A stretch of 64,000 bases of DNA, from contig NZ_CP066167.1 of the NCBI RefSeq assembly GCF_016132545.1, positions 2,383,001 through 2,447,000 on the forward strand, written 5' to 3'. Positions within the stretch are counted from its first letter, which is position 1; each line of letters begins with the position of its first letter. A program made the position numbers and the translations under genes. Of the stretch, positions 1-64,000 are shown piece after piece. This DNA comes from Spongiibacter nanhainus. GTDB lineage: Bacteria; Pseudomonadota; Gammaproteobacteria; Pseudomonadales; Spongiibacteraceae. Under the pieces are notes generated by a model. It did not search any database, was not told where the DNA came from, and saw only the letters and a program-made list of their open reading frames with translations.

Positions 1-4
1 CCAT
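1..4 (-). CDS. start codon of the next minus-strand gene (cut off)
   Basis: The minus strand reads AGGAG (bases 16-12), seven bases, then ATG at 4-2, so a gene begins here and leaves the window. It lies 60 bases downstream of the histidine-phosphatase stop and is probably its operon partner. The product cannot be seen. Confidence 0.55.
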
Positions 5-30
5 GATCGTTCTCCTATCGTGGGTAGCCG

Positions 31-81
31 TCAGGTGTAAGTAATTATCAGGTGCAAATAACTATCAGGTGTAAGTGATTA
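31..81. repeat. 17-bp imperfect tandem repeat, three copies
   Basis: Three adjacent 17-base units start at 31, 48 and 65. Each begins TCAGGTG, followed by TAAGTAATTA, CAAATAACTA or TAAGTGATTA. The third copy contains the last codons and the stop of the histidine-phosphatase gene on the minus strand, so the unit seems to have duplicated outward from the 3' end of that gene. No function is visible. Confidence 0.85.
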
Positions 82-724
82 GGTGCCGGTCCTGGGGTTT
101 TTCCAGGTGTGGCACCCCGTTAAAGCTATTGAGTTTAAAGCGCTGTTTTTTGGCAAAATATCGACTGATGCCCGTGTTGCGTGCCTGTAAATTCAGTTCC
201 ACCATGGTGGCCACGTCCACGCCCAATACCCGGCGCAAAATAGCGCTGCTGGCGCCGCCCGATGTCACCACCAGTACTTTGCCACTGGGCTGTGAGATTG
301 CTTCCATGGTGTCGATTACCCGGCCCTCAAACTGGGCCCAAGTCTCGCTGACGCCGTCGATCTCGTCCCGGTTCCAGGCAATGAGCACGTCCCGCAGGCA
401 ACGATAAAAGGCCCTGGGGTCGCTGCGGTCCACTTCCAGCCCCTGCTGCGGTACATAGAGGTCCAGCAAGGCGTGAAAGTCATATTCGTTGAGGCCCGGT
501 AACTCCGTTGCTGAGGGCGTAGCGGGCAGGACATCCCGAACCCCCGCCAGTGTCTCCCGGTGCCGGCGCATGGTGCCGTTAAACGTGGCATCAAACTCCA
601 GGCCGATACTGCGAAAGTACTCGCCTAAGAGGCGTGCCTGCTCCCAACCCACGTCGGTCAGCCGATCGTAATTATCGGTGCCAAACGCCGCCTGCCCGTG
701 CCTTACTACATAAATTTCAGCCAT
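65..724 (-). CDS. histidine phosphatase superfamily protein (second catalytic His replaced)
   Basis: A 219-residue protein of the phosphoglycerate-mutase-like fold. It opens with the phosphohistidine motif VVRHG (His9), followed by Arg53/Arg54 in TMRRHRE and an acidic residue near Glu80. The second catalytic histidine, normally in a V-x-HGG context, is Ser155 in VVTSGG. That change recurs in a subfamily of these proteins as far as I remember, so it may keep a modified activity. The substrate is unknown. The gene is divergent from the LysR gene at 880 and is probably the first gene of an operon continuing off the left edge, which would make it a candidate target of that regulator. Confidence 0.8.
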   Translation of the reverse strand: MAEIYVVRHGQAAFGTDNYDRLTDVGWEQARLLGEYFRSIGLEFDATFNGTMRRHRETLAGVRDVLPATPSATELPGLNEYDFHALLDLYVPQQGLEVDRSDPRAFYRCLRDVLIAWNRDEIDGVSETWAQFEGRVIDTMEAISQPSGKVLVVTSGGASSAILRRVLGVDVATMVELNLQARNTGISRYFAKKQRFKLNSFNGVPHLEKPQDRHLITYT

Positions 725-879
725 CTTTACTCTGGTTCACTCCGGTTTGCTCCGGCGCTACTGCGGCGCTCTACCCTACTGACGCCAGTCTAGCCCCAGG
801 CCTGGAATTAGTTAAATTTATTTTTGTTATGTAAAATCATCAATGAAATTTATACTTCCTTTTGGCCCGAGGGCGTACC

Positions 880-1779
880 GTGAATCTGTCCCGTATCGAT
901 CTCAATCTGTTTGTGGTGTTCGACGCCATCTACAGCCAGCAAAGCCTGACCCGGGCCGCAGAAGTACTCAGTGTGACCCAGCCCGCCGTGAGCAACGCCT
1001 TGGGGCGCTTGCGTCAACACCTGGGAGATCCCTTGTTTATTCGCAGCGGCAAGGGTATGAGCCCCACCCCTCTGGCCCGGCAGCTTATTGAGCCGGTGCG
1101 GGAAGCCCTCAATGGCCTGGAAACCTGCGTACAGGAACGCCAGCAGTTTGATCCAGCCAGCGCCCGGCAGACACTGCGCCTTCACGCCACCGAACACGCG
1201 GAAATCTCCATGCTGCCAAGGCTGCTGCGGCGCCTAAGCTTGGCGGCGCCGCATATTGATCTGGAGGTCGTCTTTCACCGCCGGCGGGACATTCCATTGG
1301 AGCTGGCCAGCGGTCGCTTGCAACTGGCGGTGGACGCACCGCTGATCAACAGCCAGGATTTAGTGGAGAAGCCATTGCACCAGGACCACTACGTGTGTGT
1401 GATGGCCGCCGACAATCCCCTTGCCGACAGCGAATTCACACTGGAGCAATTTCTCACCGCCCGCCATATCCATATATCCAGTCGCTCCCGGGGCTCTGGA
1501 CACGTGGATCTGGCGCTGCGGGCCATCGGTCACCAACGGCGCATCGCGCTGCGCCTACAACACTATGCCGCCCTGCCCGCGCTGGTGGCCAACAGCGACG
1601 CCATCGCCGCGGTGCCGCTCAGTCTGGCTCAGCATTGGCCCCAGCTATGCCAGCGGGATTTGCCCTTTACCACCTCACCCATGGAGCTGAGGATGTTCTG
1701 GCACAAGAGCAGCGACCACGACCCAGTGATCAGCTGGTTGGGGGATCAGGTCGCCGCGGCTGCTACCGGCGCGGACTGA
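880..1779 (+). CDS. LysR family transcriptional regulator
   Basis: About 299 residues with the LysR layout: an N-terminal winged helix-turn-helix (DLNLFVVFDAIY, SLTRAAEVLSVTQPAVSNAL, LGDPLFIRSGKG) and a periplasmic-binding-protein-like effector domain. I place the start at the GTG at 880 because GAGGG lies about seven bases upstream. An in-frame TTG at 862 would add six residues and has no obvious ribosome-binding site. It is divergent from the histidine-phosphatase gene and convergent with the molybdopterin oxidoreductase gene, overlapping its 3' end by 34 bases. LysR proteins commonly control the divergent gene, so the phosphatase operon is the likeliest target (inference). The effector is unknown. 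Confidence 0.88.
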   Translation: MNLSRIDLNLFVVFDAIYSQQSLTRAAEVLSVTQPAVSNALGRLRQHLGDPLFIRSGKGMSPTPLARQLIEPVREALNGLETCVQERQQFDPASARQTLRLHATEHAEISMLPRLLRRLSLAAPHIDLEVVFHRRRDIPLELASGRLQLAVDAPLINSQDLVEKPLHQDHYVCVMAADNPLADSEFTLEQFLTARHIHISSRSRGSGHVDLALRAIGHQRRIALRLQHYAALPALVANSDAIAAVPLSLAQHWPQLCQRDLPFTTSPMELRMFWHKSSDHDPVISWLGDQVAAAATGAD

Positions 1780-3959
1780 GCCTGTGGCAGTGCCTCTACG
1801 GTGACCGGCACCCCGGACATAAAGGCCTGGTTGCTGAGCTTGTCAAAACTGCCAAGTCCGCTGGGCAACAGGCGGTTTACATTGACTCCGGGATAGCGGC
1901 TGGCCACCCGCATGCCGGGGGCGCCGGCGTTACCCCAACCGTGACTCATCGCCACGGCTCCGCTGACCAAGCTGTCATCGATTCTCACCGTCGCTTCAAT
2001 CTCACCGTGGCGGTTGTGGACCCGCACAGTTTGCTCGTCCACCAGCCCCAAACGCTGTGCATCTGCCGGCGACATATGCAGGGGGTTGTCCCGCTGCTTG
2101 GGCCGCTTCAGTTTTTCCATGTTGTGCAGCCAGCTGTTGTGCATGTAGTTGCTGCGCAAATTAATCAGACGCAGTTCTCCACCGGCCTGGGTATCCTCAG
2201 CCAGTTGCTGACGTGCCGCTGCCAGAGCCTCGTCAAACAGGGGTGGGCAGCAGTCGACACGGCCATCGGCAAACTGCACGGCGCTCTTTAACAGCGCTTC
2301 AGGCTCCAGTTCAGGCATCAGCGCGGCGCCGCCAGGTTGCTGTTGCAATACATCCCGGGACAGCTCTGCACCGGCCAACAGCGCGTCGATTTTGGCCATA
2401 GCCTTGGACTCCCAGGCCGATACATCGGTGATGTCCCGATTTGGATCGCTGTCAAAGAGGGAGCGCTGCCCCATCGCTTTGGCCAGGCGGGCCAGAATCC
2501 ACCACTCCGGGCGACGCTCGCCCAGCGGCGGCACCACCGCATCGCTATAGTGAACAAAGGGCACCGCCTGCATTCCTACACCGGTCAAATTCACGTCTGG
2601 TCGCTCCAACCAATCCACCGCCGGCAACACGTAGTCGGCCAGCTCCGCCGTGGCAGTGCGGTACAGATCGATCACCACAATCAACTCAAGCTGCTTAAAG
2701 CTCTCCCGCATTCGCTCCTCGCCGCCAACCGAAAGCAGCGGGTTGCCCGCAATCACAATCAGCGCGCGAATCGGCGTGTCCCCAGCCTCGATAAAATCAG
2801 GTAGCAGGTTGCCCGGCAGGGTGCCGCCCACTTCCCGGAGCGGGCCAAACTCGCTGTCCTGCCAATTTGATATGTCTTCACTGCGCTGCTTGGCCCCCAG
2901 CGGGGCCGAGTCGTAAAACCCCCGTGGATAGATATTGCCGCCGCGACGACCGAGGTTGCCGGTGACGAAGCTCAACATCTGCACCAGCCAGTAACACAGG
3001 GTGCCCTGGCGGCCCATATTGACGCCGGTAGACATGTGCACGCTGGCAGCATCAGCGCTTAGCCACTCGCTGGCCAGTTGTCTGATCTGATCGGCATCGA
3101 TCCCGCAAACGGGGGCCACAACATCGGGACTGAAATCGGCGATAAAAGCCCTGAGTTCCGCCACCCGTTTGCCGTGGCGGGCAAGGACCTCTTCGTCAAA
3201 GCCACCCTGACTATCAATGGCGTTGAGCAGTGCAGCCAGAAAATACAGGTCGGTGTCGGGGCGAATCGGCTGCCAATCGCCAGTGGCCGGCGACACCGCT
3301 TCAATGCGACGAGGATTCACATAGCGCACTTTGCCGCCGCGGCTAACAATACTCCGCATCAGCGCCATGGGCTCGGCCACCGAGTAAAAGCTCATATGGG
3401 AGACTTTGGGGTTTTCTCCCAGGCAGAGAAAGTAATCGGTATGAGCCAGGTCGGGCACCGGGTGCAGATTGCTACTGCCAAACACCGCCTCACTGCCGGC
3501 CAGCTTATTGGCGCAGTCTTGGGTCAGTGAACTAAAAAAGCGCCCGCCCAGGCGACGAAAAAAGCTCGGCACCTCGAGTTGAGCCAAGCTGTTAAAGGCC
3601 GTGGGGTTACCCATAAAACCGGCTATGGCGCCGTCGCCATAGCGCTCTCGGATGCCGTTGAGGCGCTCGCCAATCTGCTCAATGGCGCTCTCCCAGTCCA
3701 GGCTCTCAAAGCTGTTAGCCACCGCCGACTCGGCACGCTGACGGCGCAGCGGTACATTGACCCGATCGGGATCGACGTGAACATCGTTAAAGGCCAGGCC
3801 TTTGTGACAGGCGAAGCCTTTGGTGGCGGGGTGTTCTTTGTTGGGTCGCAAGCGGGTGACCTGCTGCCCTTCTACCTCGGCGATAAAGCCACAGGAGGGC
3901 TCGCAAATACGACAAAAGGTGGACACTGTGCGGGTTTGTGTTGCGTGCGAGTCAGTCAT
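1746..3959 (-). CDS. molybdopterin-dependent oxidoreductase with N-terminal [4Fe-4S] site
   Basis: A 737-residue protein of the DMSO-reductase/formate-dehydrogenase superfamily. Cys16, Cys19, Cys23 and Cys51 (CRICEPSC, then GFACHKG) form the N-terminal [4Fe-4S] motif. A Cys in LTQDCANKLAG stands where the molybdenum-ligand Cys/Sec of such enzymes lies. The C-terminal part (HMSPADAQRLGL, VRVHNRHGEIEA, MSHGWGN) is the molydopterin-dinucleotide-binding domain. There is no Tat signal, so it should be cytoplasmic. No electron-transfer subunit or chaperone gene is adjacent, so it looks like a stand-alone catalytic subunit. The substrate cannot be named. It is transcribed away from the lipocalin gene. 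Confidence 0.85.
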   Translation of the reverse strand: MTDSHATQTRTVSTFCRICEPSCGFIAEVEGQQVTRLRPNKEHPATKGFACHKGLAFNDVHVDPDRVNVPLRRQRAESAVANSFESLDWESAIEQIGERLNGIRERYGDGAIAGFMGNPTAFNSLAQLEVPSFFRRLGGRFFSSLTQDCANKLAGSEAVFGSSNLHPVPDLAHTDYFLCLGENPKVSHMSFYSVAEPMALMRSIVSRGGKVRYVNPRRIEAVSPATGDWQPIRPDTDLYFLAALLNAIDSQGGFDEEVLARHGKRVAELRAFIADFSPDVVAPVCGIDADQIRQLASEWLSADAASVHMSTGVNMGRQGTLCYWLVQMLSFVTGNLGRRGGNIYPRGFYDSAPLGAKQRSEDISNWQDSEFGPLREVGGTLPGNLLPDFIEAGDTPIRALIVIAGNPLLSVGGEERMRESFKQLELIVVIDLYRTATAELADYVLPAVDWLERPDVNLTGVGMQAVPFVHYSDAVVPPLGERRPEWWILARLAKAMGQRSLFDSDPNRDITDVSAWESKAMAKIDALLAGAELSRDVLQQQPGGAALMPELEPEALLKSAVQFADGRVDCCPPLFDEALAAARQQLAEDTQAGGELRLINLRSNYMHNSWLHNMEKLKRPKQRDNPLHMSPADAQRLGLVDEQTVRVHNRHGEIEATVRIDDSLVSGAVAMSHGWGNAGAPGMRVASRYPGVNVNRLLPSGLGSFDKLSNQAFMSGVPVTVEALPQAQSAPVAAAAT

Positions 3960-4178
3960 TGGCCTCTCCCAAGTATATTGTTATCTATGCTCGACAATCG
4001 ATGGCTAAGTTTTTGTCTGCTTGCTGATTGGGGCTAGCCCATTACAGAAGCCTTTTAGTGTGGCGTCAAATCCCAGCGGGCAATATGGCTGCGACCGACA
4101 GTCGCTGTCAGTGGACGCCGTAAATCCACCAGCATGCCTGGCTTCGTAAAGCAGGTATTCTAGAAAGGGATAGCGATA
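3960..4178. other. divergent intergenic region, molybdopterin oxidoreductase / lipocalin
   Basis: This 219-base gap must hold the promoters of both flanking genes. It contains a perfect 10-base palindrome GGGCTAGCCC near 4031-4040 but no convincing promoter pair or named operator that I could identify. Confidence 0.4.
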
Positions 4179-4787
4179 ATGGCCTCAACAAGCAAATTTG
4201 CAACATCGGAATCCGCAACCGCCGGTTCTACCACCAAGCCAAGCAAAACCTCGCCTGCCGCCACGGTGCGCCGCCTGCTGTGCTGCTGTGCGTTTTATTT
4301 GGTGGGCTGCAGTCAACAACCCGCCATCGACACCGTCGACTATGTCGACTTGGAGCGGTTTATGGGGGATTGGTATGTGATTGGCTTTATCCCCCTGCCC
4401 CCGGAGCGGGACGCCCACAACGGTATCGAGTCCTATTCATTAGAAGATAACGGCCGCATTTCGACCACCTACCGCTTTCGCGAAGGTGGGTTTGATGGTG
4501 AGCTCAAACGCTATCAGCCCAATGCCAAAGTCCGGGAGGGCACCGGCAATGCCGAGTGGGGAATGCAGTTTATCTGGCCGTTCCGGGCGGAGTTTCTGAT
4601 CGCCTACTTGGACAGCGATTACCAGACCACAATCATTGCCCGCAATGCCCGGGACTTTGTGTGGCTAATGGCACGCCAGCCCGATATGCCAGATGAGGCC
4701 TTCGCTAAGTTCAAGGCTTTGATCGGTGATATGGGCTACGACACCAGCGAGTTTGTCCGACAGCCCCAGCGCTGGCCGGAGCCTTAA
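4179..4787 (+). CDS. blc: lipocalin family outer-membrane lipoprotein
   Basis: 202 residues from the ATG at 4179, which has AAAGGGA upstream. The lipobox LVGC gives Cys44, and the lipocalin fold starts with GDWYVIG (the GxW motif) and continues with YSLEDNGRISTTYRFREGGFDG and a C-terminal YDTSEFVR segment, as in bacterial Blc. The 43 residues before the lipobox Cys are unusually long and Ser/Thr-rich at first. An internal GTG at 4266 would give a normal 15-residue lipoprotein signal, but I see no ribosome-binding site for it. The family binds lipids such as lysophospholipids and is thought to help envelope maintenance. It is convergent with the gsp operon across a repeat block. Confidence 0.88.
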   Translation: MASTSKFATSESATAGSTTKPSKTSPAATVRRLLCCCAFYLVGCSQQPAIDTVDYVDLERFMGDWYVIGFIPLPPERDAHNGIESYSLEDNGRISTTYRFREGGFDGELKRYQPNAKVREGTGNAEWGMQFIWPFRAEFLIAYLDSDYQTTIIARNARDFVWLMARQPDMPDEAFAKFKALIGDMGYDTSEFVRQPQRWPEP

Positions 4788-4913
4788 TCCCGCTGGAAGA
4801 GCCTTCAGCGGCTTGGAAAACCAGCCCTCAGCGGCTTAAGAAAGAGCCTTCAGCGGCGTAACAAACGAGCCTTCAGCGGGGTGACTAACAATGCCTCAGC
4901 GGGGAAAAGATAT
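4781..4913. repeat. minisatellite-like tandem repeats, 20-24 bp units
   Basis: Units start at 4801, 4824, 4846, 4869 and 4893, each opening GCCTTCAGCGG or a one-base variant, followed by a variable A-rich half. A weaker copy at 4781-4800 overlaps the stop codon of the lipocalin gene. Unit lengths are 23, 22, 23, 24 and 21 bases. The block lies between the 3' ends of the convergent lipocalin and gspN genes. Confidence 0.9.
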
Positions 4914-4952
4914 GCCCCAGGCGCTACGCCCCCAGCCCTAAACAAATAACAC

Positions 4953-5675
4953 TTAAAGCCGAATCTGGAAATCCTTGCCGTTGCTGGGGCGACCCAGAAA
5001 CTGGGTCAAACTTTGGTACAGTGCCGAGCCCTGGGGTGGCGAGATGGTCACCTGGCCAGTGCTGCGGCCGTTAAACCACAGGTTCACGGTGCCGCGCACC
5101 CGCATCGGGTTGTCCTCGTCGATAACGATGCGCAAGCCCCGATTCTGACAGCTGACTGTCGCATCCACGGCGCCCAGGTCGGCAAGGCCATCGATGTCGC
5201 CGCTGAGGCGCGCCAGGTGGAGGCTGCCGGCAAATTCGCTACAGCCTTGAGGCGAGATCACCGCGGACGACATTTCCGCCCGGTAGTCGCCATTGAAGCC
5301 CATACTGGGAAGCGCCACCGCCTCCAGCAGCGCTGCGATCCTGCCTTCCAAATTCACATCGTAGAGTTTTAGTTGCTGGCCCTCAGGCAGACCCAATTCC
5401 GCCTGCAGCGACAGGGGCGACTCCACCGCCACCGCCAATGGCCGCCCCGACAGTGCCGCCAGGGGCTGCAATCGCCAGCTGACCCCTTCCAGGGCCAAAC
5501 CGTCGTAATTCACCTGATCCAGGCGGCCGCGCCACAGCCGGCCGTCGCTGGCGCCCAGCGCCAGCCCCGGAACCTGTCCGTCCAGCTGGTCCAGCAGCAC
5601 CCAGGCCGGTGCCCGCCAGGCCACAAACAGTAATAAAACTAGCAGTGCCAAAAAGCCCAACAATATCCGCTTCAC
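4953..5675 (-). CDS. gspN: type II secretion system protein GspN
   Basis: 240 residues with one N-terminal membrane helix (residues 4-20, ILLGFLALLVLLLFVAW) and a periplasmic domain typical of GspN (ending LTQFLGRPSNGKDFQIRL). GspN is an accessory inner-membrane component of the type II secretion machine and is absent from some species. It is the last gene of the operon, and its ATG overlaps the gspM stop by four bases, pointing to translational coupling. Confidence 0.9.
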   Translation of the reverse strand: MKRILLGFLALLVLLLFVAWRAPAWVLLDQLDGQVPGLALGASDGRLWRGRLDQVNYDGLALEGVSWRLQPLAALSGRPLAVAVESPLSLQAELGLPEGQQLKLYDVNLEGRIAALLEAVALPSMGFNGDYRAEMSSAVISPQGCSEFAGSLHLARLSGDIDGLADLGAVDATVSCQNRGLRIVIDEDNPMRVRGTVNLWFNGRSTGQVTISPPQGSALYQSLTQFLGRPSNGKDFQIRL

Positions 5676-6154
5676 GACGCGCCCCCGACCACGACCCGCA
5701 ACGACACGGTACCCGGCTGATCGAGCAGGTTGATATTGACCGCCTCAATACTGAGGCCGGCCCGGGCCAGCACATCCACAAATCGCACTGCGTTGTTATA
5801 GTCGCTGCGGGCGATCCACACGCTGTAACCGCCGGCGTTTTGCGGCTCAATGCGGCTTAATTTGATGTCCAGTTGGCGGGCGGCGCCGGTAATTTGCTGC
5901 TGCGGCGACCCCGATAGCGCCGGGCTGGAGGCGCTGCCACCGGCAGCCTTGATCTGCGCCGCGGCTTGCTGCATCCACACATAGCCCTGCTGGCGCTGCT
6001 CCAACCGCGCTTCGGCTTGGGCGTGGGCCTTGAGCAGGGGCTGAATCCCTGCCAACCAAACAATTAATACCACTGCCAGCACAGCGCCGCCGATCAGGAT
6101 AACTCGCTCTCGCTCGCTGCGGCCTTCAAGTAGGGCCTCTAGTTGCTGCTTCAT
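5672..6154 (-). CDS. gspM: type II secretion system protein GspM
   Basis: 160 residues: a short cytoplasmic start (EALLEGRSERERVILIGGAV), one transmembrane helix around residues 22-38, and a periplasmic ferredoxin-like domain. GspM binds GspL and stabilises the inner-membrane assembly platform. It overlaps gspL (ATGA) and gspN by four bases each, inside the continuous minus-strand gsp operon. Confidence 0.92.
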   Translation of the reverse strand: MKQQLEALLEGRSERERVILIGGAVLAVVLIVWLAGIQPLLKAHAQAEARLEQRQQGYVWMQQAAAQIKAAGGSASSPALSGSPQQQITGAARQLDIKLSRIEPQNAGGYSVWIARSDYNNAVRFVDVLARAGLSIEAVNINLLDQPGTVSLRVVVGGAS

Positions 6155-7335
6155 TGACCTTCTCCCCGCAGTGTCACCTGGCCACTGACACCGCCGCCAT
6201 CCTGCTGCCCAAAGGCGCCGCGACTGACGTCAAAGCCCTGCCCCGAAAGTGCCGCCACCCACTGCTCCACCGCGTCGTAGCTGTCCCCTTTCACGGACAG
6301 TTTGATCACTGCAGGATCAGACTCAAAGCTGAGCTGCAGCAGGATAATAGACTCCCGGCCGCGACTGGCGGTGGCGATGCGGTCCAACCAGGGTAAAAAC
6401 TGGGACTCACTGCCACCCTGACTCAAGGCATTTAACTGACTGCGCATCTGGCTGCGGGCGTTGACGACCCGGGCACCGGGGAAGGTCTGGCGGTACAGAT
6501 CATTCATGGCCTGGTCCAGCGCCTCGGCCCGGCGATTCATATCCACTGTGGCCAGGATAAAATTCGCCACCAGCGCCAGCAGCAGGGTCACTGCAACCGC
6601 AGCTGGCCAGCGCAGGCGCTTGATCGCCTGGCGCTGTTTATCCTGGAGGGCGAACTCCCCACTCAGCAAAGAACATGACCAGGGCTGGAAGCACTGGGCC
6701 AACATCGCCAGGCGATCGTTAAAGAAATCGGTGGGCTGGTAATCACCCAGCGCGTCGCTGCCACGCAGTGTGTCTGCGCAGTAGAACTGGGCTTCGGGCT
6801 TGCCGGCCAGCTGCCACCACACCGGGAAGTTGGCGCTTTGCAATGCCGCCGCGCCTTTTTCCAGATGGGCCGTAGCGCGCTGCTCATCCAAGAGCACCAC
6901 GTTTTCGGGGATCACTGCGTAGTCTGGCAGCATGCCGCGAATCCGCAGCCCACAGTCGCGGATTTGCTGAAACCAACCCTGCATCAACGCCCGCTCTACG
7001 ATCAACACATCGGTGGGCTGATTAGCTTTGATAGGTGCGTGGGCGATATGAACGCCGTCCAGATCACTGCACAGCCGATCTTCCAATTGAAACGGCAGCG
7101 CGCTCAAACCCACTCTCCCCGCCTTGGGTAGCACCACCTGGTGCCAGCTGACCGCTTCACCGGGAACAATGGCGTAGCAGGCGGCATCGCTGTGATGGGC
7201 GGCCAGTGCCGACAAGCCATCCTCAACCGCCAGTTCACCGCGGTCTTTAACCCGGCCGGCCGCACTGTCCCAGCGCAACCAGCGCACAGTGTCAGTGCGG
7301 TGGACCGGCAGCTCCAGTAAAAGCAAATCGCTCAA
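6151..7335 (-). CDS. gspL: type II secretion system protein GspL
   Basis: 394 residues: an N-terminal actin-like cytoplasmic domain (from LLLELPVHRTDTVRWLRWD), one membrane helix near residues 245-262 (AVAVTLLLALVANFILATV), and a periplasmic domain that dimerises with GspM. The cytoplasmic domain docks the ATPase GspE on the inner membrane. The length is normal for the family. It overlaps gspK and gspM by four bases at each end. Confidence 0.93.
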   Translation of the reverse strand: MSDLLLLELPVHRTDTVRWLRWDSAAGRVKDRGELAVEDGLSALAAHHSDAACYAIVPGEAVSWHQVVLPKAGRVGLSALPFQLEDRLCSDLDGVHIAHAPIKANQPTDVLIVERALMQGWFQQIRDCGLRIRGMLPDYAVIPENVVLLDEQRATAHLEKGAAALQSANFPVWWQLAGKPEAQFYCADTLRGSDALGDYQPTDFFNDRLAMLAQCFQPWSCSLLSGEFALQDKQRQAIKRLRWPAAVAVTLLLALVANFILATVDMNRRAEALDQAMNDLYRQTFPGARVVNARSQMRSQLNALSQGGSESQFLPWLDRIATASRGRESIILLQLSFESDPAVIKLSVKGDSYDAVEQWVAALSGQGFDVSRGAFGQQDGGGVSGQVTLRGEGQ

Positions 7336-8363
7336 AAAACTTCTCCATATTCACGGGCATAGGCTACAGCCTTGCCGTTTTTTATCACAAATCGACTGTA
7401 TACGCGCATTTGTCGCTGTTCGTAAAAGACATCCGCCAGGCCGAGGAAATAGTTGGAATCCACCCCCAGCGTTTGCAGTTGCTCGCCGGTAAGGGTTTGC
7501 CCGCCGGGCAGCCCCAGCACTGACACAAAATCGGCAATGTCCTGCCAGCCGTCCTCCGGCCGGGCTTCGATAAGGGCTTCAATTTGCTCAACCGGCAGAA
7601 TATTACCGGTAAAGGCCGCCAACAAGGGCGCGTCCTCCACGGTCAGCGTGTTTACGTTCAACGCGGTATCCGACTCCGGTAAGGCACATAAAAACGGTTT
7701 TATTTTTTCTGCCTCGTCCTCTTCAAACTCGGCAAACAGATCCAACTCGGTAATGGAGTCTATAGGCCGGTTGGGCGGCATATAGGGATAGTCCAGGCCG
7801 GTGTAGGACAAATCCTCGGCGCCGTATATGCCCTCCGGGGAAAAGTCCTCATCGATCCAGTCCCGCAGGCGGCCAATGATAAACTCCGCCCGTTGCGGAG
7901 AGATTTCCAGGTTCTCAAGCAGCGCGATAAAGCCCTGCTCAGCCGCCGTGGGCGGCGGATCGACACCCGGTTCCACATCCGGCTGATACAGGTTGTTGAC
8001 GTTAAAACAGGCCTGCTGATCCACAATCAAACCGGCGACAGAGCCGCCATCGATGGGAAAGACAATATCCTTGCGGGCCCAGGGTTGCCCCAGTGTCACC
8101 ACCGCTTCACTGGCGATGTCTTCCAAGGCAAATGCGGCAATACGCTCACCGCCCAAGGCATACCAAAACGCCTGATCCATAAAGCGCTGATTGAGCAAGC
8201 GCTGGCTGTTGTAGCGCACGCCGTCCACCAGCGCCACCGACAACACCAACATGATAGCTACCATCATCAGCACCATCAGCAGCGCGGCGCCCCGCTGGCC
8301 CGAGGGTGGCCGCGCCGCCAGGCGCGCGCGTTGGTGTCGAGAATATGCCGCTGCCCTAAACAT
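7332..8363 (-). CDS. gspK: type II secretion minor pseudopilin GspK
   Basis: 343 residues from the ATG at 8363, chosen because it forms TAATG with the gspJ stop and gives a prepilin-type leader (RPPSGQRGAALLMVLMMVAIMLVLSVAL). A longer upstream reading would run through gspJ and is not believable. GspK is the large minor pseudopilin with an inserted alpha-helical domain; with GspI and GspJ it forms the tip of the pseudopilus. Unlike the other pseudopilins, GspK lacks the glutamate at +5 of the mature N terminus, as expected here. Confidence 0.92.
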   Translation of the reverse strand: MFRAAAYSRHQRARLAARPPSGQRGAALLMVLMMVAIMLVLSVALVDGVRYNSQRLLNQRFMDQAFWYALGGERIAAFALEDIASEAVVTLGQPWARKDIVFPIDGGSVAGLIVDQQACFNVNNLYQPDVEPGVDPPPTAAEQGFIALLENLEISPQRAEFIIGRLRDWIDEDFSPEGIYGAEDLSYTGLDYPYMPPNRPIDSITELDLFAEFEEDEAEKIKPFLCALPESDTALNVNTLTVEDAPLLAAFTGNILPVEQIEALIEARPEDGWQDIADFVSVLGLPGGQTLTGEQLQTLGVDSNYFLGLADVFYEQRQMRVYSRFVIKNGKAVAYAREYGEVF

Positions 8364-8989
8364 TACGGCAACTCCGGCAGAACAACATCGAGGCGAATTC
8401 CCGGCCACGGCGACACGTCCATTTCGATGCGCACACCCTGAGGTTGGATGGCATTGAGCTGGGTGCTGGGGGGCCAGAAAGTGGTCCACCGCTCGCCGTC
8501 GTAGTAGCTGACCGTGAAGTTCTCCACCTTGTCCAGCAGCACTTGGCGATGCCAATCGGTGTTGTCTGTGGGGTCGGCTACCGCCGCGCTATAGCGCACC
8601 AGTGCCTCGTCCTCGCTGAGGTAGCGGACTCGCTCCAAGGCACTGCCCAGACTCTGCCCCGGTAATATTCGCCGGCCACCGTGAACAAATTCGACTTCGC
8701 TATCGGCGTCGACCTGTTCGCCAACAATGCGGGATTGCAGCGGGTCTCCGGCGCGGTCCCGGGCGATGCGGGGAGTCAGTTGCTCCAGATCCCGGCGCAG
8801 AATCTGCAAAGCCAAGGCCACTCTTTCCAGTTTCTGCTGGCGGGCTTCGATGCGTTGTTTATTGTCGATAGCGCCGTTGAGCATAGCAGCTGCCGCCGCA
8901 CCTAACAGCGCCATTATGCCGATAGCAATCAATAGCTCCACCAAGGTAAAGCCCTTATCGGTATTAGCTTGGCGAAACGACGTGGTCAT
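8363..8989 (-). CDS. gspJ: type II secretion minor pseudopilin GspJ
   Basis: 208 residues with the class III (prepilin) signal KGFTLVELLIAIGIMALLG, to be cut after the Gly by the prepilin peptidase, leaving Phe1 and Glu5. GspJ is a pseudopilus-tip protein that forms a complex with GspI and GspK. The start overlaps the gspI stop by four bases. Confidence 0.93.
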   Translation of the reverse strand: MTTSFRQANTDKGFTLVELLIAIGIMALLGAAAAAMLNGAIDNKQRIEARQQKLERVALALQILRRDLEQLTPRIARDRAGDPLQSRIVGEQVDADSEVEFVHGGRRILPGQSLGSALERVRYLSEDEALVRYSAAVADPTDNTDWHRQVLLDKVENFTVSYYDGERWTTFWPPSTQLNAIQPQGVRIEMDVSPWPGIRLDVVLPELP

Positions 8990-9339
8990 TTGCGGAGGTA
9001 GGCGGTGCGGCTGGCCAGGATGTCACCGCTACCGGCCATTCGCACGGTAATGTCGACACGGCTAATGGCCGGATGCGGGGTATCGCTGACTTCCCGTTTC
9101 CATTGATAGTCAAAGCCCGCCAGGGTTTCCCGGCCGCTGGTGCGGTTTTCGTAGCCTTCCCGGAGAATGCCCACCAGGTGATTTTGGGCCACTAAATCGG
9201 CAAACTGACGCTGTTCCAGCGCGCCGGTGCTGGAAGCACTTTCAGTGAGACTCTTGCTGAGGGCCACAGCTGCGGTAGCAAAGATCATCAACGCCACCAT
9301 GATCTCCAGCAAGGTAAAACCGCGCACTGCCCGCATCAC
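8986..9339 (-). CDS. gspI: type II secretion minor pseudopilin GspI
   Basis: 117 residues with the prepilin motif RGFTLLEIMVALMIFATAAVA and a small C-terminal globular part. GspI nucleates the GspI-J-K tip complex that starts pseudopilus assembly. It overlaps gspH and gspJ by four bases each. No prepilin peptidase (gspO/pilD) gene is present in the window, so processing must depend on one elsewhere. Confidence 0.93.
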   Translation of the reverse strand: MMRAVRGFTLLEIMVALMIFATAAVALSKSLTESASSTGALEQRQFADLVAQNHLVGILREGYENRTSGRETLAGFDYQWKREVSDTPHPAISRVDITVRMAGSGDILASRTAYLRK

Positions 9340-9857
9340 TGCTCCTCCGAATCCGGATCGGCGTCCACATCGAGACGGCTATCAAAGCTCACCGACTCCG
9401 CACCGGCGGTGGACAACCGCCACTCAAAGGGCGACACCTGGCCATCACCTAAAAACCACAGCTGTGGCGTCATAAGGCGATCGTCACTGTCGTCTTCAGG
9501 GTATTTGATGGGTTCGCCATCCAGAGTGATTTCCGAGCGGACTCGCTCGTCGGTGGTCACTGGCTTGGCCAGCACGCCTGTGGTTACCGGTACCCAGCCT
9601 TCGGCGGTCCGGGTATGAAAGCGGCCTTTGTTACCGGTCCACAACAGCCCCAAACTTCGACCGCTGAACACCGCCTCAGCCCGGGCGGTGCGCAGGGCAC
9701 CGATAAGCTGGTAGCGCTGCTCAAGCAACAAGCCCTGGCCACTTTTGTCCGGCAGTGTCAGCACCGCCACGCCACTCATTAAGCCGATGATAAAAATAAC
9801 AACCATCAGCTCCAGCAGTGAAAAGCCGCGCTCACTCCTGCCAGTTGACAATATCAC
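9336..9857 (-). CDS. gspH: type II secretion pseudopilin GspH
   Basis: About 173 residues with the prepilin motif RGFSLLELMVVIFIIGLMSG. I chose the GTG at 9857: GGAG lies seven bases upstream and it yields an 11-residue leader before the cleavage Gly. A TTG at 9851 and an ATG at 9887 are alternatives without a comparable ribosome-binding site. With this start the gene overlaps the 3' end of gspG by 26 bases. GspH is a minor pseudopilin that sits below the tip. Confidence 0.87.
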   Translation of the reverse strand: MILSTGRSERGFSLLELMVVIFIIGLMSGVAVLTLPDKSGQGLLLEQRYQLIGALRTARAEAVFSGRSLGLLWTGNKGRFHTRTAEGWVPVTTGVLAKPVTTDERVRSEITLDGEPIKYPEDDSDDRLMTPQLWFLGDGQVSPFEWRLSTAGAESVSFDSRLDVDADPDSEEQ

Positions 9858-10293
9858 TGGCCAGCTCCTCGCCGCCCTCTTCACCATCGGCACCGGTGGA
9901 GTACAGGTCGTAGGGCCCGTGCTCACCCGGCTGAATGTACAGATAGGGGTTGCCCCAGGGATCTTCCGGCAGGCGCTTGATGTAACCATTGCTGCGGTAG
10001 GCTTTTGGCTGCGGGCCTGTCTCGGGCTCTTTAACCAGAGCTTGCAAGCCTTGATCAGTAGTCGGGTAGACATGATTATCCAGCTTGTACATATCCAGCG
10101 CCTGCTCCAGCGCGGCAATATCAGCCCGGGCTTTTTCCACCATGGCACGATCCTGATTCTGCAGCACGTTGGGGGCAACGACTGCCACCAACAGACCCAA
10201 AATCACAATCACCACCATGATCTCCAGCAGTGTGAAGCCCTGCTGACGGCGAAGTTTTACAAGATTGGGCACGGAGACCTCCTGAATAGGCAT
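9832..10293 (-). CDS. gspG: type II secretion major pseudopilin GspG
   Basis: 153 residues. The prepilin signal QQGFTLLEIMVVIVILGLLV is followed by the typical GspG core (QNQDRAMVEKARADIAALEQALDMYKLDN, YPTTDQGLQALV, DPWGNPY) and the calcium-binding C-terminal loop (GEHGPYDLYSTGADGEEGGEE). GspG is the subunit that polymerises into the pseudopilus and pushes substrates through the secretin. Confidence 0.96.
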   Translation of the reverse strand: MPIQEVSVPNLVKLRRQQGFTLLEIMVVIVILGLLVAVVAPNVLQNQDRAMVEKARADIAALEQALDMYKLDNHVYPTTDQGLQALVKEPETGPQPKAYRSNGYIKRLPEDPWGNPYLYIQPGEHGPYDLYSTGADGEEGGEELASDIVNWQE

Positions 10294-10310
10294 TAACTTG
10301 TTACTTAAAA

Positions 10311-11525
10311 TTAGAACTGCGTCAGGTTGTTCAGTTGCAGTATGGGCAGCAGGATTGCCAGAACGATGGACAACACTACCAAGCCCAAGACCACAATCAA
10401 CAAAGGCTCGAACAAGCTGACAAACATCTGCACCCGGGCCTGAAGCTCCCGCTCCAGGTTGACTGACGCGCGGCTGACCATCTCCTCCAGCTCGCCGCTG
10501 GATTCACCGCTGGCAATCATATACACCGCCAGTGGCGGCAGCTCGGCTTCGTCCTGAAGGCAGCGACTAAAACTCTTACCTTCCCGTACCTCTTCCCGAA
10601 CCCGGGTCATACTTTTCTTAAGGTGCTCATTGCTCAGAGTGTCGCAAGAGACCTTAAGGGTTTCCAAAAACGGCACGCCGGAGGACAGCAAGATTGCTAG
10701 GGTCCGCAACATCCGTGCGGCGTCCAGCTCCAGCATCAACTGCCCCCACAGTGGCAATTTCAATATCCAGCGGTGCGCTTTGAGTTTTCGATCGGGATCT
10801 CGCAGCCACCATTTGATAGCGGCAAAGATCGCCACCATCCCTACCACCAGCCAGTACCAGTGCGCCGCCAAGCCGTCACTCAAGGTAATCAAAATCCGCG
10901 TCAACAAAGGTAGCGCCTGGTCATAGTGTTCAAACTGGGCGGTAACTTTGGGCACCACGTAGGTCATCAGTGCGGCGATAACCGCGATGGCCACCACACA
11001 CAGCACAATAGGATACAGCGCTGCCTGGACAATGACCCCGCGCAGTTTCTGACTGTCTTCGGTGTACTCCGCCAGCTGGTTGAGGACCAATGCCAGATCG
11101 CCGGATTTCTCGCCGCTGCTGACCAGAGCCCGGAACACCGGATTGAAGGTGCTGGGATGATCGTTAAGGCCGTCGGCCAGACTGTGCCCTTCCAGCACTC
11201 GGGAGCGCAGGTCAAGAATAATGCGTTTAAGTTGGTTGTGGCGGGTGTGCTTTGCGGTGGCCGCCAGGGATTCTTCCACAGGGATGCCGGACTGGATCAG
11301 GGTCGCCAAATGGCGAACGAACAGGGCCAAATCGGCGATACCTACCCGCCCTTTTAACAGTGAGCCAGCACCGCCACCGCGCTTTTCCCGAGTCTGTTTA
11401 ACCTCGACCGGGAACAATTGATCGTCGCGGAGCTTCTGCCGGGCCAAGCGCCCGGAGTCGGCCTCGATAATACCGCGTTTGGTGGCACCGCTGCGGTCCA
11501 GGGCCCGGTACTCAAACGCCGGCAT
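10311..11525 (-). CDS. gspF: type II secretion inner-membrane protein GspF
   Basis: 404 residues from the ATG at 11525 (MPAFEYRALDRSG, the usual GspF start; a longer reading lies inside gspE). It has two repeated GspF/PilC cytoplasmic domains and three membrane helices, the last at the C terminus (LLIVVLGLVVLSIVLAILLPIL). GspF is the polytopic core of the assembly platform, coupling GspE ATP hydrolysis to pseudopilus growth. The start overlaps the gspE stop by 14 bases. Confidence 0.95.
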   Translation of the reverse strand: MPAFEYRALDRSGATKRGIIEADSGRLARQKLRDDQLFPVEVKQTREKRGGGAGSLLKGRVGIADLALFVRHLATLIQSGIPVEESLAATAKHTRHNQLKRIILDLRSRVLEGHSLADGLNDHPSTFNPVFRALVSSGEKSGDLALVLNQLAEYTEDSQKLRGVIVQAALYPIVLCVVAIAVIAALMTYVVPKVTAQFEHYDQALPLLTRILITLSDGLAAHWYWLVVGMVAIFAAIKWWLRDPDRKLKAHRWILKLPLWGQLMLELDAARMLRTLAILLSSGVPFLETLKVSCDTLSNEHLKKSMTRVREEVREGKSFSRCLQDEAELPPLAVYMIASGESSGELEEMVSRASVNLERELQARVQMFVSLFEPLLIVVLGLVVLSIVLAILLPILQLNNLTQF

Positions 11526-12996
11526 CGCCACCCTCTCGCACGCTGCGCAGCAGCTCGTCGACACTGGTTTGCCCTTCCAGCACCAGCCTGCGGCCCTCGG
11601 ACATTAGCGACTTCATGCGGCCGCCGGCCTGGCGCAGAATGTCCTGCTCACCCGCGCGATTGTGGACCAACTCGGCGGTTTCCCGGTCGATCACCAGTAA
11701 TTCGTATACGCCCTGCCGGCCACGGTAGCCGGTGTGCTGGCAGGACTCGCAACCCGAGGCAATATAGGCGCGCTGCCCTTCAACCGTCGGGTCACCCAAG
11801 AGTCGCGCTTCGGTTTCGTCCAGCTCGACGGGCTCCCGGCATTCCTGGCAGAGCTTGCGCACCAGTCTCTGGGCCAACACGCCTTTAAGGCTGGAGGCAA
11901 TCAAATAGGGTTCTACACCGATATCCACCAAGCGGGTAATGGCGCCCACTGCGGTATTGGTGTGCAGGGTAGACAGCACCAGGTGGCCGGTCAGCGAGGC
12001 CTGGACGGCAATTTCTGCGGTCTCCTGGTCGCGGATCTCCCCCACCATCACCACATCGGGGTCCTGACGCAAAATGGCCCGCAGGCCCCGGGCAAAGGTC
12101 ATCCCCACCTTGGCGTGAACCTGGGTCTGGCCAATGCCCTCGATGTCGTACTCCACCGGGTCTTCCACGGTGAGAATATTGCGTTTGCGATCATTGAGGG
12201 CCATCAGCCCGGCATACAGTGTGGTAGTTTTACCTGAGCCAGTGGGCCCCGTTACCAGAATAATGCCGTTGGGCTGGTGCAGGAGTTCCTTGAGGGTATA
12301 CAGGGTTTTTTCCGGCATACCCAATTGGTCGATATCGATCCTGGCCGCCTGCTTGTCCAACAGACGCATCACCACCCGCTCGCCGTAGTTAGAGGGGATG
12401 GTGGAGACCCGCACATCTACCGAGCGACCGGCAATGCGCAGTGACACCCGACCATCCTGAGGCACGCGCTTCTCGGCGATATCCAGCCGGGACATCACCT
12501 TGATCCGGGATACCAGCAGCGGTGCCAGGCGGCGGTGCGGGGTGAGGACTTCTTGCAGAATGCCGTCGACCCGCAGCCGCACCGACATGCTCTTTTCGTA
12601 GGTTTCGATATGGATATCCGAGGCGTCCCGCTTCAGCGCCTCGCCAAACAGCGCGTTGATCAGGCGGATCACCGGTGCGTCGTCTTGCGCATCCAGCAAA
12701 TCCTGGGATTCGGGAATTTCCTCGGCCAGGCGGTCCAGGTCGACTTCGTTGGAGATATCTCCCATCGCCGACATGGCGTCGCCCTGCTGGCGCTGGAAAG
12801 CGGCATTGATCCGCTCCTGCAAATCCGCTTCATCGCACAGCTGCAGGGCAAAAGGTGCGTCCAGCACCCGCTGTACTTCTGCCACCGCATCGGGCGGCGT
12901 GGTGTCACAACACAAGAGATGCACCGCGCCATCGTCGCTCTCTTCAATCAGCACCCGGTTGTTGCGGGCGAAGGCATAGCTGAGGCTGCGAATCAT
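11512..12996 (-). CDS. gspE: type II secretion ATPase GspE
   Basis: 494 residues from the ATG at 12996, four bases after the gspD stop. It contains an N-terminal domain that binds GspL, Walker A GPTGSGKTT at residues 250-258, Asp and His boxes, Walker B (DPDVVMVGEIRD) and a four-cysteine zinc site (LCQEC ... GCESC) typical of GspE. It is the cytoplasmic hexameric motor of the system. An upstream GTG at 13116 would give a longer protein but lies within gspD coding sequence. Confidence 0.95.
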   Translation of the reverse strand: MIRSLSYAFARNNRVLIEESDDGAVHLLCCDTTPPDAVAEVQRVLDAPFALQLCDEADLQERINAAFQRQQGDAMSAMGDISNEVDLDRLAEEIPESQDLLDAQDDAPVIRLINALFGEALKRDASDIHIETYEKSMSVRLRVDGILQEVLTPHRRLAPLLVSRIKVMSRLDIAEKRVPQDGRVSLRIAGRSVDVRVSTIPSNYGERVVMRLLDKQAARIDIDQLGMPEKTLYTLKELLHQPNGIILVTGPTGSGKTTTLYAGLMALNDRKRNILTVEDPVEYDIEGIGQTQVHAKVGMTFARGLRAILRQDPDVVMVGEIRDQETAEIAVQASLTGHLVLSTLHTNTAVGAITRLVDIGVEPYLIASSLKGVLAQRLVRKLCQECREPVELDETEARLLGDPTVEGQRAYIASGCESCQHTGYRGRQGVYELLVIDRETAELVHNRAGEQDILRQAGGRMKSLMSEGRRLVLEGQTSVDELLRSVREGGDAGV

Positions 12997-13000
12997 ACTG

Positions 13001-15130
13001 CTACTCGTCAACCCCTTGGGGACGGGGGGCCTCTCGCTCAGTCTCTGGCGCTTTGGCACTGTCGGACAGGGTATCGCAGATATCCGGCCGGGGCTGACCC
13101 TCGTCGAGATTGTCACAGGCGTCCCGGACTTTCTGCTCTACCTGAGTCTCCGCCGGCGACATCGGTGGCGGCACTGGCTCGCTGGGGAGCACATCAGCTG
13201 GTGACGGGTCCATCCCCGTCCAGGGCGGCAGCACAGCCAATTCAGTGAAAGGAAACAGGTTGATACCGGCTTCGGCTTTGGCCAACTGCTCGGCGCGAAT
13301 GTAGTTGTACTTGCGGCCACTCAACTCCGCCAGGGTTTGGCCATCGCGTATAATAGTGGGCCGAATAAACACCATCAGATTGCGCTTGACGGTTTCCGTA
13401 CTGTCGGCACGGAACAAGCGACCGAGGATGGGGATATCCCCCAGTAACGGCACCTTGGCGCTGCCCTCGTTGACCTGGTCGTCAATCAGACCGCCCAGCA
13501 CAATAGTCGCGCCATCGTTGACCAACACCGTGGTTTTGATGGTGCGCTTGTTGGTGATGACGTCGGCTGCCGATGTCGATGGGCTCAATGACGACACCTC
13601 CTGTTCAATCGCCAGTTGCACCGCGTCGCCATCGTTAATCTGGGGGGTCAGCAATAGCTTGGTACCCACTTCCTGACGTTCGATGGTCTGAAAGGGGTTG
13701 GTGTTGGTGGAGCTGGCAGTGGAGCCCGTAATCACCGGCACTTCCTGGCCCACCAAAATGGAGGCCTCTTCGTTATCCAGGGTCAACAAGCTCGGCGTAG
13801 ACAGGATATTGGACTGGGAATCGCTGGCCAGTGCCGTCACCAAGGTCGCAAAGCTGAAGCCGTCTTCAACCACTTTGCCCAGGCCAAAGGCCGCACCGCG
13901 AAGTCCACTCAGCGCGGTGGCAGCGGCTTCCTCGCCCCCCAGCAAGCTGATGACACCGGGCGAGGAGTTGGTGCCGTTGGCGCCGCCGCCAAAGTTGATT
14001 CCACCAACCGGCACATTTCCATCGTTCTCGCCCTTAAACAACCACTGGACACCCAGCTCTTTGGCCTTGTTGGCGGAGACATCAATGATGATGGCCTCCA
14101 CCAGCACCTGGGCGCGGCGGATATCCAAGTCGTGTATCACCTTGCGCAGATCGGCAATGATGTGGGGGCTGCCAGACAATACAATGGAGTTGGTCTGCTC
14201 GTGAGCCTCTATATTGATAGAGCTGCTCTTACCCGCACCGGCGGCCCGCCCTGCGGCTTCATCTCCCTCAACAATGGTTTCACTGATGCTTTTCAGCACC
14301 GGCGCCAGCTCGGCGGCCTTGGCATACTTAAGGTATTCCACCCGGATGTTGGACTGGTTGCTGACCTCGCTGTCCAGATCCTGGACCAGGCGGCGCAGGT
14401 AACTCCGCGACTCGTCATCGCCAAATAGAATCAAGGTATTGGTGCGGGCATCCGCCGCCACTACCGGCTTGGCGGAACCGCGTTTGCGGGTCTGCTGAGA
14501 GAGGATTTTGTTGACCACCCGCTCAACTTCCTCGGCGGAGGAATTCTCCAATACCACCGTTTCCATCAGCTGGGAATCCACCGAATTCACCGAATCCACA
14601 ATGGCCATCAAGCGGCGCACGTTGGACTCCCGATCGGTGATCAAAATGATATTGGACTCGGAGTAGCTGGTGATGACCCCGACTTTGTTATCCACCAGCG
14701 GCCGCAGGGACTTCACCAGTTCATCGGCGTCGGCATTTTTAACCTGGGCGATGCGGGTCACAATGGATTCACTGCGCCCCAGGGGTTTGTTGGTGCCTTG
14801 AACCTCGATACCCTCGATTTTTGCCGCCTGGTTGGGAATCACCTTGAGGATGCCGTCTCCGGCTTCCACTACCGAGTAGCCTTCGACACCCAACTGCAAC
14901 AGAAACAACTGATACAGCTCGTCGGCATCCAGCTTGCGCTGGCTTTGGATGGTGATTTTGCCCTTGACCCGGCTGTCCACCACAATGGTTTTGCCGGTGA
15001 GCTTGGCGACGGTGTCGATAAACTCGCTAATATCGACATTCTGCATATCCAGCTCAAAGCGCTCCGCCCAGGCCGGCGCGGCCAGAATCAGCAGAGCACA
15101 GAGTGCCAGTCGGGTAATGATTGCCTTCAT
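13001..15130 (-). CDS. gspD: type II secretion secretin GspD
   Basis: 709 residues. A Sec signal peptide (residues 1-22, ending APAWA) precedes N0-N3 domains and the C-terminal secretin domain (VPVITGSTASSTNTNPF, VGTKLLLTPQINDGDAV, VLGGLIDDQ, PLLGDIPILGRLFR). A Gly/Ala/Ser-rich stretch at about residues 290-300 lies inside the N3 region. The C-terminal tail is Pro- and Glu-rich (ETEREAPRPQGVDE). It forms the outer-membrane channel. No pilotin gene (gspS) is linked. It overlaps gspC by four bases. Confidence 0.96.
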   Translation of the reverse strand: MKAIITRLALCALLILAAPAWAERFELDMQNVDISEFIDTVAKLTGKTIVVDSRVKGKITIQSQRKLDADELYQLFLLQLGVEGYSVVEAGDGILKVIPNQAAKIEGIEVQGTNKPLGRSESIVTRIAQVKNADADELVKSLRPLVDNKVGVITSYSESNIILITDRESNVRRLMAIVDSVNSVDSQLMETVVLENSSAEEVERVVNKILSQQTRKRGSAKPVVAADARTNTLILFGDDESRSYLRRLVQDLDSEVSNQSNIRVEYLKYAKAAELAPVLKSISETIVEGDEAAGRAAGAGKSSSINIEAHEQTNSIVLSGSPHIIADLRKVIHDLDIRRAQVLVEAIIIDVSANKAKELGVQWLFKGENDGNVPVGGINFGGGANGTNSSPGVISLLGGEEAAATALSGLRGAAFGLGKVVEDGFSFATLVTALASDSQSNILSTPSLLTLDNEEASILVGQEVPVITGSTASSTNTNPFQTIERQEVGTKLLLTPQINDGDAVQLAIEQEVSSLSPSTSAADVITNKRTIKTTVLVNDGATIVLGGLIDDQVNEGSAKVPLLGDIPILGRLFRADSTETVKRNLMVFIRPTIIRDGQTLAELSGRKYNYIRAEQLAKAEAGINLFPFTELAVLPPWTGMDPSPADVLPSEPVPPPMSPAETQVEQKVRDACDNLDEGQPRPDICDTLSDSAKAPETEREAPRPQGVDE

Positions 15131-16029
15131 AGTTCCATTCTTCTGGTCAGAATTTCGTCGCTGCGTTTGATCATAATTTCGTAGGAGGTGGTGTTTTCCA
15201 CCATCCTCAGTAGTTCCTGGGTGGTCACATCCGACAACGACTGCCCGTTGATGGAGAGCAGGATATCTCCCTCCCGCAATTCCAGTTGCTCAAACAGGCG
15301 GGGGTCTCGCCCCGGTTTGATGCGGTAGCCGGTTACCTGACCATTCTCGGTCACCGGACTGGCTGCGAAAAAACGCGCCAGTCGCAATGGACTGTTTTGT
15401 AGAGTGTCCCGGGGATCCCCCACCAGCGCGCGTATTTCTGGCGTATTCACGTTGACCACTTCAGCGCCACGGGAGGTTCGCTCCTTAGAGGCCGTTATGC
15501 CACTAACCGCGGTTTTTTTGTCGAGCTCGATTTTCTCCCGGCGGCGATTATTTTCTATGACAATATGATCGCCGTTGACCGCCTGCAAAGTGACCGTGCC
15601 TGGCACTTCAATTTGCTCGCCCACTTTGTAGGCTCGGGTTTTGCGACCGTACTGCAACACCGCCACGCCGGTTTCCACTGAGCCGGCCACGACACCCAGA
15701 ACTTTGATTTTGAGCTGACTTTCCCGCAAAGGTTCGTTGTTTTGACCTGTGGACGCCCCGCCGGTCTTTGGTGCCACCCCAAAAAGAGGAACGCCCAGCA
15801 GTGCCTGGACATTGTACTGAGGGCCAGAAGAAGATTGTGCGGTCGCCACAGTGCGGCCTGCGTCCGGCAGACGCACCTCTCTGAAAAGCGCCGCCACCTG
15901 CCAGGTAGTTCCGGACAGAACCCACAGTAAAAGCGCCACTAACACGATGGTAAGCAGCTTGAGAGCCCGGGAGCTTGTCAATATCGCCATCAGCGCTGGC
16001 CGATCTACCACTAATACCTCGCTCGCCAT
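15127..16029 (-). CDS. gspC: type II secretion protein GspC with C-terminal PDZ domain
   Basis: 300 residues: a cytoplasmic start, one membrane helix around residues 23-41 (LKLLTIVLVALLLWVLSGT), the homology region that contacts the secretin (YNVQALLGVPLFGVAP, VLGVVAG, AYKVGEQIEVPGTVTLQAVNGDHIVIENN), and a C-terminal PDZ domain (YRIKPGRDPRLFEQLELREGDILLSINGQSL). It is the first gene of the operon. A 7-bp GC hairpin covers part of its ribosome-binding region, so translation may be regulated (see findings). Confidence 0.94.
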   Translation of the reverse strand: MASEVLVVDRPALMAILTSSRALKLLTIVLVALLLWVLSGTTWQVAALFREVRLPDAGRTVATAQSSSGPQYNVQALLGVPLFGVAPKTGGASTGQNNEPLRESQLKIKVLGVVAGSVETGVAVLQYGRKTRAYKVGEQIEVPGTVTLQAVNGDHIVIENNRRREKIELDKKTAVSGITASKERTSRGAEVVNVNTPEIRALVGDPRDTLQNSPLRLARFFAASPVTENGQVTGYRIKPGRDPRLFEQLELREGDILLSINGQSLSDVTTQELLRMVENTTSYEIMIKRSDEILTRRMEL

Positions 16030-16036
16030 AGCTTCA

Positions 16037-16057
16037 CCGCCCCTTCATCTGGGGCGG
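16037..16057 (-). promoter_or_regulatory. GC hairpin in the gspC leader overlapping the ribosome-binding site
   Basis: On the minus strand CCGCCCC, a seven-base loop AGATGAA and GGGGCGG form a 7-bp GC stem that ends only seven bases before the gspC ATG. The Shine-Dalgarno-like GGTGA begins inside the 3' arm of the stem. Confidence 0.6.
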
Positions 16058-16076
16058 CATACTATGAAAATAATGT

Positions 16077-16112
16077 GACAATTGTCTTACTGACCGTGTC
16101 TTACTGACCGTG
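16077..16112. repeat. two 14-bp direct repeats next to a 10-bp palindrome upstream of gspC
   Basis: TCTTACTGACCGTG occurs at 16085-16098 and again at 16099-16112, followed by a truncated third copy (TCTT). GACAATTGTC at 16077-16086 is a perfect palindrome that shares two bases with the first repeat. Together they lie about 50-80 bases upstream of gspC, where the operon promoter and its operators should be. Confidence 0.7.
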
Positions 16113-16191
16113 TCTTGCCCACTGCGGGGCTGACTGTTTAAGCGCCCGCATTGAAATAACGGCAATGATTAACACACTGACAGCCACGGCC

Positions 16192-16359
16192 CTATTTAAA
16201 GACACAGCTCTTGCCGTATTCCATGGTCTCGTTGGCTGTCCAGTCGCCCTTGGGCTTTTCTTTCATGGCTGCGCACCATGCCTCTGAGCCCACTTCGGGC
16301 GCGCATGCCGCCACCAGCAGTGAAATAGCAATAGCCGACACGATTTTGTTGATTTTCAT
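16192..16359 (-). CDS. DUF3012-type small lipoprotein
   Basis: A 55-residue protein that conventional length cut-offs would miss. It has a lipoprotein signal peptide (MKINKIVSAIAISLLVAAC, lipobox Cys19) followed by APEVGSEAWCAAMKEKPKGD and WTANETMEYGKSCVF, the pattern I associate with DUF3012, a family of tiny proteins common in marine gammaproteobacteria. Two further cysteines (Cys29, Cys52) could form a disulfide. Function unknown; it should be anchored in the envelope. It lies between the rubredoxin gene and the gsp operon on the same strand. Confidence 0.82.
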   Translation of the reverse strand: MKINKIVSAIAISLLVAACAPEVGSEAWCAAMKEKPKGDWTANETMEYGKSCVFK

Positions 16360-16547
16360 TTTGTACCCCCGAACTACACGTAACCGCTCCCGACAGCGAG
16401 GGCGGCGTTAATTGGAGGCACAGACTACCTTAAGACTGGCAGATAGGGAACTGAGAAGGCGGCAGATTGTGCTCGCCGCCTCAGGGCAGGAAGGGGCCTA
16501 CAGGCCCCGGCAAAGCATTGCGCAGATGGGTAGAACCCAACGTCTTC

Positions 16548-16721
16548 CTAGACTTCCACCATGTCAAAATCAAACTTGCTGATACCACAATCGGGACACT
16601 CCCAGTCTTCCGGTACATCCTCCCATTTGGTACCAGGCTCGATGCCATCGTCAGGCCAACCCTCGGCCTCATCGTAGACGAAACCGCAAATCACACATTC
16701 CCACTTTTTAAAGTCACTCAT
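16548..16721 (-). CDS. rubredoxin
   Basis: A 57-residue protein below the usual length cut-off. Cys9, Cys12, Cys42 and Cys45 (CVICG and CPDCG) form the single-iron site. The spacing, the aromatic core (Trp7, Tyr16, Trp33, Trp40) and acidic surface are typical of a rubredoxin: [37 protein letters not shown] lies upstream of the ATG at 16721. Rubredoxins carry single electrons, for example to alkane hydroxylases or peroxide-detoxifying enzymes. No partner reductase or hydroxylase gene is adjacent, so its partner is unknown. Confidence 0.96.
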
Positions 16722-16945
16722 AGCGCGCTATCTCTCCTGCTGCATACACCCCGCACTGCGGGCGCCGCTATTGTTATTGGACCCTTGTCCCGACCTATGC
16801 CGAGCCGGAGCGAGTCCCCATCGTAGACACCAAGCTGGTCAGCCCGTGACCGGCTCAGCATGGTGCCACTGTAGGCCGGGGGGGACAACTTAACTATACC
16901 TCTTACGTACTAGGGAACCTCTGCAGGTCATTCACGCTGCCTGGA

Positions 16946-17719
16946 TCAGATCGGCGTTTCCATAATGCCGCCATCTACCGCCAGGGTAGTACCGTTCATA
17001 TAACTGCTGGCGTCACTGGCCAGCAATAGCAGTGGCACAGTCAAGTCCTCGTACTCCCCCAGTCGCTTGGCGGGAATTCGGCTTACGTAACGCTGGCCGG
17101 ATTCGCTGGCAAAATAGTCGCTGTTAATTTCGGTGCGGAACCAACCGGGGCAAAGCGCATTGACGCGAATCCCCAGGCGATTCAATTCCATGGCCATAGA
17201 CTTGGTCATCTGCACAACCGCCGCCTTGGAAGCGTTGTAAGCCACCTTCATCACCCCGGTGCGCAAACCGTAGATCGACGCGATATTGATGATGACACCG
17301 CCATTGCCGGCCTCTTTCATCTGCAAGGTCGCACCGCGGGCTACCCGCCAGGCGCCAGTCAGGTTGGTATCCACTACCCAGTTCCAGTCATCTTCCTGGG
17401 TATCCACAAAGCTCAGCGGGTCCGACGCCACACCGGCATTGTTGACCAGAATATCTACCGGGCCGACCTGGGCTTTGATGGCGGCAAAGGCACTATCGAC
17501 ACTGTCGGGGCTGGTGACATCCAGCGACACCGCCATAGCTTTGGCCCCGGATTCTTCCAGGGCTTTAACGTTGGCATCCAGTTTTTCCTTGCGCCGAGCC
17601 GCCAGCACTACTGTCGCCCCCTCTGCAGCCAGCACCTTGGCAAAATGCACGCCGAGACCGCTGGACGCGCCAGTTACCAGCGCTACCTTGCCCTGCAGTT
17701 GAAAGTAATCGCGACTCAT
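16946..17719 (-). CDS. SDR family NAD(P)-dependent oxidoreductase
   Basis: 257 residues from the ATG at 17719, preceded by AGGAG. It is a classical short-chain dehydrogenase: TGASSGLG cofactor motif near the N terminus, NNAG in the middle, catalytic Ser in NIASIYG and YNASK (Tyr-x-x-x-Lys), then the C-terminal VDGGIMETPI. Arg residues after the second strand (AARRKEK) favour NADP(H). The substrate cannot be deduced; 3-oxoacyl or hydroxy-acid reduction are possibilities only. Downstream of the GspC-like gene by about 60 bases on the same strand, in the opposite order. Confidence 0.9.
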   Translation of the reverse strand: MSRDYFQLQGKVALVTGASSGLGVHFAKVLAAEGATVVLAARRKEKLDANVKALEESGAKAMAVSLDVTSPDSVDSAFAAIKAQVGPVDILVNNAGVASDPLSFVDTQEDDWNWVVDTNLTGAWRVARGATLQMKEAGNGGVIINIASIYGLRTGVMKVAYNASKAAVVQMTKSMAMELNRLGIRVNALCPGWFRTEINSDYFASESGQRYVSRIPAKRLGEYEDLTVPLLLLASDASSYMNGTTLAVDGGIMETPI

Positions 17720-17777
17720 AAAAGCTCCTTTAAACAGCAAACACTAAAAACAATGATTAATTGGCCAGGCCCCGAAT

Positions 17778-18617
17778 TTACAAGCCCAGCAATACCACCA
17801 AATCCTGATTTCCCCGGCGCAGGGTGACGGTTAAATGATCTGCCTCATCTAAACGCTGATACAGATCGGTAAAAGACTGAGTCGATGACAAAGCCACCCC
17901 ATTTACTGCAACCACCTGATCGCCTCCTTCCAAGGGCAGTTGGTCGAATATCGCCGTATCCTCCCCCGGCCATACAAAGTAAGCGCGACGACCGTCGTCT
18001 TGTTCACCCACCTTGACGTCCACCTTGCCACGCAGCGACAGCGGGCGCTGGTACAAACGCTGTCGATACTCCCGCAGTAAGGCGGTGGCCGTGGGGTCAT
18101 CCCGGTAGTCGAGAATACCCGCCAATTCGCCATCAGCTCCCACGCCCAACGTAGCGGGATCCACCACCAAGCGCGCGGCCTCAGCACTGACCGCCTGGGC
18201 ACCGACAGCCTCCTCGCCCAGAGCCTCATCCACACCAGACTCCGGCCGCCGCCACAACAGGTGATAACTGCCGCAAACATCAACCAACGCCGCCTTTTCC
18301 GGTAGAGCCGAAAGCCGGACACAGGGAGGATAGAAGGTATCCCCTATTCTGACTTTTTGCGCATCACCATCGATGCTGATCTCGGCGTATTTGCCCTCGG
18401 CATCCTGTCCTCGTGCCTGAAGCACAAACTCCACATCGAAACCCGGCTCTTCGCCAAAAAACTGGGCGTCGTCGGCGTTAAAAATGCGGGCCTCCTGGCG
18501 CTGGGCCACTGTCGGCGGATTGAGGCGATCACTGGCCTCCATCAGCCAGAGCACTCCAGCGGTCAGGCCGGCGCACAAGGCAGCACCGCCAAGTTGGGCA
18601 AGTTGTTTGGTCGTCAT
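17778..18617 (-). CDS. orphan GspC-like inner-membrane PDZ protein
   Basis: 279 residues from the ATG at 18617. There is one N-terminal membrane helix (residues 7-26), a periplasmic region with a GspC-homology-like segment (KVRIGDTFYPPCVRLSALPEKAALVDVCGSYHLLWRR), and a C-terminal PDZ domain (IFDQLPLEGGDQVVAVNGVALSSTQSFTDLYQRL). This is the GspC architecture, yet the gsp operon already has its own gspC at 15127-16029. The intervening 18-cell linker region contains an acidic Ala/Glu/Val-rich stretch. It may be a second coupling protein or a periplasmic scaffold with another job. Two cysteines (PPCVRL, DVCGSY) could pair. Divergent from dusC. Confidence 0.65.
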   Translation of the reverse strand: MTTKQLAQLGGAALCAGLTAGVLWLMEASDRLNPPTVAQRQEARIFNADDAQFFGEEPGFDVEFVLQARGQDAEGKYAEISIDGDAQKVRIGDTFYPPCVRLSALPEKAALVDVCGSYHLLWRRPESGVDEALGEEAVGAQAVSAEAARLVVDPATLGVGADGELAGILDYRDDPTATALLREYRQRLYQRPLSLRGKVDVKVGEQDDGRRAYFVWPGEDTAIFDQLPLEGGDQVVAVNGVALSSTQSFTDLYQRLDEADHLTVTLRRGNQDLVVLLGL

Positions 18618-18728
18618 CTCTGCAGCACCCTGCGTTGTTGGCCACCCTGAGTACGGTTTTGTCGCGTCACAACAGGGCTGAGCCGGGAAAAGCATTGTAC
18701 AATACCGACCTTTTGACAGCGCAGCGCC

Positions 18729-19712
18729 ATGAAAATCCATCTTGCGCCCATGGAGGGCGTCGTTAACGCCAGAATGCGTGCCCTGCTCACCACGGTGGGG
18801 GGCATAGATCGCTGCGTGACCGAGTTTGTCCGGGTCACCGACCGATTGCTGCCCGCCAAGGTGTTCCACCGCCTGTGCCCGGAGCTACTGGACGGCGGCA
18901 CCACCCCAAGTGGCACCCCGGTTTACCTGCAATTGCTGGGCAGCGAACCCGGCGCGATGGGCGACAATGCCGGCCGCGCAGCAGAATTGGGCGCGCCGGG
19001 GGTAGACACTAATTTCGGCTGCCCTGCCAAGTGCGTCAACCGCCATCGAGGCGGCTCTATTCTCCTCGACGAGCCCGATTTGATCCACGCCATCGTTGTC
19101 GCCATGCGCCAGTCTATGCCCAGCGAGGTGCCACTGACTGTAAAAATTCGCTTGGGCTACCAGGACCACAGCCGCTTACTGGAAAACATCGACGCTATTG
19201 CTTCGGCCGGCGCGGCAGAAATCACTATCCACGCCCGCACCCGGGACGACGGCTACAAGCCACCCGCCTTCTGGGACAAAATCGCTGCCGTCCACCGGCG
19301 CCAGCTCAATGGCGCCAATATCATCGCCAACGGTGAAGTCTGGACTCCGGAGCACTACTGGCAGTGTCGCCAGGACAGTCACTGCGACGATGTGATGCTG
19401 GGTCGCGGCCTGCTGGCCCGCCCTGACCTGGCCCGGCACATCAAGGCGCAGCAAGCCGGCGACCACTATCAGCCCATGCCCTGGGAGGACGCCCTCGATC
19501 TGGTGGACAGTTTGTTCGAAAACAGCTTACTCACCTGCGCGCCCCGACACGTAGGCGGTCCACTGAAGCAATGGCTGGGCTACCTCCGCCGCCACTATCA
19601 AGAAGCGGATCAATTATTTGCCGCTATCAAACGTCTGACTCAGCCGGAGGATCTGCACACCGCCCTGGCGCAACATCGCCGCCAGGGTTTTGACAGACCT
19701 CGCGCCGCCTGA
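18729..19712 (+). CDS. dusC: tRNA-dihydrouridine synthase DusC
   Basis: 327 residues with the FMN-binding TIM-barrel start LAPMEGVVNARMR, the catalytic cysteine in NFGCPAKCVNRHRGG, the phosphate-binding KIRLGY and HART segments, and the C-terminal FMN loop VMLGRGLLARPDL. The helical C-terminal tRNA-binding domain fits DusC, which reduces U16 in tRNA. Monocistronic as far as can be seen, with a short gap to the DUF3047-like gene downstream. Confidence 0.92.
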   Translation: MKIHLAPMEGVVNARMRALLTTVGGIDRCVTEFVRVTDRLLPAKVFHRLCPELLDGGTTPSGTPVYLQLLGSEPGAMGDNAGRAAELGAPGVDTNFGCPAKCVNRHRGGSILLDEPDLIHAIVVAMRQSMPSEVPLTVKIRLGYQDHSRLLENIDAIASAGAAEITIHARTRDDGYKPPAFWDKIAAVHRRQLNGANIIANGEVWTPEHYWQCRQDSHCDDVMLGRGLLARPDLARHIKAQQAGDHYQPMPWEDALDLVDSLFENSLLTCAPRHVGGPLKQWLGYLRRHYQEADQLFAAIKRLTQPEDLHTALAQHRRQGFDRPRAA

Positions 19713-19768
19713 TTGGTCCCAGCGCCCAACAAGAATAAGCACACAACAACCAGCGAAAGGAGGAGCCA

Positions 19769-20884
19769 ATGAGCAAACTCACTTTGGGATACCGGATTGG
19801 TCAACACTTGGGGCTGGTTGGGGACAGCGGCACCGAGGGTAAGCACCCGGCGCCGACGCGCAATGCCCCGTCGCCCTTAACTACCTTTCCCGCCTTTATC
19901 CGCCAACGTCGCCTGCGACGCCAGCGGCGTTTGTCAGCCTTGAATCCCCCCCATGAGCTGCCCCAAGGCAATACCTTCACGCTGAGAGCTGACGGCCAAT
20001 GGCTGGACACCGGTCTGGTATTGGGCGCGGGGGATAATCTCAGTTTGTCGGCCCGGGGCAGGCTGTTTTTATCCAAGGGTTTGGAGGTCAGCATCAGCCC
20101 CCGCACCTGTGTGTGGTATCGCATTGGCGACGGCGAAGTCGCGCGCTTGCCCGCCGAGCACGCCGCCATTCACGCTACCACCGCCGGGACGCTACTGCTG
20201 CAGGTCGCCCTGCCCGGCAGTTTTGACAGCCCTGCCGGTGACATCAGTACCGACAACCCACCGCCCGCCATGAGCGGCGCAGTGGAGGTGACAGTGTCTC
20301 AAGCCCCGGGGCCGGCAACACCCAAGCTGCCCCCCGGCTGGCATTATCACTGGAAGCTTGGCAAGGGCTCGCTGTTTACCCAGTGTGAGCAAGGCGAGGG
20401 GCTGTGCTGCGACACCCAAGGTGATGTGGGCATTATTCAATACCCGGTGGATATTCCGCTCAGCGATAAATTGCAGATGGACTGGTGTTGGCGGGCAGAC
20501 ACCCTGCCCTCAGAACTTGCGGAGCATTTGCAGCCGACCCATGACTACCTGTCGATTGCCGTGGAGTTTGATAACGGCCTGGATCTCACCTACATGTGGA
20601 GCAGCCGCTTGGCTGTGGATACGATTTTTCAGTGTCCCCTGCCCTGGTGGGATCAGCGGGAAACCCACTGGGTACTGCGCACACCTCAGGACGGTCTGGG
20701 CCTGTGGCTGAACGAATCCCGCCCACTGCGCGCCGACTACATCCGCGCGATCGGCGGTGAGCCACCGAAAAAAGTCGTCGCTGTCTGGTTGATTGCCAAT
20801 TCGGCCTTTCAGGGCGGTGTCGGTCGATGCCGCTATCGCGAGATTAATCTACGCGATAGCGATCAGACCGTGCGGGTTTTCTAG
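19769..20884 (+). CDS. DUF3047-like protein with an N-terminal beta-rich domain
   Basis: 371 residues, AGGAG upstream of the ATG. The C-terminal half (WHYHWKLGKGS, CDTQGDVGIIQYP, MDWCWRADTLP, YLSIAVEFDNGLDLTYMWSS, then VVAVWLIANSAF and CRYREINL) resembles DUF3047. The N-terminal half (GQWLDTGLVLGAGDNLSLSARGRLFLS ... TCVWYRIGDGEVARLP ... LLLQVALPGSFDSPAGDIS) looks like a small beta-sandwich reminiscent of LecA/PA-IL-type domains, a weak visual resemblance only. There is no signal peptide. An Arg-rich patch (residues 45-57) precedes the first domain. Function unknown. It is convergent with the acyltransferase gene, with a four-base gap. Confidence 0.6.
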   Translation: MSKLTLGYRIGQHLGLVGDSGTEGKHPAPTRNAPSPLTTFPAFIRQRRLRRQRRLSALNPPHELPQGNTFTLRADGQWLDTGLVLGAGDNLSLSARGRLFLSKGLEVSISPRTCVWYRIGDGEVARLPAEHAAIHATTAGTLLLQVALPGSFDSPAGDISTDNPPPAMSGAVEVTVSQAPGPATPKLPPGWHYHWKLGKGSLFTQCEQGEGLCCDTQGDVGIIQYPVDIPLSDKLQMDWCWRADTLPSELAEHLQPTHDYLSIAVEFDNGLDLTYMWSSRLAVDTIFQCPLPWWDQRETHWVLRTPQDGLGLWLNESRPLRADYIRAIGGEPPKKVVAVWLIANSAFQGGVGRCRYREINLRDSDQTVRVF

Positions 20885-20888
20885 TACT

Positions 20889-22622
20889 TCAGCGCCCCTT
20901 ACCCAGAGAAACCACATTGGATTCGCCGGTATTAAACAGCGAATTGACCTGCTCGCCTTTATCTTTAACCTTGGAGACGCCTGTCGATTGACCGGCACTG
21001 GCTCTCGCCTTCTTTGCCCGAGGCTTGGGACGAGCCGTGCTCTGGGTGGCTTTGCTGGCAGTCTTGCCGTCGGCTTTCCCCGCAGCAGCTGTTGCGCTTT
21101 TTTTTGCCTTGCCAGTGGGCGTGTTTGCCTTGCGAGTGGGCGAGGATTTGGCTGTCGCGCTGCGAGCCTTGCTGGCGGCGGCCCCACTCTTCTCGCTCGA
21201 CGCCTGTAATTGTTTGGCGGCCTCGTGGAGCTCGGCAAAAGCGTCCTCCACGCATTCCCGGTAAAAGGCCGGGTCCGGCATGCTGCTTCGATCGCCCAGT
21301 ATTGATAGCGTCACTACCCCCACCGAACTGTAGACCAAATGGAAAATCCCCACCCCTGGTGTCAACAAACCCAGCCCGTAGTAGCGGCATAACTTGGCGC
21401 CGGCACAATAGAGGGGGAACGGCGGACCGGCTACATTGGACACCACCGAACTAATCCCCAATGGCAGGTGCTGGGTGAGCTGGTTGTCGATATAGGTTTT
21501 CACCAGTGGACGGGTCAAGGCCGGCGGCATTACCCCAGCTAGCCTCAGCGCATCCACCAGGGGGGATTGCTCGCCAAAAGACTTGGCCTCGCCCGCGCTT
21601 TTGTGAATCGCCGCCAGGCGTTCCATGGGATCGTCCAGATTGGTCGCCAACGACATAAACACGGATCCAACCTGGTTATTGTCGTCGTTCTCCCCTTTGC
21701 GGGTACGCATATTCAGCGGCACGGTGACAGCCAGGCTCTCCTCCGGCAGTTCCTCATGATGCTGCAAATAGCGCCGCAAGGCACCGGATACGATTGCCAA
21801 CATGACATCGTTGACCTTGGTCCCGGTGACATTCTTGATCATCTTGATGTCTTCGAGGTCAAACTCCGCCGCTTCAAATACCCGATAGGGGCTCACCGGA
21901 TTATTGAAACGAGTTCTGGGCGGCGAAATTGGCGGCATCGGAATCGATTTGTTGGCAATGCCCAGGGCCATTTTGCCAAACCCTTTTAAGGTGCCCATCG
22001 TGCTGGTGGCCAACTTGGCGGCATTCTTGACATGGTTAATGACCGTCGACGTGCCCAGCTGCAGCGCGTTGGGTAAGGTATCCACCTCAATGGTTTCGGG
22101 TTCTTCAATCTTGCCCTCCGGATCGGGCTCCAGATCGTGGATCACCGCCATAATGTTGGAACCGCCCGCGCCATCCACCAGGGCGTGGTGAATTTTGGTG
22201 TAGATGGCAAAGCCACCCTCGGGCACACCGGGGATATTGTCTAGCCCTTCGATAATGTAGGCCTCCCACAGCGGGCGCGCCATATCCAGCGGGCGAGCGT
22301 GTAGCCGCGACACCAGAATACAGAGCTGGCGCCAGTCCCCGGGTTTGGGCAAGGCCAAATGGCGAATGTGAAATTCAACGTCGAAATTGGCGTCTTTGAC
22401 CCAATAGGGTCGATCAAAATTGGCGGGGGTTTTAACCAGCCGGGAGCGGAATATGGAATGCTTCTGCAAGCGCCGTTCAAAGCTGGCGATCACCCCCTTG
22501 AAGCGCACAAAGCCCTCCGGGGCGGTCGACGGGTCGTAGATACCCAAACCGCCAATATGTTGCGGGGTGTTGGGGTGCTCAAGGTTAACGAATGCGCTGT
22601 CCAGCACGCCGAGTTGCTTCAT
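20889..22622 (-). CDS. wax ester synthase / diacylglycerol acyltransferase with a basic C-terminal tail
   Basis: 577 residues from the ATG at 22622 (GGAG upstream; typical start MKQLGVLDSAFVNLE). The catalytic HHALVDG motif is at residues 145-151 and the PLW motif follows RPLDMARPLWEAY. The WES acyltransferase domain and its C-terminal WS/DGAT partner are complete by about residue 470. These enzymes esterify fatty alcohols or diacylglycerol with acyl-CoA to make storage lipid at the inner membrane. The last 100 or so residues are an Ala/Lys/Ser/Thr-rich low-complexity tail resembling histone H1 or PhaP/PhaF tails. A TTACAA-N5-TTGTAA dyad lies about 110 bases upstream. Confidence 0.92.
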   Translation of the reverse strand: MKQLGVLDSAFVNLEHPNTPQHIGGLGIYDPSTAPEGFVRFKGVIASFERRLQKHSIFRSRLVKTPANFDRPYWVKDANFDVEFHIRHLALPKPGDWRQLCILVSRLHARPLDMARPLWEAYIIEGLDNIPGVPEGGFAIYTKIHHALVDGAGGSNIMAVIHDLEPDPEGKIEEPETIEVDTLPNALQLGTSTVINHVKNAAKLATSTMGTLKGFGKMALGIANKSIPMPPISPPRTRFNNPVSPYRVFEAAEFDLEDIKMIKNVTGTKVNDVMLAIVSGALRRYLQHHEELPEESLAVTVPLNMRTRKGENDDNNQVGSVFMSLATNLDDPMERLAAIHKSAGEAKSFGEQSPLVDALRLAGVMPPALTRPLVKTYIDNQLTQHLPLGISSVVSNVAGPPFPLYCAGAKLCRYYGLGLLTPGVGIFHLVYSSVGVVTLSILGDRSSMPDPAFYRECVEDAFAELHEAAKQLQASSEKSGAAASKARSATAKSSPTRKANTPTGKAKKSATAAAGKADGKTASKATQSTARPKPRAKKARASAGQSTGVSKVKDKGEQVNSLFNTGESNVVSLGKGR

Positions 22623-22730
22623 GGTTTGATGCTCCAATTCATTATCTTTTACTGCTTCCGTACTGAGCTGCTCACTAACTGCATAAGCTGCTGGAGTATC
22701 AACCACTGGGACACAGTCCCATGACACACG

Positions 22731-22747
22731 TTACAAATACGTTGTAA
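22731..22747. promoter_or_regulatory. TTACAA-N5-TTGTAA dyad upstream of the acyltransferase gene
   Basis: A perfect 6+5+6 inverted repeat about 110 bases upstream of the acyltransferase start. TGGGAC-ACA-GTCCCA at 22707-22721 is a second perfect dyad beside it. The first has the size and AT-rich arms of a TetR-family operator; the regulator is not identified. Confidence 0.45.
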
Positions 22748-22860
22748 AAATTTTGCTCTCAAGCGGCGCCCTGCACAGCGCCTTACTGCCTGATTATTAA
22801 TCAATGCAGCACTTTGTGACAATCGCCCGGATGGCGTAGCCAGCGCTGCTCAGCCGCCTG

Positions 22861-23817
22861 TTAGCCTTTATCGGCGGCCCGCTTGTTTAGGCGCTGTCGT
22901 GCAGGTGGCGGCGCGCCGACATGGGCAACCTGCCTTTGCCGCGCCAACTCTACTTGTTTTTGACGCTCCCGAAAGCGCTGGCGCTGATCGTCACTCAAGG
23001 TATCGTGGCAGGCCGGGCAGCTGACTCCCTCCTCGTAGTGGGGACTGGCCTTGTCGCTGTCGTCGATGGGTCGCCGGCAGCCGTGGCAAAGTTCATAATG
23101 CCCCTTCTCCAGGCCGTGGGTCACGGCAACCCGGTTGTCAAAGACAAAGCACTCCCCCTGCCAGAGGCTCTCCGCCTCGTCCACTTCCTCAAGGTATTTA
23201 AGGATGCCTCCCTCCAGGTGGTACACCTCTTCAAAACCCGCCTGCTTCATATAGGCTGAGGCCTTCTCGCAGCGGATACCGCCGGTGCAGAACATCGCCA
23301 CTTTTTTGTGGCGCTGGGGGTCATAGTGCTCACTGACATAGTCGGGAAACTCCCGAAAAGTGTCGGTCTTGGGGTCGACCGCTCCTTTAAAGGAACCGAT
23401 CTCCACCTCGTAATCGTTGCGGGTATCCAGCAGCAACACCTCTGGATCGGAAATCAGCGCATTCCAGTCACGGGGCTTCACGTAGGTCCCCACCACCTTG
23501 TTGGGGTCGATACCTTCGACCCCCATGGTGACGATCTCGCGTTTGAGCTTCACCTTCATCCGGTAGAATGGCTGTTTTTCGTCGTATGACTCCTTGTGCT
23601 GCAAGTCAGCCAGACGGGGGTCCGTGCGCAGATAGTCCAGTACCGTATCGATGCCGGCCCGGGACCCCGCGATGGTGCCGTTGATGCCCTCTTCAGCCAG
23701 CAGCAAAGTGCCCTTCACCTCAGCGTCCAAACAGCACTGCAACAGTGGCTCCCGCATCTCCCGATAGTCCGGCAGAGAGACAAACTTGTACAGGGCAGCC
23801 ACCACGAACTCATTCAC
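22861..23817 (-). CDS. trhO: tRNA uridine-34 hydroxylase TrhO (rhodanese-related, UPF0176)
   Basis: 318 residues from the GTG at 23817, which has GGAG upstream. The N-terminal domain ([34 protein letters not shown]) is followed by a rhodanese domain with the active-site loop [12 protein letters not shown] (Cys177, second Cys183). A Cys-rich region (CHGCRRP, CPACHD) near residue 265-290 is usual for this family, as is the long helical basic tail. TrhO makes 5-hydroxyuridine at the tRNA wobble position. It starts five bases after the bolA stop, so the two are probably co-transcribed. Confidence 0.93.
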
Positions 23818-23821
23818 AATA

Positions 23822-24160
23822 TCACGCTCCGTTGTTGGCAATACGGTCGGCTTTGCTGCCGCCCTTACAGTCTGGAGAGGCGGGCACGCTGCCCTCTCTG
23901 GCCTGCCACTCCTGGGGCGAATACAGGTGCAAGGCCAGCGCGTGGACCGGGCCGGCCAGGTCCTCCGCCAACACTTTGTAGACTGACTGGTGCCGGGCGA
24001 CTTTACGCTGGCCCTCAAAGGCTGAGGCCACCAGCACCAATTTAAAGTGGGTTTCAGAATTGGCCGGCACGCTGTGCATATGGCTCTCATTCACTAGCTC
24101 GATATGCTCAGGGGAAAAGGCCTGGCGAATTTTTTCTTCGATACCCTGTTGTACTTGCAT
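23822..24160 (-). CDS. bolA: BolA family protein
   Basis: 112 residues with the BolA signature ([44 protein letters not shown]), including the conserved His residues that bind iron-sulfur clusters with monothiol glutaredoxins. The C terminus is about ten residues longer than usual and Ser/Lys-rich. BolA proteins influence cell shape, biofilm and iron homeostasis. Located between the TfoX-like gene and trhO on one strand. Confidence 0.92.
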
Positions 24161-24197
24161 GATTAGCTACACTGTCGCAGAAAAACCGGGGGCCAGA

Positions 24198-24572
24198 TTA
24201 TACACCTCCAGCGGGCCTTTTTGTGCGCCGACCCGCGCCGGCGGCGGCGCGCCGAGCCGCAGCATAGGCCCGGTTCGCCCAATCGACAAGGGCATCGCTG
24301 TCGTCCAGGCACTGTTCAGGCGCCTGGTAGTAGGAGAGATTGATCATTTTGCCGGCACGGGGATATTGAAATGCGGGCAGCCCCAGAGCCTCGAAATCCG
24401 CCACAGAGCTCGCATCCACCTTGAAGTAAAGCACCCGGTCACTGACCAGAGCAAACATCACACCGTCGAGAAACAGCCCCGCACCGCCAAACATGCGACG
24501 TGCCACCACTGGGCCCATCAACTGTAAGGGGTCCAGTAAGAACGCGATAAATTCATCGTCTTGGGCCACCAC
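24198..24572 (-). CDS. TfoX/Sxy N-terminal domain protein
   Basis: 124 residues. FIAFLLDPLQLMGPVVARRMFGGAGLFLDGVMFALV and the following YFKVD and FQYPRAG segments match the TfoX N-terminal domain. It lacks the C-terminal domain of full TfoX/Sxy. Two GTG codons in tandem (24572, 24569) can start it; GGGAG is better spaced for 24569. The C terminus is Arg/Ala/Gly-rich (AAARRAAAGAGRRTKRPAGGV). Full-length TfoX regulates competence; these short homologues are of unknown role. Confidence 0.85.
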   Translation of the reverse strand: MVAQDDEFIAFLLDPLQLMGPVVARRMFGGAGLFLDGVMFALVSDRVLYFKVDASSVADFEALGLPAFQYPRAGKMINLSYYQAPEQCLDDSDALVDWANRAYAAARRAAAGAGRRTKRPAGGV

Positions 24573-24595
24573 TGAGCTCCCGTATTGCCGTATCG

Positions 24596-25651
24596 CTAGG
24601 CCGCTGCCCAGCCACGCCGGGCCAGGGCCGCCACTCGCTGGGCCAGCAGTGTCTCATCGGCAGCCAGCCCCCACCGCAAGTAAGCCATGTCTCCCCGCGA
24701 GTATAAACGCAACCACAGGCCGAGGTCTGCGGCCTCACGATACAGCCGCTGCGCCGTATCCAGCGGCAATACCAGGGTGGTGAATAAAGGGTTGTAGTGT
24801 ATCTCGGCACACGCTCCTTGGAAGTACTCCCGCAGTAACGCGCCCTGTTCTGCGGCGGCCCGCTGCAAATGCTCTCGCGTCTCGGCCTGCCAGACGCGAT
24901 CCGCCAGGGCCAATTTACCCAGGTGCAGAGCTGGGCCACTGACCGGCCAGGGCCCCAGCTCCCGACTCAGCGCTTGAAGTAAGCGCTCCTCGCCCAATAC
25001 AAAACCCAGGCGCAAACCCGGCAGGCCAAAGAACTTGCCCAAGGAGCGCAAAATCACCACACCGGGCTCACCACACAGGGCAGATACGTCACTGCCCTGG
25101 GAGGCATCGGCAAAGGCCTGATCGACCACCAGCAAACCGCCCTCTGGCAACGCCTGCCGCCACTGGCTAAGCCGCTCTAGGGGCACAACGGATGCCGCCG
25201 GATTGTTGGGGGATACCACCACCAAGTGGCGAATCTTGTCCTCCCGTATCCGGCTGGCCAGGCTCTCTTCTTCATCGCGACTAAAGCAACAAACCTCAAA
25301 GCCTGCCTGGGACCAACGGTAACGGTGTTCCTCGTAGGCCACATCCTGCATCAATACCCTGCCCGGACTCGCCAGCCGGGGCAGTATCTGAATAGCCCAT
25401 TGGCTGCCCCCGGTGGCCAGTAATTCAGTTGGCGGCACCCGGTAGTAGGCCGCGGCCATGGCGTAGAAATCGGCGTCGGGCTGGGGGAGTAAAGTTAGCG
25501 CCTCGGCCGGCAGTGCCGGCGCCGGCCAGGGCCAGGGATTGATACCGGTAGACAGGTCGATGCTGCCGTCACTGGCGCAGTGGCCGGGCGCGCCGCCGCG
25601 CCGACCCGGGTCACCGCCGTGTTGAGGAGTATTCTCGTGCTGATTTACCAT
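24596..25651 (-). CDS. cobC: threonine-phosphate decarboxylase (cobalamin pathway)
   Basis: 351 residues of the fold I PLP aminotransferase family. The PLP lysine is in SLGKFFGLPGLRLGF, and other motifs are GINPWPWPAP, ATGGSQWAIQILP and VVSPNNPAA. The short DLSTGINPWP start and adjacency to the cbiB-like gene identify it as the enzyme that makes aminopropanol phosphate for the cobinamide side chain (CobC in Pseudomonas naming, CobD in Salmonella naming). Its start lies 12 bases after the stop of the upstream cobD/cbiB gene. The rest of the cobalamin pathway is not in this window. Confidence 0.88.
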   Translation of the reverse strand: MVNQHENTPQHGGDPGRRGGAPGHCASDGSIDLSTGINPWPWPAPALPAEALTLLPQPDADFYAMAAAYYRVPPTELLATGGSQWAIQILPRLASPGRVLMQDVAYEEHRYRWSQAGFEVCCFSRDEEESLASRIREDKIRHLVVVSPNNPAASVVPLERLSQWRQALPEGGLLVVDQAFADASQGSDVSALCGEPGVVILRSLGKFFGLPGLRLGFVLGEERLLQALSRELGPWPVSGPALHLGKLALADRVWQAETREHLQRAAAEQGALLREYFQGACAEIHYNPLFTTLVLPLDTAQRLYREAADLGLWLRLYSRGDMAYLRWGLAADETLLAQRVAALARRGWAAA

Positions 25652-25663
25652 TAAATTTGCCGT

Positions 25664-26629
25664 CTACACTGCCACCATCGCGGCCGCTATTAAAATTAGG
25701 GTCGGCATGGCCAACACCAACAGCCAGGCGCCAAGCGAGCGCCGCACCAACCGGCGGACCCGGGCCAAATCCCCAGGCGCCACAGCCCGCCCCCAGCCCA
25801 GCGGCGGCCGCACAACGCTCTGCCCCCGGTAGCAGGCCGGGCCACCCAGGACCACTCCAAGTGCAGCAGCGCCAGACGCCATCACCGCCCCGGCGTTAAA
25901 GCTCTTCCAGCGCCAGCCCTGAGTGAAGATGCAGTGCCATGTTTTGGCGGGGTAAGGGGATACAAGCGCAAAGGTAAGGGCCAGTAATTGGGCCGGCAGC
26001 AGATTTAGCGCATCGTCCATCCGCGCAGCGCAGCGGCCAAAGGCATGATAACGGGGGCTGCGATAGCCCCACATGGCATCCAGGGTATTGGCCAGACGGT
26101 GCGCCACCACACCAGCAGGGCCGGCAACAACATACCAAAACAGCGAAGCAAACAGGGCATCGGCACTGTTTTCCAGTGTCGTCTCCACCGTAGCCCCCAG
26201 TAGCGCCGGGGCATCCATCGCCGCCGTGTCGCGACTGACGATCATCGCCAGGGCCGCTCTGGCCTGCGGCAGATCAATGGTATCCGGCCTTGCGAGAGCC
26301 GCCTCAATCGGCGCCACATGCTGCCCCATGCTCCGCCAGCCGATGGCTAGATACAGTAGCACTACATCGTCGACGTAGCCCGGCCAGCCCCAACGGGCAG
26401 ACCGACCATCAAGATATAAGACCAGCAGGACAACAGGCACAATCAGTAGCAACCAGCAGGCCGTACCCTTGAGCACCCGCCTGTTGCCGCTGTTAAAGCG
26501 ACGCTCCAACACTTCGGCAGCGCGTCCAAAGCCAACCAGGGGATGGGCCCGCCGGGGTTCGCCCAGCAGAAAATCCAGAAGCAGGGCCAGCGCGATCACA
26601 ATGGCTACAGCCCCATCCCAGCCTGGCAT
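25664..26629 (-). CDS. cobD: adenosylcobinamide-phosphate synthase (CbiB/CobD)
   Basis: 321 residues from the ATG at 26629, with AGGAG upstream. It is a membrane protein with helices near residues 6-22 (AVAIVIALALLLDFLLG), 53-70 and others, and the family motifs LDFLLGEPRRAHPLVGFGRAA, VSRDTAAMDAPALLGATVETTLENSAD and WGYRSPRYHAFGRCAARMDDALN. It joins aminopropanol phosphate to adenosylcobyric acid. It is the first gene of a pair with cobC. I found no cobalamin riboswitch upstream. Confidence 0.93.
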   Translation of the reverse strand: MPGWDGAVAIVIALALLLDFLLGEPRRAHPLVGFGRAAEVLERRFNSGNRRVLKGTACWLLLIVPVVLLVLYLDGRSARWGWPGYVDDVVLLYLAIGWRSMGQHVAPIEAALARPDTIDLPQARAALAMIVSRDTAAMDAPALLGATVETTLENSADALFASLFWYVVAGPAGVVAHRLANTLDAMWGYRSPRYHAFGRCAARMDDALNLLPAQLLALTFALVSPYPAKTWHCIFTQGWRWKSFNAGAVMASGAAALGVVLGGPACYRGQSVVRPPLGWGRAVAPGDLARVRRLVRRSLGAWLLVLAMPTLILIAAAMVAV

Positions 26630-26794
26630 TGCCGCTCCTGTTAATTCATTTCGTTTAGTAAGAAAAGTGCCGGGGTGAGTTGGTACGGTGAGTGGCTTAG
26701 TGCCACTCAGCACACACCCCATTGCAGAGGAGAGGCACTGTAATGAAGGCTCGCGGGGGGCGCAAGCACACTCACTCCATCAAAAGGCTCGCCC

Positions 26795-27550
26795 TTAAAC
26801 TTCCAGGCGATAAAACTCCCGGCCATTTTCCCACAGCACCTTGCGGGCGCCGGCATCCCCCAGGGCATTACCGATAATCTCGATATCGACGGCATTGAAG
26901 GGTCGTGGGGAGCGGGTGGAGGGCAAGTCGGTACCGAACATCAGTGCATCGGGATTGATATCGTAGACCCGTTTAACCACCTGGCTTACGGCAAAATCCA
27001 CCCGCCCAAAGCCGGTGGCTTTGACTCGCACGCCCTTCTCAACCAATTTGTACAGCAGCGGGAGCCCGGCTTTGCTGAGGCCGAGATGGTCGATACTGAC
27101 GGCGGGAAGCTGGCACACAGCCGCCTGCATGTGTTCCAGGGCCTCACAATCGGCATACAGTTCAACATGCCAGCCCACCAGCTCGTGAACGCGTTCGGCA
27201 AACGCCTGGAGATTGTCCAGCGAGTCGGAGACCCCCCTTCGAATATTAAACCGCAGCGCCCGCACTCGGTGGCCGTCCAGTTCGATCAGCTCATCATCAC
27301 TGACACTGACAGGCAGCTGTGTCACACCGACAAAACTCGGCCCAAGGTTGTCCAGTGCGGTGATCAGGTAACTCTGGTCGTAGGCCTGAAACGATCCTGA
27401 TACCACCGCGCCACCGGCGACACCCAGCTCGGCGGTGCAGCCCACATAGTCATCAACGGTAAAGGCCGGTGGCATATAGCCTTCATTGGCAACCAGCGGA
27501 AAGGCGGGGTCGATGATATGCAAATGTGAGTCAAAGATCATTTGGTCCAT
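26795..27550 (-). CDS. amidohydrolase family protein (PDC-lactonase-like)
   Basis: 251 residues from the ATG at 27550. Two earlier ATGs exist, but AGGAGA lies directly against the one at 27559, so the ATG at 27550 with nine bases of spacing is the likelier start. IFDSHLHIIDP gives the HxH metal motif, and SIDHLG with GTDLPSTRSPRP later supply the other active-site residues of the amidohydrolase-2 TIM barrel (2-pyrone-4,6-dicarboxylate lactonase-like). Substrate unknown. A 16-bp dyad lies about 80 bases upstream. Confidence 0.85.
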   Translation of the reverse strand: MDQMIFDSHLHIIDPAFPLVANEGYMPPAFTVDDYVGCTAELGVAGGAVVSGSFQAYDQSYLITALDNLGPSFVGVTQLPVSVSDDELIELDGHRVRALRFNIRRGVSDSLDNLQAFAERVHELVGWHVELYADCEALEHMQAAVCQLPAVSIDHLGLSKAGLPLLYKLVEKGVRVKATGFGRVDFAVSQVVKRVYDINPDALMFGTDLPSTRSPRPFNAVDIEIIGNALGDAGARKVLWENGREFYRLEV

Positions 27551-27904
27551 ACCACCCATTCTCCTGTTCTGAGTCATCGCCCGTGCTGGGAAATCAATAG
27601 ACATTGGGCGATTCTGAGCGGCAACACATAAAGCGTACTTTATTTGCGTTACTTGCCGTGCTTACACAGCGAGCCCTGTCTGAGCGCGGCTCGGTGCTTC
27701 AAGGCCGCAGTACATTTGTTATTGTTAGTCTTCCAACCATGGGAACAGCCGGCATTCACAACTGTCCCACCGATCTGCAAAACTGGCAGAATCCCCCCAC
27801 AATTGCAATCTCAGTCAACTTTATCACCGCGCTACTGCCCAGCATCACTGCGTTGTGAAGGGGCGAGGCAAAAATAGAATCGTCGACACGCCAGCCGGCT
27901 TACT
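27551..27904. other. intergenic region between glycosyltransferase and amidohydrolase
   Basis: 354 bases without a gene on either strand that I can support. The one pattern I see is ATAAAG-CGTA-CTTTAT at 27628-27643 (6+4+6 dyad), about 80 bases upstream of the amidohydrolase start and so placed like an operator. No convincing terminator for the glycosyltransferase gene is visible. Confidence 0.5.
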
Positions 27905-29143
27905 TCACTGTTGAGCCTGGGAACGGCTCTTGGCCTCAATCCATTGAGAAAAATACTGGTGGCTGCGCAGAGAATGGTGGCGCAGCATCCGGCCGGTAAA
28001 ATTACTCTGGCGATGGGCGTCCAAGCCCGCGCGCAAAGCACTGATAGTGCGATCAAACTCCGCCTTATACCGGGCCTTTTCAAACCCCTTGCTCACGATC
28101 CCTTCTGTTCGATCCGCAGCGCTTTGCCAGGCGGATTGATCGCGATATAGGTGCAGGATTGCCTCGGCGAAGGCCCTGGGCTCATCGGCCACTTTGCCCG
28201 GCCAGTCGAGTGCCTCGGCCATCCCCTCCGCGCCCACCGAGGTGGTCACTGACGGTGTCGCCCATTCCATTGCCTCGAGGAGCTTGCCTTTTTGACCGGC
28301 ACCGAAGCGCAGCGGCGCCAACGACAATCGTGCCGAGGCCGTGACAGCCGCCGCGTCGGGCGCCCAGCCCTGTACCAGAAGGCCGGCCTTTTCACTGTGC
28401 AGAGCCTGGGCTTTGGGTGGCGGATAGGCGCCGTAGATATGACAGCGGATATCCGGCGCCAAACGCCGTACCTGGGGCCAGATCTCCCGCGCCAGCCACT
28501 GCAGACCGTCCCAATTGGGCCGGTGGCGAAAGTTGCCCACCACTACGCAGTGTTGGCGCTGGTTATAGTCCATTGGCGACAAGGTTAGCCCTTTAGTGAA
28601 CAGGGGAAGGTACAGCAATTGACGCTTTGTGATGCCAAAGCGGCTTTGTAGCAGCGCAATTTCTGCCCTGGAGATCATCAGCGTCAGATCACTGCGCCAG
28701 ATGGACGCCACCTCCCTAAGGCTGACATCGCCCTGCCAATCATCTTCTTCCGTGACCCCAATGGCGCGGCCGGCTACTATCGCGCGGCGACGGGCCTCCC
28801 GCAGACAGTGCAGGTCCTGAGTATCCAGTATTCGCAGCGCATTGGGGCAGACCTTTTCCACCCGCCAGGAGTACTGCTCCTCAGTCATAAAGCGATCAAA
28901 GATCACCACATCGGGCTCAAGCTCGGCAATGTAGCGATCAAAGCTACTGCAGTTGAGGGCAATTTCTGTGGGGGTGATCGCCAGTTCAGCGGGGAACTCG
29001 GCCAGCTCAGACAGGGCTGCCGCGCAGGCAAGGTGAAGCTCGGCACCTAAGTCAGCGAACAGGTCCAACACCGAGAGGGTGCGGCGCCCCGCCGCCGATG
29101 AGCGGGGCTCTGGCCAAACGTGGCCAATCAGCAATACACGCAT
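27905..29143 (-). CDS. GT4-like glycosyltransferase
   Basis: 412 residues of the GT-B fold: MRVLLIGHVWPEPRSSAAGRRTLSVLDLFADLG at the N terminus, then QHCVVVGNFRHRPNWDGLQWLAREIWPQVRR starting the second Rossmann domain, and FGAGQKGKLLEAMEWATPSVTTSVGAEGM, the nucleotide-sugar contacting loop. The latter resembles glycosyltransferases where the nucleotide-binding E is in the LLEAM helix. The C terminus is basic and Gln-rich. It probably decorates an envelope glycan, but no neighbouring polysaccharide genes confirm this. Confidence 0.82.
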   Translation of the reverse strand: MRVLLIGHVWPEPRSSAAGRRTLSVLDLFADLGAELHLACAAALSELAEFPAELAITPTEIALNCSSFDRYIAELEPDVVIFDRFMTEEQYSWRVEKVCPNALRILDTQDLHCLREARRRAIVAGRAIGVTEEDDWQGDVSLREVASIWRSDLTLMISRAEIALLQSRFGITKRQLLYLPLFTKGLTLSPMDYNQRQHCVVVGNFRHRPNWDGLQWLAREIWPQVRRLAPDIRCHIYGAYPPPKAQALHSEKAGLLVQGWAPDAAAVTASARLSLAPLRFGAGQKGKLLEAMEWATPSVTTSVGAEGMAEALDWPGKVADEPRAFAEAILHLYRDQSAWQSAADRTEGIVSKGFEKARYKAEFDRTISALRAGLDAHRQSNFTGRMLRHHSLRSHQYFSQWIEAKSRSQAQQ

Positions 29144-29158
29144 CGCAGCAGGGAGCCA

Positions 29159-29557
29159 TTAGGAGCGAAACAGGGCGGCGTTTTTTTCACTGATTTGACG
29201 GTTGAGGGTCCAATAATCGTAGATCACGCCCAGCAGCAACACACCGCCAGTGAGCAGATAGAGGATGCCGGTTACCCACTTACCCATATAAAAACGGTGT
29301 AGACCGAACACACCCAAGAATGTCAGCAGTATCCACGCCACGGTGTAGTCGGTGGCACCGGACACATAGCTTCGATCCGCGCTGCGGTCCATACCGGGTA
29401 TCAAGAAAAGGTCGACAATCCAGCCGATCAGAAACAGGCCTAGAGTAAAAAAGTACAGCGTCCCGGTGATAGGTCGACCGTAGTAAAACCGGTGCGCTCC
29501 CATAAACCCGAACACCCACAGGATATAGCCCACCACCTTGCTGTGTGTATTGTTCAC
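29159..29557 (-). CDS. TM2 domain-containing protein
   Basis: About 132 residues from the GTG at 29557, where GGGGTCGGG lies just upstream. Two TM2-type units are present: KVVGYILWVFGFMGAHRFYYGRPITGTLYFFTLGLFLIGWIVDLFLIP and AWILLTFLGVFGLHRFYMGKWVTGILYLLTGGVLLLGVIYDYWTL, each with the G-x-HRFY-GK pattern, so four membrane helices. The role is unknown. An upstream TTG at 29587 could extend it by ten residues. The gene ends 15 bases before the glycosyltransferase start. Confidence 0.8.
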   Translation of the reverse strand: MNNTHSKVVGYILWVFGFMGAHRFYYGRPITGTLYFFTLGLFLIGWIVDLFLIPGMDRSADRSYVSGATDYTVAWILLTFLGVFGLHRFYMGKWVTGILYLLTGGVLLLGVIYDYWTLNRQISEKNAALFRS

Positions 29558-29655
29558 ATCCCGACCCCACTTAAAGTTGTTGTTCAATACTTTTAACTAA
29601 GCCACTGGTGCTACAGCTTATGGCATTCTGCTCATCAACTAAAGGGGCAGGACGG

Positions 29656-30387
29656 CTAAAGCACAGTAGGCTGTGGCTCCGCGATCAACACCATCGACAG
29701 AGGCCGCCGGGTTTGCGGGTCCAGGGGTTCGCGAAGTGCCAGCAGGCGAAGCCCGCAACCCCCCAGCAGTGCCAGCCAGCTTCCCAGAGGGCGAAAATAC
29801 CAGGGTGCCGGGTTGCGAAAGCGCTGATCAAAGCCCTGCCAACTCCCCTCTCGCCAGCCTTCTGTGTAGCCGTCATCGGGGCAGGCAAAGGCCGGGTGAA
29901 GGGTCTGAATCACGCAGCGGCCGCCCGGGTGGAGGGCCCGACCCGCGGCCGTCAGCACGGCGTCGATCTCCTCACCCAGCAGTGAAAAATTAAACACCAC
30001 GGCATCCACCAACTGGGGCCAGCCTGCCTGGGCAAACTCGCTGTAGCTAAGCTGCTGAAACTCTCCACCGCCGCTTTCCCGGGCCAGGCGGATCAACTCC
30101 GCCGTTGCATCAAGGCCGGTGCAGTCGACACCTCGCTGTGCCAGGGCCCGTACCAGCCAGCCTTCGCCACAGCCCATATCCAGGGCCGATAGAGGTGTGC
30201 CCGTCATCACGGCCTCCAATACCGCCTTGTTGGTCACCGACTCCCGGCTGGCGATCGCCCCCTCTCGAATGGCGCCGGTCCAGGCAGCGGCATTGTCCTG
30301 CCAGGAACTCAGAACACGCTGTTCCCAATGCTGGGTTGTGGCTTCGCGCTCTGCGGGCGGAGTCCCTGGATTACCGTTGTCTTTCAC
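29656..30387 (-). CDS. class I SAM-dependent methyltransferase
   Basis: 243 residues. ALDMGCGEGWLVRALAQRGVDCTGLDATAEL contains the glycine-rich SAM-binding loop and the acidic residue that binds the ribose. VDAVVFNFSLLGEEI and LHPGGRCVIQTLHP are the later motifs. The substrate is unknown. It is divergent from the ferredoxin-reductase gene. Confidence 0.87.
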   Translation of the reverse strand: MKDNGNPGTPPAEREATTQHWEQRVLSSWQDNAAAWTGAIREGAIASRESVTNKAVLEAVMTGTPLSALDMGCGEGWLVRALAQRGVDCTGLDATAELIRLARESGGGEFQQLSYSEFAQAGWPQLVDAVVFNFSLLGEEIDAVLTAAGRALHPGGRCVIQTLHPAFACPDDGYTEGWREGSWQGFDQRFRNPAPWYFRPLGSWLALLGGCGLRLLALREPLDPQTRRPLSMVLIAEPQPTVL

Positions 30388-30533
30388 CGTCAGCTCCGTA
30401 AACTAGATTCGTCTTTTTATGCCGTATAGCCGGTTTCAGCCCTGGCGCTAACTTTGGGCGTGCAGTGGGCGTGTGTTTACCCTGCAAAACCCGTCTGCGA
30501 CCGTATTCTATGTAGTAGCCAACGAGAAGTAGT

Positions 30534-31490
30534 ATGTCCAGCCCAGCGCTTCACGTCGTATTTGATGGTCAATTGTTTCCCCTCGCGCCCGGCGATAGCG
30601 TGCTGGACGCTTTGCTCAGAGGTGGCGTAGCCATTCCCTATGGCTGCCGCGCTGGAGCGTGCCACAGCTGCCTGCTGCGCACCGATGACCGGCCTCTGCC
30701 CGCAAACAGCCAACGGGAGCTCACCCCCAGGCAGGTTGAGCTGGGTTGCTTTCTGAGTTGCCAGCTGCGCCCCCAAACGTCCTTGTCGGCCCAGCGCTTG
30801 GCTGAAGCCGATTTTGCCACCCCGGCAGAAGTCGTCGGTCTGGAGCATCTTAGCCCAGGGGTATTGAAATTATCACTGGCTGCCCGGACCCGCTGGCAAG
30901 CAGGACAATATTTCACGGTGCTGCTGAACGACGATACTGCCCGCTGTTATTCACCGGTTGCCTCATCCCGCCACAGCGAACTGCTTGAATTTCACATTCG
31001 CTATCGCCAACACGGTGGCTTTAGTGGCCGCCTGCCCGATATCGCCTACCCGGGCGCGACACTGCGCCTGCAAGGTCCGTTTGGTCACTTCACTCTGCGG
31101 GACCCGCACTCTGACAAACCTACGGTATTCATCGCCCAAGGGACAGGCCTAAGCCCGATTCTCGCCCTGCTTGAGGAATGGCAGCTCAGCCAGCACAATG
31201 CCAATGGGTTTCTTCTGGCCGAGGGTATCGAAGGAGAGCAGGCGCACTATCTCGGTAGTCGGCTGGCAACACTGGGGCAACAGAACGAAGCTTTGACGCT
31301 GGACCTGCGCCCTTCAGGTAGCGATTGGATTGCGGACTCCCTGACTAAACTGCCGGAGTTACAAGGTGCGGCAGTCTATATTTGTGGCGACGGCCAGTTT
31401 GTCGCCAAGGCCCGAAAGGCCTGTTTTATGCGGGGCGCGTCTCCAAGGCAGATTCACTGCGAAATTTATCTAGATTTCAGCCCTCAGTAG
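30534..31490 (+). CDS. 2Fe-2S ferredoxin-NAD(P)H oxidoreductase fusion
   Basis: 318 residues. An N-terminal plant-type ferredoxin domain holds Cys38, Cys43, Cys46 and Cys76 (YGCRAGACHSC). It is followed by a FAD-binding domain (RCYSPVAS) and an NAD(P)-binding domain (FIAQGTGLSPILALL, AAVYICGDGQFV). This is the reductase component of oxygenases of the phenol/toluene type (ferredoxin-reductase). No oxygenase gene is adjacent. It overlaps the convergent gene downstream by 14 bases. Confidence 0.9.
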   Translation: MSSPALHVVFDGQLFPLAPGDSVLDALLRGGVAIPYGCRAGACHSCLLRTDDRPLPANSQRELTPRQVELGCFLSCQLRPQTSLSAQRLAEADFATPAEVVGLEHLSPGVLKLSLAARTRWQAGQYFTVLLNDDTARCYSPVASSRHSELLEFHIRYRQHGGFSGRLPDIAYPGATLRLQGPFGHFTLRDPHSDKPTVFIAQGTGLSPILALLEEWQLSQHNANGFLLAEGIEGEQAHYLGSRLATLGQQNEALTLDLRPSGSDWIADSLTKLPELQGAAVYICGDGQFVAKARKACFMRGASPRQIHCEIYLDFSPQ

Positions 31491-31902
31491 CGCGATATGT
31501 TGCGCCGAACAGGCTCTCAAATCGGGCCTTTCCGGTTTTCATAAAGGTCTCAAAATCCCAGGGCTCGTCACCCAGCAGATGGTAAAACTGGGGACGAAAT
31601 ACATAGCAATAGGCTTGCAGTGTGCCCTCCGGCGGGGTGAATACCGACACGCCTTGGCGACGGTAATACACCCCCTCAAAGGCGTCGAGCCTCGCTAAAG
31701 CCGCACCACTAATGCCCCGGTAGAGTATGCCCGACACCTCGCTCCCTGGCCGCGGAATCATACCCGGATACACCTCTCCCGTGACGCTCAAGCGACGAAA
31801 ACCATCGACCATCGACGGCTCGCCAACCAGCGGGTAGCCGCAGACCGCAGACATAATCTCTGCGCACATCAGGCTGCCATAGGTAAATACTGTGTTAGAC
31901 AT
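31477..31902 (-). CDS. gamma-glutamylcyclotransferase family (AIG2-like) protein
   Basis: 141 residues. VFTYGSLMCAEI is the family's phosphate-binding-like loop (YGSL), and LARLDAFEGVYYRR carries the likely catalytic Glu. The family releases 5-oxoproline from gamma-glutamyl peptides or related amines; the specific substrate is not clear. It is the distal gene of the EAL locus on the minus strand, 48 bases downstream of it. Confidence 0.83.
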   Translation of the reverse strand: MSNTVFTYGSLMCAEIMSAVCGYPLVGEPSMVDGFRRLSVTGEVYPGMIPRPGSEVSGILYRGISGAALARLDAFEGVYYRRQGVSVFTPPEGTLQAYCYVFRPQFYHLLGDEPWDFETFMKTGKARFESLFGATYRATEG

Positions 31903-31950
31903 AATCTTTGAGAGTTTTGTAGCCTGGCGTCATCTGCCGGCAAGCGGGCC

Positions 31951-33174
31951 TTAAACTTCCAACTCCGCTAATTGTTGGTCGCTGAAGTAACTGAAATCGG
32001 CAAACAGAATACGGTTGTCGCTGACCATGACCCCCAGCGTTTGGCACAACTGCCCACTGGCGATATCCCGATAGATACTGGAGCGGACCGGACTCATCTG
32101 GGGTTTAATGCGGGCTAGAACCTGGTGGAAATAAGGCCGGGAACAACGGTTATGACCGATGGTACTGGGGTCGACCCGCCAGGTATCTTCTGCCTTTGCA
32201 CCAACGCCCTCTCCTCCCCCAGCACCGACACCACTGCGGGGTTCGTAGTTTGGCGACTCCTGAAAGCCATCGGTCCGACATATATAGAATCGAATCAAAC
32301 CTTGCGGAGTTGTCGGGAGCGCACCCAGCGCTATCCGGCCCTCCTCTATAAGGCTACACAACGCGATCAGATACTGTTCTACGCCTTCAGTGAATCGCTG
32401 TCTTACCCGTTCGACATGCACTTTGTCGTCCATATATTGGCGTAAAAATGGATTGAGTCGCGCCGCTGGCTCATCAGCATCAATCAACTCCGCCTGGGGC
32501 TGCCAAAGGTAGTAACCCTGAAGAAAACGGGCGCCGTGATCCAAGGCAAAGCGCAGCTCCTCCTCATTTTCCACCCCTTCACAAAGTAAGTCACAGCCGT
32601 TGCGCTGAGCCAGCTGGGATATGCTGTGAAGCACATCCTGTAAAACCCCTCCGGCCATAGCCCGCTTCAGCAGCATCATATCCAGTTTGATGATGTCCGG
32701 TTCCAGGGCGACCAGGCGACGCATATCAGAGTGGCCGGCGCCAAAATCATCAATGGCTATCCGCATGCCTTCCTGACGATAGCGATCCAACAGCCGTTGC
32801 ATTGACGTGTGGTCACCTGAGCTTTCCACAATCTCGATCACGATCCGCTGTGGATCTAGGCCGGCCTCCCGCACCATTTCGATGGTGGGTACCGCATCGC
32901 CGACGCCAACATAGTGCATCCACTCGGGAGAGATATTCAGACTTAGGAAAGTGTCGTCAGAACAGGCCGAGAGCCTCTCTATCGCCTGCCGGCGAATACT
33001 GCGGTCGATCTCTCGGAGAGTATTGCGATCGATGGACGGATCGCTGAATACCGGCCCCAGACTGATCACCGCGCCGTCGTCATCACGGCTGCGTGCCAAG
33101 GCCTCGTACCCCGCGACCGTGAGCCGACTCACGTCCACGATAGGTTGAAAAAACGGAAAAGGCTCACCCTTCAT
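31951..33174 (-). CDS. EAL-domain cyclic-di-GMP phosphodiesterase with C-terminal sensory-like domain
   Basis: About 407 residues from the ATG at 33174; an upstream TTG at 33237 would add 21 residues and neither has an ideal ribosome-binding site. The EAL domain is at the N terminus: GYEALARS, LNISPEWM, DDFGAGHSDMRRL, IIKLDMML, CEGVENEEEL and QGYYLW, so the metal and base residues appear intact. A C-terminal half of about 170 residues has no obvious catalytic motif (QYLIALCSLIEEGRIALGALPTTPQGLIRFYIC to LFADFSYFSDQQLAELEV) and resembles the PAS-like YkuI C-terminal type of sensor. It likely lowers cyclic-di-GMP in response to a signal. Confidence 0.83.
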   Translation of the reverse strand: MKGEPFPFFQPIVDVSRLTVAGYEALARSRDDDGAVISLGPVFSDPSIDRNTLREIDRSIRRQAIERLSACSDDTFLSLNISPEWMHYVGVGDAVPTIEMVREAGLDPQRIVIEIVESSGDHTSMQRLLDRYRQEGMRIAIDDFGAGHSDMRRLVALEPDIIKLDMMLLKRAMAGGVLQDVLHSISQLAQRNGCDLLCEGVENEEELRFALDHGARFLQGYYLWQPQAELIDADEPAARLNPFLRQYMDDKVHVERVRQRFTEGVEQYLIALCSLIEEGRIALGALPTTPQGLIRFYICRTDGFQESPNYEPRSGVGAGGGEGVGAKAEDTWRVDPSTIGHNRCSRPYFHQVLARIKPQMSPVRSSIYRDIASGQLCQTLGVMVSDNRILFADFSYFSDQQLAELEV

Positions 33175-33434
33175 GTCGACAATACCGCCCAGTTCAAAGC
33201 AATCGGTGTTGATAGCACAATCCCCGATGGTATCCAAATCGGGGAACTACCTAACCGCGCGCCTCAAGTCCAGTGCGATACGTGTCCAACGCAAACCGTA
33301 TCCGACAAAGTACTGTCCATCCCGGTGCAAGGTTAGCAGCGCGGCTCAGCGCCGGGGACGCCGACAAAAGGCCCCCAGTGATCTCGACATTGCGTCGCAA
33401 TAATCTACAGGGTCTGGCCGCGCCGCGCCACTTT

Positions 33435-35609
33435 TTACAGGAAGGACTCTCCCGTTTCGGCGCGGTTCGCCAACAGCGCCGGCACCGCGAAAACGTCGCC
33501 GTAGCGTTCCTGCAACTCTTTTGCTCGGGCGACAAAGGCCTTTAGCCCATAGGCGTTGATAGCCTGGAATACCCCGCCGGTTTGAGCCGGGAAGCCGATG
33601 CCCATTATCGAGCCAATATTGCCGTCACCGATATTGTCGATAACGCCCTCTTCCATAGCCCGCACCGCCTCCAGACACTGGCACATCCACAGACGGTCCT
33701 TGATGTCCTGATAGGGAATATCCGCATAGCCCTGTGGCGCAAACGCCGCTTTTAGGCCGGGCCAAATGTGTTTGCTCGCCCCTTCGGGGTAGTCGTAATA
33801 GCCACCGCCGTGAACTTTGCCCAGCCGTCCAAACTCATTGACCATACGATCCAATACCCTGGACGCCGCATTTTCCTGCCAGGTTTGACCTTGGGCTTCG
33901 GCATCAGCTTTGGCCTGGAGGCCATTTTTGTAGGCTGTTTGCTGGCTGATTTCATCGATCGCCGCCAGTGGCCCGACTGGCGAGCCGTTATCCCGAGCGG
34001 CGGATTCGATCAACACGGGATTAACGCCACTTTCCAACATCTCGGCGCCTTGAGATACCGTTGTGGCAATCACCCGAGTGGTAAAAAAGCCAGGGGCATC
34101 ATTGACGACGATGGGTGTTTTGCCCAGTTGCTGGGCCAAATCAAAGGCTTTTGCCAGGGTGGCATCAGCCGTATCCTTGCCGCGAATAATCTCGACCAGC
34201 GGCATTTTTTCAGCCGGGGAAAAGAAGTGCATGCCGATGTAGTTCTGGGGCCGGCAGCTGGCCTCGGCTAACTCTGAAATCGGCAGTGCCGAGGTGTTAG
34301 AAGCCAGCACCGCGCTTTCATTGAGTACCGCTTCACATTCCTCGGTCACCTTAGCCTTCACACCGCGATCTTCGAACACGGCCTCGATCACCAGGTCGCA
34401 GTGGGCCAGGTCGGCATAGTTTTCAGTGGCCACGATCCGGTCTAAGTAGGCTTGGGCTTTGGTTTCGTCCAGCTTCCCCTTGCTGATCCCTTTCTGATAA
34501 AAGGCATTCGCATAGGCTTTGCCCTGCTCGGCACGATCCAGGCTGACGTCTTTTAACACCACCTTAATGCCCTTTTGCGCGGCTACGGTGGCGATGCCTG
34601 CCCCCATCTGTCCGGCTCCGAGAATACCTAAAGTTTTGCAGCTACTGGGCTCAATGCCTTGCGGGCGACTGGCACCCTTGTTGAGCGCCTCCATCTGCAC
34701 AAAGAAGGCCGTCATCATATTGCGGGCCGTCTGATCCAGTAGCAGGCTGAGGAAATATCGGCCTTCGATTTTCTGCGCGGTATCAAAATCCACCCGGGCA
34801 CAATCCACCACACAGGCAAAGATCGCATTCTGGGCTGGCATCAGATTTTTAGTCTGCCCCATGACGTTGGCGGGGCCAAAAAATATCAAGCCTTGGTTAG
34901 CGTCGTCATCCGGCAGACCACCGGGCATACTGTATCCGGCCCTGTCCCAAATCTGTTGTACCGGCTCGTCCTCACCGGCACGCGCCTTGATCCAGGCTTT
35001 AGCTTTGCTGGCCAGTTCTTCTTCAGAGTCGGCCAACTCGTCAATCAGGCCTTTCTCCAGGGCTTTTTCACTTGGCAGACGCTTGCCTTGGCTGATAAGG
35101 CCTATCGCTTCCTGCATCCCCAGCAGGTAGGTCATACGCACCACACCACCGGCGCCGGGCATCAAGCCGATCATTGCCTCGGGCAATCCCACTTGCACAC
35201 CTTTAAGGGCAACCCGGTGATGACAGGCCAGGGCTATCTCAAAACCGCCCCCCAAGGCCGGCCCATTAATTCCCACGGCGACCGGGACGCCGAGGGTTTC
35301 CAGAGTACGCAACGGTGCTTTGGTGGCCATAACGCCGTCGTACATCCGAGCTTTTTCCTCCGCGGGCGGGTTCAGGTCCATCGCCAGCATTTCATCGACA
35401 TCGCCACCGGCAAAAAACTGCCCAGGCTTACCGCTGCGCACGTAAATGCCCGTCACACCACCGGCATCGACCCGTTCGCTCAATTCCCGAATACAGGCCT
35501 GCATGGCCTCGTCGTATTCCCGCCCCATGGTATTGACGGTTTTGCCGGGCTGATCAAAGATTAATTCGATGATGCCATCGGCGTCTTGCTGTAACTGTAT
35601 GTAGCTCAT
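33435..35609 (-). CDS. FadB-like multifunctional enoyl-CoA hydratase / 3-hydroxyacyl-CoA dehydrogenase
   Basis: 724 residues from the ATG at 35609. The crotonase domain has [23 protein letters not shown] and [13 protein letters not shown]; the dehydrogenase domain starts [23 protein letters not shown] and holds the catalytic His in [19 protein letters not shown]. It oxidises fatty acyl-CoA in the middle steps of beta-oxidation. It lies 31 bases downstream of the thiolase gene, the partner subunit of the trifunctional complex. Confidence 0.92.
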
Positions 35610-35640
35610 ATCTGTTGTCTCCGGTTCCCGCGTGGCCGAC

Positions 35641-36837
35641 TCAAACCCGTTCGATGATGGTGGCAATGCCGATCCCACCGCCGGCACATAAACTCACCAA
35701 GCCCCGCTTCAGATTGCGGCGCTCCAGCTCATCCAGCACGGTGCCCAACAGCATCGCACCGGTAGCACCGATGGGATGCCCCATCGCTATCGCGCCACCG
35801 TTGACGTTGATCTTTTCGTCAGGGATATCGAGCGCCGCCTGATATCGCAACACCACCGAGGCAAAGGCCTCGTTCAGTTCAAATAGGTCAATATCGGCAA
35901 CAGACAAACCGGCCTTGGCCAGGGCTTTCTCGGTGGCCGGTGCCGGTCCGGTTAGCATGATGGTGGGCTCGCTGCCGGTTACCGCACAGCTGACAATCCG
36001 CGCCCTGGGCGTGAGTTGATTGTCTTTGCCGGCCTGTTCACTGCCCACCAGCACCAAGCTGGCGCCATCGACAATGCCGGAGGAGTTACCCGGGGTGTGG
36101 ACGCAGTGGATATCCTCCAGCTGCGGGTAGCGCAATTTAGCAACGCCACCGTGACCAAAGTCGTTAAACATTTTGAATGCGGGCTTGAGGGTGGCCAGCG
36201 CATCCAGAGAGGTCTCGCGGATCAGCTCGTCCCTATCCAGAATGCTGACACCGTTCATGTCCACCACCGGCACCATCGATTTAAAGTAGCCGGCATCCCG
36301 GGCAGCAGCAGCGCGCTGTTGGGAGCGCAGCGCATAGCTATCGACATCCTCGCGGCTAAAACCATCGAGGGTCGCTATCATGTCGGCGCCGAGCCCTTGG
36401 GAGATAAAGTAGGATTTCATGGCCACCCAGGGGTCGCCGGTTGCACCACCACTGGCGCCGATACCCAGCCGCGACATGGATTCAACACCACCCGCTGCAA
36501 CCAAATCCTCAAAGCCCGCCGACACCTTCGCCGCCGCCATATTGACCGCATCGAGGCCGCCCGCGCAGAAGCGGTGCAATTGCGCCCCCACTGCTTGATC
36601 GCTCCAGCCGGCATAGATCAACGCCGCCTTGGCGATGTTCTGCCCCTGTTCCTTGACCGGCTCACCACAGGCCAGTATCAGGTCTTCGACTTGAGAGGTG
36701 TCCAGGTCGTGACGCTGCTGCATGGCGTGCAGTAGGTTGCTGACCAGATCAATGGGTTTGACCTCGTAGAGGGCACCGCCGGGCTTACCTTTGCCTCGGG
36801 GCGTGCGGATTGCATCGTAGATAAATGCGTCTGCCAT
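35641..36837 (-). CDS. acetyl-CoA C-acyltransferase (thiolase)
   Basis: 398 residues. The nucleophile Cys91 is in [14 protein letters not shown]; the His of [15 protein letters not shown] and the second Cys of SLCAGGGIG complete the site. It is a thiolase of the FadA/AtoB superfamily and is upstream of the fadB-like gene on the minus strand, which fits the beta-oxidation order. The AraC-type gene at 36996-38054 is upstream on the same strand and may control the pair. Confidence 0.92.
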
Positions 36838-36995
36838 GGGATGTGCTCACTGATTGCTACCAATGGCGCCCCACTCTACCCAGCGGGCGTCAGTGAACAA
36901 TGACATTAGGGGTCAAGGAGATAACAAAAACCGATGACCAGCTGAGCGCTTCACAGCCAGTTTGCAGACATAAGCCCCAGTTGAGGCGTGTTGTG

Positions 36996-38054
36996 CTATT
37001 GCGCCCCTTCTCCGGCGTCGCGCTCCTGTTGCCGGTACTCACCGGGCGTCATCCCGGTCCATTTCTTAAAACAGCGGTGAAAGGCCGATGGGTCGGTGAA
37101 CCCCATCAATGCCGCGATGGCATTGATGGACAGTTCGGAGTTGCTGAGATAGGCCACGGCGGCATCGCGACGACACTCGTCTTTAAGCTGCTGAAAGGTG
37201 GTGCCCTCTTTTTTCAGACGCCGCCGCAAGGTCGGCGCCGACATATTCAACGACTCGGTAATACGCTCAAAACTGGGAAAGCCCTGGGAAAAATCCTGGC
37301 CGATCATTGCTCTCACCCGCGCCACAATACTGCCGTCATCCCGGTTGTGCTGCATGACCATTAACGGATAGGGCGCGGCGCGGAGAAACTCCTTTAAGCT
37401 GCGCTCATTCTGTACCAGGGGATAAGACAAATAGCGGTTTTCGAACACAAATTCGTCCCGCAGTTGGCCAAAATATACCGGGCAATCAAACAGAGCCTGG
37501 TACTTGGCAATACGGCCCCGACCCTCGGGGGCCTGTCCAGCAAACCGGACTTCCTTGAGGTCGATACTGCCCCCCACTAACCAGCAGAAAAAGCGGTGCC
37601 AAATGCACAGGCCGTAGACATCGGCCAGATCCACTTTGTCGCCAGCAAAGCCCTTTTTGACGCTGCCGTAGCCCACTATCGCATTGTCTTTGCGGGTATC
37701 CAGGTGGATATGGGCATCGGAGTTAAAAAAGATGCGGAAAAATTCGCAGGCCCGGCGAATCGCCTTACCCAGGTTCTCGCAGCCCAGCAGGCAGTAGCAC
37801 ATCATCCGGAACGCCCCCGGAGACACGCTGTGCCCCAGCATCAGCCCAAAGGCCTGGTCCTGCAACAGGCTGAGTACCTGCTGGTACAAGCGGGTGTACT
37901 GCATGGCGGATATGCTGGCCTGGTAATCCGCGCCCCGGGGATTGAAAGGGTTGAAGGAGATACCTGCCGATTTGAGAATACCGTTGTGGTCGTATCCCCG
38001 CTCGGTGGCCAAGCTTAACAGCGATTTTGCGTAGCGGGTGGGGACCGCTTCCAT
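36996..38054 (-). CDS. AraC family transcriptional regulator (arabinose-binding-type N-terminal domain)
   Basis: 352 residues. The N-terminal domain (GYDHNGILKSAGISFNPFNPRGADYQASISAMQYTRLYQQV) belongs to the AraC-type effector domain found in OruR/ArgR-like regulators; the C-terminal part holds two helix-turn-helix motifs (ITESLNMSAPTLRRRLKKEG and SINAIAALMGFTDPSAFHRCFKKWTGMTPGEYR). Its position next to the thiolase/FadB-like pair suggests regulation of fatty-acid use (inference). Confidence 0.9.
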   Translation of the reverse strand: MEAVPTRYAKSLLSLATERGYDHNGILKSAGISFNPFNPRGADYQASISAMQYTRLYQQVLSLLQDQAFGLMLGHSVSPGAFRMMCYCLLGCENLGKAIRRACEFFRIFFNSDAHIHLDTRKDNAIVGYGSVKKGFAGDKVDLADVYGLCIWHRFFCWLVGGSIDLKEVRFAGQAPEGRGRIAKYQALFDCPVYFGQLRDEFVFENRYLSYPLVQNERSLKEFLRAAPYPLMVMQHNRDDGSIVARVRAMIGQDFSQGFPSFERITESLNMSAPTLRRRLKKEGTTFQQLKDECRRDAAVAYLSNSELSINAIAALMGFTDPSAFHRCFKKWTGMTPGEYRQQERDAGEGAQ

Positions 38055-38197
38055 ATCGAGATTACTCAGTGTCCGCTCCGTTTATTGCTGGTTATTGCGA
38101 AATGGGTTGTGGAATAGTAACACTCGCTGATTTAGTCTGGTAAGTTATTAGAACGAATGCCACGGGAGCAGCCATTACGTGATGGCAATCCAGGACA

Positions 38198-38839
38198 ATG
38201 ACAGACGCGCGATATGACCTTTATCTAAGCGGAGAACTGGCGCTCGGTTGCGACCGAGAGGCCGCCTTGCGCCAGCTGTCAGCGCTCTTTAAGCGTCCCC
38301 CGGAGCAAGTGCAGAAATTGCTCGCAGGGAAAGCCACCCGCATTCGCAAAGCCCTGAGTGAAGACGAGTTAAATCGCTACCAACAGGGTTTTGACAAGCT
38401 GGGCATATTAACCGAGGCCCGACTCTGCGAGCCTGAGAAGACCCAGGACAGGACCGCCGCCGCGATTGCCGAGCACGCGGCCGCAGCCAGCAGTGAGCCC
38501 CTGGCACTGACCCCGGTCGGCACCCCCGTTCTCCGACAGCAAGAGCGCCCCGCTCAAGCCAAGGCAAATATTGACGTCCCCGATCTCAGTCTTTCCAGCG
38601 TGGGCAGCCAACTTTCAGAGTCCAGACCCACCACAGCCATTGCACCTGACACCAGCCACCTTAGCGTCGCAGAGGCCGGCGCCGATCTAGGCGGACAACA
38701 CCAGTCAGTGGAGCGTGACCTGGATGCCATGACCGCCAAACTCAGCGTTGCCGAAGTCGGCACCCCCCTCCGCGAGGCCAAGGCCCCGGCGCCGGTGTCG
38801 GCGCCGAATACCAGCCATCTGGCCCTAAAGGACGGCTAA
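38198..38839 (+). CDS. hypothetical protein with five repeats of about 26 residues
   Basis: 213 residues. The first 76 residues (YDLYLSGELALGCDREAALRQLSALFKRPPEQVQKLLAGK ... LNRYQQGFDKLGILTEARL) look like a compact helical domain. From residue 100 an Ala/Pro-rich part carries repeat cores at residues 102, 130, 155, 182 and 208 (LALTPVGTPVL, LSLSSVGSQL, LSVAEAGADL, LSVAEVGTPL, LALKDG), spaced 28, 25, 27 and 26 residues apart. No signal peptide or membrane helix. The 3' end overlaps the convergent histidine-kinase gene by 15 bases. Function unknown. Confidence 0.7.
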   Translation: MTDARYDLYLSGELALGCDREAALRQLSALFKRPPEQVQKLLAGKATRIRKALSEDELNRYQQGFDKLGILTEARLCEPEKTQDRTAAAIAEHAAAASSEPLALTPVGTPVLRQQERPAQAKANIDVPDLSLSSVGSQLSESRPTTAIAPDTSHLSVAEAGADLGGQHQSVERDLDAMTAKLSVAEVGTPLREAKAPAPVSAPNTSHLALKDG

Positions 38840-40234
38840 CGCCGGCTCTGCAGCCCGGGCCGTTCGCGGCAGGCGTACCACAACTCTGAGTCCCGGATGG
38901 TTGTCCTCCAACAAAATTTCACCGTCGTGGAGTTTTACCACTGCCAGCACCAGGCTGAGCCCCAGACCATTGCCGGGATGGCGCCCCCGGCTGCTTTCAA
39001 CCCGGAAAAAGCGCTGAAAGACCTTATCGCGATCGGCCCGGGGAATGCCCTCGCCGCTGTCCGCCACCGCGATGCGGTAATAGTCCGGCTCGACCGATAG
39101 GCCCACATGAATGGTGCCACCGTGGGGCGTATATTTAATGGCGTTGTCCACCAGATTGGCGACCGCCTGAAACAGCAGATTGCGATCGCCGTTGATGCTA
39201 CCCACCCGGGCCAACGCGGTTTGGAAGTGCTGATCCTTGTCGGCAGCCAGGGGCTCGTAGAGGTCCACGACGTCGGTAACCAGGGTGCACAATTCCACGG
39301 CTCCAAAACCAGAGCGGCGATTACCAGACTCCACCTGGGCAATCCGAAGTAGTGCACCAAAGGTCCCCAGCAGGCCGTCCGCCTCTTCCAACAGTCCGGC
39401 AATCCGATCACGCAACTCGGGAGAGTCACACTCGGTATGGAGCTCGCTTAACTGATTGCGAAGCCGAGTCAGCGGTGTACGCAAATCGTGGGCAATATTG
39501 TCCGAGACTTGCCTGACACCATTCATCAACACTTCGATCCGGTCCAGCATCTTGTTGACGTTTTCCGCCAAGTGTTTCATGTCGCCGCGGGCGTGGGACG
39601 AGTCCACCCGCTCGGAGAAATCCCCCATCATGATGCGGCGCAAACTGGTATTGAAGTTCTCAATCTGGCGAAGGGTGAGGGCCGCGGTGATTGCACCGCC
39701 GATGGTGCCAACAAAGATGGTGGCCACCATGCTGCGGATCAACGCCCCCGCCACCAACTTGGTGCTGTTCAGCACATCAGCATAATGGCGGGCCACCATA
39801 ACGTGCTCGCCACTCTCCAACTGAATCGACCGGGCAATAAACTCAGTGCCTACCGGATCGGTAATACTGGTCAGTGTCTCTAAATCAAAGCCCTGCCAGC
39901 CGCTGCGGTATTCAGTGGTATCGGGCCAGCGATCCAAATTGCCAGCTATTTTCTGTTTGTTCTCGTCGCCGACAAAATAGAAAAAACGGATCAGGCGCTT
40001 GGGTCCGCCGTGTTCAGCGACAAAACTGTCCACAGCCGGCACCCCGCCTTGCTGGTAGGCGGTAGTGAGCTGACTGAGCTCGTCGTTGACGGACTGGTGG
40101 ACCTCTTTGAAGAAGTCGTAGGCAATGAAGGCGTAAATGGTGGTTAACACCAGAAACACCGATACACTCAGCCAGGCAACATAGCCCACCAGAAAGCGAA
40201 AAGTGAAACTGCTGAAAATCTTAGTCAGCAGCAT
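38825..40234 (-). CDS. sensor histidine kinase
   Basis: 469 residues with two membrane helices (about 18-39 and 165-187), a periplasmic sensor of about 125 residues, a HAMP region, the phospho-acceptor His249 in DNIAHDLRTPLTRLRNQL, and an ATP-binding domain (LFQAVANLVDNAIKYTPHGG, VADSGEGIP, GNGLGLSLVLAVV). It overlaps the response-regulator gene upstream by 14 bases, so the two form one operon. The signal is unknown. Confidence 0.93.
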   Translation of the reverse strand: MLLTKIFSSFTFRFLVGYVAWLSVSVFLVLTTIYAFIAYDFFKEVHQSVNDELSQLTTAYQQGGVPAVDSFVAEHGGPKRLIRFFYFVGDENKQKIAGNLDRWPDTTEYRSGWQGFDLETLTSITDPVGTEFIARSIQLESGEHVMVARHYADVLNSTKLVAGALIRSMVATIFVGTIGGAITAALTLRQIENFNTSLRRIMMGDFSERVDSSHARGDMKHLAENVNKMLDRIEVLMNGVRQVSDNIAHDLRTPLTRLRNQLSELHTECDSPELRDRIAGLLEEADGLLGTFGALLRIAQVESGNRRSGFGAVELCTLVTDVVDLYEPLAADKDQHFQTALARVGSINGDRNLLFQAVANLVDNAIKYTPHGGTIHVGLSVEPDYYRIAVADSGEGIPRADRDKVFQRFFRVESSRGRHPGNGLGLSLVLAVVKLHDGEILLEDNHPGLRVVVRLPRTARAAEPALAVL

Positions 40235-40898
40235 CGAGCATGTATCCCGCGCCGCGTACGGTATTCAACAACTGCCGGTCAAAGCCCTTGTCGATCTTTT
40301 GCCGCAAACGGCTGATATGGACATCAATAACATTGGTCTGGGGATCGAAATGGTAGTCCCAGACATTCTCCAACAGCATGGTCCGGGTCACCACCTGCCC
40401 GGCATGGCGCATCAGATACTCCAACAGCTTATATTCCCGGGGCTGTAGATTGAGGACCTGACCTGAGCGGGTCACCTTGTGGGCCAATAGGTCCATCTCC
40501 AGGTCGGCCACTTTCAATCGGGTCACCGTTGAGCCGGTTTCCTGGCGTCTTAGGATCACTTCTATGCGAGCCAGCAACTCGGCAAAGGCAAAGGGTTTGA
40601 CCAGATAATCATCGCCGCCGGCCTTGAGGCCTTTCACCCTGTCGTCAACTTCACCCAGTGCGCTGAGTATGAGTACCGGGGTATTGTCGTTTGAGGCCCG
40701 CAGCGTCTGAATAATGGTCAAACCGTCCACGTTGGGCAGCATTCTGTCCACAATCAGCGCATCGTAGGTCTCTGCCGTCGCCTTCACCAAGCCGGTCTTG
40801 CCATCGTCGACATGATCGATCTGGTAGCCGCTTTCCCGCAGCCCCTTGACGATGTATTCGGCCACGCTGGCGTCGTCTTCTATCAATAAAATGCGCAT
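40221..40898 (-). CDS. OmpR-family response regulator
   Basis: 225 residues. The receiver domain has the acidic pair in LLIEDDAS, phospho-acceptor Asp51 (YDALIVDRMLPN) and the conserved Lys in YLVKPFAFAEL. The C-terminal winged helix is of the OmpR/PhoB type (LQPREYKLLEYLMRHAGQVVTRTMLLENVWDYHFDPQTNVIDVHISRLRQKI). Partner of the adjacent kinase. The divergent gene at 41082 is a candidate target. Confidence 0.94.
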   Translation of the reverse strand: MRILLIEDDASVAEYIVKGLRESGYQIDHVDDGKTGLVKATAETYDALIVDRMLPNVDGLTIIQTLRASNDNTPVLILSALGEVDDRVKGLKAGGDDYLVKPFAFAELLARIEVILRRQETGSTVTRLKVADLEMDLLAHKVTRSGQVLNLQPREYKLLEYLMRHAGQVVTRTMLLENVWDYHFDPQTNVIDVHISRLRQKIDKGFDRQLLNTVRGAGYMLDAAD

Positions 40899-41081
40899 TA
40901 CTTCACATTCCTGTTATTCGGGCGGTTGTTGTTGTTTTGCCTTATCACCAGGCAGTTTGCCGGCTGGCGCCAGGCACGTCCGTAGCCTTCCCCAATGACG
41001 GCTGTACATTTACTTATTCCGACTCCAGGGCGCGATCACTAGTCTGAGCATATTGACGGGTCACAGAATAAATTACGGAAA

Positions 41082-41582
41082 ATGGTCGCGCCAATGAAAC
41101 CGCGAAATTCAAGCAGTGACAAGTGCACACCCCGCCTAAGGATTGGCTATATCACCGCCGCCCTTGCCCTGTTGTTGTCCAACTCAGCCTGTTTTGCCGA
41201 TTCCCGCTGGTCCGGCGACGCCGGCAGCCTGACCCTGCCCCGCAACCACCAACCGGGATACCAGCCCACCATACGCTTTTGCATTGAATTAGATAAGGAA
41301 TCTGGCCGCTACAATGCCCACAATGACATCCAGGCGCGATTTAATCGCATTTGGATGAACCAGCATAAAGCCAAGACCAACAACGACGCCCAAGCAGAGC
41401 TGCTAAAGCTTGCCGTTAAAGCCCTGTACAAATCCTTCTATCAGCGCAGTGCCGGAGCCCAGCGTTTCCTGCCCGACCAGGACGGCCGGATAAAAATACA
41501 GCGGGTGAGTCGCTACCAACTGGATTACAACGTCAGAGCCAATAGCGACGCCCTTCAACTCGGTGTAGATCTCAGTTTTTAG
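41082..41582 (+). CDS. hypothetical exported protein
   Basis: 166 residues with a signal peptide whose hydrophobic core is IGYITAALALLLSNSAC and cleavage near CFADS. The mature part holds a 25-30 residue stretch (YNAHNDIQARFNRIWMNQHK) and a C-terminal beta-like end (YQLDYNVRANSDALQLGVDLSF). Two ATGs, at 41082 and 41094, can start it. I do not recognise the family. It is divergent from the two-component pair, as is common for a regulated target gene. Confidence 0.65.
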   Translation: MVAPMKPRNSSSDKCTPRLRIGYITAALALLLSNSACFADSRWSGDAGSLTLPRNHQPGYQPTIRFCIELDKESGRYNAHNDIQARFNRIWMNQHKAKTNNDAQAELLKLAVKALYKSFYQRSAGAQRFLPDQDGRIKIQRVSRYQLDYNVRANSDALQLGVDLSF

Positions 41583-41659
41583 CTGAGCCTAGTCCAAGTC
41601 CGCCTACGTTTTTTACAACAGTGACGGTACACTGTCGTCCGCTAAACTGGACGAAACAA

Positions 41660-42139
41660 ATGACCGAGAACAACATTCAAATGCTCCCCGCCGGTGTCTG
41701 GCGCCGCTTTGCCGCCATGGTGTACGACGGCTTTTTACTTTTTGCGGCGCTGTTTGTCGCTACCCTGATTCCCGAGCTTATCCTCAATGCCGATAATCTG
41801 GGCAGTACCCCGGCCAACGACTCGGTGGTCCACCAAATCAACCAGCCGTTTCACGGCCTGCTCTACCAGCTTTACTTGCTGGCGGTGATCGTGGTGTTCT
41901 ACGGCTATTTCTGGCGCAAGGGCGGCCAGACCCTGGGCATGCAGGCCTGGCGGCTGCGTTTGCGGGATATTGATGGCGGGGCTCCCAGTTGGGGGCAGTG
42001 CCTGATTCGCATTTTGGTGGGCAGCCTGTCGCTGCTGCTGGGGGGACTGGGCTATTTTTGGGTCTGGATCGACAAAGAGGGCCGCGCCTGGCACGACATC
42101 GCCTCCCGCACTCGCCTTGACCGGCTGCCAAAGGACTAG
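41660..42139 (+). CDS. RDD family membrane protein
   Basis: 159 residues from the ATG at 41660. RRFAAMVYDGFLLFAALFVATLIPELIL is the first RDD-type helix with the Arg/Asp pair, followed by a second helix (LLYQLYLLAVIVVFYGYFWRKGGQTLGMQAWRLRL) and a third (SLSLLLGGLGYFWVWID). The family is thought to transport small ions or solutes, with no firm substrate. It faces lptG convergently with a 49-base gap. Confidence 0.88.
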   Translation: MTENNIQMLPAGVWRRFAAMVYDGFLLFAALFVATLIPELILNADNLGSTPANDSVVHQINQPFHGLLYQLYLLAVIVVFYGYFWRKGGQTLGMQAWRLRLRDIDGGAPSWGQCLIRILVGSLSLLLGGLGYFWVWIDKEGRAWHDIASRTRLDRLPKD

Positions 42140-42188
42140 CCGGCCACCAAACCATTCCATCAACTCACTAAATTCATCAACTTAGTCC

Positions 42189-43250
42189 TTAGGCGCGCCG
42201 CATCATCAGCAGTGTACCGATCACGAAACAAATGGCGATGGGGGTAAGGCTGGCATAGATTGGGTCAAAGCCATAAACCATGCTAGAAGGCCCGAGAATA
42301 TCTTGCAGGGTGCGGAACACTATGCCCACCATCACCCCGACAAAGACGCGAAAACCCATGGTGACATTGCGCAGCGGACCAAAAATAAACGATATCGCCA
42401 CAAAGACCATACCCAGTATCGTTATCGGTTGAAGCAGTTTATTCCAGAACGCCAGCTGATAATCCCCCGCATTGAGGCCCTGCTGGCGCAGGTAGTCGGC
42501 GTACTGCCACAAACCGCTGATCGACAGATCATCGGGCTCCAGCACCAGGATATTGAGCAGCTCCGGGCTCAGCCCAGTCTCCCACTGCAGCTCAGGGTAT
42601 AGCTGCTGCACCGCGCCCTCTTCACCCAGGGACACCTTCCTCACATCCTCCAGCGACCACAGCCCGCCGAGGTAACTGGCCCGCTCGGCAAAAGTACTGC
42701 CCACCAGTTGCCGCTGGTCGTCAAAGTGATAGATGCTGACCCCGTAGAGCACGCCGTTGGGCTGCACCGCATTGAAGTGCATAAATTCGTTGCTTTCCCG
42801 GTGCCACATACCATGACGAGAGTGAATGGCCGCGCTTTTTTGCAATGCCAGCGCCCGCTGACTCTCGGCGATCTGCTGGGTCGCCGGGGCGATGTATTCC
42901 GCTGTCACCAAACCGATCAGGGTGAGCAACAAGGTGGGGCGGATTACCGCCACCACCAGACGCAGGGTCGACACCCCGGCCGCTCGCATCACCACCAGCT
43001 CGCTGCTGCTGGCCAACATTCCCAGGCCGGCCAGACACCCCACCAGCGAGGCAAAAGGCAGGTATTGGTAGATACTGCCCGGCGCCACCAATGCGACATA
43101 TTTAAGCACTTCGACAAAGTTGTAGTCGCCGCGGATTTCTTTCAGTTCATCGATCAACTCTGAAAGCAGATCGATACCCACAATCACCATCAGCACCAAC
43201 AGAATGGCGCCGGTGACGGTACGACCGATGTAGCGATTAAGAATCAGCAT
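42189..43250 (-). CDS. lptG: LPS export ABC transporter permease LptG
   Basis: 353 residues with six membrane helices arranged as in LptG, an N-terminal pair (GRTVTGAILLVLMVIVGIDLLSELIDELKEI), a large periplasmic beta-jellyroll domain, and a C-terminal membrane set (LLQPITILGMVFVAISFIFGPL). With LptF and LptB it pulls lipopolysaccharide out of the inner membrane. It overlaps lptF by 14 bases. Confidence 0.96.
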   Translation of the reverse strand: MLILNRYIGRTVTGAILLVLMVIVGIDLLSELIDELKEIRGDYNFVEVLKYVALVAPGSIYQYLPFASLVGCLAGLGMLASSSELVVMRAAGVSTLRLVVAVIRPTLLLTLIGLVTAEYIAPATQQIAESQRALALQKSAAIHSRHGMWHRESNEFMHFNAVQPNGVLYGVSIYHFDDQRQLVGSTFAERASYLGGLWSLEDVRKVSLGEEGAVQQLYPELQWETGLSPELLNILVLEPDDLSISGLWQYADYLRQQGLNAGDYQLAFWNKLLQPITILGMVFVAISFIFGPLRNVTMGFRVFVGVMVGIVFRTLQDILGPSSMVYGFDPIYASLTPIAICFVIGTLLMMRRA

Positions 43251-44358
43251 AGCGAGCCCGTCTAAACCGCAACCAAATGTGTCGGCGTATACTGTCCCAA
43301 TACAGCAGTAACAACCCCGTCACCAAAAACAGCAGGTGGACGGCCCCCATACCCGGAAAAACCGGCCACTGCCCCTTGGCAATAGCATCCCTTACGGCAT
43401 TGAGCCCCACCAAATAAAACATGTAGAGAATAAAGGCGGGAAACATCTTGCTATAACGTCCACTGCGGTGATTGGTTTTGCTCAGCGCTACCGCGATTAA
43501 GGTGGCGATCGGCACCAGCAAGGCCAGTGATACCCGCCACTGCAGTGCGGCGATATCTTCCAGGTCGCCAGAACCCCACAGGTCCCGGGTGTCTTTGCCG
43601 TCCAATTCCTGTCGGTAGGTCTTGATCTCCGGGTCCCGTAACAACTGGCTCAGATGCTCAAAGCGGGTCACCTGAAAATCCATATGCCCCGGCACTCCCA
43701 CATAGCGCACGCCAGAGTCCAAAATCAGATGGCGAAGACCGCTGTCCTCATCGATATTAAAGCGGCCGCGATCGGCGGTTATCACCGACACCAAGGGTCT
43801 CTCATCCTCGGCCACCGGCTCAGGTTGGGCAATAAAGACGCCGCTCATGCTCTGGTCGCTGCGCTGAGTGCTCTCGATATAAGTGACCCGACCACTGTCT
43901 TTATCCACCCGAAAGCGCCCTTCCACTGCGGCCTTCACACCAATTTCGGCGCGACTCTCCGCCAGCTTTTGGGCGTAAGCCTGAATGCCCGCCGGGGTTA
44001 CCACCATACTGATATAGGCAACCACAGCGGCCACCATCAACGCCGGCAGTTGGGTCATAAACAGCAGCCGGCGCCGACTCATGCCACAGGCACTCATCAC
44101 CGTCATTTCGCTGTCGACATAAAGGCGACCGCAGGCCAGTAATACACTGATAAACAGCCCCAGAGGCAGCACCACCTCCAGGAAGCCAGGCAAGCGGTAA
44201 AACATGATCAAAAACAAAACGTCCGGCGCAAAGTCCCCCGCCGCCACCTGGGCCAGGTACTTGACGAAGCGGCCACTCATAATGATCGCCAACAAGGTCA
44301 GCGTGACAGCGAATACCGACTTCAGTATTTCCGTTGCCAGATAGCGGAATAAGATCAA
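43237..44358 (-). CDS. lptF: LPS export ABC transporter permease LptF
   Basis: 373 residues. I start it at the TTG at 44358 because GGAGAAGG lies directly upstream and it yields MILFRYLATEILKSV, the usual LptF N terminus; a farther upstream TTG at 44391 adds eleven unconserved residues. It has six membrane helices and a periplasmic jellyroll (ESTQRSDQSMSGVFIAQPEP). Divergent from pepA, as in many gammaproteobacteria. Confidence 0.95.
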   Translation of the reverse strand: MILFRYLATEILKSVFAVTLTLLAIIMSGRFVKYLAQVAAGDFAPDVLFLIMFYRLPGFLEVVLPLGLFISVLLACGRLYVDSEMTVMSACGMSRRRLLFMTQLPALMVAAVVAYISMVVTPAGIQAYAQKLAESRAEIGVKAAVEGRFRVDKDSGRVTYIESTQRSDQSMSGVFIAQPEPVAEDERPLVSVITADRGRFNIDEDSGLRHLILDSGVRYVGVPGHMDFQVTRFEHLSQLLRDPEIKTYRQELDGKDTRDLWGSGDLEDIAALQWRVSLALLVPIATLIAVALSKTNHRSGRYSKMFPAFILYMFYLVGLNAVRDAIAKGQWPVFPGMGAVHLLFLVTGLLLLYWDSIRRHIWLRFRRARYADS

Positions 44359-44466
44359 AGCCTTCTCCAGAGGCGGGTACACCGGTTCCAAGCGCCGATG
44401 ATACCCTTTACACTATTTTGGTTGTAACCGCCCGAGATTATTGCGTTTCTACTACATACCTGCGTG

Positions 44467-44472
44467 TATACT
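44467..44472 (+). promoter_or_regulatory. possible -10 element for pepA
   Basis: TATACT lies 90 bases upstream of the pepA ATG; a TTGCGT 20 bases earlier is a poor -35 with too long a spacer. Included as weak evidence only. Confidence 0.25.
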
Positions 44473-44562
44473 CGAGCGCGGCGACTAGGGCAGTTAGGGC
44501 GATAGCACCGCCACGATAGCGCGGCATTATCGCCAATATGAACATACTCTGCGAGAGAATAG

Positions 44563-46044
44563 ATGCAAATAACTCTGAAACCGATTACCGATCTGACTGG
44601 CCAGACAGGCGACTGCCTGGCGGTATTTTGCGATAGCGGCCTGCGGGACGCCGCGGTAAAGAAAATCGATACCGCGCTGAATGGCCAGCTTAGCGCACTG
44701 GTTAAAAGCGGCGACTTCCACGGCAAATTGGGTGAGACCCTACTGCTACCGGCCCCGGCGGGCATCAAAGCGAAGCGTCTGCTGCTGGTGGGACGGGGCA
44801 AAGACAGCGCCGTCAGCGCCCAGCAGTTCGACAAACTGATCAATGCCTGCCTGAAAAAACCGGTGACCAGCCTGTGCCGGGACCTGAGCATCGCCTTTAC
44901 CGACCTCACCGTCAGTGATCGGGACGCCTCCTGGCCGCTTCAGCGCGCCGCCCAGCTGATCGAAGTAGCAGGCTATCGCTACACCGCCACGGTCAGCAAG
45001 CCCAAGGCCGCCAGCAGCCTGCGCAAGGTCACGCTGCAGGCCGCTAACACCGCCGCCAACCGCGCCGCTGTGAACACCGGCCGCGGTATCGGTCTCGGGG
45101 TCAACACCGCCCGTGAGCTGGGCAACCTGCCAGGCAATATCTGCACCCCCAGCCACCTGGCCAAAGAGGCCCGCAAACTGGGCCGTCGCTTCGACAACGT
45201 TAAAGTGAGTGTGCTGGAAGAAGCCAAGATGAAACAGTTGGGCATGGGCTCACTGCTGTCCGTCACCGCCGGCACCGATCAACCTGCCAAACTGATCGTC
45301 ATTGAATACCAGGGCGGCAAGAAAACCGACGCGCCACATGTACTGGTGGGCAAAGGCATTACCTTTGATACCGGCGGCATCAGCCTCAAGCCCGGCGCCA
45401 AAATGGACGAGATGAAGTTCGATATGTGCGGCGCGGCCAGCGTTGTCGGCACCCTGGAGGCCTGTGCGGAAATGGGTGCCAAAGTCAATGTGGTAGGCAT
45501 CATCGCCGCCGCCGAGAACATGCCCAGTGGCGGCGCCACCAAACCCGGAGACGTGGTCACCAGCATGTCGGGCCAGACTATTGAAGTACTCAATACCGAC
45601 GCAGAAGGCCGCCTGGTACTCTGTGACGCCCTGACCTATGCGGGCCGCTACAAGCCCGCCTCGGTGATAGATATCGCCACCCTCACCGGCGCCTGTGTGG
45701 TTGCCCTGGGCAAACACGCCATTGGCCTGTACAGCAACCAGGACGACTTCGCCAGCGAGTTAATGGACTGTGGCCAGCGGGCCCAGGATCGCGCCTGGCA
45801 AATGCCGCTGTGGGATGACTACCAACGCCAGCTGGACAGTAACTTTGCCGATATCGCCAATATAGGTGGTCCGGAAGCCGGCAGTATTACCGCCGCCTGC
45901 TTTTTATCGCGATTCTGCAAAGACTATCGCTGGGCCCATTTGGATATCGCCGGCGCCGCCTGGCTCTCCGGCGGGCAAAAAGGGGCCACCGGCCGCCCTG
46001 TCGGCCTGCTCTGCGAATACTTGCTCAGTAAAGCGGGCAAGTAA
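44563..46044 (+). CDS. pepA: leucyl aminopeptidase PepA
   Basis: 493 residues of the M17 family. The C-terminal catalytic domain holds the two-zinc site in VGKGITFDTGGISLKPGAKMDEMKFDMCGA and the signature NTDAEGRLVLCDAL. The N-terminal domain is complete. PepA cleaves N-terminal residues and in some bacteria binds DNA in site-specific recombination and transcription control. First gene of the run pepA-holC-unknown-valS. Confidence 0.96.
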   Translation: MQITLKPITDLTGQTGDCLAVFCDSGLRDAAVKKIDTALNGQLSALVKSGDFHGKLGETLLLPAPAGIKAKRLLLVGRGKDSAVSAQQFDKLINACLKKPVTSLCRDLSIAFTDLTVSDRDASWPLQRAAQLIEVAGYRYTATVSKPKAASSLRKVTLQAANTAANRAAVNTGRGIGLGVNTARELGNLPGNICTPSHLAKEARKLGRRFDNVKVSVLEEAKMKQLGMGSLLSVTAGTDQPAKLIVIEYQGGKKTDAPHVLVGKGITFDTGGISLKPGAKMDEMKFDMCGAASVVGTLEACAEMGAKVNVVGIIAAAENMPSGGATKPGDVVTSMSGQTIEVLNTDAEGRLVLCDALTYAGRYKPASVIDIATLTGACVVALGKHAIGLYSNQDDFASELMDCGQRAQDRAWQMPLWDDYQRQLDSNFADIANIGGPEAGSITAACFLSRFCKDYRWAHLDIAGAAWLSGGQKGATGRPVGLLCEYLLSKAGK

Positions 46045-46049
46045 CAACC

Positions 46050-46472
46050 ATGACTCGGGTGGATTTTTACATCCTCCAGCAGGGCGGCCGGCAGGCCGCC
46101 CTGAACTACGCCTGTCGTCTGGCGGAGAAAGCGTTTTTGAAGGGCCACCGCTGCTATATCTGCGTGGATGAGCCCGATATGACGACAGTGGACGAATTGC
46201 TGTGGCAGTTTCGCGCCGATAGCTTTGTACCCCACGCGCTGGCGGGGCAGGATGATGCTCATATCGCCATCGGCACCGAGCACCACACCGGTGAACACTG
46301 CGACGTGATGATAAACCTGACCACGGCGGTGCCCAGCACCTTCAGCCGCTTTAAACGACTCGCCGAGATCGTCAGTCAGGACGAGCCGTGGTTATCGGCC
46401 TCCCGGGGCCGTTACAGCCACTATCGCCAGGCCGGCTATCCCTTACACAATCACCCTATTGCGGCGGGATGA
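46050..46472 (+). CDS. holC: DNA polymerase III chi subunit HolC
   Basis: 140 residues. VDFYILQQGGRQAALNYACRLAEKAFLKGHRCYICVDEPDMTTVDELLWQFRADSFVPH is the HolC pattern. Chi links the clamp loader to single-strand binding protein. It lies six bases after pepA and shares ATGA with the next gene, a usual pepA-holC-valS neighbourhood. Confidence 0.94.
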   Translation: MTRVDFYILQQGGRQAALNYACRLAEKAFLKGHRCYICVDEPDMTTVDELLWQFRADSFVPHALAGQDDAHIAIGTEHHTGEHCDVMINLTTAVPSTFSRFKRLAEIVSQDEPWLSASRGRYSHYRQAGYPLHNHPIAAG

Positions 46473-46819
46473 CACTGATGACCGACGATTCCCAGCCCCC
46501 ACGTGACAATCGCACTGCGCCACTACTCAGCGAGCTGGAGGCCCTAAAGGATTCTCTGGATCACCCGTCAGATATCGATCCCCAAGCCATCCCGGTTCTG
46601 GACGACATCATCGAGCCATCGCCCCATTTGCAACCCCCAGAAACGGTGCAACGCCAGCGCCCTGGCAGCGAAGAGACGGGTCACGAACGAGAAGTGTTTA
46701 TCCAATCTCTTATCGACGACATGATGCCGGAGCTGGAGGCCGCCCTGCGGCGTCGACTACTGGAGCTGGATAAACCCGAGCTGGAGCGACTCTACCGGCA
46801 AAGTCAGCAAGAGGATTAA
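46469..46819 (+). CDS. conserved hypothetical protein between holC and valS
   Basis: 116 residues from the ATG overlapping the holC stop. It is acidic, with a disordered Pro-rich first half (EALKDSLDHPSDIDPQAIPVLDDIIEPSPHLQPPE) and a helical second half (REVFIQSLIDDMMPELEAALRRRLLELDKPELERLYR). A small gene of this kind occurs at the same place in pseudomonads. Function unknown, possibly tied to the replisome because of its coupling to holC (inference). Confidence 0.75.
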   Translation: MTLMTDDSQPPRDNRTAPLLSELEALKDSLDHPSDIDPQAIPVLDDIIEPSPHLQPPETVQRQRPGSEETGHEREVFIQSLIDDMMPELEAALRRRLLELDKPELERLYRQSQQED

Positions 46820-46942
46820 CGCTGAACTCGGCCGGTGCGAGCAAGCGGAGCCGGCTCTCGAACGCCCACCATCCAAGCGAACAAGGTTGACCAAGCTGCT
46901 GCCGGCGAACTGTTGCAGCTGGGCCGTTACAGGTAGCAATTT

Positions 46943-46972
46943 TTGCTTCACTGAATAAAAAATCAGTATACT
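46943..46972 (+). promoter_or_regulatory. sigma-70-type promoter for valS
   Basis: TTGCTT (46943-46948), an 18-base AT-rich spacer and TATACT (46967-46972), 58 bases upstream of the valS ATG. Confidence 0.65.
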
Positions 46973-47029
46973 TACCGGCTTTTCTCGGCAAAACGCCGCA
47001 TTCCTGCCAGCTCTACTATACGGACGATC

Positions 47030-49900
47030 ATGGACAAAACCTTTCAACCCGGCGACATCGAAAACAAGTGGTACCAGCACTGGGAAAGCCAGGGCTATTT
47101 CGCGCCCCAGGGTAGCGGCATGCCCTACTCCATCATGATTCCGCCGCCTAATGTCACCGGCAGCCTGCATATGGGGCACGCCTTTCAGGACGCCATCATG
47201 GATGCCCTGACCCGCTACCAGCGGATGAAGGGTGCCAATGCCCTGTGGCAGGTCGGCACCGACCACGCCGGTATCGCCACCCAAATGGTAGTGGAGCGCA
47301 AGCTTGCCGCCGAGCACAACCAAAGCCGTCACGATTTGGGCCGCGATGCCTTTATCGATAAGGTCTGGGAATGGAAGGAAGAGTCCGGCGGTACCATCAC
47401 CCGCCAGTTGCGCCGCCTGGGCGCCTCGGTGGACTGGGACCACGAGCGCTTCACCATGGACGACGGCTTTTACAAAGCGGTGCAGGAAGTGTTTGTCCGC
47501 CTGTATGACGATGGCCTGATCTACCGCGGCAAGCGCCTGGTTAACTGGGACCCCAAACTCCACACCGCCATCTCTGATCTGGAGGTGGAAAACAAAGATG
47601 AGAAGGGCCACATGTGGCACTTCCGCTACCCGCTGGCCGACGGCGCCACCACGGCGGACGGCAAGGACTACTTGGTCGTCGCCACCACCCGACCGGAAAC
47701 CATGCTGGGCGATACCGCCGTTGCGGTAAACCCCGCCGACGAGCGCTACCAGTCCCTGGTGGGCAAGTTTGTCGAATTACCTTTGGTGAAGCGCCGCATC
47801 CCCATTGTTGCCGACGACTATGTCGACCGGGAGTTTGGTACCGGCTGCGTCAAGATTACCCCGGCCCACGATTTCAACGACTACGCGGTTGGCCAGCGCC
47901 ACAGCTTGCCGATGATCAATGTGATGGACCAGGACGCCGCCATCCGCGCTGAGGCGGAAGTGTTCAATAGCGACAGCAGCGCCAATACCGACCTGGACGG
48001 CACGCTGCCAGCCAGCTACGCCGGCCTGGATCGCTACGACGCTCGCAAGGCCATCGTCGCCGACCTGGACAGCCAGGGTTTGCTGGAAGCGGTTGAAGAC
48101 CACGGTCTGAAAGTGCCCCGGGGAGACCGCTCCGGATTGGTTATCGAGCCCATGCTTACCGACCAGTGGTTTGTGGCCACTGCCGAGTTAGCCAAGCCCG
48201 CCATTGAGGCGGTGGAAGACGGCCGTATACAGTTTGTCCCCAAACAGTACGAGAACATGTACTTCAGCTGGATGCGGGACCTGCAGGACTGGTGTATTTC
48301 CCGGCAACTGTGGTGGGGCCACCGCATCCCCGCCTGGTATGACGATGCCGGCAATATCTACGTGGCCCGTAGCGAAGACGAGGCCCGGGAAAAGTACCAG
48401 CTCGACGCCACCGTGGCGTTGAAACAGGACGACGACGTGCTGGATACCTGGTTCAGCTCCGGCTTGTGGACCTTTGCCACCCTGGGCTGGCCGGAACAAA
48501 CCGAACGCCTGAAGACCTTCCACCCCACTGACGTTCTGGTCACCGGTTTTGACATCATCTTTTTCTGGGTCGCCCGGATGATTATGATGACCATGTACTT
48601 CATGAAAAACGACGACGGCAGTCCACAAGTCCCCTTCAAGACCGTCTACGTCACCGGCCTGATCCGCGACGAGCAGGGTCAAAAAATGTCCAAGTCCAAG
48701 GGCAATGTCCTCGACCCGCTGGATATGATTGACGGCATCAGCCTCGACGATTTGCTGGCCAAACGCACCGGCAACTTGATGCAGCCGCAGTTGGCAGAGA
48801 AAATCGCCAAGGCGACCCGCAAAACCTTCCCCGAAGGCATCGGCGCCCACGGCACTGACGCCCTGCGCTTTACCCTCTACTCACTGGCCTCCACCGGCCG
48901 GGATATCAACTGGGATATGAAGCGCCTGGAAGGTTACCGCAACTTCTGCAACAAAATCTGGAACGCCGCCCGCTACGTGCTGATGAACACCGAGGGTGAG
49001 GACTGTGGCGTTAACAATGAAGCTGTGGAACTAAGCCTGGCAGACCGCTGGATCATTGCTCGCCTGCAACAAGCCGAAGCCAATGTCGCCAAGGCCATGG
49101 ACAACTACCGCCTCGATCATGCCGCCCAGGAAATCTACGAGTTTATCTGGAACGAATACTGCGACTGGTATTTGGAACTCTCCAAGCCAGTATTGTGGGA
49201 CGACAATGCCTCTGCGGAGGCCAAGCGCGGCACTCGCCGGACCCTGATCCGGGTATTGGAAGCCACACTGCGTCTCGCTCACCCCTTTATGCCCTTCATC
49301 ACCGAAGAAATCTGGCAGCGGGTGGCTCCGATTGCCGGCGTTGTTGGCAGTGAGGCCGCAGCCGATACCATTATGCTGCAAGCCTATCCCCAGGCCGACA
49401 GCCGCGCACAAGACGACGATGCCGTCGCCGACGCCGAGTGGCTTAAGGCCATGATTGTGGCGGTACGCAATATTCGCGGCGAGATGAATGTGCCCCCCGG
49501 CAAGGCGTTGGACGTCACCCTTAAAAATGCCTCTGCGGTCGATCAGCGTCGCCTGACCGACAACCGCGCCTTTCTGACCAAGCTGGCCAAACTGGACACG
49601 GTTAGCGTGTTGGCAGCTGGCGACACGCCCCCGCCCTCGGTCACGCAGCTGGTGGGCGATATGGAGGTGCTGGTCCCCATGGCGGGGCTGGTGGACAAAG
49701 ACGCCGAGCTGGCGCGCCTGGATAAAGAGATTCAAAAGCTGGACAAAGATATCCAGCGTCTGAGCGGTAAGCTTTCCAATCCCGGTTTTACCGACAAGGC
49801 CCCAGCAGCCGTGGTTGAAAAAGAGCGGGACAAGCTCAGCCAACAGCAATCGGCCCTGAGCAAGCTACAGCAGCAGCGCGAAACCATCGCCGCGCTGTAA
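47030..49900 (+). CDS. valS: valyl-tRNA synthetase
   Basis: 956 residues. The class I HIGH motif is HMGH at residues 47-50 ([15 protein letters not shown]) and KMSKS lies in [10 protein letters not shown] near residue 554. An editing domain sits between them and a C-terminal coiled coil ([23 protein letters not shown]) ends the protein, as in all bacterial ValRS. Charges tRNA-Val. It has its own promoter and a strong terminator. Confidence 0.98.
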
Positions 49901-49910
49901 TTGTTTGCGC

Positions 49911-49939
49911 AGCGCGCGGCAGCCCTGCCGCGCGCTTTA
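49911..49939 (+). terminator. intrinsic terminator after valS
   Basis: AGCGCGCGGCAG / CTGCCGCGCGCT form a perfect inverted repeat with only two bases between (effectively an 11-bp stem with a 4-base loop), starting ten bases after the valS stop and followed by TTAA. Only a short T stretch follows, so efficiency may be moderate. Confidence 0.7.
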
Positions 49940-49999
49940 ACCGCTCTCCAGCAGACGCTTAAAGCCTGACTCGATTTCCTTAAAACCGCAGATAAACCA

Positions 50000-50027
50000 T
50001 AGACAAAACCGCTTCAGTCGCTATAGT
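50000..50027 (+). promoter_or_regulatory. promoter for the cold-shock gene
   Basis: TAGACA (50000-50005), a 16-base spacer and TATAGT (50022-50027) place transcription start near 50034, giving a leader of about 250 bases before the csp ATG at 50284. Confidence 0.5.
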
Positions 50028-50283
50028 AATGGCCTAATCGAGGCCATAGAAAGCTGCGTTGTGACTATCCCTCACGACCCAATAATGCTGCGCAGAGCAG
50101 TCAGCGTTACCCGTTTGCCAAAGCGGGCGAGGCATTGTTGGCTGTCCTCCTCCATAGCAAGTCGAAGGCATTACCCCTTTCAATACACCGCGCTTCGCCT
50201 CCCCACCCTGTTTCACCGCAGTAAATTTTTCCACACTTTCCCTTATTACCCCACCACACCGCTATCGCCTTAGAGGAACAGTA
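50028..50283 (+). other. long 5' leader of the cold-shock gene; no other gene
   Basis: About 250 bases between the putative promoter and the ATG (with AGAGGAA at 50272-50278 as ribosome-binding site). No open frame here looks real. A long leader is known for cspA-type genes, where it folds differently in the cold. Confidence 0.5.
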
Positions 50284-50493
50284 ATGAGTGATCGAGTTAC
50301 CGGGACCGTCAAGTGGTTCAATAACGCCAAAGGATTTGGCTTCATCACCCGCAATGAGGGCGACGATGTTTTCGTCCATTTTCGCTCAATACGCGGTGAC
50401 GGCTACAAAACCCTGGACGAGGGACAATTGGTAGAATTTAACTTAGTGGAAGGCCCCAAGGGCTGGCAGGCCGAAGACGTACTGAAAGTCTAG
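50284..50493 (+). CDS. cold-shock domain protein
   Basis: 69 residues, a single cold-shock domain: [17 protein letters not shown] (RNP1 KGFGFI) and [10 protein letters not shown] (RNP2 VFVHF). It binds single-stranded RNA and DNA and melts structures. Compared with CspA it has the longer [16 protein letters not shown] loop seen in CspD-like members. Its partner gene at 53411 carries the same core with a membrane anchor. Confidence 0.95.
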
Positions 50494-50617
50494 TCAGTCT
50501 ATGCACGACCTGATAACACCTCAGTAAAGTCGTTGGCTTTTACAAGCCAGGTCCTTTGCGATTCCGATGTAAAGATCACGGCGGGTTGCGCAGAGATGTC
50601 AGCGCGGTCCGGCGGAC

Positions 50618-53203
50618 TTAGCTTTGCTTCACGACCCTGGCCAGCGCCGAAGGCAATAGCGGATCGACAAACACCTGTTGCTGAGCGACCACATCCCCTC
50701 CCGTCCCGGCCAGGGGGCGGGGCACCAGACGGATTAGCTCTGCACCGTAACGCTGGCACAACTCGGTCACTTGGCGGCTACTCTCGTCGATCAGCACCTG
50801 TCGTGTCACGCCCTCCTTGCTGAGCCGACCACCGGCTAAATTATTGGCCAGCGCTGTGGCGTCGAGGCAGTATTTGGCCTCAATGCCGTGGAGTCGCAGT
50901 GCGCTCTCCACCTCGCCGCGACGCCGCGGGTTTTCAATCAACACATACAGGGGCGTACCTTCACTATTGGGCGCGGGCAGCTCCCGGGCTTGACTCTCAT
51001 GTAGCGGTACAGCCAATTTAAAACAGGTGGATTCACCGGATGAGCTTTCCAGGGTCACTTCACCCCCCATCAATTCCGCCACCCTTGCCGCCAGCGCCAG
51101 TCCCAGACCGGTACCGGAAAAACGCCGAGCGCGACTTGTATCCGCCTGGAAGAAGGGCTGAAACAACTTCTCACGGATTTCTGTAGACACACCAATACCA
51201 TTGTCCCGGACCCGGCAAACCAAGCGCTCTGACGCCCCCTCCCCATCGCGCTCGGCATCAACCAACAGCTCCACCTGGCCACGGGGCGAAGCATAAACCG
51301 CAAACTTAAAGGCATTGTCTAGCAACTGCCGCAAACTTTGTCGCAGACGCAGGGGGTCCACCGTCGCCTGGGCAGGAACAGAAGGTGTTATAAGCAGACT
51401 GAAGCTCTCGCCATTGCGAGCTGCGGTCATTGCAAAGTCATCCGCCACGCCTTCGATCAGCTCAAGCAGCTGCGTGGGCTGGGGATCGAGTTGAAGTCGA
51501 CCGGATTCCAGCGCTGCATAATCGAGAATATTGTCCATCGTCCCCAGCAAGCTGACAGACGAGCGCTGGATCGTGCTCAACATCATTTTCTGCTCACGAT
51601 CCAAGGGCGTCTTGGCCAACAGCTCAGTCATCCCGACGACCCCGTTCATCGGGGTGCGCACTTCGTGCCCCATCGCCGCAAGGAAGGTGGACTTGGCCCG
51701 ATTGGCCGCCTCGGCACTGGTCACGGCCTCTTCAAGCTGAAGAGTCCGGAGACGAACCTGATCCTCCAGGTTTCGGCACAGGCGGGCATGTTCCCGTTCA
51801 GTCTGACGACGGTCGGTGATATCTGTGTACACACCCACCATAGCCAGAACGCGACCGGAATCATCCCGCTGAACCACAGCGCTGCAAGCGACTTCTTTAC
51901 ACTGCCCCTCTGTGGTATTGAATCGATGCTCAATGGAAAAATCCCGCCCGCGGCTGCGCAGAAAGTTGCGGAATGACTCTGAAACCCGGTCCCGGTCCTT
52001 TGGGTGCACCTGGTCAAAGAATTTACGGGGGGAAACCGTCTCACTATCACCGTCGGTGCCTAACCACTGATGCAACAGTTCATTGCCCCGTACTTCGTCG
52101 CGCAATGCATCCCATTCCCACATCACGCCGGGCACCGCCCGGGTCAACATATCGCAACGGGTCCGGAAGCGATCGCAGCGATGGGCCAATTCGTGCTCAG
52201 TGCTCAGGTCCCTCAACAGCACTAGTAGCGCATCGCCCTCCCTCATTCTGAATCGCCCCGCCTCAATGGACACCGGATGGCTGCGCCCCCAGCTGTCCTC
52301 CAGGTAGAGTTCCATGGGGTCGGGTCGCCGCCCCTCATCGAGATTGCGCAGGTAACGCTTGAATTGCTCCCGGTGCAGCTGGGGCAATAAGCCATCGATA
52401 CGGGTGCCACGCAGCTCGTCAGCTGAGTTAATCAGCCAGTCTGCCAAACTGCGGCTGGCATAGAGGATGCTGCCATCCAGGGACAGCGCCAGCCAATGAC
52501 CCGGCAAATCCGCCAACAATCGCTCGAAGTGAAATTCCAGGTTATCGATATGGGCGGCCTGGTGGCGAATACGACGGGACTGATCCCGTAAAACCAGAAC
52601 AGAAAAAACTAAACCGATCGCTGCCACCGCCGATAACACGTAGTGGGTCACCAACCAGCGCTGTTTGTGGGCGGCACTGGTCAAGGCTTGGCTGGTGACC
52701 AGCCTGTGTCGACTCTCTAGCCCCTGTAGGGCCGCAACGACAATATCCCGGTCGCTGGGCAAGTTGAGGGGGGGAAGAGCAGCATTGTCGCGACCCTGCG
52801 TCCCAATTCTCAAGTACAGTGACAAGAGGTCACTGAGGTCGCTGGTGAATTGCTCCGAAAGCAGTTGCAGGTCGCCATCGAAAAGCAGGCTCTGAGCGCT
52901 GGACAAATGGCGCTGGGTTTCCGTTAGCCCATAGATATCACCGCTGTCCAACGCGTGGTGGACCTGCTCAATGGCCTGCCCTCCGGCCAACAACTGATCG
53001 AGTTTCTGCAACTGCTCGCCCTGGCGCTGAAGCTGCAAAATGTGCTGCTGTTGGCTGTGCAGGGAGTAAGGCGGTAAGGCCACGGTCAACGCGATCATGC
53101 CCAGCACCAGCAGTACGGCTCCCCACCAGGGGCGGAGGCGGCGTGGGGATGGCGCGCCGGGTTCCCGGCTGGACCACACGACCGCCCAGTCGCGAAAAGA
53201 CAT
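50618..53203 (-). CDS. PAS-domain hybrid-like sensor histidine kinase with degenerate receiver
   Basis: 861 residues from the ATG at 53203 (GGAG upstream). Two membrane helices (about 28-47 and 188-206) enclose a coiled periplasmic sensor; then a PAS at 225-340 and a second PAS with PAC at 350-470, a coiled coil, the His513 box FLAAMGHEVRTPMNGVVGM, and a GHKL ATPase (LRQLLDNAFKF, VRDNGIGV, FSGTGLGLALA). The final 105 residues (from about 755) look like a receiver fold that has lost key residues: the Lys near the C terminus reads VFVDPLLP and the Thr strand reads LIRLVPRP, while an Asp remains in QVLIDES. It could act as a dimer or docking module. Convergent with csp, divergent from the membrane-bound csp gene. 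Confidence 0.85.
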   Translation of the reverse strand: MSFRDWAVVWSSREPGAPSPRRLRPWWGAVLLVLGMIALTVALPPYSLHSQQQHILQLQRQGEQLQKLDQLLAGGQAIEQVHHALDSGDIYGLTETQRHLSSAQSLLFDGDLQLLSEQFTSDLSDLLSLYLRIGTQGRDNAALPPLNLPSDRDIVVAALQGLESRHRLVTSQALTSAAHKQRWLVTHYVLSAVAAIGLVFSVLVLRDQSRRIRHQAAHIDNLEFHFERLLADLPGHWLALSLDGSILYASRSLADWLINSADELRGTRIDGLLPQLHREQFKRYLRNLDEGRRPDPMELYLEDSWGRSHPVSIEAGRFRMREGDALLVLLRDLSTEHELAHRCDRFRTRCDMLTRAVPGVMWEWDALRDEVRGNELLHQWLGTDGDSETVSPRKFFDQVHPKDRDRVSESFRNFLRSRGRDFSIEHRFNTTEGQCKEVACSAVVQRDDSGRVLAMVGVYTDITDRRQTEREHARLCRNLEDQVRLRTLQLEEAVTSAEAANRAKSTFLAAMGHEVRTPMNGVVGMTELLAKTPLDREQKMMLSTIQRSSVSLLGTMDNILDYAALESGRLQLDPQPTQLLELIEGVADDFAMTAARNGESFSLLITPSVPAQATVDPLRLRQSLRQLLDNAFKFAVYASPRGQVELLVDAERDGEGASERLVCRVRDNGIGVSTEIREKLFQPFFQADTSRARRFSGTGLGLALAARVAELMGGEVTLESSSGESTCFKLAVPLHESQARELPAPNSEGTPLYVLIENPRRRGEVESALRLHGIEAKYCLDATALANNLAGGRLSKEGVTRQVLIDESSRQVTELCQRYGAELIRLVPRPLAGTGGDVVAQQQVFVDPLLPSALARVVKQS

Positions 53204-53242
53204 TACTGCTCTCCAGGGAAGAAAATACACTACTAAATGCCG

Positions 53243-53272
53243 CTATCATCGTTGATAGATCGGTAAATCAAC
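53243..53272. promoter_or_regulatory. two overlapping dyads between the kinase and the membrane-bound cold-shock gene
   Basis: CTATCA-TCGT-TGATAG at 53243-53258 and GTTGAT-N10-ATCAAC at 53251-53272 overlap in the divergent promoter region. Both are perfect on six bases per arm. Confidence 0.4.
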
Positions 53273-53410
53273 ATTCGTAGTTTCCGTATACACACTGCGG
53301 CAGTGCCCCCGGAGCGACGCGGCGCGCCGCAACTGCTATACTCGCGCCCGCGCTGTGGCCGTTATTGCCACAGATTGAGACAAGCACGGAGAAGATAAGT
53401 CTAGTTACCT

Positions 53411-53818
53411 ATGTTAGTGATTCTAAATTTACTATTTGCCGCCGCTTTGAGCGCCCTGACAATATGGTCTCTTCACGGTTTGGGTTTGGCAGTGCTGCAA
53501 GCTGTCCCCACTGCCATTATTGTCGCGTCGATACTGGCCGCATTAATCGTCAGCCCCCGACTGCCGGGCCTGGCAGCAAGTTTCAGTCGCCAAAAAGAGC
53601 GTGGCACGGTTAAGTGGTTTAATGTCAGTAAAGGCTACGGTTTTATCACCCGCGAGACAGGGGATGACATTTTCGTCCATTTCCGCGCCATCAAAGGTCG
53701 CGGTAAAGGCCGCAAGAGCCTCAATGAAGGCCAGGTTGTGCAATTTGTCATCATCGAGGGCGACAAAGGCCCGCAAGCTGACGAAGTGGTTATTGTGGAG
53801 CAGGCCAAGCAGGCCTAA
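53411..53818 (+). CDS. membrane-anchored cold-shock domain protein
   Basis: 135 residues. Two hydrophobic helices (about residues 2-20 and 28-48) precede a basic linker and a complete cold-shock domain from residue 64: [16 protein letters not shown] (RNP1 KGYGFI) and [10 protein letters not shown] (RNP2 IFVHF). The extra ten residues [11 protein letters not shown] make the loop basic. With an even number of helices the domain should face the cytoplasm, tethering RNA-binding to the inner membrane. The second csp gene of the window, separated from the first by the sensor kinase. Confidence 0.88.
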
Positions 53819-53937
53819 GGGACAGCGGCCGCTGCGCAAAGGTGCTCGGGCCAGGCAATGCGTGTACCACCCATCTACAGCCCATGCCAGCCGCCACGCC
53901 GGTATTCATGCCGGTACTCAGGTTTCTGTTAAGAGCT

Positions 53938-54171
53938 TCAATAATGAGGTGGCTTTTCCTCCGGGGTGGCCGCCCCGCCGGCTGAGGCACCGGATTCCAC
54001 ACTGACCTGCAATTGCTCCACCAGCAAACGCAGCGACTGAATGGTGGTCTCCATTTCCCGGATATACCGATCCTGCTTGGCCACCCGGTCATCCAGCGCG
54101 GTCAACAGGTCCTCCTGGAAAGCGAGCTGAGTTTGCAGATCGATAAGTTGTTGTTCCATGGCCTCTGTCAT
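53938..54171 (-). CDS. slyX: SlyX protein
   Basis: 77 residues: a coiled-coil core (EQQLIDLQTQLAFQEDLLTALDDRVAKQDRYIREMETTIQSLRLLVEQL) and the conserved C-terminal EKPPHY, which ends SlyX proteins. Function unknown. Divergent from yciH. Confidence 0.93.
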   Translation of the reverse strand: MTEAMEQQLIDLQTQLAFQEDLLTALDDRVAKQDRYIREMETTIQSLRLLVEQLQVSVESGASAGGAATPEEKPPHY

Positions 54172-54264
54172 CTCAAGTAACGCGGAGCGTGATTATAACC
54201 GCTACGATGACAATTCTCAGGAGCGGGGCCCAGGCCCTGCTTTGACTAAGGGAGCCTATACACC

Positions 54265-54609
54265 ATGTCACGACTGGTTTACTCCACCGATCAAGGCCGA
54301 TTGTGCCCGGACTGTGGCCAGCCCAAGTCCGATTGCCAATGCAAGCAGATCTCTGAGCCCCCCAGCGGCGATGGGATTGTACGCATTCGCCGCGAAACCA
54401 AAGGCCGCAAAGGCAAAGGCGTTAGCATCGTCAGTGGTCTGCCCCTAAGCGGTGATGAACTGAAACCATTGGCCAAGCGACTCAAGGCCAAACTCAGCAC
54501 TGGCGGCGCAATCAAGGGCACAGATTTGGAGTTTCAAGGCGACCACCGGCAGACATTAAAAGCGCTGCTGGAAGCCGAGGGATTCACGGTCAAACTGGCC
54601 GGCGGTTGA
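54265..54609 (+). CDS. yciH: SUI1/eIF1-like translation factor
   Basis: 114 residues. An N-terminal zinc-ribbon-like CPDCGQPKSDCQC is followed by the SUI1 domain (VRIRRETKGRKGKGVSIVSGLPLSGDELKPLAKRLKAKLSTGGAIKGTDLEFQGDHRQTLKALLEAEG). The bacterial YciH family discriminates start codons and initiator tRNA. Four cysteines in the first domain may bind zinc. Confidence 0.94.
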   Translation: MSRLVYSTDQGRLCPDCGQPKSDCQCKQISEPPSGDGIVRIRRETKGRKGKGVSIVSGLPLSGDELKPLAKRLKAKLSTGGAIKGTDLEFQGDHRQTLKALLEAEGFTVKLAGG

Positions 54610-54716
54610 TCTCACTTAAGCGTTGCCCAGACAAGGCCTACCCCTCACCGATTTGCGCGATGGGCCACCTGCCCCACCCCTGCTAATGTCGCACTTTTTG
54701 CCGGGGGACTCTGCTC

Positions 54717-55124
54717 ATGCCTACCACCTTGCTTAGCGACAGCATCGAAGTCGGTATCGTGACCGACAACATCGAACAAATGCGGCATTTTTACGGCGAG
54801 GTACTCGACCTTGAGTATGAAGGAGAGCTCCCCTTTACCGGCGGCACAATGCACCGTTACAAACTGGGCACCAACATCATCAAGCTGGTGAGCTATCAGA
54901 CAATGCCAACCAAAAGCCTGCCCGGCGGCGGCGAGGCCGGTTTAGGCATTCGCTACTTTAGCTTTGGGGTTGCCGATCTGGATGCGGCGGTGGCCGGCTG
55001 GCAATCCGGGGGAGCAGAACTCACCGTAGACATCACCCCCTTTGGCGGCGGGGTCGGTTTTTGTTTTATGGCCGACCCGGATGGCAACTGGATTGAAGTC
55101 TTTGGGATGACCACGGCCGAATAA
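54717..55124 (+). CDS. VOC (glyoxalase/dioxygenase superfamily) protein
   Basis: 135 residues: IEVGIVTDNIEQMRHFYGEVLDLEYEGELPFTGGTMHRYKLG, a middle strand GIRYFSFGVADLDAAVAGW and the C-terminal FMADPDGNWIEVFG, the bleomycin-resistance / glyoxalase fold with two beta-alpha-beta-beta-beta units. Metal ligands are not certain and substrate is unknown. Confidence 0.85.
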   Translation: MPTTLLSDSIEVGIVTDNIEQMRHFYGEVLDLEYEGELPFTGGTMHRYKLGTNIIKLVSYQTMPTKSLPGGGEAGLGIRYFSFGVADLDAAVAGWQSGGAELTVDITPFGGGVGFCFMADPDGNWIEVFGMTTAE

Positions 55125-55135
55125 CACTGCTGCCA

Positions 55136-56161
55136 TTACGGCGCGGCGATCGCCAATTTGCGCATTTTTTCAATCAGTGTGGTGCGCCGCACTCCCAGCC
55201 TTCTGGCCGCAGCACTGACATTGCCCTCGCACTGAGTCAGGGCCTGCTCAATCCACCCTCGCTCCACGGTCTGCAACGCGGTTTTCATACCCACGTCTGG
55301 GTCGGGCAGCGGCAGCCACGCGGGGCTTGGGGTATCCCCCCCTGCCGCTGTCGATACACCGCCCACCGCAGTATTTTGAGGCTTGCTGTTTGGATCGAGA
55401 CCAGCAGACAGATAGGGCTCGGGCAGCTGGTCTGGCTCCACAAGCTGATTGGGATACATAATACACAGGCGTTCCAGCAGGTTGGCCAGTTCCCGCACAT
55501 TGCCTGGCCACTGCCAGGCCTGTAAGGCCGCTACCGCGCGAGCCGAGAGGCTCACCTGCCCGACGCCCTCGGCGGCCAGTTGCCTCAGTACATCGTCGAC
55601 GAGTTGCGGCAGATCCTCGGTACGCTGGGCCAGCGGCGGTACTGTAAGGGGGAAGACATTCAGGCGGTAGTACAAATCCTCCCTGAACCGCCCCTCTTCA
55701 ATCAGCACCGGCAAGTCGCGGTGAGTCGCTGCCACAATGCGCACATTGGCGTTGCGGGTGCGGGCTGAGCCCACCCTCTCAAAACACCGCTCTTGGATTA
55801 CTCGCAGGATTTTGACCTGCATATCCAGAGGCATATCGCCAATTTCATCCAAAAACAGCGTGCCGCCCTCGGCCAATTCAAAACGACCAGCCCGGGCGGC
55901 AATAGCACCGGTAAAAGCCCCCTTCTCGTGACCAAAGAGTTCACTTTCCAACAGGTCCTTGGGGATGGCCCCGCAGTTTACCGGCACGAAGGGCCCCTTG
56001 GCCCGATCTGAAAGACGATGGATCTCTCTTGCCACCACCTCCTTGCCGGCGCCCGATGGGCCGAGAATCAACACCGTGACGGTCTTGTCCGCCACCTGGT
56101 GCAGCTGGTCCTTCAGCGCCCGCATTGCCGGGCCAAGTGCCACTAATCCACCCTCAGTCAT
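55136..56161 (-). CDS. sigma-54 activator without an N-terminal sensor
   Basis: 341 residues. Walker A is GPSGAGKEV, the sigma-54-contacting loop is GAFTGA, Walker B is [11 protein letters not shown], and the C-terminal Fis-type helix-turn-helix is [22 protein letters not shown]. Nothing precedes the AAA+ domain, so it lacks receiver, GAF or PAS domains. It is of the FleQ/NorR class fold but truncated at the N terminus by comparison, which suggests control by abundance or by a separate partner. A Ser/Gly/Ala-rich linker ([15 protein letters not shown]) joins the AAA+ and DNA-binding parts. Confidence 0.88.
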
Positions 56162-56488
56162 ACCGCGTTTCCATTGTGCTCCAAGCTAATGTGTCTCAAC
56201 CTCTTGTGCCTCAACCCCAATTTTCTATTCGCTGCCTTGTTGGTGTCGATTTTTTGACTATACCTAGAGTCACCCTCCATCGCCAGCTAACTATGTCTGT
56301 TATTTGACACCCCTATCCCACCGCGCCATCGAATTCCCGGCACCATCAACGCCAAAGCAGCACCTCACAATCGAACGCTTGCAAGCGCCCCTTTGCTGAC
56401 GGAGGACTTAACAGAGATGACACTTGCGCGAGATAATCGCCATCATCGACAATGCCGCCCGCACACCATTGATCACAGGACTACCCCA
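56162..56488. other. divergent intergenic region, sigma-54 activator / gpt
   Basis: 327 bases without a supportable gene. An inverted repeat TGACT-N8-AGTCA lies at 56255-56272, in the upstream region of the sigma-54 activator gene. No clear -24/-12 promoter. Confidence 0.45.
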
Positions 56489-56950
56489 ATGACTGATACC
56501 GCCCCGGTGTACTACTTGAGCTGGGAAGAACTGCACCGCGATACCCGAAACCTGGCTCGAAAACTGGTAGACACACCGTGGAAGGGGGTCATCAGCATCG
56601 CCCGGGGCGGGCTGGTGCCCGGCGCCATTCTCGCCAGAGAACTGAACTTGCGGGTGGTGGACACACTGTGTATCGCCAGCTACGACCACGACCGCCAGGG
56701 CGAGCTGAACGTGCTCAAGGCTGTTGAGGGGGACGGCGACGGCTACCTGTTGGTGGATGACTTGGTCGATACCGGCGTCACCGCCCGCGCCGCAATGCAG
56801 CTGTTACCCAAAGCCACCTTTGTGGCGATCTATGCCAAGCCTGCGGCTATCGAGCTTACCACTCACCATGTTCGAGAGTTTGCTCAGGAAACCTGGATTC
56901 ACTTTCCCTGGGACATCACCCATGTCTACAGCGAGCCGTTGATCAAATAG
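56489..56950 (+). CDS. gpt: xanthine-guanine phosphoribosyltransferase
   Basis: 153 residues from the ATG at 56489 (AGGA upstream). ISIARGGLVPGAILARELNLRVVDTLCIASYDHDRQGELNVLK and the PRPP loop LLVDDLVDTGVTARA match E. coli Gpt nearly along its length. It salvages xanthine and guanine. The in-frame extension to 56393 is not likely to be translated. Confidence 0.95.
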   Translation: MTDTAPVYYLSWEELHRDTRNLARKLVDTPWKGVISIARGGLVPGAILARELNLRVVDTLCIASYDHDRQGELNVLKAVEGDGDGYLLVDDLVDTGVTARAAMQLLPKATFVAIYAKPAAIELTTHHVREFAQETWIHFPWDITHVYSEPLIK

Positions 56951-57022
56951 AGCTGGCCTTTGCCAGCCCTGTTGATTACCGCTAAAATCACCGCACTTTT
57001 TATGGGCACAGCCCAACACCCT

Positions 57023-57099
57023 GCCCCGGTGGCACAGCTGGATAGCGCGGCCCCCTCCTAAGGGGCAGGTCACAGGTTCGAATCCTGTCCGGGGCACCA
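57023..57099 (+). tRNA. tRNA-Arg (CCT anticodon)
   Basis: A 77-base cloverleaf: acceptor GCCCCGG/CCGGGGC, an anticodon arm GCCCC-CTCCTAA-GGGGC with anticodon CCT, T arm ACAGG-TTCGAAT-CCTGT, and an encoded CCA end. The D stem has one A-C mismatch. The anticodon reads AGG codons. It stands alone between gpt and the CHAD gene. Confidence 0.96.
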
Positions 57100-57244
57100 T
57101 TTCCATCCCCGCTCACACCCGGTCTACACAGTCTCCCGCTTTTATCCTAAACGTTGGAGCGCTTCCCCGAATCTGCGGAGGTTGCTAAAGTATTTGTCTG
57201 CTCTATTGGACGTAATGCCAAAACGTGTGGAGAGGCCAAACAGC

Positions 57245-58753
57245 ATGGAGCAACATTGGCTTGCAGATGAGCCGATCGCCCCGAATCATCTGGCGGCCCT
57301 ACTCGGCGACGACTTTTGTGGCGACTGGGAGCCCCCCGCCGAAACCCGCATCGAAGTGCTGGACACCTTTGGTTGGTCGATCTGGCACAGCGGCGCGTTG
57401 TTGTGCCGATCTAGCAACAAGACGCTGACACTGTACAGCCACAATGGCAGTGTTCAGGCTTGGACCGAGGCGCCGCGTTCGGCACGCTTCTGGTGGCAAC
57501 TTCCTGAGGGGGAATTGCGCGATACTCTCAAACCCGTCACAGAATTGTGGTCCTTTAATCCGGTGGCATCTTTTTATCAACGCCGCCAAACCGTCAATAT
57601 CCGCAATGAGGATGGCAAAACCGTCGCCCGCCTGCAGCACACCACCTGTTCCACCAGTCACAAGGCCCACTGTTCTCTGGTGGCCCTGCAGGGCTACAAG
57701 CACAGCTTTTCACGGATCAGCCGCCGCCTGGCCGAGGCCGAGACTATTGCCGTTTCACCACTGGCTGAGCATGCGTGGCTGACCGCCTGCGCTACACCCA
57801 GAAAAATCGACAAGCTGCCCCACTTCGGCATTGACGCTCAGCAGAGCGCAGAATCGGCAGTGCGGCAAATGATCCGGGCCATGTTGGAGCAAGCCAGGCT
57901 GTTCGAGCCGGGGATACTGGAAGACACGGATACCGAATTTCTCCACCAGTATCGCGTCAGTATTCGCAAGGCTCGTTCACTGGTTACGCTGATGGGCAAG
58001 GTGTTGAGCCTGGATGCCAAAACCACCTTAAAACAGTGCTTCAAACAGCTGGTGGGTCCAACCGGCGAGCTGCGCGATATGGATGTGTTTCTTTTGGCCA
58101 AAGACCACTACACAGCGCTCTTGCCAGGCGGCTTTGAAGCGGGCCTGGACGAACTGTTTGCCGAAGCAAGCAAAGATCGCCGCCGCGCATTGAAAAGAGT
58201 GCGCAAATGGATGCGTTCAGAGCGTTATCAACAGGTCATCAACGATCTGGATACGACACTGAGCAGCCCCGCGCAGCTGCAAAGCAAGAAGGCGGCTAAG
58301 CCGGTGGCAACGCTGCTGGAGAAAAATGCCCACAAGAGTTTTCAGCGTATTAAAAGCCTGGGCTCGTCCATAGACAAATACACCCCCGACAATGAGATAC
58401 ACGCACTGAGAATAGAATGTAAAAAAATGCGCTATTTGATGGAGTACTTTATCGAGATACTGCCCGAAAAGCCGACTATGAAATTTGTGAAGTCCCTGAA
58501 AAAACTGCAAGACGTTTTGGGAGATTTCAACGACTACGCCGTACAACAGAACTTTTTGCGGCAGTACACCGACAGCCACACCAGCTCGGCTGCCTTGAGT
58601 GCCGCCACAGGGGGAATGATCGCCGTGTTGCACCAGCTTCATTTACAAGCGAGACAGCAGGTAGAAGCTGCCTTTGCCGGCTTTAACTCGGCAGAGGTCG
58701 AATCGACGTTCAGTGCTATTTTTGCCGGGGAAACACGGGGGCAGGAAAAATAA
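57245..58753 (+). CDS. CHAD domain protein with a degenerate CYTH-like N-terminal part
   Basis: 502 residues from the ATG at 57245, which has GGAGAGG nine bases upstream; a TTG at 57182 abuts its GGAGG and is less likely. Residues 200-500 form a CHAD domain of conserved-histidine alpha-helices (HQYRVSIRKARSLVTLM, HALRIECKKMRYLMEYF, LQDVLGDFNDYAVQQN). The first 150 or so residues (VLDTFGWSIWHSGALLCRSSNKTLTLYSHNGSVQAW) resemble the CYTH beta-strand pattern but lack its catalytic ExExK residues. CHAD proteins bind polyphosphate granules. First of three consecutive genes. Confidence 0.87.
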   Translation: MEQHWLADEPIAPNHLAALLGDDFCGDWEPPAETRIEVLDTFGWSIWHSGALLCRSSNKTLTLYSHNGSVQAWTEAPRSARFWWQLPEGELRDTLKPVTELWSFNPVASFYQRRQTVNIRNEDGKTVARLQHTTCSTSHKAHCSLVALQGYKHSFSRISRRLAEAETIAVSPLAEHAWLTACATPRKIDKLPHFGIDAQQSAESAVRQMIRAMLEQARLFEPGILEDTDTEFLHQYRVSIRKARSLVTLMGKVLSLDAKTTLKQCFKQLVGPTGELRDMDVFLLAKDHYTALLPGGFEAGLDELFAEASKDRRRALKRVRKWMRSERYQQVINDLDTTLSSPAQLQSKKAAKPVATLLEKNAHKSFQRIKSLGSSIDKYTPDNEIHALRIECKKMRYLMEYFIEILPEKPTMKFVKSLKKLQDVLGDFNDYAVQQNFLRQYTDSHTSSAALSAATGGMIAVLHQLHLQARQQVEAAFAGFNSAEVESTFSAIFAGETRGQEK

Positions 58754-58775
58754 AGGGCTCAGGAGAAACACAGAA

Positions 58776-59513
58776 ATGAAGGTGCTGTCATGCTACAGCT
58801 TGAAAGGCGGCGTCGGCAAAACCGCCGCCGCGGTTAATATTGCCGACCTCGCCGCCCGCAGGGACATCAAAACGCTGCTTGTGGACCTCGATCCCCAGGG
58901 CGCGTCGGCGTTTTACTTCCGCGTTAAACCGGCCAAGGCCAAGCTGGGGAAAACCCTGCTCAGCGCTGCCAATAGCAGCGTCCGGGATCATATTCGGGAG
59001 AGCGACTATCCCAACCTGGATATTCTGCCGGCCCACCAGAATTTTCGTAAATTTGAGGCCTTGCTCGCCGACCACAACAAAGGCGGCAAACGCCTGCGCC
59101 GTATCCTCGACATTCTGGGCAAGGATTACCAGCTACTGGTATTGGATTGTCCGCCGGGGCTGGGCTATTTGTCGGAGGCCGTTCTCCACGCCAGCGACAT
59201 TGTCGTGGCCCCCATTATTCCCACAACCTTGTCGGAACGCGCCTTTGACCAACTGATGGATTTCATCAAGCAAAAAGGGATTTCCAAGAAAAAAATTCGC
59301 CCGTTTTTTTCGATGGTGCAAGCGCAAAAATCCTTGCACCGGCGCACGATCCCACGGATGCTAACTCATTATCCGCAGTTTTTACGCACCCCTATCCCCT
59401 TCTCCAAGGACGTGGAGAACATGGGGGAGCGACGCGCCCCTCTGAGCCGGTTTGCCGCTACCCGGCCAGCCACCCGGGCGTTTTCCATGTTGTTTGATGA
59501 GTTGTTCCCATAG
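58776..59513 (+). CDS. ParA/MinD-like ATPase
   Basis: 245 residues from the ATG at 58776, with AGGAGA upstream and 22 bases after the CHAD stop. The deviant Walker A motif KGGVGKT lies at residues 10-16 (YSLKGGVGKTAAAVNIADLAA), followed by LLVDLDPQGASAFYF and LDCPPGLGYLSEAVL. There is no ParB partner gene nearby and no N-terminal DNA-binding domain. Such ATPases position plasmids, carboxysomes or other cargos. Being inserted between CHAD and CYTH genes suggests it positions a polyphosphate-linked body (inference). Confidence 0.88.
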   Translation: MKVLSCYSLKGGVGKTAAAVNIADLAARRDIKTLLVDLDPQGASAFYFRVKPAKAKLGKTLLSAANSSVRDHIRESDYPNLDILPAHQNFRKFEALLADHNKGGKRLRRILDILGKDYQLLVLDCPPGLGYLSEAVLHASDIVVAPIIPTTLSERAFDQLMDFIKQKGISKKKIRPFFSMVQAQKSLHRRTIPRMLTHYPQFLRTPIPFSKDVENMGERRAPLSRFAATRPATRAFSMLFDELFP

Positions 59514-59550
59514 CAGCTCCCCCTACACACGAACAGGACAGGCAGGGAAT

Positions 59551-60021
59551 ATGTCACTGGAAATTGAACGCCGCTTCGTACTGGATGAGTTACCCGAAGA
59601 CTGGCGACAGCAGGCCAAAGCAATCGCCATCAAGCAGGGCTATTTAATTATTGAAGAGCGCCGCGAGCTTCGGCTGCGCAAAAAAGGCACGCGCCACTTA
59701 ATGACCGTCAAGTATGGCACCGGATTGATGCGGGACGAGCAAGAGCAGGAAATCGATGCCGGCCTGTTCGAGATGCTTTGGCCACTGACTGAAGGCAAGC
59801 GACTGGAAAAGACCCGCTACAGTATGTGGGTGGGCGATGACCTCTACGAGGCCGATGTCTTTGAGGGGGGGCTGGCCCCTTTACTCATGCTGGAAGTCGA
59901 GTTCGCCACCGAAGCCGACGCCAATCGATTTACACCACCGGATTTTGGCTGCCGCGACGTTACCGACGATCCACGTTACAAAAATGCATCACTGGCGAAA
60001 CACGGTCGCCCAGAGGATTAG
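59551..60021 (+). CDS. CYTH domain (triphosphate tunnel) protein
   Basis: 156 residues from the ATG at 59551. EIERRFVL (E4-x-E6-x-R8, the ExExK/R hallmark) and IKQGYL, RLRKKGTRHLMTVKYGTG and YEADVFEGGLAPLLMLEVEF are the tunnel-lining strands of the family, which hydrolyses inorganic triphosphate or makes cAMP. The Arg in place of Lys in the hallmark is common in the polyphosphatase-type group. It lacks the C-terminal CHAD part that is often fused to it; that part is the separate gene two positions upstream. Confidence 0.87.
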   Translation: MSLEIERRFVLDELPEDWRQQAKAIAIKQGYLIIEERRELRLRKKGTRHLMTVKYGTGLMRDEQEQEIDAGLFEMLWPLTEGKRLEKTRYSMWVGDDLYEADVFEGGLAPLLMLEVEFATEADANRFTPPDFGCRDVTDDPRYKNASLAKHGRPED

Positions 60022-60042
60022 AACCGCTTCCCGGCTCGATAC

Positions 60043-60072
60043 AAAAAAGCCCCGGCTGTCGCCAGCCGGGGC
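60043..60072 (-). terminator. intrinsic terminator (minus strand)
   Basis: GCCCCGGCTG-N4-CAGCCGGGGC is a perfect 10-bp stem with loop GCGA (minus strand), followed on that strand by TTTTTT. The T tract is on the minus side only, so it ends leftward transcripts: the candidate small RNA, and perhaps pycB, which stops 204 bases upstream. Confidence 0.88.
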
Positions 60073-60110
60073 CAATACGGAGAGACAAATCCGCAACGGT
60101 GGGTGTGTCA

Positions 60111-60120
60111 GGGGGGGGGG
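60111..60120. repeat. G10 homopolymer
   Basis: Ten consecutive G on the plus strand, in the convergent gap between the CYTH gene and pycB; C10 in the candidate small RNA. Homopolymers this long can change length by slippage. Confidence 0.9.
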
Positions 60121-60147
60121 AGAAACGCCACACCGCCGCGCGATTCA

Positions 60148-60174
60148 TGTAAACGATAATTCATATCATTTACA
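60148..60174. promoter_or_regulatory. 27-bp near-palindrome with a Fur-box-like core
   Basis: TGTAAA-N15-TTTACA with inner arms GATA and TATC; ten of eleven positions pair in each half. The core CGATAATTCATATCA matches the Fur pattern TGATAAT-N-ATTATCA at 11 of 14 positions. It lies across the candidate small-RNA promoter. Confidence 0.55.
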
Positions 60175-60276
60175 ATTGCAACAACCGCATCCCATTTTTT
60201 GTCTTTTAAGGGCAGCCACCCTCACTTCAGCGAGGGTCGATCACCAGCGCCCATCGCAATGACGGCGCACGAAGTG

Positions 60277-62088
60277 CTATAGCGCCTCTATCTCGATCAA
60301 TACCTCACCCGGTGTGACCCGGTCACCTTTACTGACGTAAATTTCCGTCACCGTACCGGCAATGGGTGCTTGCACCTCGGTCTCCATCTTCATGGCTTCC
60401 GCCACCAACAGTGCCTGGCCTTCTTTGACCTCGTCGCCCTCGGCGACCAGTACCTCGACAATGTTGCCGGGCATATTGGTGGTAACATGCCCCGGTGCAC
60501 TGGCTTGTTTGCGACCGCTGCCACCCTCGGCCTTGAACTCGTTGAGGGCCTCGAAAACCACCTCTTCAGGCATGCCATCCAGGGTCATGTAAAGGTGGCG
60601 CTTGCCACTGCCCTTCATACCGACACCGGTAATGGCAACCTGATAACTCTCGCCGTGGACGTCAACGATAAACTCGGTGGGCACACCGCCCTCAGTCACC
60701 GGCCGCTCGCTGCCGCCTATCGGCTCCAATACTTCTGGCACCAGTGTTCCGTCCCGCCGCTGCTGGAGGAACTCGCGTCCCAGATCAGGGAACATGGCAA
60801 AGGTGAGAACGTCCTCCTCGCCCTCTGCCAAATCGCCAATATCGGCGCGCAGCTTATTTAGTTCAGGGGGTAGCAAATCGGCGGGGCGTACATCAATCAC
60901 ATCCTCAGAGCCGATCGCCTTGGCCCGCAACTCCTCGTTCACCTGGCCCAAGGCGGCACCGTAGTGACCTTGCAGATAGCGCTTCACTTCATTGGTAATG
61001 GTGGCGTAACGCTTATCGGCCAACACATTCATCACCGCCTGAGTGCCGACAATTTGCGAGGTGGGCGTGACCAGCGGCGGATACCCGAGGTCTTTGCGCA
61101 CAGCGGGAATTTCGGCAAACACGTCGTCGATACGGTTCAATGCGCCCTGCTCTTTGAGCTGATTGGCCAGATTGGACATCATGCCGCCGGGCACCTGGTT
61201 GATCTGCACGCCAACGTCTTCCCGGGTAAATTCGCTTTCAAACTGGTGGTATTTTTTGCGCACCTCCCACAACTGCCTGGCAATGCTCTGCAACTTGGGC
61301 AGTTCCAGACCGGTATCCTGGGGAGTGTCTTTCAGTGCCGCCACCATGGTTTCGGTGGCGGGGTGACTGGTGCCATTGGCAAAGGCGGACATTGCCGTGT
61401 CGATAATGTCGACGCCAGCATCGATCGCCTGCTGCTGACACAGCCCTGCCAGCCCAGAGGTCATATGAGAGTGCAATGCCAGCGGCAGATCAAATTCCGC
61501 TTTCAGCGCCGCTACCAATTCGGCGGTAGCGGTGGGCGTTAACAGGCCGGCCATATCTTTGATGGCGATGGAATCGATGCCCATGTTCACCATATCCCGG
61601 GCCTGCTGAACAAAGGTCTCAGTGGTATGCACCGGGCTGGTTGTGTAACAGATGGTGCCTTGGGCGTGCTTACCAGACTTTTTCACCGCCGCAATAGCGG
61701 TTTCAAGATTGCGGACGTCATTCATGGCATCAAAGATACGGAATATATCCATGCCGTTATCGGCGGACTTTTGCACAAAGGCCTCCACCACATCGTCGGC
61801 ATAGTGGCGGTAGCCCAGCAGGTTCTGGCCCCGCAGCAACATTTGCAGCTGAGTATTGGGCAAGGCCTCCCGCAGCTGCCGCAGCCGCTGCCAGGGGTCT
61901 TCCTTGAGAAAACGCACACAGGCGTCGAAGGTAGCGCCGCCCCACACTTCCAGCGACCAAAAACCAATAGCGTCCAACTCCGGGCACACCGGCAACATGT
62001 CGTCGGTACGCAGCCGGGTGGCGATCAGTGATTGGTGGCCGTCTCGCAAGGCCACGTCGGTAATTTTGATGGGCTTGGCTTTACTCAT
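60277..62088 (-). CDS. pycB: pyruvate carboxylase subunit B (carboxyltransferase with biotin carrier)
   Basis: 603 residues from the ATG at 62088. The carboxyltransferase TIM barrel has VALRDGHQSL and the metal-binding SHxx His pair in LALHSHMTSG; the C-terminal biotinyl domain carries Lys567 in EAMKMETEV. The sequence also resembles the oxaloacetate decarboxylase alpha subunit, but no membrane beta or gamma subunit genes follow, so the soluble pyruvate carboxylase reading is preferred. It fills the oxaloacetate pool. 51 bases after the pycA stop. Confidence 0.92.
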   Translation of the reverse strand: MSKAKPIKITDVALRDGHQSLIATRLRTDDMLPVCPELDAIGFWSLEVWGGATFDACVRFLKEDPWQRLRQLREALPNTQLQMLLRGQNLLGYRHYADDVVEAFVQKSADNGMDIFRIFDAMNDVRNLETAIAAVKKSGKHAQGTICYTTSPVHTTETFVQQARDMVNMGIDSIAIKDMAGLLTPTATAELVAALKAEFDLPLALHSHMTSGLAGLCQQQAIDAGVDIIDTAMSAFANGTSHPATETMVAALKDTPQDTGLELPKLQSIARQLWEVRKKYHQFESEFTREDVGVQINQVPGGMMSNLANQLKEQGALNRIDDVFAEIPAVRKDLGYPPLVTPTSQIVGTQAVMNVLADKRYATITNEVKRYLQGHYGAALGQVNEELRAKAIGSEDVIDVRPADLLPPELNKLRADIGDLAEGEEDVLTFAMFPDLGREFLQQRRDGTLVPEVLEPIGGSERPVTEGGVPTEFIVDVHGESYQVAITGVGMKGSGKRHLYMTLDGMPEEVVFEALNEFKAEGGSGRKQASAPGHVTTNMPGNIVEVLVAEGDEVKEGQALLVAEAMKMETEVQAPIAGTVTEIYVSKGDRVTPGEVLIEIEAL

Positions 62089-62139
62089 GATAGTACTCGC
62101 TTTTCTCTGATTCCTGGCATCGGCCGGGGCCGCCTGCAA

Positions 62140-63555
62140 TTACAATCCGGCGTGGGCGGCGATGGCCGCGGCCACCGCCAGTGCCACTTCTTCCGGCCGG
62201 CTTTTATCCGAATATTGAGTCAGCTCCGGGTGCTGCTCGACAAAGCTGGTGTCGAAATGGCCGGCGCGAAAATCGGGATGCTTGAGAATTTGCTGGTAGT
62301 ACGAGGCCGTGGTGCGCACACCCTGCACTCGCATGTCGTTCAACGCCCGGGCGCCCCGGTTGAGGGTTTCCTCCCAGGTGAGCCCCCACACAATCAGCTT
62401 GAGGCACATGGAATCAAAATACGGCGGGATGTTGTAACCGGTGTAAATTGCGGTATCGGTGCGCACACCCGGTCCACCGGGGGCGTAGTAGCGACTGATC
62501 TTGCCGAAACTGGGCAGAAAGTCGTTTTTGGGGTCTTCAGCATTGACCCGAAACTGCAGGGCGTAACCCCGGTAGGAGATATCTTCTTGACGATAGCCAA
62601 GCGGCAAACCAGCCGCTATGCGGATCTGCTCCCGGACAATGTCCACCCCGGTAATCTGTTCGGTGATGGTGTGCTCTACCTGCACCCGGGTATTCATTTC
62701 CATAAAGTAGATCTGGTTATCCGCCAGCAAAAACTCCACAGTGCCGGCATTTTCATAGCCCACTGCCTCGGCAGCGCGGACAGACAACTCACCAATATAG
62801 TCCCGTTGCTCCGGGGTAAGTTGGGGCGACGGCGCGATTTCGATCAACTTTTGATTGCGGCGCTGAATCGAGCAATCCCGCTCAAACAGGTGGATCACAT
62901 TGCCCTGGCTGTCCGCCAGAATCTGGGCCTCGATATGCCGGGGGTTGACGATGCACTTCTCCAGGAAAACATCGGCGCGACCAAAGGCCTTACTGGCTTC
63001 GGATACCACCCGGGAGAATTGCCGGCGCAGATCGGCCTCGTCGTCGCAGCGCCGAATCCCCCGGCCGCCACCACCAGAGGTCGCCTTAAGCATTACCGGG
63101 TAGCCCACTTCTGCAGCGACCGTGGCGGCTTCGTCCTCGTCGGCCAAGTTATCCTCCGTGCCCGGAGTCACCGGCACGTTGGCGGCAATCATCGCCTTGC
63201 GAGCTTCGGTTTTGTCCCCCATGCGTCGGATTACCTCCGCACTGGGGCCGATAAAGACGATGCCGCGTTGAGCACAGATATCTGCCAGTTCGGCATTTTC
63301 CGACAGGAAGCCATAGCCAGGATGCAGGGCGTCACAGCCCGTCTCCACAGCCAGGGCTACCAGCTTACGGGGGTTGAGATAGCCCTCCAGTGGATCGCTG
63401 CCGACATTGTAGGCCTCGTCGGCGCGTTTCACATGGAGAGAGAAGCGATCGGGTTCGGTATAGACGGCGGCCGAGCGAATACCCATCTCGGCACAGGCCC
63501 TAACAATCCGCACCGCAATTTCGCCACGGTTGGCAATGAGGATTTTCTTCAGCAT
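62140..63555 (-). CDS. pycA: pyruvate carboxylase subunit A (biotin carboxylase)
   Basis: 471 residues from the ATG at 63555 (GGGAGGGG upstream). KKILIANRGEIAVRIVRACAEMG starts the biotin carboxylase; the ATP-grasp loop KATSGGGGRGIRRC and the active-site region YFMEMNTRVQVEHTITEQITGVDIV are intact. It carboxylates the biotin on PycB. The same enzyme class serves acetyl-CoA carboxylase, but linkage to pycB and to a divergent LysR gene identifies it here. Confidence 0.93.
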   Translation of the reverse strand: MLKKILIANRGEIAVRIVRACAEMGIRSAAVYTEPDRFSLHVKRADEAYNVGSDPLEGYLNPRKLVALAVETGCDALHPGYGFLSENAELADICAQRGIVFIGPSAEVIRRMGDKTEARKAMIAANVPVTPGTEDNLADEDEAATVAAEVGYPVMLKATSGGGGRGIRRCDDEADLRRQFSRVVSEASKAFGRADVFLEKCIVNPRHIEAQILADSQGNVIHLFERDCSIQRRNQKLIEIAPSPQLTPEQRDYIGELSVRAAEAVGYENAGTVEFLLADNQIYFMEMNTRVQVEHTITEQITGVDIVREQIRIAAGLPLGYRQEDISYRGYALQFRVNAEDPKNDFLPSFGKISRYYAPGGPGVRTDTAIYTGYNIPPYFDSMCLKLIVWGLTWEETLNRGARALNDMRVQGVRTTASYYQQILKHPDFRAGHFDTSFVEQHPELTQYSDKSRPEEVALAVAAAIAAHAGL

Positions 63556-63705
63556 TGAGGCCCCTCCCAAATGGCCGTCACGCAAAGCAACACTGGCCGC
63601 CCCCTATCAATAGCGGGGTCCAAGACCAAAAAAAGTGCTGCAAGGACTATTCCGCCACATTAGCGAATCATCACACTCAAAAAAAATTAATATTTGTTTT
63701 TGTAT

Positions 63706-63725
63706 CTATAAACTATTGCTTATAG
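63706..63725. promoter_or_regulatory. LysR-type operator dyad upstream of the regulator and pycA
   Basis: CTATAA-N8-TTATAG is a perfect 6+8+6 dyad containing a T-N11-A core. It lies in the 232-base divergent gap between pycA and the LysR gene, 63 bases upstream of the latter's ATG and 150 bases from pycA. Confidence 0.6.
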
Positions 63726-63787
63726 TGCGAGAGTTCGCCGCCACAATATTGACCCTAAAGACCCCTTTATACCCAAGGGCCGCTGTT

Positions 63788-64000
63788 ATGCAGACCAGTT
63801 TTCTTAGCCGCCTCACCCTGCGCCAAATCGATGTGTTTCTTGCTGTTTGCCAGCAGCGCAGCTATTCCAAAGCTGCACAGCAACTGGCGCTGACGCAGCC
63901 CGCGGTGAGCGCACAAATTCGCAGCCTGGAAAGTGTGGTCGGGCAGGCGCTGTTTGATTACCTGGGCAAACAGCTCTATCTCACCCCCGCTGGAGAGGTG
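63788..64000 (+). CDS. pycR: LysR family regulator, PycR-like (5' part only)
   Basis: The first 71 codons from the ATG at 63788. TLRQIDVFLAVCQQRSYSKAAQQLALTQPAVSAQIRSLESVVGQALFDYLGKQLYLTPAGEV is the N-terminal helix-turn-helix of a LysR regulator. It is divergent from pycA-pycB, the arrangement of PycR in Pseudomonas aeruginosa (PA5437 beside PA5436-5435, from memory). The effector domain lies outside the window. Confidence 0.88.
   Translation, partial: MQTSFLSRLTLRQIDVFLAVCQQRSYSKAAQQLALTQPAVSAQIRSLESVVGQALFDYLGKQLYLTPAGEV

Follow-up and report, generated by a model that had tools for sequence, protein, structure and literature searches.

The window, the whole 64,000-nt stretch of Spongiibacter nanhainus DNA that was analysed, contains a 255-bp intergenic gap (60022-60276) on which two genes converge. 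On one side, a plus-strand open reading frame (59551-60021), named CYTH in a preliminary description of the locus, matches no Pfam family at E≤1e-3. On the other side, pycB/oadA (60277-62091) lies on the minus strand and encodes a protein with matches to the Pfam families PYC_OADA (E=3.6e-55) and Biotin_lipoyl. Both genes lie outside the unit described here; pycB, the upstream neighbour on the same strand, serves as its synteny anchor. The preliminary description had proposed a small RNA gene in the gap, and re-reading of the sequence located all of its elements on the minus strand between 60181 and 60042. A -35-like TTGCAA (60181-60176) is followed, after a 17-nt spacer, by a -10-like TATCGT (60158-60153), and a 27-bp near-palindrome, TGTAAA-N15-TTTACA (60148-60174, core 60154-60168), extends over the spacer and the -10 element, the latter being located within its right half. 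The RNA, with a predicted length of about 105 nt (60146-60042, the positions of both ends deduced from the sequence), comprises a 5' hairpin (60146-60087) with ten consecutive C residues in its apical loop (60120-60111), the linker UCUCUCC (60085-60079), an intrinsic terminator stem-loop identified by a terminator scan (60073-60048) and a U6 tail (60048-60043). The terminator stem has 11 pairs; the last is a G-U pair that involves the first T of the T6 stretch, a residue that is counted in both the stem and the tail.

The TTG of the -35 element is invariant in an alignment of eight copies, and the -10 element of these copies reads TATCAT, TATCGT or TATTGT; the TTGCAA/TATCGT pair was not listed by a generic sigma-70 scan of the window. 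TGTAAA-N15-TTTACA occurs nowhere else in the 64-kb window, in which 0.01 occurrences are expected. The core of the palindrome, TGATAATNATTATCA, has three mismatches to the Fur consensus, in agreement with the 11 matches in 14 positions counted previously. Core sites with three mismatches in 14 positions occur four times in the window, compared with 0.73 expected, and 126 times in the 4.08-Mb genome, compared with 59 for a reversed control pattern. Since such sites are common, the box in the window is by itself weak and would not prove Fur control; its conservation in related genomes is what lifts it above chance. The window genome encodes three proteins of the FUR family (best E=1.1e-41). Fur motifs with at most two mismatches were looked at in 16 of its loci; four of them precede genes for two TonB-dependent receptors, a solute-binding protein, which may have a role in iron supply, and an imelysin, and the remainder lie before other genes or within genes.

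Several further Fur-like sites were encountered. Two adjacent 15-mers with three mismatches each lie at 36-67 of the window, at the 3' end of a minus-strand open reading frame (65-724) that by eye is histidine-phosphatase-like. In the window genome (G000), a box with two mismatches is located at the start of a gene for an AraC-like regulator (L178, G000:C1:3041074), beside a gene that resembles PQQ dehydrogenase genes and encodes a CxxCH stretch (both assignments by eye), and another with two mismatches precedes a gene encoding a cytochrome c domain (Pfam; L176, G000:C1:2118203), the product of which is an iron-using and not an iron-uptake protein. Another palindromic Fur-like site, in genome G014 (L010, G014:C1:1565692), came to light through its resemblance to the window's operator.

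Among 57 related genomes searched with blastn, nine had a match at E≤0.01, the genome of origin included. Five of these besides the genome of origin, each assigned to the same GTDB genus, have a match that spans from the -35 element into the terminator stem. The same arrangement 3' of pycB, with near-perfect Fur boxes, is present in Zhongshania aquimaris, another Zhongshania and Neomelitea salexigens, a genome that the taxonomy lists under Spongiibacter marinus; in Zhongshania sp. BJYM1 the copy is farther from pycB. The RNAs of these four are identical to those of G008, G003, G013 and G004, respectively. A covariance search had been suggested as a check on the candidate, and model R1 was built from eight training sequences of the RNA only. 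The promoter was excluded from the model, which makes the Fur box upstream of each match an independent check. R1 matched 14 of the 18 genomes of the genus (the Spongiibacter/Zhongshania group) with E<1e-4, six of them outside the training set (G001, G004, G005, G007, G016, G017), and the conservation extends beyond the hairpin alone. Upstream of 12 of the 14 homologues, a Fur-like core with 0-3 mismatches in 14 positions occurs at a constant offset of 8-9 nt ahead of model position 1, over what is predicted to be the RNA's own promoter. Ten of these cores have 0-1 mismatch; those of the window genome and G006 have three. In G001 the best match is displaced and has three mismatches, and in G005 the box has decayed or been lost. 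Among 76 control segments downstream of pycB in other genera, the best 12-position core had three mismatches in two segments and four to six in 74. Most homologues have a near-consensus box; the copy in the window, with its three mismatches, is a weak one.

In 390 genomes of the order, R1 identified 17 at E≤0.003, 13 in the genus and four outside it (G021, G108, G212, G250). The latter four were dismissed as chance matches, as none has a Fur box; their best cores have 3-6 mismatches in 12 positions, and the sole core with three mismatches sits at an odd place. The searches of more than 40 genomes were run with strict filters and may have missed diverged copies. In another genus of the family (G018-G020), none of three genomes contains a convincing copy. 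The window genome itself yields two weak second matches to R1, at G000:C1:3908682 (E=0.024) and 639958 (E=0.41). A second model, R2, restricted to the Zhongshania type of the RNA described below and run on ten genomes, gave 17 matches at E≤1, 15 of which were looked at. Twelve of these were rejected because there was no Fur box within four mismatches; by eye they resemble terminators of rRNA operons and other terminators. The other three were the copy in G005, a remnant in G010 and the true copy in G011. As far as R1 and the strict filters can see, the family appears to be confined to one genus-level group of the Spongiibacteraceae.

The predicted 105-nt RNA of the window folds with -52.5 kcal/mol (z=-4.9), a value not reached by any of 200 shuffled sequences; a 106-nt version has a z of -5.3, and the 12 of the 14 RNAs that were folded against shuffles have z values between -3.5 and -7.1. 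Of the 14 copies, 13 share the same predicted layout, in which a long 5' hairpin, its terminal loop holding at least CCCCC, is followed by an open UCUCUCC linker and the conserved terminator. The exception is G005, in which the promoter is damaged, the RNA folds differently and the linker reads GCUCUCC. Two sub-types can be distinguished, a Spongiibacter type containing UCUCUCCGUAUU with a variable 5' flank and a Zhongshania type containing GAUUCUCUCC[A/G]AUUU. Covariation was counted only in the Zhongshania type because a joint alignment of the two types is poor in the hairpin. In the alignment of seven Zhongshania-type sequences, 93.5% of the cells pair and covariation is modest, with four pairs changed on both sides, a count reached in 32 of 500 shuffles. 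According to the preliminary description, the C10 run would be the pairing segment. The run is predicted to be unpaired (probability 0.56-1.0). At least one run of this length arises in 33 of 100 shuffles, so that its occurrence is unremarkable. It is probably not the main seed; the linker, which the preliminary description did not mention, is better supported. The CCCCC of the apical loop is constant in 14 of 14 copies although its flanks differ between the two sub-types. The linker is predicted to be unpaired with a probability of 0.74-0.99 in the Spongiibacter type, 0.22-0.29 in six Zhongshania-type RNAs and 0.0 in G005. The U-tail and the linker would be compatible with a dependence on Hfq.

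The RNA begins 54-134 nt past the pycB match in 12 copies and about 1.95 kb past it in G004 and G007. The two distant copies retain a Fur box with 0-1 mismatch, and their distance from pycB indicates that the sRNA is a gene of its own. In G004 an open reading frame of 565 codons lies between pycB and the sRNA. An extra gene in this position was seen in G004, G007 and G010 (L012, 5012-6709; L129, L135, L125); it was established as a complete open reading frame in L012, where its 565-residue product has by eye a lipoprotein-like start. The three genomes do not form a clade on the pycB tree, as would result from insertion and later loss or from transfer. G010 retains, at the distant place, a remnant that by eye consists of the terminator only. 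Neither R1 nor the narrower R2 detected a copy in G002, G009 or G015; these negatives are the weaker since R2 misses the window genome and gives E=0.12 for the true copy in G011. On a pycB tree rooted with other genera as outgroup, presence of the sRNA changes three times, and two of the changes are forced by well-supported branches. We read the changes as about three losses or decays, in the clade of G002, G010 and G015, in G009, the placement of which is without firm support, and in G005.

Complementarity to mRNAs of iron-using proteins was found for sodB and sdhC, with energies and accessibilities that are mixed. The Shine-Dalgarno (SD) sequence of sodB, which encodes Fe-superoxide dismutase, is GGAGAGA in 16 of the 17 genomes in which sodB was found; the exception, G009, is also without the sRNA. 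In G003, the genome sequence of which is 84% complete, sodB was not found. The Watson-Crick run between the linker and the sodB SD of the same genome is 7-11 nt in 12 of 13 pairs, comprising every genome in which the sRNA is intact and sodB was identified, and 6 nt in G005. Runs of 7-11 nt were present in none of the four control regions (0/14, 0/14, 0/14, 0/13). The motif is rare at start codons, the pattern GGAGAGAN{3,9}ATG occurring at 53 sites in G000 (control 18) and at 30 in G008 (control 15). Among 141 background start regions of G000, with gene starts assigned by a simple script, GGAGAGA is present in none and GGAGAG in seven. The extensions of the pairing partly track the type of the sRNA: GAUUCUCUCC is matched by GGAGAGAAUC in five Zhongshania-type genomes, and GUCUCUCC by GGAGAGAC in three Spongiibacter-type genomes but not in the other four (G001, G006, G012, G013), in which the pairing ends at 7 nt. 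In four genomes with a lost or damaged sRNA (G002, G005, G010, G015) the sodB SD still reads GGAGAGA, a persistence that ribosome binding alone would explain. By plain duplex energy, 11 of 141 other start regions of G000 are as good as sodB or better, which places sodB no higher than 12th of 142, and its GGAGAGA is poorly accessible, with a predicted unpaired probability of 0.00-0.06.

In sdhC the complementary sequence lies in the leader, which begins, by our estimate, 129-164 nt before the GTG start codon. GGAGAG occupies a hairpin loop of this leader wherever the sRNA is intact (13 of 13 genomes) and is absent from the leader in the other five. The probability of this distribution would be 1.2e-4 if the genomes were independent; as they are related, the fair count is about three losses, each of which is matched. 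In these three apparent losses the GGAGAG loop is gone, and the hairpin itself persists, by eye, in two. Zhongshania-type genomes have a longer complementarity, up to AUUGGAGAG, which is entirely Watson-Crick in G004 and G008 and includes one G:U in four others; duplexes of the whole linker have energies of -18 to -21 kcal/mol in six of seven genomes. The Spongiibacter type has 6-7 complementary nt. The strict Watson-Crick run at sdhC is mostly 6 nt; a run of at least 7 nt occurs anywhere in the leader in three of 14 pairs, one of them that of G011, where it lies elsewhere in the leader. The predicted unpaired probability of GGAGAG is 0.00 in six Zhongshania-type leaders, 0.01-0.2 in G011, G014 and G000, and 0.57-0.97 in the other four genomes. 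When the full leader is folded, GGAG forms a tetraloop in the three Zhongshania-type leaders shown, which means that pairing would have to begin there and open the stem. In the window genome (around G000:C1 1832175; L199, L308), sdhCDAB has a long leader with a conserved promoter and a hairpin with a variable stem. The sdhCDAB leader may contain a hairpin dedicated to receiving the sRNA, far 5' of the start codon and kept only as long as the sRNA exists, an idea to which we give slightly less than even chances. If it is true, the genus would be a natural experiment on how a Fur-controlled sRNA and the sites that it targets arise and decay, and the sRNA family would have arisen independently of RyhB and PrrF. 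That the hairpin is a CsrA site is a live alternative.

With G:U pairs tolerated, a seed search of the window genome returned 22 sites against 18 for the control, no excess; the sRNA locus is itself among the 22, and another site lies at SD spacing before a gene for a 106-residue protein without a Pfam family (L153). GGAGAGA serves as the SD of, among others, genes for a Rieske oxygenase, NadA, MsrB and an ABC ATPase read as SufC in G000, and for a Rieske oxygenase and an IscA-like protein in G008. When the two lists were compared by eye, sodB alone was clearly orthologous between them, and we therefore propose none of the other genes as a target.

It is highly probable that the gap contains a Fur-controlled sRNA gene, as judged from the conserved RNA and the position of the operator-like box. 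The preliminary description was very probably right both about the sRNA and about its control by Fur. In the mechanism that we propose, a free-standing gene encodes an sRNA of about 105 nt, probably of the Hfq-dependent type, and iron-loaded Fur would repress its transcription at the operator over the -10 element and the spacer. When iron becomes scarce, Fur would leave the operator and the sRNA would be made. Its single-stranded linker (UCUCUCC and flanks) would then pair with the SD of sodB, such that ribosome entry is blocked, and also with the GGAG(AG) of the hairpin loop in the sdhCDAB 5' leader. The outcome would be reduced synthesis of iron-using enzymes, that is, iron sparing. An action in trans agrees with the two copies remote from pycB and with the potential to pair with sodB and sdhC, the classical targets of iron-sparing RNAs. 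From the sequences compared here we infer that both mRNAs are likely to be direct targets. As a whole, the reading as a new Fur-repressed, iron-sparing sRNA, unrelated in sequence to known ones and directed at sodB and sdhC, is one that we consider probable.

Explanations that dispense with these targets, or with the gene, have to be weighed against this reading. The sRNA may be genuine and Fur-regulated without acting on sodB and sdhC. GGAG would then be no more specific than the generic SD core, the sdhC leader hairpin would be a CsrA/RsmA site, and the pairing with the real targets would involve the C-rich loop or another segment. CsrA is known to recognise GGA in a hairpin loop, a motif that the sdhC hairpin fits. 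Persistence of the sodB motif in four of the five genomes in which the sRNA is lost or damaged also speaks for this explanation, as do the poor predicted accessibility of sodB, of many sdhC leaders and of the Zhongshania-type linkers, and the loop CCCCC, which is present in 14 of 14 copies and is left unexplained by pairing of the linker. On the other hand, the 7-mer GGAGAGA is uncommon at start codons and yet conserved at sodB, where the extensions partly follow the sRNA type, and loss of the sdhC loop coincides with loss of the sRNA. Moreover, a study of such sRNAs describes both sodB and sdhC as targets of RyhB and PrrF (PMC7377471). We regard the non-target explanation as unlikely. A somewhat smaller chance is given to a dual origin, in which the sRNA arises from its own promoter and, in addition, by processing of the pycB 3' UTR, read-through supplying a basal, iron-independent pool. 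The shared strand, the short distance and the apparently common terminator would fit such an origin, but nothing requires it, and the arrangement in G004 and G007 makes it less likely in these genomes.

Much less probable than either is the notion that there is no separate sRNA and that the conserved segment is the terminator region of the pycB mRNA, with a palindrome that is an unrelated operator or due to chance. The segment does lie on the same strand shortly past pycB in 12 of 14 genomes, and in the stretch from pycB to the sRNA the terminator scan of the window shows no further site. A terminator, however, needs no conserved loop, linker or -35/-10 pair, and the Fur box is retained by the copies that are 1.95 kb from pycB. 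The least credible of the alternatives is a short Fur-controlled messenger for a small protein. A 23-codon frame with a GTG start is common to the Zhongshania-type copies of G003, G004, G016 and G017, and another frame is found in three related copies of the Spongiibacter type (G006, G012, G013). But the first of these frames is interrupted in G008 and absent from G007 and G005, and the second, which bears no relation to it, continues across the terminator. The small-protein reading was rejected since no frame is conserved over the family, which bears out the preliminary description, in which no convincing protein was seen. What is conserved is thus best described as a short, presumably noncoding RNA that ends in an intrinsic terminator.

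A likeness to RyhB and PrrF in layout and not in sequence had been noticed, and the present comparison with known systems upholds it: Fur-like boxes and complementarity to sodB and sdhC are found, and no Rfam family fits. None of 4227 Rfam families reached its gathering score at the locus, the only such match in the window being a tRNA elsewhere, and membership in an Rfam family was rejected because all scores were below the cut-offs. PrrF1 and PrrF2 of Pseudomonas (RF00444) share with the RNA a Fur box over the promoter, a hairpin and a GC-rich terminator, and sodB and sdhC are confirmed PrrF targets according to PMC7377471. The scores for PrrF, however, are 17.7 bits in the window, where other families score slightly higher and all are far below their cut-offs, and 35.4 bits in G011, compared with a gathering score of 90. 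PrrF is the nearest of the iron sRNAs, still below threshold, and in G011 the best Rfam match; when this model, which includes the promoter, is aligned there, mainly the Fur box and the terminator are matched and not the PrrF core. RyhB of enterobacteria, which is Fur-repressed and has sodB and sdh among its repressed targets, would be similar in action if our reading is right, but it is not among the 20 Rfam matches at E≤10 for 60020-60220.

Lineage-specific sRNAs of the iron response are known from other bacteria, and a limited literature search revealed no relevant sRNA report for Zhongshania or Spongiibacter. HrrF of Haemophilus, NrrF of Neisseria and ArrF of Azotobacter are lineage-restricted iron- or Fur-regulated sRNAs; one paper gives mod, asn and nrdB as targets of HrrF, and titles in its reference list connect NrrF with sdhA/sdhC and ArrF with sodB (PMC4144887). 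They belong to other lineages, and their sequences were compared with the present RNA through the Rfam scan. IsrR of Staphylococcus and FsrA of Bacillus are Fur-regulated iron-sparing sRNAs with C-rich motifs, which in IsrR are located in loops or beside a stem (PMC9410917). These are Gram-positive systems, the sequences of which were likewise compared via the Rfam scan only, and the best seed in our RNA is a pyrimidine linker. RusT of Caulobacter is iron-responsive, and no Fur site is reported for its promoter (PMC11005374). BrrF of Burkholderia, as PMC7377471 describes it, is a lineage-specific low-iron sRNA with a sequence unlike known ones that acts on sdhC and sodB; it lacks a Fur box immediately upstream and presumably comes with hemP. 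The sRNA described here differs from BrrF in having a Fur-like box on its own promoter. In the marine lineage Spongiibacteraceae it would act as the negative arm of iron control, and the intact, decayed and absent copies within one genus make the co-evolution of an sRNA with its targets directly testable. If our reading is correct, one more sRNA, apparently unrelated to RyhB, PrrF and BrrF, would share their two targets and would strengthen the case for convergent evolution of iron-sparing RNAs.
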